A DNA stretch of 28,468 bases, from positions 1-28,468 of the IMG/VR virus record IMGVR_UViG_3300047375_000173. The stretch is one strand, 5' to 3'. Made by a program: the position numbers and the translations under genes. This document shows positions 1 through 28,468 of the stretch, piece by piece. Every line of letters begins with the position of its first letter. Position 1 is the first letter of the stretch. A model generated the notes under the pieces. It ran no database searches, was not told the DNA's origin, and saw only the letters and a program-made list of their open reading frames with translations. The stretch comes from a virus.

Positions 1-669
1 AATATCTGCTGCGCTTGGTGGCATAGGGTGACCTGCATATTCGTGTCCTGCGGAGTGCTTCATTCTTAAAGCATTCGTTACTGCGTGAGCATTCAACCAG
101 ATACTTACATCGTGTTGCTTTGCCCAATTTCTAAAGTGGGTACTAACTTCGTAATCATATTCGTGACCGCCAAGTGTTTTGAACATCTCTTTGTCCTTTA
201 CCAAAGAATTGTAAGGGTCAATTAAGAAACCATCAAAGCCCTCTTCGTGGTAGATGTCTGTAGCCTCCTCAATTAAATCTTTGTAGGTGTACATCTTCTT
301 ATCACTATCAATGATAATGAAGTAGCGTTGTACTAAATCAAGAGCCATCTGGAACTCGTCTTCATCTATTTTGTTGATGGGTTTACCCAAGAAGAACTCG
401 GATAGTTTCTTTGCGAGAGATACAGGTGTGTTCTCGGAACTAAATACAAGCCACTTAACATCATTGACAATCGTTTGAAGTAGCATTAAATATAACATCA
501 CGGATGTCTTACCAACATTTGCGTGACCTAATACAACATTGAAGTTGCCTCGTTTGAATCTCAAGTGTTCATCAAGATTCCATTGACCGAACTTTAGCCC
601 TTCCTTGACTTTACCCATTCGGACATCGTCAAGTTTACCAAAGACATCGGCATAAGATATTTTAGACAT
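1..669 (-). CDS. Replicative DNA helicase / RecA-fold ATPase, 3' end cut by the window
   Basis: Probable DnaB-type helicase that unwinds phage DNA at the fork. The 223 visible residues are the RecA-like core. A Walker A motif GHANVGKT lies at residues 48-55, followed by SSEN near 77-80 where DnaB proteins usually carry SxEM, and a Walker B-like strand FLIDPYNSL near 148-156. An xxWLNAHA strand near 190-196 fits the DnaB H4 region. The protein starts almost directly at the ATPase fold, so a DnaB N-terminal collar domain is missing; this is common in phage helicases. It follows the SSB gene but is separated from it by a terminator hairpin, so it may be expressed less than SSB. The rest of the protein lies outside the window. 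A RadA/KaiC-like ATPase is the alternative. Confidence 0.8.
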   Translation of the reverse strand, partial: MSKISYADVFGKLDDVRMGKVKEGLKFGQWNLDEHLRFKRGNFNVVLGHANVGKTSVMLYLMLLQTIVNDVKWLVFSSENTPVSLAKKLSEFFLGKPINKIDEDEFQMALDLVQRYFIIIDSDKKMYTYKDLIEEATDIYHEEGFDGFLIDPYNSLVKDKEMFKTLGGHEYDYEVSTHFRNWAKQHDVSIWLNAHAVTNALRMKHSAGHEYAGHPMPPSAADI

Positions 670-686
670 AGTGTGTTTTAGGTGTT

Positions 687-711
687 AAAAAGGGAGAGCA
701 AATGCTCTCCC
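687..711 (-). terminator. Intrinsic terminator between SSB and helicase genes
   Basis: Read on the minus strand, an 8-bp perfect stem GGGAGAGC/GCTCTCCC closes a 4-nt loop and is followed by TTTTT. It sits between the SSB stop (726) and the helicase start (669). It should end or attenuate transcription coming from the replication promoter, giving more SSB mRNA than helicase mRNA. Confidence 0.8.
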
Positions 712-725
712 CTAATGATTCTTCT

Positions 726-1217
726 TTAGAATGGTAAGCCGTCCTGTCCTACAGGAGCTTCCTCTCTTCCTTGAAAGTGTTGCTGATGAGTTGAAGCGGC
801 TTGGGCTGCGCCTTTCTTCATTACCCAATCAGCAAAGAGTTGAGCATTCGCAATAACTACTTGCGGAGTTCCACCAATCTCGGCTGCTGCCTTGAGAGCC
901 GTTTGGCGAATGATTGATTCGTCTTTAGAGGTATGTGTACCACTTGGAGCAGATGTGCCGTTAGAAGGGGCTACATTAGCGTATTGTGGGTTAACAGGCT
1001 TTACCGTGTAGTAGGTCTTGCCGTTGTACTCTCTTGGGATGTAATCGTAAGTAGCCTCTTGTCCTACCAAGAACTTGTTCTGGTCGGCAGACTTGGAGTT
1101 ATACTTACCATTATCTCCATTTTCAAATGTTACATAGAACCCATAAAGTGTTCCATACTGACCGTTGTACGGCTCTCCTGCGGACTTGATGTCCTTTACA
1201 ATAGATGTTTTTGTCAT
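726..1217 (-). CDS. ssb: Single-stranded DNA-binding protein (SSB-like)
   Basis: 163 aa. Residues 1 to about 75 look like a small beta-barrel OB fold with alternating aromatic and Gly positions (YGTLYGFYVTFENG, YNGKTYYTVKP). A Ser/Thr/Gly-rich linker comes next, then a helical stretch rich in Ala, and the last residues are DGLPF. An acidic tail ending in Pro-Phe is the signature of SSB proteins and recruits partner enzymes. The gene lies between RusA and the helicase in the replication operon, which supports a role coating ssDNA during replication and recombination. The helical segment at about 100-135 is not typical of bacterial SSB, so this is a phage-type variant. The start at 1217 follows an A-rich leader. 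Confidence 0.75.
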   Translation of the reverse strand: MTKTSIVKDIKSAGEPYNGQYGTLYGFYVTFENGDNGKYNSKSADQNKFLVGQEATYDYIPREYNGKTYYTVKPVNPQYANVAPSNGTSAPSGTHTSKDESIIRQTALKAAAEIGGTPQVVIANAQLFADWVMKKGAAQAASTHQQHFQGREEAPVGQDGLPF

Positions 1218-1259
1218 CGTTATTTAATTTAGTTAATAGTTCAAAGTTAATAAAAATGT

Positions 1260-1631
1260 TTATACTCGCAAGGTTGCACCCTTTAATCTAACCTCAACTT
1301 CACAATAATTCTTTTCAACGCTTGGGTCAAAAGTGATAGTGAGCTTGTGGTAGTGTTTAGGATTATCGTCTGCAATCCATTCGTTAGCAACGAGAGTATC
1401 AGCAGTAAATTTTGAAACAAGTACAAGGTTGTCCACATCGGCACGAGTATTGTACCTAATATGGATAGACATACTCTCTGCAAAATGGTGGTCATAACGA
1501 GCCAATTCTGCTTCAACGATTTTTTTATATTCATCTTTTGTTTTTTTTCTAAATGTCCAATGCTTACCTGCGTAAAGTGCGTTAAGACTTATCGTCTTCG
1601 GTAGCGTGAGGGAGAGCGTTAATTCGTTCAT
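1260..1631 (-). CDS. rusA: RusA-like Holliday junction resolvase
   Basis: 123 aa, a normal length for RusA (about 120). The N-terminal motif LNALYAGKHW (residues 16-25) is the family's NxxY.gxHW pattern. The catalytic acidic cluster is visible as D65 and D67 in RADVDN, with D78 and the pair D88/D89 in IADDNPK; the conserved Lys is K74 in SKFTAD. RusA is a homodimeric endonuclease that cuts four-way junctions symmetrically, and here it would resolve recombination or replication intermediates before packaging. Its first 50 nt overlap the end of the DUF3310 gene in another frame. The motif set is complete, so it should be active. Confidence 0.9.
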   Translation of the reverse strand: MNELTLSLTLPKTISLNALYAGKHWTFRKKTKDEYKKIVEAELARYDHHFAESMSIHIRYNTRADVDNLVLVSKFTADTLVANEWIADDNPKHYHKLTITFDPSVEKNYCEVEVRLKGATLRV

Positions 1632-1857
1632 ATTCCAATTCTTTTTCTAAATGGTGAATAGCCTTTAAGATGTCCTGTGCTTTAGGATTGTCTTCTTTCT
1701 TACCTGCTCGTAGCAAGTAGGCGATAGCTACACCAATGTTGTAAGAGTCTCTTGCAAAGTCCATACATACATCAAAAGCCTCAATGCCTTTGTACTTACC
1801 TAAATAGTAACTTGGTATCAACCTCTGGCTTGTGGTACTTGGAGAGGGCTTCTCCAT
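1582..1857 (-). CDS. DUF3310-like small phage protein
   Basis: 91 aa from the ATG at 1857. The core GIEAFDVCMDF...NIGVAIAYLLRAGKKEDNPK followed by AIHHLEKELEY matches the DUF3310 pattern, a small helical family found in many phage replication regions and sometimes labelled a nucleotide kinase without good proof. The frame is open back to an ATG at 1941, but the extra 28 residues are Ser/Thr-rich and read like the shadow of the upstream gene that overlaps there; the conserved part begins near SYYLGKYKG. The 1857 start is therefore preferred, though 1884 is possible. The gene overlaps its neighbours by 62 nt (upstream) and 50 nt (downstream), which suggests coupled translation. Confidence 0.7.
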   Translation of the reverse strand: MEKPSPSTTSQRLIPSYYLGKYKGIEAFDVCMDFARDSYNIGVAIAYLLRAGKKEDNPKAQDILKAIHHLEKELEYERINALPHATEDDKS

Positions 1858-1987
1858 TGAATCGTTTGTAGAGTCTTCTGTCATCGGGAAATCCGAAGTG
1901 TAAGTAGAAGTGGTCTTGTATTGTGAGTTCGTTGATTTCATATTCTTCTGGGTATTCAGTTTGCTTAATTTTGACTACTGTCTTCAT
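1796..1987 (-). CDS. Small hypothetical protein (63 aa)
   Basis: I do not recognise this protein. It is 63 aa from the ATG at 1987, which is preceded by a purine-rich AAAGAGA. An earlier in-frame ATG at 2047 would run 83 nt into the upstream gene and adds little that looks coding. The sequence is mixed and globular-looking, with aromatic residues in DHFYLHFGFPDD and a basic/aromatic C-terminus. It lies second in the replication operon between a 55-aa gene and DUF3310, overlapping both. The alternative is that this frame is the shadow and DUF3310 starts further upstream, but the amino-acid composition favours this reading. Confidence 0.5.
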   Translation of the reverse strand: MKTVVKIKQTEYPEEYEINELTIQDHFYLHFGFPDDRRLYKRFNGEALSKYHKPEVDTKLLFR

Positions 1988-2132
1988 TCTCTTTGAATGC
2001 TTTAAATAAATCCATTGCCATTGTTCCCGATATGCCTTTAGTGGCATAGTCTCTAATGATGAACTCCTTTAGGAGTCTCACCTCATTGTATAAAGCCTCA
2101 ACACGAGCTTTAGTGTATTCTTTGTCTTCCAT
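1965..2132 (-). CDS. Small helical protein, first gene of the replication operon (55 aa)
   Basis: Starts with MEDKEYTKARVEALYNEV and is charged and helical throughout. No family is recognised. It is the first gene behind the promoter at 2161-2191, with a leader of about 20 nt after the expected transcription start. The leader is A-rich (ATCAAAACAACT before the ATG), as is usual in Bacteroidetes. The end overlaps the next gene by 23 nt. Its position suggests a replication accessory or regulatory role, but nothing in the sequence proves this. Confidence 0.6.
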   Translation of the reverse strand: MEDKEYTKARVEALYNEVRLLKEFIIRDYATKGISGTMAMDLFKAFKENEDSSQN

Positions 2133-2160
2133 AGTTGTTTTGATTTGATACGAATGTACA

Positions 2161-2191
2161 CAAAATTATTTACACACAACATAAAGAGCAA
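2161..2191 (-). promoter_or_regulatory. Bacteroidetes-type promoter of the replication operon
   Basis: On the minus strand TTG (2191-2189) is followed by 20 nt and then TAATTTTG (2168-2161), which fits the Bacteroidetes sigma-ABfr consensus TTG-N19-21-TAnnTTTG. The first gene starts about 30 nt further on. The TTG lies at the end of the T-tract of the terminator at 2190-2213, so one element ends an incoming transcript and the next begins a new one. Confidence 0.8.
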
Positions 2192-2213
2192 AAAAAAAGA
2201 GGCGAATGCCTCT
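2190..2213 (-). terminator. Intrinsic terminator just ahead of the replication promoter
   Basis: On the minus strand AGAGGC/GCCTCT (6 bp) closes a 4-nt loop and is followed by nine Ts. It insulates the replication operon from transcripts entering through the AT-rich repeat. It is the second of two same-direction terminators placed about 130 nt apart. Confidence 0.8.
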
Positions 2214-2325
2214 ATATATAAATATATCTATATCTCTATATATATAATAAGAGACCTATAGGTCTCTATATATTACTATATATTATAACTACTATATATA
2301 ATATCTCTATATATAATATATATAT
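2214..2325 (-). repeat. AT-rich TATA/CTCTATATATA repeat tract, possible origin or unwinding element
   Basis: About 110 nt made almost only of A and T, with the unit CTCTATATATA repeated at roughly 2210, 2233, 2263 and 2304, separated by runs of ATAT. No coding frame is plausible. It lies between two terminators and directly upstream of the replication operon. This is the kind of place where phages keep an origin or a DNA-unwinding element. The origin role is inference; the repeats are seen directly. Confidence 0.6.
2250..2267. repeat. 18-bp perfect palindrome inside the AT-rich tract
   Basis: AGAGACCTATAGGTCTCT is its own reverse complement. It is the only block with real GC content in the tract, so it stands out as a protein-binding site (a dimeric initiator or repressor operator) or as an RNA hairpin if transcribed. 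Confidence 0.75.
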
Positions 2326-2354
2326 AAAAAAAAAGAAAGGTGGGATAACCCACC
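2326..2354 (-). terminator. Intrinsic terminator of the late/lysis operon
   Basis: On the minus strand GGTGGG/CCCACC (6 bp, 4-nt loop) is followed by a T-rich tract (TTTC then nine Ts). It lies about 30 nt after the holin stop and ends the long late transcript. Confidence 0.85.
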
Positions 2355-2382
2355 AAACTTAAACACCAAAAGTTATCAACGA

Positions 2383-2748
2383 TTATTTAACATTACCTCT
2401 CTTGTCAAGAGAGCGTACTGCGAAGTATCCACCTACAACTGTTACACTTAACATATTCCACAAACTTATCCAAGCAGGGTCTACCTTTAGGTAGCCCAAC
2501 CCATCAAAGAAGGTGGTAATTACCAGAAAGCTAATCACTACAATCAAGGTTAGTGGTCTTACATTCTTGCTTAACCAAGAGTCCGATGTCATATCGGATT
2601 TCCACCTACTACTAATCTCAGACTCAATAGAAGCCTTTAGAGCGGCTTTCTCCTCTGGAGTGGATACATACTTGTCTACGACATTAGAAACGGCTTCTAT
2701 CGTCTCCTGTGCGCTTTTTCCGAGTAGTTTTTTTATTAGTGGGTTCAT
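2383..2748 (-). CDS. Holin (3TM-type holin-like membrane protein)
   Basis: 121 aa. The N-terminal half is charged and helical (KKLLGKSAQETIEAVSNVV, then a stretch rich in Glu and Ala). It is followed by the motif SWLSKNVRPLTLIVVISFL, one clear membrane helix, a short loop and a second hydrophobic helix near the C-terminus, ending in basic residues. The W-skNvRPltl motif with this layout is typical of the GTA/3TM holin group. It sits at the end of the lysis cassette after an M15 endolysin and would form the membrane lesions that release or activate the endolysin. It is the last gene before the terminator at 2326-2354. Confidence 0.75.
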   Translation of the reverse strand: MNPLIKKLLGKSAQETIEAVSNVVDKYVSTPEEKAALKASIESEISSRWKSDMTSDSWLSKNVRPLTLIVVISFLVITTFFDGLGYLKVDPAWISLWNMLSVTVVGGYFAVRSLDKRGNVK

Positions 2749-2795
2749 TACAATTCTTTTTACAAGTACATTCCTTTGGTTCTAATTCGCACCAT

Positions 2796-2921
2796 CTACG
2801 AACCACAAGCCTCACAATCTGGGTTGTCAATAGAACAAGCCTTGTCGTTAGCAGTATCGTTGGTTAAATCGTTTACAAAGTCCTCAAAGTCGTTTGAGAA
2901 TCCAAAGTCTGTGTCGTTCAT
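2796..2921 (-). CDS. Small acidic protein in the lysis cassette (41 aa)
   Basis: Begins MNDTDFGFSNDFEDFVND, is rich in Asp and Asn, and ends with three cysteines in a short stretch (ACSIDNPDCEACGS). No family is recognised. The ATG at 2921 abuts the stop of the upstream membrane protein, so it is translated from the same message. The clustered cysteines could bind metal or form disulfides. It may be a non-coding remnant, but tight packing and clean codon spacing support a gene. Confidence 0.5.
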   Translation of the reverse strand: MNDTDFGFSNDFEDFVNDLTNDTANDKACSIDNPDCEACGS

Positions 2922-3080
2922 TTATTTCTCTTTATTCATTAAATACCATCGTTGAGCAGTGTACCCAATGGAAGCTATGAGCAAGGTAATTTTTAGGGTT
3001 GCCTCTATGTTGGCGAAAGATAAAGCCATTGTTGAGGTATTCATTAGAAATACTTTTATATCTGTAGCATCCATTTTCAT
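2922..3080 (-). CDS. Small single-span membrane protein in the lysis cassette (52 aa)
   Basis: Starts MKMDATDIKVFLMN. A hydrophobic helix follows (residues about 29-44, LKITLLIASIGYTAQ) and then a basic tail RWYLMNKEK, predicting one span with the C-terminus inside. Its ATG overlaps the endolysin stop by 4 nt (ATGA), a usual sign of coupling. Proteins of this size beside an endolysin in Bacteroidetes phages are possible holins, antiholins or spanin parts. With a separate holin candidate at 2383-2748, an auxiliary or antiholin role is possible but not shown. Confidence 0.65.
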   Translation of the reverse strand: MKMDATDIKVFLMNTSTMALSFANIEATLKITLLIASIGYTAQRWYLMNKEK

Positions 3081-3535
3081 AATTGTTTGTAGCGTGTCTT
3101 GCCTCCATCCCTGTAAGCAACTAAAACCTCGCCTCTATTTCTGCCTTTTGTATATGAGCAATGAACCCAAGCAGGATTCATCTCATTACCGAACTCCCAT
3201 ATAAGTTGGTCAAAGTCAGTATGTTCTTTAAGATAACCAAAGATTGCAGCGTTTGTGAGATTTCCGTAAACATCTGCATCCAAGTCTATTGCCTCCCCCT
3301 TACAATGTTGAGAGGTACTGCTACCACCAATAATCCTGTTAAGAGAAGCACTACGATAGCCAGAAGTAACCGCAATAGGTACTCCAAAGTAATCACGAAG
3401 AGGCTGAAAGATATTCTCTGCAAGAGCTTTAAGATTCTCCATATGCTCAATAGTCGGCTCATTAGAGATGCCTTTCTTGATTGCAGTTGCTGATTTTATC
3501 AGCTCTTTTAACGATAGATTTTTGGATAGTTGCAT
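3077..3535 (-). CDS. Endolysin, peptidase M15 family (D,D/L,D-carboxypeptidase or endopeptidase)
   Basis: 152 aa, a single catalytic domain of normal length for the Peptidase_M15_3 group. The motif SGYRS lies at 58-62 and the zinc ligands are visible as H77 (SQHCKGEAIDLD), D84 and H125 (WVHCSY). An N-terminal helical part (residues 1-45) ends in the region LRDYFGVPIAVTSGYRS. No signal peptide is present, so export must depend on the holin. The enzyme cleaves peptidoglycan stem peptides to lyse the host. The gene starts in a TAATG overlap with the upstream 51-aa gene and is followed by small membrane proteins and the holin. Confidence 0.9.
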   Translation of the reverse strand: MQLSKNLSLKELIKSATAIKKGISNEPTIEHMENLKALAENIFQPLRDYFGVPIAVTSGYRSASLNRIIGGSSTSQHCKGEAIDLDADVYGNLTNAAIFGYLKEHTDFDQLIWEFGNEMNPAWVHCSYTKGRNRGEVLVAYRDGGKTRYKQL

Positions 3536-3690
3536 TAGTCTTCATCTGTCAAATAAACACTTCCTACACCTTGCGCTCTTACAGAACCATCACAACAGTC
3601 TATAGAGTAGGTTGAGGTCTCCCAACACAAACAACCTCTACGGCCTCCTTTAGGGGAGGTGCGAGAGGGTATGTAGTTCTTGTCATTCAT
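3535..3690 (-). CDS. Small Cys-rich phage protein (51 aa)
   Basis: Contains the pattern KGGRRGCLCWETSTYSIDCC followed by DGSVRAQGVG. This GRxGCLC...TYSxxCC...AQGxG pattern is familiar to me as a small conserved protein near the lysis or tail-fibre end of Bacteroidetes phages, but I know no function for it. Four cysteines in two pairs suggest metal binding. The start overlaps the upstream stop by 4 nt and its stop overlaps the endolysin start (TAATG). Confidence 0.65.
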   Translation of the reverse strand: MNDKNYIPSRTSPKGGRRGCLCWETSTYSIDCCDGSVRAQGVGSVYLTDED

Positions 3691-4100
3691 ATCTTAATCT
3701 TTATGCCTAATGTTATGTGGCTCATATTATAGCTTGTTTGGTATAAGTACAAATAAGTAAATAGCCTCTTGTATATCTGTTGGTTATAACCTCCGTACAC
3801 TACCCATCCCTTGTTTGATATGCCGCCTCCTGCGGCTAAACCTCTTTCGTACCCTACAAGTCCATATATCTCACCATCCATATTAGGCATCCTTTCTGCC
3901 CTACTCATTACTACTGCATCAAGCGTTAATCCTTTGTAATTCATTCCGTATCCAAAGGAGTTGTAGTGAAAACAAGCACCTCCATAAACATTAAAAACTA
4001 CTTGTTCACCACCACATACTGGTTTTGGTTTGTAGTAAGGATTACAATACGATTGCCCAATCAACGCGAATGGCATCAATAAGGCAATCAATAGTTTCAT
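3687..4100 (-). CDS. Exported beta-rich protein with signal peptide (137 aa), function unknown
   Basis: The N-terminus MKLLIALLMPFALIGQSYC is a signal peptide, with a possible cleavage or lipobox-like Cys near residue 19. The mature part is rich in Gly, Tyr and alternating hydrophobic residues, and it ends SHITLGIKIKI, which resembles a closing beta-strand of a small outer-membrane barrel or porin-like protein. It may sit in the periplasm or outer membrane and alter the host surface, for example in superinfection exclusion, or assist lysis. Both ideas are inference. It follows a membrane protein gene and overlaps the next gene by 4 nt. Bacteroidetes hosts encode many proteins with such ends, so host origin is possible. 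Confidence 0.6.
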   Translation of the reverse strand: MKLLIALLMPFALIGQSYCNPYYKPKPVCGGEQVVFNVYGGACFHYNSFGYGMNYKGLTLDAVVMSRAERMPNMDGEIYGLVGYERGLAAGGGISNKGWVVYGGYNQQIYKRLFTYLYLYQTSYNMSHITLGIKIKI

Positions 4101-4119
4101 ATTAACTGGTTGTCATTTT

Positions 4120-4557
4120 TCATTTTACAATGCAAATCAATAACCAAACAATCGTTGCGAAAAAGTTGCAAATCAATGTTTGTTCTTTGCTAATTTTTAA
4201 TTTCACTGGGTAGCCTAACTTAAAACCCTTGTATTGAAATAATCCAACACCATTATGGCAACTGAACCATTCCTTTTTTCCTCTAAACCAACGGTTGGGC
4301 TTGTCAATTAAATCGGGCAAATTAGCCATCACCCAACCAATAGCCCCTAATAAGAACACGCCACCCCAATAAGCCCCTAACAAATAGGCAGCAAACAACA
4401 ACCCCTCAATGATTACTGAACGATTGGTGTTGCCAATAGATGATTCCCCTATGTAATCAACCACAAAATGTGATGCAAAGGCAACGACCGCACCCAATGG
4501 ATTAGGCATCGCTATCATTATTGCACCGCCAATAGCACCGTGAAAACTACTATACAT
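4120..4557 (-). CDS. Polytopic membrane protein, YdjM/metal-dependent hydrolase-like
   Basis: 145 aa with about four hydrophobic segments: residues about 7-33, 50-80 (two close helices) and a C-terminal span 125-143. Polar motifs in the membrane region are SFHGAIGGA and FASHFVVDYIGES, an H...HxxxD arrangement reminiscent of the YdjM/DUF457 inner-membrane hydrolase family, though shorter. A charged loop (NRWFRGKKEW) separates the last span. It overlaps the upstream gene by 8 nt. It could act in lysis or membrane modification; the family call is tentative. Confidence 0.5.
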   Translation of the reverse strand: MYSSFHGAIGGAIMIAMPNPLGAVVAFASHFVVDYIGESSIGNTNRSVIIEGLLFAAYLLGAYWGGVFLLGAIGWVMANLPDLIDKPNRWFRGKKEWFSCHNGVGLFQYKGFKLGYPVKLKISKEQTLICNFFATIVWLLICIVK

Positions 4558-4942
4558 TTTCTTCTACTTCTTCGGGTGGGTTGCAGTATTCCGCTTCGGG
4601 GTTCGCCTCACAATACGCTTTAGCGTACTCTGCCGCGTGCTTTGGCCCGAAGGTGTGTATACCTACTGGCTCAACCCATAGTAAAGCATTAGCCCAAACC
4701 TTTGAGGAATTAGGCTCGTTTTTCCATAATACATCTACACTATATATTGAACTCACGACCTCGCAAACGGGGTTCCCTTCTTCGTCTGTTCCCCAAGTTT
4801 CGCAAAGGTTTCCAAGCTCCACAACGGCAGTAACGCTATCGTTGTAGTATTCGTTTCCTTCTTCGTCCGTTGTGCTTATTTCAGCTTTTGCAGACTGCCA
4901 TAAGGCTGGGGTTGTAAACCCATATTTTCTAAATGTTTCCAT
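4550..4942 (-). CDS. Hypothetical protein downstream of the adhesin (130 aa)
   Basis: No family is recognised. It is acidic, with repeated Glu-Glu-Gly-Asn turns (TTDEEGNEYYND, GTDEEGNPVCE) and four cysteines, and it ends in an acidic tail PPEEVEENV. It starts one base after the adhesin ends, so the pair is co-translated. Small genes directly behind phage fibre or adhesin genes are often assembly chaperones or accessory tip proteins, which is a reasonable guess here. Like the adhesin, it uses more GC-rich codons than the capsid genes. Confidence 0.55.
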   Translation of the reverse strand: METFRKYGFTTPALWQSAKAEISTTDEEGNEYYNDSVTAVVELGNLCETWGTDEEGNPVCEVVSSIYSVDVLWKNEPNSSKVWANALLWVEPVGIHTFGPKHAAEYAKAYCEANPEAEYCNPPEEVEENV

Positions 4943-4943
4943 A

Positions 4944-6629
4944 TTATAAAGTTGTAAGGGTTATACATTCCGCGTCCGTTAGTGCCGTTGGAAAGAATAA
5001 GATTTGCTTAATCTTTAACACGCCACCATTGCCGTCGGCATTAAAGCGGAATTGTCTTATATCGCTCCAAGCAGTACCGCTACCTCCTGCACCTTTTACG
5101 CCGTTAAGAAACTCAACCCCACTAGATAAAGAGTCTAATCGCCAAGCGGCTTTGGTGTTTTCACCTATTGTGAAATTTTGAGATGTTCCCCAATCGGAAG
5201 CAAAGCCTACTCCATAATTGTATATATACGCACGGCCTAAATTTCCACTACCCCTTAACCTCATTACATCGTTATTTTCGCCCGTGTTTGGCTTTTCAAA
5301 CTCAATGAATAAAGTACCTTCGGTAAGCCCCGAAGTAAGGGTTTGTATATTTTGGTTTATAAAGTCTTTTGACCTCGTAGCACTAACCCCCATACAAGGT
5401 ATGTAACTTGTTGGGTAGCTTGCGTTATGTTCGTATTGTGCGCCATAAATATAAATAGCCTCTGTGCCGTCCCCTACATATGTAGAATTTCCACTTACGG
5501 CACTCATTACTTGTAACCTACCCGAACCAAAGGCCGCCGAAGTGTCAAAGATTGCGCATCTATACCAACCGTTGCCATAATCTTCAACCGTTGCCGTACA
5601 CCCGTTTTCACTTATAACCGAACCATCGTCTAAGTTAAAATAGGCATCGCTTGCGCCCCCACTTAAACGAACCCTCGCTTGGCTTCTTGTTCCTTTTTTT
5701 AAGAATACCGAAGCCATCATATCTTCACCCGTTGCGTGGGTTATAACTGCACTTTGTAAATAGTGCGCCCCGTTTGTTGCGTCATCTACTAACGCCGCCG
5801 CGTTTGTAACGCCTTCGGGTGATATTGCGGCATTGTCGGTTGCTGAAGAATTTAATGTAAGCCAGCTTCCGAAATACTCGCTTTGGTCTATCAAATTCGT
5901 CCTAGCTGGCTCAAGCAACAAAGCTGGACAAGTCGCACCCCCCGAATAGTCAAGGCGTGGTAGGTTGTCGGTAATACCAGCATAAACGGCGGCAGTAGTT
6001 GTTTCTATGTAGTCTCTTGCTACAAGTCCCTGCTCTAATTGCGCTGCGTAAATAAGGATGTCAAGAGTATCATCGGTATTAAGACCGCCTCTTGCTCCTA
6101 TAAAAGAATTATTGTTAGAGGTGCAGTTGTGGAATGTTGTAAATCGCTGCCACGATGTTGTAGCAGTTGCAAGTTTATAACCATTCAAAGAATTACCAAA
6201 GGCGAAATCTTGAGATGCCCCCGTATTACTCTTAACATAATACGAGAACGAAAAAACACCCGTTAAACTACCTCCTTGATATATCAAACTTTGGTCGGTT
6301 GTTAAACTTCCTCCGTTCAAATCACATTGCAAACGCCAAGCGTTAGAGCCTCCATCGGGGTCGTTAAACCCACTTGTAACACTTGCGGCTGTACCCGAAC
6401 CTGCACCGAGTTTAACCCAAGCTGCATTACTAAAAGTATTGGAATAGGTCAGCAGGTTTTGAGTCTCCTTCTCAATAAGTCCCGCACTATTCACACGGGT
6501 TGCGGTGTCCGTCCCTCTAGTAAAGGTGAAGTCGCCCGTGCCGTCCGTTGGTTTGATGGAGTACAATTTACTTTCCTTCACTCCCGAAGGTATCATAACT
6601 AGGGAAGCTGAATCATATAGACTCGCCAT
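4944..6629 (-). CDS. Tail-associated adhesin / receptor-binding protein with duplicated carbohydrate-binding-like modules
   Basis: 561 aa. The N-terminus (about 30-55) has the DFTFTRGTDTATRVNSAGLIE type of motif common to phage tail adhesins. Two related beta-rich modules follow: residues about 58-215 (NLLTYSNTF...W to IYAAQLEQG) and about 245-415 (NLIDQSEYF..W to IYGAQYEHN). Both read like CBM/jelly-roll folds. The last part (about 427-561) resembles a LamG/concanavalin-like lectin. It most likely binds host surface glycans at the tail tip or as a fibre. Codon use is richer in G and C than in the capsid genes, suggesting acquisition by recombination. It follows the head connector genes and precedes the lysis region. 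Confidence 0.7.
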   Translation of the reverse strand: MASLYDSASLVMIPSGVKESKLYSIKPTDGTGDFTFTRGTDTATRVNSAGLIEKETQNLLTYSNTFSNAAWVKLGAGSGTAASVTSGFNDPDGGSNAWRLQCDLNGGSLTTDQSLIYQGGSLTGVFSFSYYVKSNTGASQDFAFGNSLNGYKLATATTSWQRFTTFHNCTSNNNSFIGARGGLNTDDTLDILIYAAQLEQGLVARDYIETTTAAVYAGITDNLPRLDYSGGATCPALLLEPARTNLIDQSEYFGSWLTLNSSATDNAAISPEGVTNAAALVDDATNGAHYLQSAVITHATGEDMMASVFLKKGTRSQARVRLSGGASDAYFNLDDGSVISENGCTATVEDYGNGWYRCAIFDTSAAFGSGRLQVMSAVSGNSTYVGDGTEAIYIYGAQYEHNASYPTSYIPCMGVSATRSKDFINQNIQTLTSGLTEGTLFIEFEKPNTGENNDVMRLRGSGNLGRAYIYNYGVGFASDWGTSQNFTIGENTKAAWRLDSLSSGVEFLNGVKGAGGSGTAWSDIRQFRFNADGNGGVLKIKQILFFPTALTDAECITLTTL

Positions 6630-6654
6630 AATTTATTGTTTTAATTCATTTATA

Positions 6655-6870
6655 TCACTCATCCGCTTGAGGCATTCTTCGTATTGCCTTACTAACACAT
6701 TCAAAAGCCTCTAACTCTCCACCATCAGCTAATACTCTCTGCTGATACGCAGCAGGAGCAAGAATATAGAACATTGCACTACCCCATCCGATTGTATTAG
6801 TGAAAGCATCTCCGCTACCCCACCAAGTTGAGCCATATATTGACCCGTATCCTTTTTCGTCAGTTGCCAT
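6655..6870 (-). CDS. Small hypothetical protein (71 aa)
   Basis: Not recognised. The N-terminal half is rich in Gly, Trp, Ser and Tyr (GYGSIYGSTWWGSGD). The middle is moderately hydrophobic (AMFYILAPAAYQQ), followed by a short charged helix that includes a Cys. Its ATG overlaps the stop of the 34-aa gene upstream (ATGGCAACTGA). The position between connector and adhesin suggests a structural or virion-associated protein. Confidence 0.6.
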   Translation of the reverse strand: MATDEKGYGSIYGSTWWGSGDAFTNTIGWGSAMFYILAPAAYQQRVLADGGELEAFECVSKAIRRMPQADE

Positions 6871-6964
6871 TGTTCTCTAATTTTTTAATCAGCTTTTGCA
6901 GCTTCTTTAAGTTAACCTCCTTGACCTTGTAGCGTTTATAGTTGCCATCCGTTGAAGACCGCAT
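6860..6964 (-). CDS. Tiny basic helical protein (34 aa)
   Basis: Runs from the ATG at 6964 and is dominated by Lys and Leu (VNLKKLQKLIKKLENNGN), forming one amphipathic basic helix. It overlaps the connector gene by 29 nt and the 71-aa gene by 11 nt. The frame is open further upstream to 7069, but that part overlaps the connector deeply and is unlikely to be used. It could be a real small gene or a leftover reading frame. Confidence 0.4.
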   Translation of the reverse strand: MRSSTDGNYKRYKVKEVNLKKLQKLIKKLENNGN

Positions 6965-7439
6965 CTTTGTCTGGGTAGATGTCATCATTATTGTTTGTAT
7001 AGTATTCAGGATATGTAGACTGATTGAAAGACATAAAGTCAATAAACCTACGAGTGTAGTGTTCAGCAATATCTCTATGCTTGTTCGTTAAGAAGTCTAC
7101 CTCGTCTTTCTCCATAGCTATACTGTTCTCTGCCGTGTGCTTGTAAGCACCACCATTGCCAATAGTATAAGCTGCGTGAGGTAGGTATTCTACCATAGCC
7201 CAATGAATCAACATAGGCTGAATATAGTCATCTAACAAAGTCTCGTAAGCAGGAGTCAATGTAGCATTGATTATGTCATTGCGTAACTTATCGTAGAGCT
7301 TTGTGCCAAGATAGTTCTGCAAATGGATTTCTTGAGAAATCTCTATGAATTGAAGAAACTTGTCCGAATCAATGTTGCCAGACAATACGCTATTGCGTAC
7401 TAAATCGTCTCTCTTTATGAATAATACTTTTTGTCCCAT
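6936..7439 (-). CDS. Head-tail connector-like protein (DUF6712-like)
   Basis: 167 aa, helical, with the pattern LFIKRDDLVRNSVLSGNIDSDK and then the motif IHLQNYLGTKLYDKLRNDI. This resembles a Bacteroidetes phage head-completion/connector family that I recall as DUF6712. Such proteins form the ring under the portal and gate tail attachment. It starts directly at the portal stop (ATG at 7439), which fits. The family name is from memory; the role is inferred from position and the all-helical fold. Confidence 0.6.
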   Translation of the reverse strand: MGQKVLFIKRDDLVRNSVLSGNIDSDKFLQFIEISQEIHLQNYLGTKLYDKLRNDIINATLTPAYETLLDDYIQPMLIHWAMVEYLPHAAYTIGNGGAYKHTAENSIAMEKDEVDFLTNKHRDIAEHYTRRFIDFMSFNQSTYPEYYTNNNDDIYPDKDAVFNGWQL

Positions 7440-9202
7440 TATCCTTTATTGTTAGGGTGTCTACCTTGTCTCGGCATATCAATAGGAGCTTTAGCCACCT
7501 CTTTAGGGTTCTTTGGCATCTTAAATCCTTCTCTTACCGCTTGGTTTACATTCACAAACTTTGTCCCCTGTAGGGCGTTACCACCCCATTCAGTTCCATC
7601 TTTCTTTAACTTCTTCTTGTAGATTCTACGCTCCCATCTATGGTAGCAGTTTACACCACCCTTGTACTTAAATAGTGAGTAGTTTCTACCCTTGTGTCCA
7701 AATGATTTGTTCACACCTCTTGCACTCATCTGTCCAATGTCTTCCTTACGGTATAACATCTTTTTAGACATCATAGTCTTACAGAAAGTTCTGCTTTGAC
7801 CCATAGGTGTCTTTGAAGTGCCTTTAGAGTACCTGTAACGCACTTTATAGAGTTCGGTGTCTTGGTTGCTATCTTGAGTAGCAGAAAGGCTTACAAGCCC
7901 GTTTAAATAGCTTTCAACATCAAAGTCTTCTGGCTCTTCATCTCCTACTTCTTCTGCATCAATGAGTTCATAGCCCTCTGGCTCTTCCTCACCCAAGTCA
8001 GCCAATGCATCTAACATCTCGTGGGCTAACTCGTCATCAAGAAAAGGGCGGCTATCGTCCCCCAACTCTACTTTGCTCAATTCTTCTTTTGTCTCCTCTG
8101 TAATGTCCCCTTGCAACTCCAAAGGTTGTAGTGTCTTGAAGTAGACATTGAGTGAAGCACCATTCACCGCAAGGATGTCATCAATAGCATCTAATATCAA
8201 CTCTTGGATAGGTCTAACAACCGTGTTGTGGAATAGCAAACTTGCCGTCTTCAACTCGTCAGCATTGTTACCCAATCCTGTATTGTCCTTAATACCCATC
8301 AACATAGGTGAAGTAACCCTATGGGCTACCATCAGCTTACGCATACTCTCGTCTGCCAAGAATTGGTACTGCTCACTTGCATCACTTAATTGTACTGGCT
8401 CAATAGAGGCAGCCATCTCCTTGTTGTCGTTAAACGCCAAGATAAACTTACCAGAGTTAGATGAACCACTAAACTTCTGTATGATTCGTCTCTCTATAAG
8501 CTCACGCTCCTCTTCAGTAGGCACACCATTGTTGAAGTTAATCAACATACTTGGTGAGAGTCCGTTCTTAATGTTATTGATGTGGTAGTTAGCTACCTCC
8601 TCTTCCAACTCTGCATAAGGTAAACCACCTTGATAGTCTACAGGTGAGTAGTAGTAAAATCCACTACGATAAGGCTTGATGCAATAAATCTCTAAACCCT
8701 CACCCTTCTCTCCGTAACCAAAAGCAGGTATTCTAATAGGCTCAAAACCTTTCTTGCGAATCTTTGTCCAATCTTTAGAGTAGTAGTATCCTGTAACCTC
8801 ACCATCGTCATTCATCTTCTCCATACGGAGAGTCTCAATAGGCATATGCTCTACTTGGACAATCTTTGTTTTGTCCTTGTTGTAGATAACCTGCATAGCC
8901 GCTTGACCCATAGCCTTTAAATCAAAGGTTATCTTACGCATACAAGTACGAGAGAAGAGACTCTTCATCATAGCGTACTCATCAGGCTTTCGTGATGCAT
9001 CAGTAGCATACAAACCCTTTCCGTAGATAAGCTCGGTCATACCATTTATAATGGCATTGTTGGTAGCACTCCCATTGTACCTGTCTATAAGAAATTGGAA
9101 GTAGTTGTTATCCTCACCATAGGCTACCCATTGCTTACGATTGTCTTCTACAACCGCAGGGGTAGTATGCGATGCGAGGTTTACGATGCGTATATTGCTC
9201 AT
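7439..9202 (-). CDS. Portal protein with an extra C-terminal domain
   Basis: 587 aa. Residues 1 to about 375 look like a phage portal: early VAYGEDNNYFQFLID and SATNNAIINGMTELIYGKG, the long mixed middle, and the motif VAHRVTSPMLMGI..NTGLGNNADELK near 292-318 that ends with a stem helix region. The portal is a dodecameric ring at the capsid vertex through which DNA enters. After an acidic linker (about 380-430) a further 130 residues follow, with the features SRTFCKTMM, ARGVNKSFG and CYHRWERRIY and a basic, Gly-rich end. I do not know a function for this tail. The start overlaps the upstream gene by 4 nt. Confidence 0.8.
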   Translation of the reverse strand: MSNIRIVNLASHTTPAVVEDNRKQWVAYGEDNNYFQFLIDRYNGSATNNAIINGMTELIYGKGLYATDASRKPDEYAMMKSLFSRTCMRKITFDLKAMGQAAMQVIYNKDKTKIVQVEHMPIETLRMEKMNDDGEVTGYYYSKDWTKIRKKGFEPIRIPAFGYGEKGEGLEIYCIKPYRSGFYYYSPVDYQGGLPYAELEEEVANYHINNIKNGLSPSMLINFNNGVPTEEERELIERRIIQKFSGSSNSGKFILAFNDNKEMAASIEPVQLSDASEQYQFLADESMRKLMVAHRVTSPMLMGIKDNTGLGNNADELKTASLLFHNTVVRPIQELILDAIDDILAVNGASLNVYFKTLQPLELQGDITEETKEELSKVELGDDSRPFLDDELAHEMLDALADLGEEEPEGYELIDAEEVGDEEPEDFDVESYLNGLVSLSATQDSNQDTELYKVRYRYSKGTSKTPMGQSRTFCKTMMSKKMLYRKEDIGQMSARGVNKSFGHKGRNYSLFKYKGGVNCYHRWERRIYKKKLKKDGTEWGGNALQGTKFVNVNQAVREGFKMPKNPKEVAKAPIDMPRQGRHPNNKG

Positions 9203-9531
9203 CGGTAAATGTATTGATTATCATTATCAGTATCCTCGTAGTAGGTGAACTCACCACTATTGACACTGAACTTCTCAAGGTTAGTCTGATTAGTACAATA
9301 GACCTTACCTCTGTATATCTCGTTTGTTCCTGTAATTCTTATTGTGTAGTACCTACCCTCTACGAATGTATAAGTAGGTGTTATATGGAGGTAGTTCGCC
9401 TCCTTCGTAGCCGTTAAAGACTCCGTAGCAGATACATTTGTCTCCTCATCAGTAATAACTACCGACACGCTTAAATCAAACGCTCTGGGAACAAAGTATA
9501 TCTTCTTGTCTGTTGTAGTTACTATATGCAT
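9199..9531 (-). CDS. Small beta-rich structural protein (110 aa)
   Basis: Not assigned to a family. It is composed of alternating hydrophobic and Thr residues (LSVSVVITDEETNVSATES, HITPTYTFVEGRYYTIRITG), as in an immunoglobulin-like or beta-sandwich domain of about 100 residues. It lies between the probable tail tube gene and the portal and overlaps the portal start by 4 nt, so it is probably a virion protein such as a decoration or neck component. Its leader contains GTTAACTTAAT directly before the ATG. Confidence 0.6.
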   Translation of the reverse strand: MHIVTTTDKKIYFVPRAFDLSVSVVITDEETNVSATESLTATKEANYLHITPTYTFVEGRYYTIRITGTNEIYRGKVYCTNQTNLEKFSVNSGEFTYYEDTDNDNQYIYR

Positions 9532-9565
9532 ATTAAGTTAACCACAAGAGAGGTAAAGTGTTATC

Positions 9566-9595
9566 AAAAAGAAAGGGTAGCCCGAAGACTACCCT
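9566..9595 (-). terminator. Intrinsic terminator downstream of the probable tail tube gene
   Basis: On the minus strand GGGTAG/CTACCC (7 bp when the flanking A-T pair is counted, 8-nt loop) is followed by TTTCTTTTTG. It lies about 60 nt after the 9647 stop and only about 30 nt past the start point expected from the promoter at 9631-9660. Confidence 0.75.
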
Positions 9596-9630
9596 AACCA
9601 AAACACCTATTATCCGCACCAAGTGCAGAA

Positions 9631-9660
9631 CAAATATACTACTTTATTATGAAAGTACAA
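9631..9660 (-). promoter_or_regulatory. Bacteroidetes-type promoter overlapping the 3' end of the tail tube gene
   Basis: TTG (9660-9658), 19 nt, then TATATTTG (9638-9631) on the minus strand matches TTG-N19-21-TAnnTTTG exactly. The TTG lies inside the last codons of the upstream gene. Start would be near 9624. It could drive the portal group if the terminator at 9566-9595 is leaky, or a short RNA of about 60 nt if it is not. Confidence 0.6.
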
Positions 9661-10186
9661 TAGTATCAGTTGCAGAACTCATTCCTGCAAATGGGTTACC
9701 ATCTGTTGCTCCGTTAATGAAGTTTGCAGCAGTACGCTCCATAGCGTTGAAGGTAAGAGTGTAACCACTCATATCTCCCATAGCAGCACCAGAGGCAATA
9801 GTACCACCTGTTACATCTGCTCCGTGTTCACGACCTACCAAGTAAGCGTTACCATTGTAGTCCTCTACAACGATGTGAGGTCTTCCGTAAGCCATTAACT
9901 TCAACTCGTTGTTATCTTCCTTGCTCAATTGAGGCAAAGTAAGGTTAACCGCTTGGTCAAAGAATACTGTTCCGTTCTCACGAGAAGCGTTGATTGTCTG
10001 CTCTACGCTTGAAGCACCCTTCAATTCGTATTTGTAGGCAGAGAATGTGCCGTCCATATCTGTTACCTCATCCGAAGACAAAGTAATGCCACCCAAGTCA
10101 CCAAAGTCTACGAAGTAAACCGCACGGATACCACCGACAGACTCTCTACAAGGTAAAGCACGACCTTTTGTTAAATCACAAGCCAT
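9647..10186 (-). CDS. Probable major tail (tube) protein
   Basis: 179 aa, starting MACDLTKGRALPCRESVGG. It has the features of a Bacteroidetes phage structural protein that follows the capsid gene: YKYELKGASSVEQTINASRENG, ELKLMAYGRPHIVVEDYNG, VGREHGADVTGGTIASGAAMGDMSGYTLT. The alternating strands fit the beta-barrel tail tube fold, and it lies next to the major capsid gene with its own terminators, as expected of a highly expressed virion protein. A capsid decoration protein is the main alternative. The leader after the capsid terminator is A/T-rich with no Shine-Dalgarno site. Confidence 0.6.
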   Translation of the reverse strand: MACDLTKGRALPCRESVGGIRAVYFVDFGDLGGITLSSDEVTDMDGTFSAYKYELKGASSVEQTINASRENGTVFFDQAVNLTLPQLSKEDNNELKLMAYGRPHIVVEDYNGNAYLVGREHGADVTGGTIASGAAMGDMSGYTLTFNAMERTAANFINGATDGNPFAGMSSATDTIVLS

Positions 10187-10208
10187 AATTTCTTTTATTT
10201 TTTTTTAT

Positions 10209-10243
10209 AAAAAAGGGCAGACAAGCATATGCCTACCTGCCCC
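10209..10243 (-). terminator. Terminator after the major capsid gene
   Basis: On the minus strand GGGGCAG...CTGCCC forms a stem around an inner GCATATGC palindrome and is followed by TTTTTT. It lies just after the capsid stop (10268) and before the next start (10186), so it probably limits read-through from capsid mRNA. Confidence 0.75.
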
Positions 10244-10267
10244 TTTAATTATTAACTAAACTACTTC

Positions 10268-11188
10268 TTATGTGTAGTAAACGATGTCAGCACCAATTCC
10301 GTGTTGTACACCCGCAGTAAAGCGCATAACTACACGAACATTTTGTGAACCATCAAGGTCAGCCATATCAATTAGCTTCACCTCGTTGTGGTCAGCCAAC
10401 AAACCAGTACCGAAGAACAAGTTTGATTTCTGTGCTGCTACCATATCGTTGTCTGGCATACCAGAACATACAAACAATTTAACACCATCAAATGCAAGGT
10501 CACCACCATTGAACCAAGTAGTACCAGCGTTGTTTACACCATTAGCACCAAGTCCGTTAGCACCGAATCCACCTAATGCACGAACATAAGCACGAGCGAT
10601 AGATTGAGATACATAGATGTAAAGGTCTTCTTTTCCGTAAACTGAAGTAGGGATAGCATCAACTACTTTACCTAACTCTTCAATTACATTAGCAGCAGTA
10701 ACTGTAGTACCTACTACATCAATTACAGTTGCATCAGCAGCTAACAAAGCAGTGAAGCCGTCAAACTCACCAGCAGTTGCCGCAGCACCTTGCCAGATAT
10801 TCTCTTCAGTCTTCTGTGCTACTTTAGCAGCGATGTGACCGATTAAGAAATCAGCGAATGAAGGAGGCAAAGAATCAAATGCAGAGTAACCCATTTGAAC
10901 TGCTTCCCAATCGTTGTGGAAATCTTTCTTACAAAGCTCAAGGTTCACTTGGAACTCTTCAGGTTGTAAGACACGCTCTGCAAGAGTAACTGTGCTTTGG
11001 TCAGCGAAGTCACACGCAGCGTCTTTAACCAATGCGTTAGTAGAAAGAGTTTTCATTACCTCTTTGTACTTAACATTTGGTTTTACAGTAATACCGCCAC
11101 CTTCAATAGTGTCGGCTGATAACAATGCGGCAGAGATGTATTTTCCTGCAAACTCTCCAGCATATGTAGTTGTGATTGATGTAGCCAT
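10268..11188 (-). CDS. Major capsid protein (HK97-fold)
   Basis: 306 aa. The N-terminus has no long scaffold domain. The sequence shows the typical pattern of an N-arm, a P-domain long helix (FADFLIGHIAAKVAQKTEENIWQGAA) and A-domain strands (VRVVMRFTAGVQHGIGADIVYY) at the end. The gene follows acidic and helical scaffold/core-like proteins and has its own terminator, as expected for the most abundant virion protein. The leader before the ATG is long and A/T-rich (AACAATAACAACAATC), which suits strong translation in Bacteroidetes. Cleavage by the XkdF-like protease is possible, but no site can be assigned. Confidence 0.8.
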   Translation of the reverse strand: MATSITTTYAGEFAGKYISAALLSADTIEGGGITVKPNVKYKEVMKTLSTNALVKDAACDFADQSTVTLAERVLQPEEFQVNLELCKKDFHNDWEAVQMGYSAFDSLPPSFADFLIGHIAAKVAQKTEENIWQGAAATAGEFDGFTALLAADATVIDVVGTTVTAANVIEELGKVVDAIPTSVYGKEDLYIYVSQSIARAYVRALGGFGANGLGANGVNNAGTTWFNGGDLAFDGVKLFVCSGMPDNDMVAAQKSNLFFGTGLLADHNEVKLIDMADLDGSQNVRVVMRFTAGVQHGIGADIVYYT

Positions 11189-11224
11189 CTTTCTATTTAT
11201 TTAATTATTGATTGTTGTTATTGT

Positions 11225-11629
11225 TTAAATTGATTTCATTGCTGAAACAATACTCTCTCTTGCTTTTGTTGCATTTTTAATAGTCTTTTCAGACTTATCA
11301 ATCATTGCTTTTGAAGATTTATAAGCAGGTGCTTCATTAGGTTTAATATCCAATGCCGCAAGTGCTTTAACATACTGTTCAAGAACACCCGTTGCTTCAT
11401 TTTTAGCAGATGCTGCATCAGCAATAACTTTTCCGTAAGCAAGAACTGCCTTGTAAATACCATCAGCACTGCCCAATCTATCCGAAGCGGCTTTTAGTTT
11501 TTTTAATGCAGCAGCAATTTTAGCACCAGAGGCAAGTTCTACCTTCTGCTCTTCGCTCAACTCAACTTCTTGAGTGTTCTCAACTTGTTTAGCAGATAAC
11601 TCTGCCCAAATAGATTCTACTTTCTTCAT
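11225..11629 (-). CDS. Helical scaffold/core-like protein (134 aa)
   Basis: All-helical and Ala/Lys-rich, with long coiled-coil-like stretches (KIAAALKKLKAASDRLG, KNATKARESIVSAMKSI). The N-terminus MKKVESIWAELSAKQVE resembles the starts of the 12515 and 12967 gene products: hydrophobic, then A-[E/K]-L-[S/A], followed by a VEL patch. It lies directly before the capsid gene and starts at the stop of the acidic scaffold-like gene (TAATG). A role as inner-capsid or scaffolding protein is inferred from position and composition. Confidence 0.6.
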   Translation of the reverse strand: MKKVESIWAELSAKQVENTQEVELSEEQKVELASGAKIAAALKKLKAASDRLGSADGIYKAVLAYGKVIADAASAKNEATGVLEQYVKALAALDIKPNEAPAYKSSKAMIDKSEKTIKNATKARESIVSAMKSI

Positions 11630-12234
11630 TATCCGAGTTTGTTAAAGATTCTTGATAGTGTGTCTCCCTTTGCTCCTTTAGAGAATTGATGCATATCTAC
11701 AGGCTTCGTGTCTGGAGAGTGCTTGATAGGCTTGGCAGCAGGTTCGTCAGTAGACATCTCTACTTCCTCTTCCTTCACTTCTTCCTTAACCTCTTCAGCC
11801 ATCTCTTCTTCTTTAGGGGACATCATTGCTTTGATTTCTTCAATCATAGCCTTCATCTCTTCTACTGCGGCAGATAACTCTTCTTTAGTAGCGTAGCTCA
11901 TCTCCTCTTTAGGCTCTTCTTCAGCTTGTTCTACTTCTTCAACTACTTCTTCAGTTGCAGGTGCTTCTTCAGCCTCTGGCTCTCCTGCCTCATTAACTTC
12001 AGCAATGATACCTTCTTCAGCTACCACAAGGATGCGACCATCTTCCAAAGTGTACTCACCTACAGGTAGAGCAATCTTCTCGTCTTCTTCAGTTACGATG
12101 AAGACCTCTTGGTTGGCTTCAAATGCTTCGGCTTCAATAGTAGTGCCGTTCTCTAACTTCATAGACTCTAACTTAACCTCGTCTTGTAGGTTAAGGAGTT
12201 CCATAATCTTGCTTAATGTTTCTTGTGATTTCAT
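11629..12234 (-). CDS. Acidic scaffold-like capsid assembly protein (201 aa)
   Basis: Begins with a short helix (TLSKIMELLNLQ) and a compact beta domain (about 20-85, with VGEYTLEDGRILVVAEEG). A very long Glu-rich low-complexity segment follows, then a predicted coiled coil (ELSAAVEEMKAMIEEIKAMM) and a C-terminal basic tail ending SRIFNKLG. The layout (acidic coiled coil plus basic C-terminal helix) is what phage scaffolding proteins use to bind capsid subunits. It lies between the protease group and the capsid gene, as scaffolds usually do. The beta domain resembles a domain I have seen in Bacteroidetes phage head modules. Confidence 0.65.
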   Translation of the reverse strand: MKSQETLSKIMELLNLQDEVKLESMKLENGTTIEAEAFEANQEVFIVTEEDEKIALPVGEYTLEDGRILVVAEEGIIAEVNEAGEPEAEEAPATEEVVEEVEQAEEEPKEEMSYATKEELSAAVEEMKAMIEEIKAMMSPKEEEMAEEVKEEVKEEEVEMSTDEPAAKPIKHSPDTKPVDMHQFSKGAKGDTLSRIFNKLG

Positions 12235-12252
12235 TATATAATGTAAGTTGAT

Positions 12253-12265
12253 TACAAGTCTTGTA
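12253..12265. repeat. Inverted repeat TACAAG-T-CTTGTA upstream of the moron promoter
   Basis: A 13-bp perfect odd palindrome, 6-bp arms around a central T, about 20 bp upstream of the -33 TTG of the plus-strand promoter and about 20 bp upstream of the 12234 start on the other strand. It could be an operator for the divergent pair; it could also be chance. Confidence 0.4.
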
Positions 12266-12284
12266 TCAAGTTAACTACACAATG

Positions 12285-12314
12285 TTGTAGATGTTAGATT
12301 TTTATGTAAGTTTG
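12285..12314 (+). promoter_or_regulatory. Bacteroidetes-type promoter for the plus-strand gene
   Basis: TTG (12285-12287), 19 nt, then TAAGTTTG (12307-12314) on the plus strand matches the consensus TTG-N19-21-TAnnTTTG. Transcription should start near 12321, about 15 nt before the ATG at 12336. The promoter is entirely separate from the minus-strand operon around it. Confidence 0.75.
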
Positions 12315-12335
12315 GAGAAACCGAAACACTTTATT

Positions 12336-12503
12336 ATGTCTGTTATTCACTTCTTACAACCAGAATTAACTGGTAATTCTTTTATTATAGCAAAGACTTC
12401 TTGCGGTAGAGATGTAGACTCTGTTGGAGACTTTGATACAAGGTTAAAATATGTTACTTGCAAACATTGTATAAAAAAATCTATAAAAGAAAAGGAGGGC
12501 TAA
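12336..12503 (+). CDS. Plus-strand moron: 55-aa Cys/His small protein
   Basis: The only plus-strand gene supported in the window. It runs from ATG 12336; the earlier in-frame ATG at 12291 lies inside the promoter and upstream of the transcript start. The protein has H5, C23 (TSCGRDV) and a VTCKHC pair (C42, C45) followed by a Lys-rich tail. This H...CGR...VTCxxC pattern recalls small zinc-binding phage proteins ending VTCKxC. Its leader (AAACACTTTATTATG) is almost identical to that of the early gene at 27088. The stop codon TAA is the loop of the terminator hairpin. Independent promoter and terminator in the middle of the head operon define a moron; it could be expressed in lysogeny or early, and host-interaction roles are possible. 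Confidence 0.75.
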   Translation: MSVIHFLQPELTGNSFIIAKTSCGRDVDSVGDFDTRLKYVTCKHCIKKSIKEKEG

Positions 12504-12516
12504 CCCTCCTTTTTTT
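12492..12516. terminator. Bidirectional intrinsic terminator between convergent genes
   Basis: GGAGGG/CCCTCC with loop CTAA forms a strong 6-bp GC-rich stem, extended by flanking A-T pairs. Seven Ts follow on the plus strand, and TTTTCTTTT follows on the minus strand, so it can end transcripts both ways. The plus-strand gene's TAA lies in the loop; the minus-strand gene's TAA (12515-12517) lies at the edge. Confidence 0.85.
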
Positions 12517-12967
12517 ATTTTAACCTTTTAACAAAAGCATTCAACTCTTTTATGCTTTCTCTATGGTCTTGTTCCTTTTTTTGTAGGAATGAAAGTGTAG
12601 ACAAAGCGTCATCAAATTGAGGTGGGGTTTCAATTCTTACACCCAAGTCACTTTCTGCTTGGCGAATTTTTTTAAGACCCTCGTCATACTCTGCTTCAAG
12701 TTTTTGCAGTTTATTCATAAACTCTTTGAAGTAAGGCATTGCATCATCTCCAGACTGAAGTTCACTAATAGCCTTCTCTACCCTACGCAATGGAACATAC
12801 ATCTCATCAAGGACATCATTCATTTTAGAATTAGCCTCCGATGCTTCTAACGACATTTTTGATAAAGTATCGCCAATAGCCAACTCTACCTTTTTATCTT
12901 TACCCAACTCCACCTTCTGTGTAGAGAGCTTTGCGAATACCGCCTTTTCAGTTTTGCCTTGTTTCAT
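12515..12967 (-). CDS. Coiled-coil head-core-like protein (150 aa)
   Basis: Almost wholly helical and charged, with heptad-like runs (YFKEFMNKLQKLEAEYDEGL, SFLQKKEQDHRESIKELNAF). The N-terminus AVFAKLSTQKVELGKDKKVELA shares the short A-K-L-S...VEL motif with the 11225 and 12967 products. It starts at the stop of the 12967 gene (overlap of 1 nt) and converges on the moron. No known family is recognised; an inner-core or scaffold role is inferred. Confidence 0.6.
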   Translation of the reverse strand: MKQGKTEKAVFAKLSTQKVELGKDKKVELAIGDTLSKMSLEASEANSKMNDVLDEMYVPLRRVEKAISELQSGDDAMPYFKEFMNKLQKLEAEYDEGLKKIRQAESDLGVRIETPPQFDDALSTLSFLQKKEQDHRESIKELNAFVKRLK

Positions 12968-13341
12968 TATAGTGAGTTTACGAGTGATAATGCTTTCTGT
13001 ACTGCCTTGATTTGAGAAGATAGATTACCTCGCTCCTTAATCATCATTTCAGTCTCGTCATACCATTTCATTTGAGATGGGTCAAAACCTAAATCTCTTG
13101 ATTCTCTTACTATCTCGTTAAATACAGATTCAAGATTTGCTGAATCCGAAAGATTCTCCTTGTAAAGTTGCTCAAGTTTAGACAATGAGTCATAGGCATC
13201 ACGAGCAAAGTTCTTTGGCTCACCTTTAACCATTGCTTGTCGCAATCGGTTTAATTCATCAATCTTGCTCAAGTTAATCTCTTGAGGTTGTTTCTCTTCG
13301 GCTAATTTAGCCATCACCTTATTTAGCGATATTCTTTTCAT
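12967..13341 (-). CDS. Coiled-coil head-core-like protein (124 aa)
   Basis: Helical and charged throughout, starting MKRISLNKVMAKLAEEKQP; the N-terminal hydrophobic stretch and AKL[AS] motif resemble the 12515 and 11225 products. The leader contains GTTAACTTGAT directly before the ATG. It lies between the conserved 131-aa gene and a related coiled-coil gene in the head module. No family is recognised; a prohead core role is inferred from location and composition. Confidence 0.6.
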   Translation of the reverse strand: MKRISLNKVMAKLAEEKQPQEINLSKIDELNRLRQAMVKGEPKNFARDAYDSLSKLEQLYKENLSDSANLESVFNEIVRESRDLGFDPSQMKWYDETEMMIKERGNLSSQIKAVQKALSLVNSL

Positions 13342-13370
13342 ATCAAGTTAACTATATGTGTTTGTTATTG

Positions 13371-13766
13371 TTAGTTTTTTTCAATCTGCTTGAGTTTGCT
13401 CTCTGCCCATCTCTTGGCACTCTTGCCACCCCATAGTAGATAGCTAATATATCCGCAAGAACTTGTGTCACCCTCTTCATAGTATTCCTCTGCACGAGAT
13501 AAGTAAGATACCATACGCTTAATAGTCTCTACACTAATGGCTTCACCATTGGCTAACTGCTGCGCTCTAACCTTACCTACCTGCGTAGCACACTTGTTGT
13601 TCACCTTCTTGTTTAACTCAATACCCCTTTTTGCATTGTTGCGTACCGAAGTGGGGTAATCCTTGTAGGATTCTAATTCAGTACGCTTACCCTTTTTTGT
13701 GCGGAGGTCTTTCTTAATGATTGCCTTGATAGCATTGAGTTTAATATGTGCTTCTTTATCGTTCAT
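13371..13766 (-). CDS. Conserved head-maturation-associated protein (131 aa)
   Basis: Contains a run that I recognise as recurring in Bacteroidetes phages: YPTSVRNNAKRGIELNKKVN, VRAQQLANGEAISVETIKRM, YLSRAEEYYEEGDTSSCGY and LLWGGKSAKRWAESKL. The first 40 residues are helical and basic. The function is unknown. This domain is often found fused to or beside XkdF-type proteases, and here it follows the protease gene by 4 nt, so it probably acts in prohead assembly or maturation. One Cys occurs in each of two positions, with no obvious catalytic set. Confidence 0.6.
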   Translation of the reverse strand: MNDKEAHIKLNAIKAIIKKDLRTKKGKRTELESYKDYPTSVRNNAKRGIELNKKVNNKCATQVGKVRAQQLANGEAISVETIKRMVSYLSRAEEYYEEGDTSSCGYISYLLWGGKSAKRWAESKLKQIEKN

Positions 13767-13770
13767 TTCT

Positions 13771-14688
13771 TTAACCTAATTTAGAAATTTGCTTAACGGC
13801 TATTTTTTGTTTTTCAAAAACCTTTTTGTTTTGGTTGTACTCACCTATTTTTTTTGTGTCAACAAGATTACTTAATGGGATACCAAGTTCTTTTACTTTA
13901 GACTCTAATTCTCTTAAGGCTTTGTCAATAGATGACATATTGCTATCAACATTTTTAACCATTCCATTTAGCAATGAGCTTACACTTTTTATTTCGCTCT
14001 CTAATTTTTTAACACCAGAGTTAAAATCAATTACACCAATAAGAACTTTAGAAAGTATGCTCATCTCAACTTTTATTGATTGTTTTCCTATGGCTTCTAA
14101 AATAACATTTTTAATGTTATCTAATTTACTTTGCGCTTCTAACTCCTCTGGGTCTTGCTTACTTGCCTCAACCTTATCAACGAAGTAACCCTCAATAGAG
14201 AAACCCTTTACCTTACCACTCTTCACATAGTCGTTCCAAATCTCATCATTGTGAACCTTCATTGATACCATCCAAGTGCCTACAGGTAAGTCCATACCAT
14301 ATAGCTTACTCTTGTCTTGCTCACCTTCTATAATCCAACTCTCTACAACACTCAAGCCTGTAATGTCTATTTGGTGTTCTAATGTGGCTTTGTTTTGGTT
14401 GCCGTTGATGAAGAACAATTCACTTGCCTTTCTAACCGTGTCTTGCGAGAAGTAGATGTAATACTCATCTTCACCGCTTCTACGATAGATAGGTTTATTA
14501 GGTACAAGAGCTGCTCCCAATAGAACACGCTTGTCCTCATCTATGGTTTTCAATTCTACTCGCTCCTCTTCCTTGAGGGCTACGAAGTCCTCCTCTATAG
14601 CAGGGGACTCTACGATGCTTATAGCTTGGATACCTGCTTGTAGGCTCTCCTCGTCTAATAATAGTTCAACTATGCGAAACATATACAA
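13771..14688 (-). CDS. Prohead protease, XkdF-like serine peptidase, with helical C-terminal part
   Basis: 305 aa. Residues about 1-175 match the phage serine protease XkdF type: IVESPAIEEDF near 25-35, ATLEHQID with candidate catalytic H105, YGMDLPVGTWMVSMKVHND around 130-148, and GKVKGFSIEGYF with candidate nucleophile S164. The rest (about 180-305) is helical and may act as an internal scaffold. Such proteases process the capsid and core during prohead maturation. The start at 14688 lies 23 nt inside the homing endonuclease gene; a second Met two codons in is also possible. Scaffold/core-like genes and the capsid gene lie downstream, as expected. Confidence 0.8.
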   Translation of the reverse strand: MYMFRIVELLLDEESLQAGIQAISIVESPAIEEDFVALKEEERVELKTIDEDKRVLLGAALVPNKPIYRRSGEDEYYIYFSQDTVRKASELFFINGNQNKATLEHQIDITGLSVVESWIIEGEQDKSKLYGMDLPVGTWMVSMKVHNDEIWNDYVKSGKVKGFSIEGYFVDKVEASKQDPEELEAQSKLDNIKNVILEAIGKQSIKVEMSILSKVLIGVIDFNSGVKKLESEIKSVSSLLNGMVKNVDSNMSSIDKALRELESKVKELGIPLSNLVDTKKIGEYNQNKKVFEKQKIAVKQISKLG

Positions 14689-15292
14689 ATCTTTTATTTT
14701 TACACTTTCCTCTTTTAATTATCTCGTCCCGAACAAGCACACTCATAGTAGATGAAGTTACGCCATAGTGTTTAGCCGCTTCTTCAACTGAATCAAAGAA
14801 CATCATTGATGTTAACTCTAAAACTCGTTTCTTGACATTGTTTTGCACTCTACCCATTCTTGATGTGGATATTTTTTCCCTTGTCTTTAATGAGTGCTTT
14901 TTACCATACATAGGATTATTCTCTCCACTCTTGTCTAAAAACATAAATGGATAAGTTTTTCCTTTTTTGGATTTAGAAATTGCTTTGGCTCTTTTCTCTT
15001 TAACCTCTTTGCTTGTGTGAGTATGTTCCCATCCACCTACTGCACTATTCTTTAAGTTGTAGGACATTGAATCATTCATAGCGTTTAATTCCTCAAGGAT
15101 GAACTCCTCAAGTTCAAGATAATGTTCTCCTGTATAAAGTATTTCTCTTGAGAACATTTCTGGTCTTTTTGAGTACGCTCTATTAAAATGCACACCACTT
15201 CCTATGTACCCATCATCAGTACATCCTTTGTGACTACCTATATAATACATACAATTAGAAGAGTCTACCCACTTGTATACAAAACCGCTCAT
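14666..15292 (-). CDS. Free-standing GIY-YIG homing endonuclease
   Basis: 208 aa. The N-terminus shows a GIY-YIG-type nuclease: FVYKWVDSSNCMYYIGSHKG, with YYIG at 16-19 as the second half-motif and the first reduced to VYKW. Later come ENNPMYGKKHSLKTREKIS (NUMOD3-like DNA-binding repeat) and a C-terminal HTH (SVEEAAKHYGVTSSTMSVLVR, NUMOD1-like). These enzymes cut DNA lacking the gene and so spread into relatives. It lies exactly between the tape measure and protease genes: it begins in the tape-measure TAATG and overlaps the protease start. Codon use is AT-rich, like mobile endonucleases. It has no structural role. Confidence 0.85.
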   Translation of the reverse strand: MSGFVYKWVDSSNCMYYIGSHKGCTDDGYIGSGVHFNRAYSKRPEMFSREILYTGEHYLELEEFILEELNAMNDSMSYNLKNSAVGGWEHTHTSKEVKEKRAKAISKSKKGKTYPFMFLDKSGENNPMYGKKHSLKTREKISTSRMGRVQNNVKKRVLELTSMMFFDSVEEAAKHYGVTSSTMSVLVRDEIIKRGKCKNKRFVYVSHS

Positions 15293-17124
15293 TATGGGAA
15301 TGATACTTGGTTAATTCTATTTCTGTCTAATTCTTGTTGTGAGGTAACATCGCTTCCTACGACATATGCCTTTACAGGGTTTCTCTGTAGCGATTCCAAG
15401 ATAGCGTTTTGACCAGATGCCCCTACTATATTGAATTGGGGTGAGGTGCTTGGTGCAGTAGGTGTTTGTATGTTCGTGTCTACACTACCACTCGCTTGGA
15501 ATTGTTGCCTTGCAATAGTAGCAATCTGTGCCGCACCTGTCGCTGCTGCAATACCTGCCTCTACGAACTGCGCTCCTGTAGCTAACTTAATAGGGTTTCC
15601 CCCTGCCGTGAGTGCCGCAGTAACGGCTTGGGCAGTATTAACTACCGCTTGGCTAATACCAAGTGCCTTGTTTATTTGAAAGGCTTTCTTTGCTTGTTCT
15701 TCGTTGCCCGATAAGAATGCTTGTGCAAGGTCATTAAGTGCGCCTATGGCATCACCTGTCATCTGTAGTCTTGCTTGTTGAACACCTTGCTCAAGTTCTC
15801 GTCTCTTTTTAGCCTCTTCACCTTCTTGTGCAGTACGCTCTGCATTCAAGACATTGATTTCACTAACCATATCTTGGTACGCTTGTGTACCCTCTACATA
15901 CAACCCCTTTTGGAGTTCTAAAGATTCAAGTCTCTTCTCGTAGAGTTGTTGGTTAAGGAGTTCTTCATTCTCAAGTTGCTTGTACAGGTTGGTCTCTGCT
16001 GCAATAGCAGCTTCTGCTTCTATCTCTGCTACCTCTTGTGCGTTCTCTGCTCTGCTGATTTCAAGGTCTACTAATTCTCTTTGTAGAGCCATCTCATTCA
16101 TCAACTGCTCACTACGGAATCCTGCTACTTGTGCTTGAACTCCTACAAGCTCATTCTGTGCAGCCATATATTCTTTCTGGAACTCAATGTTATCCTTGTC
16201 TAAAGAAAGCTGACGAGCTTTAGCATCTAATATGCGTTGAGCGTTAGCTAACATCGCCTTCTCTTGCTCCTCTAATACTCCCTTGAGTTCATTGTTAGCC
16301 TTGATTCGCTCCTCAATAGTAAAGCGTTCATCGTCTCTTACTTGTCTTAATTTCTCTGCTTGTAAGTCGTACTTCTCAATCAAGCCTTGTGCTAACACCT
16401 CTGCAATCTCTGCAGCTTTATTAACCTCTGTCATTGCTGCTCCTTGCTTGATAGTCTCTTTAGCGTATTCTCCAACCGCTAATGCAGCATTGGCTATCTT
16501 ATCAGCAGAACCATCAATACCTGTAAACACATCAAGCATTTCCTTACCTGCATTTTGAACACTCTCTAACGCTCCCTTGAAATCACCTTCAAAAAACCTC
16601 TTCATTGCTTCACCTACAAAACCAAGAGTATCAAGTAATGAGTTAAATCTCTCAATGATATTATCCTTTATGGCGTTACCTAAATCTTCTACTGCGCCAA
16701 GTGGGTCTTCAAAAATTGATTTAAAAAAGTCTGTGAATGTACCTGTGTTAGATTCTATCCATTTAACAAAGTCGCTAAAAGCTACCTGTAGAGTGTTGAA
16801 GGTCGTGTTAAAGAAGTCAACAGTCTTCTGGTTGTTATCAAACAACTCACGCAGTATCTCCATAGCAGATAATAGAAGACCAATACCTGCCGCCTTAATA
16901 GCTACACCTAAACCCTTGAAGCCTGTACCAAGTCCCTTGATACCCTTTTGGCTATCTTCAGCACTCTTACCAATGTCTTTAGTAGTATCGGCAATGTCGT
17001 TAATGCTCTCGGCAGTTTTGTCTGCTTGAGTTTGGGAAGCCTTTAACGCATCAATGAGTTCGTCTAACTTCTTCTCAAGACCAGAGAGGTCTGCACCAAT
17101 AACTATGTTCTTCTCTATTGCCAT
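15292..17124 (-). CDS. Tail tape measure protein (short)
   Basis: 610 aa. The N-terminus has the coiled-coil style of tape measures (ADLSGLEKKLDELIDALKAS), then GIKGLGTGFKGLG, a hydrophobic Gly/Ala patch, and DNNQKTVDFFNTTFNTLQ-type helices. A long Gln/Glu coiled coil follows (about 230-430). The C-terminal part is Ala-rich and hydrophobic (QAVVNTAQAVTAALTAGG), then IATIARQQFQAS. Tape measures set tail length at about 0.15 nm per residue, so 610 residues would suit a tail of about 90 nm. In transcription order it follows the tail-tip genes rather than preceding them. Its TAATG overlap carries the homing endonuclease start. Confidence 0.8.
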   Translation of the reverse strand: MAIEKNIVIGADLSGLEKKLDELIDALKASQTQADKTAESINDIADTTKDIGKSAEDSQKGIKGLGTGFKGLGVAIKAAGIGLLLSAMEILRELFDNNQKTVDFFNTTFNTLQVAFSDFVKWIESNTGTFTDFFKSIFEDPLGAVEDLGNAIKDNIIERFNSLLDTLGFVGEAMKRFFEGDFKGALESVQNAGKEMLDVFTGIDGSADKIANAALAVGEYAKETIKQGAAMTEVNKAAEIAEVLAQGLIEKYDLQAEKLRQVRDDERFTIEERIKANNELKGVLEEQEKAMLANAQRILDAKARQLSLDKDNIEFQKEYMAAQNELVGVQAQVAGFRSEQLMNEMALQRELVDLEISRAENAQEVAEIEAEAAIAAETNLYKQLENEELLNQQLYEKRLESLELQKGLYVEGTQAYQDMVSEINVLNAERTAQEGEEAKKRRELEQGVQQARLQMTGDAIGALNDLAQAFLSGNEEQAKKAFQINKALGISQAVVNTAQAVTAALTAGGNPIKLATGAQFVEAGIAAATGAAQIATIARQQFQASGSVDTNIQTPTAPSTSPQFNIVGASGQNAILESLQRNPVKAYVVGSDVTSQQELDRNRINQVSFP

Positions 17125-17246
17125 TTGCCTAATGCTTCTATAAGAGTTCTTGGGTATTGGTACTTGCCTTTAGCAATCCTTACATCCTCACTCTTGTCGT
17201 TAGTCTCTTTGAGAGCCTTTATAAGATAACCTAATCTACTATACAT
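17115..17246 (-). CDS. Small protein between tail hub and tape measure (43 aa)
   Basis: Starts MYSRLGYLIKALKETNDKSE and is basic and helical, ending KGKYQYPRTLIEALGKWQ. It overlaps the upstream stop by 8 nt and the tape measure start by 10 nt, typical of this operon. No family is recognised; a small tail component or assembly factor is possible. Confidence 0.6.
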   Translation of the reverse strand: MYSRLGYLIKALKETNDKSEDVRIAKGKYQYPRTLIEALGKWQ

Positions 17247-19338
17247 CGTTGAGCAATTCCATTTGAGCCTCACCTGTGGATAGGTTTAACTTCATTTGAT
17301 TGATAATGTAGTTTCTTTCACCTATCGTGAGCTTGTCATTAATCTTCAATGCTAACATCACACCAAGAGGTAGTTGAGCCTTGTACATAAATACCCTTCT
17401 ACTTGTAGAGTACAAGTCTGTAATGTAGTCCTTCCAATAGGTATTGTACAACCCTGTAGCAAAGCCTTGCAATAGATAAGGGTCTACCTCTGTACCAAAG
17501 TTTAAGGTCTTGGTAACCGTTTCTGGGGGTACTATAGCATTTAAACAATCGGTTGACTCAACCGTACCGCCATCAGCAATTACTCTATCTATAAAGTTTG
17601 GAATGGTTACAGGGAATGCCGTAACATTGTTTACATTACTTGCTAACCACATATCTTGCTTTTCATTAGCATCACCATTCATATCGGTATAACTCCAATG
17701 GTTTGATAACTGAATGCGTAGGTTTCCTGCTGCATAGAAGATAATAGGCTGGCCGATATAAGGTTCTAACTCTCTGGTCACACATTGACCTACATTGATT
17801 TCAGTAAGACCTACACCATTAACATAGGTGTCCGTCAATCTCTCAAAGAGCATATTGTCAAAGCCTACCTCAACCTCAAACTCTTCACCATCAAATGAGA
17901 AGTCTGCTTTAAGGTCACCATAGCCTATGTCGTTTTGGAGTCTGTATTGTTCTCCAAGTATAGCTCCTGTCTCGTTGTACTTAAAATTGATTCTACGATA
18001 TAGTGATGGTTTATTGATATTGACCTCTTCTGTATCAACATACTCACTAACTTCTCTTGTAGAGCCTTCTGCATACCAATCGTCTAATGGTTCAATATCG
18101 TATTTACCGTTTCCTACAGGAACTATAACCAAGTTAAAAGCCCTTACAAGGCTTCCTATGAAATCACCAATCTTCTGCTCTGGCATTTGGGCAGATATAG
18201 TTACTATACCTGCGGTAGTCATTGCACTTGTCAATGCCGTAGCAGCTAATAAGGTTACCCCTAAAGCATCCGCATACCAATCAGCAAATACACCAACGGT
18301 TACCGCACCACCATCACCCGATGGGGCTAAACGCATCTCTACATAATCGCCTACCGAAAGAGTTGGTAAGAAAACAAAAACATTAGATACAGGGCCTGTA
18401 TGTTCTTTAGAGGTAAATCGTTCATCGTTAATAAACACATCTACTCTATAATTTGTAGAGGCAGTAGCCGTACAACTGTAAGATATTAACGCAGGATTTG
18501 CGGTGGAGGTTACAGGAAATCTATGCAGCGTAGAGTCAAATACAGCATCTCCAGAGACTAATTCTATAAGCTCTGAAGTCGCACCTATCGGTTGGTCTTT
18601 GAACATATACCCTGCTCTCCTATGACACCACATAAATAGCTTACCAAAGTCGGCACTATCAAAGAAGTTGCTTTGAAACTCAATACCATACTTCGTCTCT
18701 ATCGCATCTATAATCTTCTGCAATTTGATTGCAGGTTTTAAGTCGTAGTAGAATACCCCGTGAGAAGGGTCATTATGAAAATGAATGTTACCATCTCCGT
18801 GAGAGCCTTGTGAGTCGTAATACCATCTTGTTACAGGCGTAATCATTGGATAGATTACTGCATCTCCTGTACCTGCTACATAACTATTGATACCCGTCTC
18901 AATGTTAGTATCGTTATAAGTGTGGTCTTGTGCCGATAGGTCAAGGTCATTAAGGGTGTCCTCACCGAACTTATCCTTCAAAGAAGTGACATTACTATAG
19001 AACCCTACACTATACGCATAAGGTTGCCCTTGCTTCATCTGCACACCTTCCAACTCTAATACCCCTACTCTAAACAAGTTGTTATTCACCTCTATGAACG
19101 CATTGGTACGAAGGTTAGATATATACCCACCATCAATGTCTACATTATAGTAGTGCTTAAATATCTTGTTGTTTACTTTAGAGGCAGGAATAGTAAAGCT
19201 ATTAGTAAAGTCACCAAAGACTTTAGAGATGTCCTTAATGTTCTGCACACTCAAGTTTATCTCTATGCTCTCGTCTGGAAAGAGGTCTGCTCTTTGACCA
19301 TTTATATACAAGTCTACTCTATACATACCTTGTGTCAA
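17239..19338 (-). CDS. Tail-tip / baseplate hub-like protein
   Basis: 699 aa. The N-terminus YRVDLYINGQRADLFPDE, followed by FGDFTNSFTIPASKVNNKIF, is a pattern I know from Bacteroidetes phage tail-tip proteins, and later segments (DFIGSLVRAFNLVIVPVGNG, KYDIEPLDDWYAEG) resemble hub/Tal domains. No peptidoglycan hydrolase domain is visible. It probably closes the tail tube and links to the adhesin. It overlaps the upstream tail gene by 20 nt and is followed by a 43-aa gene and the tape measure. The hub role is inferred from position and size. Confidence 0.6.
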   Translation of the reverse strand: MTQGMYRVDLYINGQRADLFPDESIEINLSVQNIKDISKVFGDFTNSFTIPASKVNNKIFKHYYNVDIDGGYISNLRTNAFIEVNNNLFRVGVLELEGVQMKQGQPYAYSVGFYSNVTSLKDKFGEDTLNDLDLSAQDHTYNDTNIETGINSYVAGTGDAVIYPMITPVTRWYYDSQGSHGDGNIHFHNDPSHGVFYYDLKPAIKLQKIIDAIETKYGIEFQSNFFDSADFGKLFMWCHRRAGYMFKDQPIGATSELIELVSGDAVFDSTLHRFPVTSTANPALISYSCTATASTNYRVDVFINDERFTSKEHTGPVSNVFVFLPTLSVGDYVEMRLAPSGDGGAVTVGVFADWYADALGVTLLAATALTSAMTTAGIVTISAQMPEQKIGDFIGSLVRAFNLVIVPVGNGKYDIEPLDDWYAEGSTREVSEYVDTEEVNINKPSLYRRINFKYNETGAILGEQYRLQNDIGYGDLKADFSFDGEEFEVEVGFDNMLFERLTDTYVNGVGLTEINVGQCVTRELEPYIGQPIIFYAAGNLRIQLSNHWSYTDMNGDANEKQDMWLASNVNNVTAFPVTIPNFIDRVIADGGTVESTDCLNAIVPPETVTKTLNFGTEVDPYLLQGFATGLYNTYWKDYITDLYSTSRRVFMYKAQLPLGVMLALKINDKLTIGERNYIINQMKLNLSTGEAQMELLNDV

Positions 19339-20503
19339 ATGCTTCTTCTACTTCTATTGTGTAGTTGATAGTCTTGTCGTTTACCGACTTCTGTAAGTTT
19401 GCGGAGTTACTGACTACACTTATAGGGCTTCCGTTTAGTAATACACGCTCACTCATCATTAAGTCCTTAATAGCTTCTCTATGGTCTTCGGTTACCCAAC
19501 CTGTGTTTAAGGTAGTTCGTGTCTTACCATTAGTATTATACTGCTTATACATCTCGTCAGTAGAGTCGTAACTAAACCCACTTGTTGAAGATGTACCTAA
19601 TGACCTTCTGTACTGCTCACTCGTAGTGCTAAAGCTATCTTGACTTGCCTTAAAGAAATGCAAGTAATCCCAAGTACCATAACGATTGATATAGTCAATA
19701 GTGTTTATAGTGTATTTAGATTCACACTGCTTAACAATCTTTATAGTACCTACATCGGTGTTGTTACTATCTAACAACCTCATCTCCCATTCGGTTTGAT
19801 TGATAGGTCTATTAGAATTAGCACCTGCATATCCACTACTCGTCAACCAAGTGTTTAGCCCTACTTCACCAAAGGGTATTCTTAAAATCCTATCTTCTGG
19901 TTGTAAGTCAGCGTGGTATGATACTATATTAAAAGTGAATATATCGCTACCGCCTACTCTATAGACTACTTCCTCAATAGTCTCTGCATTATACTTACCC
20001 ATAAACAAAGGCATAACCTCATATCCTCCTTCTTGGACATAGACCGTTGAGGTGTTGTTTAAGTATGTTGTAGGGAACTCAAAGTTCGCTCCCTCTGCAA
20101 AGGTGTGGTAGCCATTACTTACAGGGAAGATGTCAGAGCTTCCTGTGTCGTTAGAAATTGTCGGAGGGTCAGACTTGTTATAGTAGCTAACATTATAGTC
20201 TATCTGCACCCATACAATGTTAGTGTCTTGCTCTCCTATAGGAGCAACTCTATCAGCCGTATCGTATATAGCACCAATCTCCTCACTCACCAAAGGTGCA
20301 ATGTCAAAGGACACATCAGTTCCTGCAAATACATCACGGAACAAAGTGTATTCGGGAGAGGCAGGTCTTGAAGACCTTGAGCCATTCCATACATACACCT
20401 CTAATGTAATGTCGGTAATAGAACCTGCATTGGCAGAGTATCCTGCTGTAATATATATTGGGCTTCTTGCCCCTACTAATTGGTCAGGTGTAATTACACT
20501 CAT
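19319..20503 (-). CDS. Distal tail-like structural protein (394 aa)
   Basis: Mostly beta, with an N-terminal region (residues about 1-100) in which an Ile/Val-rich strand pattern leads to SFDIAPLVSEEIG. The second half has the motif YINRYGTWDYLHFFKASQDS, then TRTTLNTGWVTEDHREAIKDLMMSERVLL. This YGTWD...TLNTGWV pattern recurs in Bacteroidetes phage tails. Its place between the tail completion gene and the hub suggests a distal tail (Dit-like) role. It ends 20 nt inside the hub gene. No enzyme motif is visible. Confidence 0.55.
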   Translation of the reverse strand: MSVITPDQLVGARSPIYITAGYSANAGSITDITLEVYVWNGSRSSRPASPEYTLFRDVFAGTDVSFDIAPLVSEEIGAIYDTADRVAPIGEQDTNIVWVQIDYNVSYYNKSDPPTISNDTGSSDIFPVSNGYHTFAEGANFEFPTTYLNNTSTVYVQEGGYEVMPLFMGKYNAETIEEVVYRVGGSDIFTFNIVSYHADLQPEDRILRIPFGEVGLNTWLTSSGYAGANSNRPINQTEWEMRLLDSNNTDVGTIKIVKQCESKYTINTIDYINRYGTWDYLHFFKASQDSFSTTSEQYRRSLGTSSTSGFSYDSTDEMYKQYNTNGKTRTTLNTGWVTEDHREAIKDLMMSERVLLNGSPISVVSNSANLQKSVNDKTINYTIEVEEAFDTRYV

Positions 20504-20504
20504 A

Positions 20505-21101
20505 TTATAAATCTGCTAATATGTTATCTAAATCGGAATCTAAACCTTTTAAAAGCTCAAGAGGTAATTTCTCAAACTCTAATGCAAATGGTGCAGTAAA
20601 GAAATTACTCTTTGGTATACCTTTTCTATATATGCTTCTTGATATTAAGAAAGTAGCGTTCTTAATAGTGGTTTTGTTTTTCGGTAGAAAAGAACCTGTC
20701 TTAAAGTCTCTTATCTTAAACTGTGGTGCTTCTACCATTTTCTTAATAGCACCCATATTAGGGTACTTGTTTGTGAACCCAAATCGTGAGCCTCCTTGCA
20801 CTTTGTACTTAACACCATCAACACCCTCGTCAATGAACTGACCATAGTCTAACATCTCAAAGGACATCTCATAGTTGAAGCCACTTTGGAAATGACCTTT
20901 AGTGTTTCTGTTCTGCTTTACAAGCAATTCAAAATCTAAACTATCCTTTAGCTTTCCAGAGCTTACTTGTCTTCGTCTTCGTTTCTTACCATCATTGAAG
21001 GTAATGGTACGAGTAGCACCAAGATTTAGCCTTGCTGCCTTTACTACACGAGTACCAAACTGCTCAAGAACAGACTTTATATTTTTAGTGCTTATGGACA
21101 A
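20505..21101 (-). CDS. Tail completion protein (HK97 gp10-like)
   Basis: 198 aa. It shows the usual features of HK97 gp10-type neck proteins: an N-terminal helix (SVLEQFGTRVVKAARLN), a SSGKLKDSLDFEL segment, YGQFIDEGVDGVKY, and near the C-terminus SRSIYRKGIPKSNFF followed by a closing helix. These proteins join the tail tube to the head. The gene lies directly after the tail terminator gene, overlapping it by 10 nt, and before the distal tail gene. The C-terminal 'I.RKGI....FF' motif is the most telling part. Confidence 0.65.
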   Translation of the reverse strand: MSISTKNIKSVLEQFGTRVVKAARLNLGATRTITFNDGKKRRRRQVSSGKLKDSLDFELLVKQNRNTKGHFQSGFNYEMSFEMLDYGQFIDEGVDGVKYKVQGGSRFGFTNKYPNMGAIKKMVEAPQFKIRDFKTGSFLPKNKTTIKNATFLISRSIYRKGIPKSNFFTAPFALEFEKLPLELLKGLDSDLDNILADL

Positions 21102-21556
21102 GTGGTAATAGTATTAGCAATGTCTATAGACAAGGTTAGATTCCATCCTACCAATAGGTTCTCAAACCTATCCTCAAAAGGCTCACAAGATGGTGTGCCA
21201 TTAAGTTGGTACTTGTCTTGCATTAAGTCACCTCTCTTCAAGTTGCTCACCAAATCGTTAGCTACCAGAAGTTGGGTGTTTAGAATATCGTGTCTGTTGT
21301 CTACCCCATAGAAGATTTGGTCTTCATCTCTTGGGTCATCCTTACTCACATCAGCAACATCCATAAATAGAATGCTCATTGAGTAGGTAACTCCAATGTC
21401 ATTGAATGTCACACTATTTATCATAATATGTGACAATGGGAATATAGTCTGCTTGTTGAGGTCTACATCAAAGATGTCTCCCTCTGTTACGGTGTTCACC
21501 TGCTTATTAGCAATAAGGTGTTCTCGTATCTTTGTGGTAATGTCGTAGAAGCTCAT
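21092..21556 (-). CDS. Tail terminator-like protein (154 aa)
   Basis: Starts MSFYDITTKIREHLIANKQV, then VTEGDIFDVDLNKQTIFPL and SHIMINSVTFNDIG, strands leading to SMSILFMDVADVSKDDP, and a C-terminal half that ends in VGWNLTLSIDIANTITTC. This pattern is common in Bacteroidetes siphophage tail modules and fits tail terminator proteins that cap the tube. The leader contains GTTAACATATT before the ATG. It lies immediately after the frameshift extension of the chaperone gene, whose stop is 31 nt upstream of this start. Confidence 0.6.
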   Translation of the reverse strand: MSFYDITTKIREHLIANKQVNTVTEGDIFDVDLNKQTIFPLSHIMINSVTFNDIGVTYSMSILFMDVADVSKDDPRDEDQIFYGVDNRHDILNTQLLVANDLVSNLKRGDLMQDKYQLNGTPSCEPFEDRFENLLVGWNLTLSIDIANTITTCP

Positions 21557-21586
21557 AATATGTTAACCTCTATGAGCGAAAGGTGT

Positions 21587-21835
21587 TTAAGATAGTTTCA
21601 TTTGCTTACGCTCTACATCTGCCTTCTCCTTGTCATATACCAATTTAGTAAGGCATTGTCTCAAGGGTAGGTTGGTTATAGAATCATATCTTGCCGCATC
21701 ACCACCTGCGAGGTGGTCTACGCTTCCATACCATCCCCACTTTCTTGAAAAGTTAGCGGAGGCTGAAAGGTCGGTGTTGTCTCCACCTGTGAAGAGGTCG
21801 GAGTATTCTTCAATAACTTGTTGCTTAAACGATAA
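21587..21835 (-). CDS. -1 frame extension of the tail chaperone-like protein (82 codons, no start of its own)
   Basis: An open frame of 82 codons plus stop, entered only by shifting -1 on the T-run at 21842-21834. It has no ATG, GTG or TTG that would give a long product. It is coding-like: SFKQQVIEEYSDLFTGGDN, then SANFSRKWGWYGSVDHLAGG, DAARYDSITNLPLRQCLTKL and an acidic/basic end. In many siphophages the tail chaperone is made as G and as a longer GT fusion by just such a -1 shift. The fusion here would be about 245 aa. The region overlaps the zero-frame end (21718-21835), so both frames are used there. Confidence 0.75.
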   Translation of the reverse strand, partial: LSFKQQVIEEYSDLFTGGDNTDLSASANFSRKWGWYGSVDHLAGGDAARYDSITNLPLRQCLTKLVYDKEKADVERKQMKLS

Positions 21836-22323
21836 AAAAAAAGCGTTGCACCTAATGCAACATCTAAAGGAAAGTCTGAATATCCATCCGTACCTGTGTA
21901 CGGCTCTATCTCATACAAGTCCCCCTTATCTTTCGTTATAGGTCTATACAAGACCCCAACTGTCTTATGCAACATATCCATATCGGATAGGTAGCTATCT
22001 AAATCTATGTACTCCCCAAAGCTCATCTCTTCCATATTAGGAACGAATCCATATTCCTTGCCTCTAAAGGACAATCTCCTAACGAGTGGATGCTTACCAC
22101 CTACGATAGATAAGATGTGTTGTGAGATGTCTAATATGTCATCAGCCTTCATAGCATAGGCTACCTTCAATGGGATATTAGCAAATATCTCTATTGCCTT
22201 TAGTGTCATAAAGGTTTCATCTCCTTTAACCTTGAGGAACTTTTGGTACTGCTCTATAGTCAGTTCCCTTGCGCTCTCTGGTAACTTAATCGTTACCTCT
22301 CTACCTAACTGCGTATCGCCCAT
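21718..22323 (-). CDS. Tail assembly chaperone-like protein, zero-frame product (201 aa)
   Basis: Helical, beginning MGDTQLGREVTIKLPES and then ELTIEQYQKFLKV, with IEIFANIPLK, MKADDILDISQHIL, a MSFGEYIDLDSYL motif and a hydrophobic segment DVALGATLFFYRLSNKLL at about residues 154-171. The last 35 residues are Thr/Pro/Ser-rich. At codons 161-163 (CTT TTT TTT) ribosomes may slip -1 into the frame described at 21587-21835, as in lambda G/GT. Chaperones of this type bind the tape measure protein during tail assembly. The gene follows the large terminase with 23 nt of overlap. The family call relies on the frameshift layout, not on a strong sequence match. Confidence 0.6.
   Translation of the reverse strand: MGDTQLGREVTIKLPESARELTIEQYQKFLKVKGDETFMTLKAIEIFANIPLKVAYAMKADDILDISQHILSIVGGKHPLVRRLSFRGKEYGFVPNMEEMSFGEYIDLDSYLSDMDMLHKTVGVLYRPITKDKGDLYEIEPYTGTDGYSDFPLDVALGATLFFYRLSNKLLKNTPTSSQVETTPTFQPPLTFQESGDGMEA
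21834..21842 (-). promoter_or_regulatory. Slippery T-run for -1 frameshift
   Basis: Nine Ts on the minus strand within the codons CTT TTT TTT TAT. The heptamer T TTT TTT in zero frame lets both tRNAs re-pair after a -1 step, giving next codon TTA and a frame open for 82 codons. A sequencing indel in the homopolymer could give the same picture. Confidence 0.65.
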
Positions 22324-23455
22324 AGTTCGGTCTTGTTAGTTTGTTAAATGTTGCGTATCTAAAAGCATCAATGGCGTGGTTAAAGGCATCTATTGGTTTG
22401 TTAAGCAACTTACCATTCTTATCCTCTACCCACTTGTAGTTTCTCATCTCCTTGACAAAGTTAACACCAGAGATGTGTAGTTTGTATCTCTTGAGAACAT
22501 CAATACCAGCATTGATACTATCTGCTCCTTTCTTGGTTGGTTTAATGTTCCAACCCATACGATACAACTCCTCAATAGATTTAGGCTCGGCACTATCGGC
22601 AAATATCTCTGCTCGTCTATCTACCCCAAGTGCTTTCATCTTCTCCGAGATGTCTCTGTTCGTGAGGTTCGTCTCGTAAAGAAGTTCTTTTGCATAAAGG
22701 TTATGGTCATCACCATATACCGCCACGAGAGAAGTGGGGTCGTTAGTGAAACCAAAGTCCATACCATACGAGAGGAATTTAGCCGATTCGGGTACTTCCT
22801 CTTCCACAAATGTAAAAATCGTTGCCTTACTTTGACCCCTTTCACCCAAGCCGTATATGCGCCAGTAATCCTCGTCAGTATCTTTAAGTCGCTCAATCTC
22901 TTCCACAATACTATTATCCAGAAAAGGATTATCCACATAAGTAGACTTAATAAAGGTGACATCGTCTCTTGTGAGTAGCTTGTCGTATATCCAATGGAAG
23001 TCATCGGAGGGGTTGTAATCGAGGTAGATTTTGTCGGTGGTTCTAACAAGGAGTTGGAAGAAGTCTTCCCAAGTAAGTTCGTTAGCCTCGTTGCAGAAGA
23101 GGTAATCCCTTCTTGCTCCCCTTTTCTTTTGGGGTTGGTCAAGGGATACGAACTCAATGATGTTACCGTTGAGTCGGTAGATGTGTTCGGATTTGTTGTG
23201 ATGCTTTTCATCGTATAGGTGCATATTGGTTAGTATCTCTATGAAGTCTCTCATCGCTGTCATCTTGAGAGAGGGTAGAGACTTACGCACAATAGTAAAG
23301 ACCTTGCCCTTTTCGGACAAAGCCTTAACGATGATTAGTTGTAGGAGTGAGTAGGTCTTACCAGAACGAGTACCCCCTTGATTGATTATAATCTTTGTAG
23401 GTGCGTTCCAGTTCTTCTCAAATATCTCACTCGTCTGTATTGCTACGCTTGACAA
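22301..23455 (-). CDS. terL: Terminase large subunit (ATPase and nuclease)
   Basis: 384 aa. Walker A GGTRSGKT at 27-34, a Walker B-like strand DYLFCNEANEL near 117-127 with catalytic E123, and a coupling motif in the LDYNPSDDFHW region. The RNase H-like nuclease shows D233 (GMDFGFTNDP), D287 (FADSAEPKSI) and D363 (DAFNHAIDAFRYA), the usual acidic triad. The protein powers DNA translocation into the procapsid through the portal and cuts the concatemer. It overlaps the small terminase by 29 nt. The family resembles the PBSX/Terminase_3 type. The start at 23455 gives a compact but complete enzyme. Confidence 0.9.
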   Translation of the reverse strand: MSSVAIQTSEIFEKNWNAPTKIIINQGGTRSGKTYSLLQLIIVKALSEKGKVFTIVRKSLPSLKMTAMRDFIEILTNMHLYDEKHHNKSEHIYRLNGNIIEFVSLDQPQKKRGARRDYLFCNEANELTWEDFFQLLVRTTDKIYLDYNPSDDFHWIYDKLLTRDDVTFIKSTYVDNPFLDNSIVEEIERLKDTDEDYWRIYGLGERGQSKATIFTFVEEEVPESAKFLSYGMDFGFTNDPTSLVAVYGDDHNLYAKELLYETNLTNRDISEKMKALGVDRRAEIFADSAEPKSIEELYRMGWNIKPTKKGADSINAGIDVLKRYKLHISGVNFVKEMRNYKWVEDKNGKLLNKPIDAFNHAIDAFRYATFNKLTRPNYGRYAVR

Positions 23456-23723
23456 TCTCTATCTTGACTTCGTTAATTTCTTCATCGGTCTCTATCTTGT
23501 TCTCAACCCTTGCAAGTTTAGGCGTAGTGTACTCCGCCATTTGGTTGATAATGTTTAGAGCCTCTCTTGGGTTAGTGTCTGCTACTGTCTCTAACCAAGT
23601 GGTCATATTCTCCAAGTTTGCTTCCACTAATTTAGTGAAGGCATCTCTAATCTTATTGGTGGTTTTATTAGGTGTACCCTTTTGTCTACCACCTTTCTTT
23701 TCGTGTCCTTCTTTAAACGCCAT
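23427..23723 (-). CDS. terS: Terminase small subunit-like protein (98 aa)
   Basis: Begins MAFKEGHEKKGGRQKGTPNK, a Gly/Lys-rich N-terminal pattern (GR.KGTPNK) typical of DUF5681-like small terminases, followed by a helix-rich part (IRDAFTKLVEANLENM) and an acidic C-terminus. Small terminase recognises the packaging site and regulates the large subunit. It is immediately before and overlapping terL. The leader has GTTAACATACT about 22 nt upstream of the ATG. The short length is consistent with this subfamily. Confidence 0.7.
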   Translation of the reverse strand: MAFKEGHEKKGGRQKGTPNKTTNKIRDAFTKLVEANLENMTTWLETVADTNPREALNIINQMAEYTTPKLARVENKIETDEEINEVKIEIVKRSNTDE

Positions 23724-23747
23724 ACTATATTGTACTACTTTAGTATG

Positions 23748-24395
23748 TTAACCACCTAAATCAAAGATTGTTAATTGAGACTTGTGTGTGTCAAGTCTTT
23801 CAACTGCGTTATTATAGTATTCCTCATCTATCTCCCAAGCATCTAAATCAAACTTACGATTGTGACAAGCAAGAGCAATAGAGCCAGAGCCTAAATGAGT
23901 ATCAAGTATCTTGTCTCCTTCTTTAGCGTAGTTATCTAATAGCCACTCGTAGAGCTTAACTGGTTTTTGAGTAGGATGTATTGTTCCTCCTTCTTTGACA
24001 AGCTGACCTCTATTTATTACTTTTCTTCTTAATGCTCTTTGAAAAGAACTAAATGCTAACTCGCCGTCACTCATTGTCAAATCTTGTCCCTTGTCCCAAA
24101 ATATCCAGCCCATTGAACTCGGTAAAAATTCTACAAAATAATTTGCACCCCAAATGATTTGATTTTTTGAAACACGAAATAACTCAACAAAGTATTGTTT
24201 TTGCGGAATTTCTTTGTCCCAACCTTTTGACTCAAAGTATTTTCTTTTATGTCTTTTAAGTTTAGTGTGTGTTTCGGTTTGACCATCTCGCTGTATACCA
24301 TACGGAGGGTCTACTATAGCAAGCTCGTAGCTATTATCGGGCATAGCTCTCATAGCTTCTAAACAGTCTCCTAAGTGTAGGTTAATGTTACTCAT
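23748..24395 (-). CDS. DNA methyltransferase, beta-class N6-adenine/N4-cytosine
   Basis: 215 aa from ATG 24395, which lies 8 nt inside the upstream gene. The frame is open to an ATG at 24485, but the extra 30 residues overlap the previous gene and are not family-like. Motif IV DPPYG at 29-33 comes first, then HPTQKP (about 140-145, motif X region) and motif I DTHLGSGS at 165-172: the order of beta-class methylases. It transfers a methyl group from SAM to adenine (N6) or cytosine (N4) and probably shields phage DNA from host restriction. No cognate nuclease is next to it, so it is an orphan. Confidence 0.85.
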   Translation of the reverse strand: MSNINLHLGDCLEAMRAMPDNSYELAIVDPPYGIQRDGQTETHTKLKRHKRKYFESKGWDKEIPQKQYFVELFRVSKNQIIWGANYFVEFLPSSMGWIFWDKGQDLTMSDGELAFSSFQRALRRKVINRGQLVKEGGTIHPTQKPVKLYEWLLDNYAKEGDKILDTHLGSGSIALACHNRKFDLDAWEIDEEYYNNAVERLDTHKSQLTIFDLGG

Positions 24396-24624
24396 CTCTT
24401 TTACGCTTAGCCTCTTCTCTAAAGAGTTTCTTAATCGCTTGGGTGTTTGCTCTACGAGCTTGTCTGTTCTCTCTTGTAGGAGCATCTGGTAGTTCTATGA
24501 AGTTCTTGACGAAGGCTTGTTCATCTCTTGATAGTCCACCTCTTAGGTGTATCTGCACGAGCAGTTCAAATAGGTTGTTTAGGTTGTTTCTGTTGATTAG
24601 GACATTTGCGCTTTTACTTTCCAT
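24388..24624 (-). CDS. Small basic hypothetical protein (78 aa)
   Basis: Not recognised. The N-terminal half has LLVQIHLRGGLSRDEQAFVKNF (helices), and the C-terminus is strongly basic (ENRQARRANTQAIKKLF...AKRKRDE). Basic helical proteins in such positions often bind nucleic acid, but no motif proves it. It overlaps the methyltransferase start by 8 nt and follows a basic 64-aa gene by one base. Confidence 0.55.
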   Translation of the reverse strand: MESKSANVLINRNNLNNLFELLVQIHLRGGLSRDEQAFVKNFIELPDAPTRENRQARRANTQAIKKLFREEAKRKRDE

Positions 24625-24625
24625 A

Positions 24626-24820
24626 TTACATTCTTATTAGTCGTAGTCTCCTTTGGTACTTACGGATGAGTAGAGCGGAGTTGATGAGTTGATTTTGTAT
24701 CTCATCAGTCCAACCAAACCTACTTGCTTGGATAGATAGATTGATGTTATCAATCATTAGCATCTCCAGATACTTCTGTACCTCTCTAATGTGTTTTCTT
24801 TTTCGTAGTATCGTCTTCAT
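24626..24820 (-). CDS. Small basic hypothetical protein (64 aa)
   Basis: Starts MKTILRKRKHIREVQKYLEM and ends LIRKYQRRLRLIRM, so both ends are basic and helical, with a hydrophobic middle. No family is recognised. It overlaps the upstream 42-aa gene by 35 nt. It could bind RNA or DNA; that is inference from charge only. Confidence 0.5.
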   Translation of the reverse strand: MKTILRKRKHIREVQKYLEMLMIDNINLSIQASRFGWTDEIQNQLINSALLIRKYQRRLRLIRM

Positions 24821-24914
24821 ATCTTTTGAGTATTTTCTCTAATGCTTTACAACGGAGGTATTCCCTGCGGAGCATATACATTACCATTATAGTAACAAGG
24901 ATTAAACTAATCAT
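24786..24914 (-). CDS. Small membrane protein (42 aa)
   Basis: MISLILVTIMVMYMLRREYL gives one N-terminal membrane helix of about 14 hydrophobic residues followed by a basic, helical, charged tail (Lys/Arg/Glu). It starts inside the end of the 21-aa gene (8-nt overlap) and runs 35 nt into the next gene. Function unknown. Confidence 0.45.
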   Translation of the reverse strand: MISLILVTIMVMYMLRREYLRCKALEKILKRYEDDTTKKKTH

Positions 24915-24972
24915 TTTCTATTCCGTTATCTTCTTTGTCTCGGTTCATTAGTTCAATGAGCGTGTCTTTCAT
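24907..24972 (-). CDS. Tiny acidic protein (21 aa)
   Basis: MKDTLIELMNRDKEDNGIEN and stop. The start overlaps the upstream stop by 4 nt (ATGA), and the end overlaps the next gene by 8 nt, which fits the packed run of small genes, but the size makes it uncertain. It might exist only to couple translation. Confidence 0.35.
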   Translation of the reverse strand: MKDTLIELMNRDKEDNGIEND

Positions 24973-25118
24973 CTTGGGTCTATGTCTTCTTGGGTTATGA
25001 TAATCTCAATGCCTGTATACTTGAGTTGGTCTAATGCTCTACGGCATTCTCTGGCTTTCTCTATCGTGTCAAAGACTACATCAAATTTGTCCTTGACAAA
25101 TACTCTAAACTTGTTCAT
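24969..25118 (-). CDS. Small hypothetical protein (49 aa)
   Basis: MNKFRVFVKDKFDVVFDTIE, then KARECRRALDQLKYTGIEII, a beta-helix-beta-like small fold. No family is recognised. It starts in an ATGA overlap with the HNH gene and ends in an ATGA overlap with the next, so it is part of one translationally coupled run. Confidence 0.55.
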   Translation of the reverse strand: MNKFRVFVKDKFDVVFDTIEKARECRRALDQLKYTGIEIIITQEDIDPR

Positions 25119-25360
25119 AATAGTTTTTGGTGTATTTGGTTTAACATCTCTTTGTACTGTGGGTAATCCCCGAATTTTATATGGTCTTCTCTACATAGAG
25201 CCATTAGATTCTCTATGACATCCTTTGACTTACTGCCTCCACTACCTCTGTTGTCTATGTGGTGAATGTCATTGGCTCGTGTCCCACAAACCTCACATCC
25301 TATGAAGTCATCTAACACATAGCCGAAGTAGTCCATATATATTTTGGTGTGCTTTTTCAC
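25115..25360 (-). CDS. Small HNH-type endonuclease-like protein (81 aa)
   Basis: 81 aa. C22 and C25 (CEVCG) lead to DIHHID (H33, H34), then a Gly/Ser/Lys loop, N51 in ENLMALC and C56/H60 (CREDH). This is the HNH/zinc pattern with paired Cys ligands. HNH nucleases nick or cut DNA. It follows the RecE-like gene (4-nt overlap), so it may aid recombination or DNA processing. It is too small to carry a specificity domain. Confidence 0.75.
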   Translation of the reverse strand: MKKHTKIYMDYFGYVLDDFIGCEVCGTRANDIHHIDNRGSGGSKSKDVIENLMALCREDHIKFGDYPQYKEMLNQIHQKLL

Positions 25361-26166
25361 AACTCTCCACTAATGGTATAGTTGTTAATCATTTCTTGTA
25401 TCTCCTCCAGAGGTCTGTTCTCAAAGAAGTCGTGGTATTGATTCAAAGCAAACATTACCTTCTCCTCTCCCTTGTTGAAGAACTCCTCACTAACAGAGTA
25501 GACACCTACATCACACGATAGCTTATCTATAACCAAGAACTTAAACTTGGTGTAGTCTACATTGAATAGACGGCAGTATAGATATACCTGTACATCGTAG
25601 GAGTATTTGTGTCTTGCAGAATACACAAAGTTGCGTAGGTCACTGGTAGTCTTGAGGTCAATGATAGTACCATCATTCTTTATGATGTCGGCTTTGCCTC
25701 TAAAGGGGTATCCCTCTACATAGTCTACGGCAGGTACTTCAAAGGTAGAGTCTCTTAATAGCTCTACTGCTTGGTGATTCTTGAAGAGGGCTTCAGTCAT
25801 ACGCTCTGCAAGTTTACGCTCCTTTGTAGTGTAGAGTAAGTGGTTGGGGTGGATTGCTTTCGCATCTTTCCACTTCTTGGTATTCTTACTTGCTACATCT
25901 ATGAAGGTCATCTCATTTATCTTATGAGGCTCTAATACCATTGTGTGTATTAGTCTGCCATCTCGTAGAGCTTGGCTATTGGTCTCCTCACCATACTGCA
26001 TTAGATTGTAGTAGGTGCGTGGAGAGTCCAGAAGTTTCTTGAGATTAGATGAACTGAACGCTACCTTACCGAGATAGCCATAGTAGAAGTCATCTTCAAT
26101 AGCTTGTTCAACAAGCCATTCTTGAGAGTGTTGCTCACCATTGAGCATTGTGATTTGTTTAGACAT
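25357..26166 (-). CDS. RecE-like exonuclease, PDDEXK family (exodeoxyribonuclease VIII-like)
   Basis: 269 aa. The N-terminal part FSSSNLKKLLDSPRTYYNLM, then RDGRLIHTMVLEPHK (G-x-x-H-x-x-x-L-E-P at about 70-80), and the catalytic set GKAD (157-160), IIDLKTT (D170, K172) and YDVQVYLYC (Q193) show a PD-(D/E)XK nuclease of the RecE/DUF3799 type. These chew one strand of dsDNA ends to make ssDNA for annealing. No annealing partner (RecT or Erf) is visible in the window; it may lie outside it or be replaced by the SSB-like protein. It starts 12 nt after the previous gene. Confidence 0.85.
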   Translation of the reverse strand: MSKQITMLNGEQHSQEWLVEQAIEDDFYYGYLGKVAFSSSNLKKLLDSPRTYYNLMQYGEETNSQALRDGRLIHTMVLEPHKINEMTFIDVASKNTKKWKDAKAIHPNHLLYTTKERKLAERMTEALFKNHQAVELLRDSTFEVPAVDYVEGYPFRGKADIIKNDGTIIDLKTTSDLRNFVYSARHKYSYDVQVYLYCRLFNVDYTKFKFLVIDKLSCDVGVYSVSEEFFNKGEEKVMFALNQYHDFFENRPLEEIQEMINNYTISGEL

Positions 26167-26178
26167 AGGTGTGTTTAT

Positions 26179-26424
26179 TTATCGGGTTAATCCCATTGCT
26201 TGAATAAAGCGTTGACCCTTATCATAGTCAATGCCTTTTATAAGTCGGTAGATAAAAGCAGATGCTCTCTTAACGGATTCCATCTCTGCCTTGCTTGTGT
26301 CACTTCCTGTATTTGCATACATCTGGGCATCTATGTGTAAGAGTTTGTCAATCGTCTCTTTGTCGCTTAACGCTTCCTCAAAGACAATCTGTGCCTTATA
26401 AATCGCTTGGGTGTGTGTCATCAT
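26179..26424 (-). CDS. Small hypothetical helical protein (81 aa)
   Basis: Not recognised. Helical: AIYKAQIVFEEALSDKETID, then MESVKRASAFIYRLIKGIDYDKG. It overlaps the upstream Cys-rich gene by 4 nt and precedes the RecE-like nuclease. Two adjacent Met codons begin it. Confidence 0.55.
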   Translation of the reverse strand: MMTHTQAIYKAQIVFEEALSDKETIDKLLHIDAQMYANTGSDTSKAEMESVKRASAFIYRLIKGIDYDKGQRFIQAMGLTR

Positions 26425-26603
26425 TTTTGATAGTCTATTTGTCGTGTGATTATTTCTTCTTCGTCATCGCATACGCAACTCTCCTTCTCACAATCGTGGC
26501 AGCAGTTACATACCCAACTGTCATCACAATACTCATAGCAGATGTCACATTGCGTTGCTTGGTCTTCTTGGTACGAAGCCAACTCTCTGTCCAGATAGTA
26601 CAT
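26421..26603 (-). CDS. Small Cys-rich, probably zinc-binding protein (60 aa)
   Basis: MYYLDRELASYQEDQATQ, then nine cysteines within about 27 residues (CDICYEYCDD, CNCCHDCEKESCVC), one His, and acidic residues. The cysteine density suggests a metal-binding finger, perhaps one or two zinc sites. It starts in a TAATG overlap with a 39-aa membrane protein gene. Function unknown. Confidence 0.6.
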   Translation of the reverse strand: MYYLDRELASYQEDQATQCDICYEYCDDSWVCNCCHDCEKESCVCDDEEEIITRQIDYQK

Positions 26604-26722
26604 TATATTCTCTCTATTAGTTCGTAGATAAACAAAAAGAATGCAATGCCTATTGATGAGGCAATGAATAGAGTGCCTCCGTACAGGAGGTCTTGCTTAA
26701 GGGTGTAGGTCTTTTTAGACAT
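26603..26722 (-). CDS. Small membrane protein (39 aa)
   Basis: MSKKTYTLKQDLLYGGTLFI, then a hydrophobic helix of about 19 residues (GGTLFIASSIGIAFFLFIY) and ELIERI. It predicts a single span with a basic N-terminus inside. The leader CAAAACACTTAACATTATG resembles those of other early genes. Its TAA shares a base with the next ATG. Confidence 0.6.
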   Translation of the reverse strand: MSKKTYTLKQDLLYGGTLFIASSIGIAFFLFIYELIERI

Positions 26723-26770
26723 AATGTTAAGTGTTTTGGTTATTACAAAAGATGTTTCTTCGGCATTCGC

Positions 26771-27088
26771 TTAATATGCGTACCCCTTCTTTCTTTTGCT
26801 ATTGTTTGTTTTATCAAACCAACTGCTGATAGTTAGTTGCGGAATGGTCACCAACTTAAAGTTGTTTTCACCATCGTAGTGCTTTCTCTCAACCATAGTA
26901 ACATCAATGATTTGCGATTTAGGCAACCATTCGTCATCAATAAGGATTGCCTTTTCGGTAACCCTACTGATAGTCCAGATGCCCTCGTTCCAACTTACGC
27001 AATTGCCGTCAAAGGTTACGAGGCTAAAATCGGTCAAGTTCTCAATCTCGGTGAAAGACACGGGTTGTAATACAGTTGAATTTTTCAT
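26771..27088 (-). CDS. Hypothetical early protein (105 aa)
   Basis: No family is recognised. It is mixed alpha/beta with aromatic residues (GNCVSWNEGIWTISRV, DDEWLPKSQIIDV) and a basic tail (NNSKRKKGYAY). The leader AAAAACACCTTATTATG and the promoter-like boxes at 27120-27151 suggest it is the first gene of a transcript. It could be a regulator or an anti-host factor; nothing proves either. Confidence 0.6.
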   Translation of the reverse strand: MKNSTVLQPVSFTEIENLTDFSLVTFDGNCVSWNEGIWTISRVTEKAILIDDEWLPKSQIIDVTMVERKHYDGENNFKLVTIPQLTISSWFDKTNNSKRKKGYAY

Positions 27089-27119
27089 AATAAGGTGTTT
27101 TTGTTTCTGCTAATATACA

Positions 27120-27151
27120 CAAAATTCTTAACAACCTACATTACAACACAA
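27120..27151 (-). promoter_or_regulatory. Putative Bacteroidetes-type promoter upstream of 27088
   Basis: TTG (27151-27149), 21 nt, then GAATTTTG (27127-27120) fits TTG-N21-TAnnTTTG with one mismatch (G for T). The region around it resembles the replication promoter: both read AATTTTGTGTA.AT. The gene at 27088 starts about 32 nt downstream of the box. Confidence 0.5.
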
Positions 27152-27620
27152 TTTTATTTATAAAAAATGGTTGGGTAACTAACTGATGTAGTGGAGGTAT
27201 CCATCCTAATGCGTTGTCATCACCCGTAGCAGAGTTACCTACTGTCTTGTAAGTAACCTGCTCCAAGTGCCTTAACATACCCTTCCTCTCAAATACAAAG
27301 GCAGTATTGGATTCATCTCTTTTTAAGATGTAGATGTAGTACATAGCCTTACTTGCTTTAATACCACTATCCTCATCTTTATTCGTGTTCTTGAACTCTA
27401 TGTACAGATTCGGCTCTTCTGGTGTTCCTCGTCTATTAGCCCACCAATAAGCCTTGCTATCGTACTTCACCTCAAAGGTCAGTTCTTCTTTGTTGTAGAT
27501 GCTCTTGACATCCCAATCATAGAACTTCTTCTTTGGCGCACGGATAATATCGGTGTGTCCTCGTTTCTTGATGTAATCACACCAAAGGTCTTCACCAATA
27601 TCTCCTTTAACGAAACTCAT
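27141..27620 (-). CDS. PD-(D/E)XK nuclease-like protein (159 aa)
   Basis: MSFVKGDIGEDLWCDYIKKRG, then IIRAPKKKFYDWDVKSIYN and ELTFEVKYDSKAYWW. The pattern GEdlwcdyikkrG ... DWD (about 35-37) ... EVK (50-52) is that of a PD-(D/E)XK nuclease of the small single-domain type, with E50 and K52 as likely active residues. It may cut or nick DNA in phage replication, recombination or host DNA degradation. A hydrophobic C-terminus ends the protein (PFFINKIVL). It overlaps the upstream gene by 14 nt. Confidence 0.65.
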   Translation of the reverse strand: MSFVKGDIGEDLWCDYIKKRGHTDIIRAPKKKFYDWDVKSIYNKEELTFEVKYDSKAYWWANRRGTPEEPNLYIEFKNTNKDEDSGIKASKAMYYIYILKRDESNTAFVFERKGMLRHLEQVTYKTVGNSATGDDNALGWIPPLHQLVTQPFFINKIVL

Positions 27621-27840
27621 TCAAGTCTGTGTCTTTTAGTTTCTTGTCACCATCATAGAATGAGAATCTATTATGTGTGTACTCTACACGAAAGCCTCCG
27701 TAGTTGCCACTAACATCAAACTTGTACTCGTCTTTGTCGTGTACAGTTGTAATGCCTTCAGCCTCTTTGTACTCCTTCACCTTATGACCTTGAGTCCAAA
27801 GCCATACAAGAAGCAACTTACTAACCTTCGTATTCTCCAT
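27607..27840 (-). CDS. Small hypothetical protein (77 aa)
   Basis: MENTKVSKLLLVWLWTQGHK, then beta-rich KFDVSGNYGGFRVEYTHNRF and a charged end. No family is recognised. It overlaps the conserved early protein by 20 nt and the nuclease by 14 nt. The hydrophobic N-terminal stretch is too short and amphipathic to be a confident membrane span. Confidence 0.55.
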   Translation of the reverse strand: MENTKVSKLLLVWLWTQGHKVKEYKEAEGITTVHDKDEYKFDVSGNYGGFRVEYTHNRFSFYDGDKKLKDTDLNEFR

Positions 27841-28246
27841 ATATCTTCTTTAGGTCTGCAATATGTTGTGACCATTCTCTCGGATTGCAAGAACAAGGAA
27901 TGTAATACTTGTGTTGGAATACTCTGGAGTGTACCCTACTTAATGGCTCTTGGTACATCTCTTTGACCTCTCTACCATCAAAGTCATTAAAGAACTGCTT
28001 GAGGGTCGTGTACTCCCCTTCCTCTAAACATAGAGGTTGTGTTCTTCTTGGGAACAATTTGTTGAGCTTCTCCTTACGAGCATCACACCCACAATCAATA
28101 CCTGTGAGTTCAGCAAAGGTGTCTACTACTTTCTTGATTCCTGTAGCCTTTGTGATTTTCTCAATGTCATCACCTAAACCTTTAGATGAGGTCGCTTTCA
28201 CCGTTCTCGTAGTCTTGGTAGTCTTCTTTGATTTCTTCTCGGACAT
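27821..28246 (-). CDS. Conserved Bacteroidetes phage early protein (141 aa), function unknown
   Basis: Begins with a Lys/Thr-rich tail, then GLGDDIEKITKATGIKKVVD, followed by GIDCGCDARKEKLNKLFP. I recognise this GLGD..EKITKATGIKKVVD...DCGCD.RKEKLNKLFP pattern as recurring among phages and prophages of Bacteroidetes, but I know of no assigned function. Two Cys-rich spots (DCGCD, PCSCNP) suggest metal binding. The leader AAACAAAGAATTATG is A-rich. It overlaps the truncated HTH gene upstream by 65 nt. Confidence 0.65.
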   Translation of the reverse strand: MSEKKSKKTTKTTRTVKATSSKGLGDDIEKITKATGIKKVVDTFAELTGIDCGCDARKEKLNKLFPRRTQPLCLEEGEYTTLKQFFNDFDGREVKEMYQEPLSRVHSRVFQHKYYIPCSCNPREWSQHIADLKKIYGEYEG

Positions 28247-28468
28247 AATTCTTTGTTTTATTTAATGTATCAAAAATACTAAAGAGAGATATTTTCGTTT
28301 CTTTCTCAATGTCCCTCATACTCATATCAGTAGTGTGGTAAATCTCAAACATCTTCTTGTCATACCAATGTAGTTCATTGACCTTATCCCATATCTTGTC
28401 TATTAGCCTTTCAAAGCCCTCTGCCGTTTCATAGTCAAAGGCATCTAACTCTGTATCATACTCTACCA
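28182..28468 (-). CDS. HTH protein, sigma-region-4-like, 5' end cut by the window
   Basis: 94 visible codons in an open frame that enters from outside. The segment WYDKKMFEIYHTTDMSMRDI, then EKETKISLFSIFDTLNKTKNY, reads like a helix-turn-helix of the sigma-70 region 4 type: an acidic first helix, MSMRDIEKET for the second and SLFSIFDTL for the recognition helix. I have seen this pattern near the start of Bacteroidetes phage early regions. It could be a transcription regulator or a terminase-like DNA-binding protein. The end overlaps the next gene by 65 nt. Confidence 0.6.
   Translation of the reverse strand, partial: VEYDTELDAFDYETAEGFERLIDKIWDKVNELHWYDKKMFEIYHTTDMSMRDIEKETKISLFSIFDTLNKTKNYVREEIKEDYQDYENGESDLI

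Follow-up and report, generated by a model that had tools for sequence, protein, structure and literature searches.

Stacked terminator-like hairpins in an exchangeable noncoding cassette at a probable late/early transcription boundary of uncultivated phages

Four kinds of described systems come closest to the locus analyzed here. One is the intrinsic (Rho-independent) terminator at the end of a phage operon, with which our locus shares the G+C-rich stem, the 4-nt loop, the T-run, the strand and the position directly after the last lysis gene, but from which it differs in possessing two strong hairpins plus a middle hairpin with a broken U/A tail, in an unusually AT-rich spacer, and in that the block is swapped as a unit. 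Another is the SPP1 oriR, an AT-rich island in intergenic DNA with transcription signals around it, from a phage whose genome is circularly permuted and encodes a DnaB-type helicase (PMC6316719), features also found here; our locus, however, is without initiator-specific direct repeats and is not retained across phages that share their replication proteins. Nuclease genes are known at the boundaries of phage genetic exchange (PMC10448857), and in the HEG-bounded exchange regions of T4 and ICP1, GIY-YIG genes are found at the edge of the exchanged segment (PMC10448857, PMC2988022), as they are here, while what is exchanged in our case is not a gene but a short noncoding boundary, about 170-600 bases long. 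A final parallel is with GOLLD and ROOL, large phage-associated RNAs, which are resembled by one version of the locus (type C, below), a candidate ornate RNA of about 535 nt with a loop-loop contact; type C, however, has no Rfam match, and the type A version analyzed here is not an RNA of this kind.

The window (the whole stretch of DNA analyzed) is the 28,468-base IMG/VR record IMGVR_UViG_3300047375_000173, from an uncultivated phage with a circularly permuted genome of about 30 kb, in which all large genes are on one strand. The long relatives are permuted with respect to the window and two of them have repeated ends, indicating a circular map. Compared with relatives, the window is short of about 1.4 kb, in which they encode DnaA-domain-IV-like and sigma-factor-like proteins (L210:7690-8130 and 7009-7593, a region largely missing from the window), both weak matches, the former to PF08299 at E 2e-5, below cutoff. 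The interval in question, positions 2190-2354, is flanked on one side by genes for an M15 peptidase endolysin and a holin, the latter being the last gene of the late/lysis block (2383-2748, minus strand; PHROG 3427 holin, 4e-17; Pfam GTA_holin_3TM, 9e-4, below cutoff), and on the other side by genes for a RusA-like resolvase, a DUF3310-like protein and a DnaB-like helicase, the first downstream ORF (1965-2132, minus strand, 55 aa, ATG at 2132) being conserved, with homologous ORFs in relatives. As to the host, the terminase shares no more than about 42% identity with any phage record, so that no close isolate was recognized in this comparison, and its best matches are mostly with Bacteroides and Parabacteroides phages; we infer a host within Bacteroidota. 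The sole DNA match among annotated phage records was a distant one, to the M15 peptidase gene of two Pelagibacter phages, and a search of GTDB genomes with the holin found no relative, thus providing no host or prophage link. Elsewhere in the window, a sole plus-strand ORF (12291-12503, 70 aa) interrupts the otherwise one-strand genome, with a strong minus-strand terminator-like hairpin (12513-12490) beside it, and the stretches at about 7306-8056 and 8112-10186 each match twice in one relative (G001, 34538 bases), possibly as a result of either duplication or an assembly fault.

Read on the minus strand, the order of elements is the holin end (2383), a first terminator-like hairpin (terminator 1), an AU-rich spacer, a hairpin, another AU-rich spacer, a second terminator-like hairpin (terminator 2), a promoter-like motif and the downstream ORF. 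Terminator 1 (2326-2354) consists of the stem GGTGGG-TTAT-CCCACC (2354-2339) followed by TTTCTTTTTTTTT (2338-2326), and terminator 2 (2190-2213) of the stem AGAGGC-ATTC-GCCTCT (2213-2198) followed by a T-run (2197-2190). These are the strong ones, two G+C-rich hairpins with T-runs on the transcribed strand, directly 3' of the last lysis gene and before the promoter-like block, in agreement with the same-direction terminators proposed by the preliminary description. The middle hairpin, AGAGACC-UAUA-GGUCUCU (2250-2267, minus strand), with only a broken U/A tail, corresponds at the DNA level to the perfect palindrome AGAGACCTATAGGTCTCT, the sole one of at least 18 bp in the window and the longest there, where a first-order Markov null predicts 0.07 palindromes of this length and 0.02 with as much G+C. 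It occurs once in the window, and no dinucleotide shuffle contains a copy with 3 mismatches. The spacers (2268-2325, of variable length among relatives, and 2214-2249) belong to the tract whose AT-richness had been pointed out and which has the highest A+T content in the window, and no ORF of at least 60 aa covers the interval, in line with the original view of it as noncoding. Outside the hairpins, the transcribed strand possesses 1 C versus 8 G in 109 spacer letters, and the near absence of C can be explained by slippage copies of one motif. Of the four CTCTATATATA units originally listed, three are exact (2210, 2234, 2305) and the remaining one, third by position (2264), matches at 10 of 11 letters; the first overlaps a terminator stem and the third overlaps the palindrome.

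A promoter just downstream had also been suggested, and a promoter-like motif, TTTG-N20-TAATTTTG, is indeed found at 2192-2161 on the minus strand (TTTG at 2192-2189, TAATTTTG at 2168-2161), on the early side, with its -33-like box overlapping the end of the T-run of terminator 2. In flavobacteria the sigmaA -7 box reads TAnnTTTG (PMC9723704), and such a reading of the motif depends on the putative Bacteroidota host. As about 1.2 matches of this type are expected per strand by chance, the motif gains its weight from conservation in relatives, even if some of them do not conserve its -33-like box. A -7-like match, TAAGTTTG (2354-2361, minus strand), just before terminator 1, makes a weak promoter candidate. 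Sigma70-type promoters inside the tract were considered and rejected: their counts are near the shuffle mean, and TA-rich sequence trivially matches TATAAT.

We fetched 80 IMG/VR loci with the same holin and typed by pattern the bases that follow it in 63 of these, some being near-copies. The interval between the holin and the early genes comes in at least four unrelated versions, type A (the arrangement of the window, 31 loci), B (12), C (9) and D (7), with other arrangements in 4. Type B is made of TTG-N20-GAACTTTG, a hairpin GGAGACUUGUAAGUCUC (or a GGC/GCC variant) and then a terminator-like signal. Type D possesses a long dyad around CCCTTTAGGGG and is found only in phages with more diverged helicases. 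Hairpin-plus-T-run signals are also present in intervals B and C, while a simple strong terminator was not seen in all type D intervals. The palindrome signature is found in 30 IMG/VR contigs, once in each, and in those overlapping the typed loci it sits at this place. Conservation of the palindrome and the tract, which the preliminary description had called for, is thus apparent inside type A and does not extend between cassette types.

Within type A, for which 27 distinct sequences were compared, all 27 possess the middle stem as well as the stem of terminator 1, whose loop varies and which has one GGAGGG/CCCTCC variant, and the stem of terminator 2 is retained in nearly all type-A relatives. 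For the 19 stem pairs counted across 10 sequences, pairing is kept in 98.9% of the cells, with few compensated changes, and AUAGACC/GGUCUAU represents a compensated variant of the middle stem. Two variants of the middle loop, UUUA and UAAA, disrupt the palindrome at the DNA level and leave the stem intact; retention of the stem along with loop change would fit RNA hairpins better than a site for a dyad-binding protein, a protein site that tolerates changes at its centre being a less probable alternative. The AT tract presents a different picture: among the related genomes examined, A+T content peaks in the type-A intervals, while their spacer lengths vary and they show no position-by-position conservation. 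In part of the relatives TAAGTTTG is replaced by TAAGTTGG. The interval is followed by a conserved block, TATGTTG..TGTAAATAATTTTGTGTACATT, in types A and B, with only its 3' part in C.

The types A, B and C substitute for each other, with sharp edges, between phages that are otherwise 97-98% identical. One example is L121 (type A) versus L134 (type C), which share about 98% identity until the holin gene stops, cannot be aligned through the interval, and share about 98% identity once more starting with the early promoter. Another example is the window versus G004 (type B), with 97% identity on the early side and alignability resuming from the holin. On the holin tree, types change many times, and well-supported branches force at least four changes for A and at least three each for B and C. 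We consider it likely that the interval is a noncoding transcription boundary, in which stacked terminators insulate the late (lysis) genes from the early (replication-side) genes, and which is exchanged as a cassette. Small variable ORFs are also found as the first ORFs after the early promoter (L083, L093, L097, L141), several of them followed by a CCCTC-TTCG-type hairpin with a T-run; these appear to form a second exchange spot beside the first.

As to what exchanges the cassettes, four contigs (L094, L108, L141 and L119) carry GIY-YIG-type ORFs after the cassette and before the early promoter, and in the last of them such an ORF takes the place of terminator 2. One of the two nuclease families involved is below the Pfam cutoff and the link is one of association only; these nucleases may drive the exchange. 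It could further be argued from their presence in the four contigs checked, from the sharpness of the cassette exchange and from the precedent for nuclease genes at phage exchange boundaries (PMC10448857) that the interval serves chiefly for recombination or homing, as a scar of intergenic GIY-YIG homing and otherwise AT-rich filler without function. We find this very unlikely, as the hairpin stems persist throughout type A, where most sequences have no nuclease gene, and as such AT-rich tracts were not seen elsewhere in the fetched loci. Outside this locus, an ORF of the window with a NUMOD3 motif (14666-15292), homing-endonuclease-like, is positioned between a tape-measure-like ORF and the next gene.

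The same exchange data bear on the proposal that the interval is a replication origin, whose AT tract would unwind and whose palindrome or CTCTATATATA repeats would bind a DnaA-domain-IV-like initiator from the early region. No other place in the genome is as AT-rich, relatives encode a DnaA-domain-IV-like protein (below cutoff) along with the DnaB-like helicase, and the SPP1 oriR demonstrates that an AT-rich intergenic origin may reside between transcription signals (PMC6316719), a precedent for which we retain a small probability of an origin. However, A, B or C are interchangeable among phages whose helicase and DnaA-like proteins are 97-100% identical, and each is also found with diverged alleles. 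Relative to G004, the helicase/DnaA-like identities are 96.7/96.6% for L083 (A), 100/100% for L086 (B) and 98.7/96.6% for L095 (C), versus 88.9/55.9% for L100 (A), 88.6/54.5% for L120 (B) and 85.6/55.9% for L149 (C), so the cassettes are unlinked to the helicase or DnaA-domain-like alleles, and neither the palindrome nor the AT tract can be an obligatory site for a cognate initiator. The earlier suggestion of an initiator-binding site in the palindrome is likewise not supported, the palindrome being absent from phages with near-identical replication proteins, single-copy, limited to 30 contigs and broken as a dyad by the loop variants. No DnaA-box cluster is present, and the early region of one relative revealed just two short two-copy repeat families where iterons were sought. 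GC skew, proposed as a check, was uninformative, with no consistent turning point at the interval, detrended maxima falling 0.1-5.3 kb from it, with small amplitude and with one-strand coding as a confounding factor. Overall, the interval is probably not the replication origin, and this role seems to us a distant prospect; of the original alternatives, an origin or an RNA element, it is the transcription/RNA side that is supported, by two conserved terminator stems, a conserved middle stem and an early promoter motif.

A further alternative is that the interval is, or contains, a gene for a small noncoding RNA, an AGAGACC-UAUA-GGUCUCU hairpin in AU-rich flanks ending at terminator 2, and we regard it as a possible, though not a likely, explanation. 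Such an RNA might, with a similarly modest chance, originate from a local promoter or from processed late read-through, share its locus with RNAs of types B and C, and act late in infection or between competing phages. Type A does possess a conserved structure with compensation, but stem retention and compensation are equally expected for terminators; the folding of the interval as RNA (z = -4.4) and the almost complete lack of C on the RNA strand would also fit. Terminator 2 would serve as the end of such a gene, but a convincing internal promoter is not present in type A, in which TAAGTTTG lies only 15 nt after the nearest TTG, abuts terminator 1 and gives way to TAAGTTGG in some relatives; the AT tract also drifts, and the window produced no Rfam match at the gathering score, sub-gathering matches (up to E 5) being at chance level. 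The alternative is kept alive mainly by types B and C, which do look like RNA genes, even though neither these nor the other cassette types have Rfam matches at the gathering score. In type B, a promoter-like TTG-N20-GAACTTTG precedes two hairpins, with a T-run after the second; matches to its hairpin 16-mer in IMG/VR outside this phage group resemble coding sequence or chance.

Type C (9 loci, the core motif being found in 13 contigs), at the same locus, is a candidate structured noncoding RNA of about 535 nt, with a TAnnTTTG-like, -7-like box upstream, and is predicted to fold much more stably than shuffled sequence (z -5.4). In an alignment of ten sequences (A1: L093:2785-3320 with L237, L238, L239, L240, L241, L134, L097, L104 and L243), 17 of the 106 predicted pairs have changes on both sides. 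A loop-loop helix outside the nested fold (A1 columns 76-82 with 132-138) is 97% paired, far above slid controls, and 4 of its 7 pairs have changes on both sides. A similar DNA was not found in the phage collection, and, ten related sequences being few, type C is a strong lead and not a defined family. One might imagine, tentatively, the late/early boundary as a dedicated noncoding-RNA locus, where related phages swap the unrelated RNA cassettes A, B and C at a single position, the RNAs perhaps being variable factors that act upon the host or rival phages; type A would then be, again with some doubt, a hairpin RNA in AU-rich flanks, type B a short two-hairpin RNA, and type C an ornate RNA with a specificity-like loop-loop contact.

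Returning to the transcription boundary, which we favor, leftward transcripts from the head, tail and lysis genes would stop at terminator 1, read-through would be halted by the weaker middle hairpin and next by terminator 2, and expression of the early, replication-side genes would restart at the promoter whose -33-like box overlaps the end of the T-run of terminator 2. The AT-rich tract between the hairpins would be a spacer drifting by slippage. The entire interval, from the holin stop to the early promoter, behaves as one cassette, swapped by recombination at the conserved flanks, with GIY-YIG nuclease genes inserting at the same spot. Termination and promotion are both predicted here from sequence and its conservation.

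In conclusion, the eye-catching AT-rich palindrome of the window sits in a probable terminator boundary, and its relatives argue against an origin. The bigger value of the locus is as a lead: a fixed noncoding site is refilled with unrelated structured cassettes, including a candidate RNA of over 500 nt without an Rfam match, and in this respect type C is more interesting than the feature of the window itself. The cassette swaps also offer a way to separate replication signals from transcription signals in these phages.
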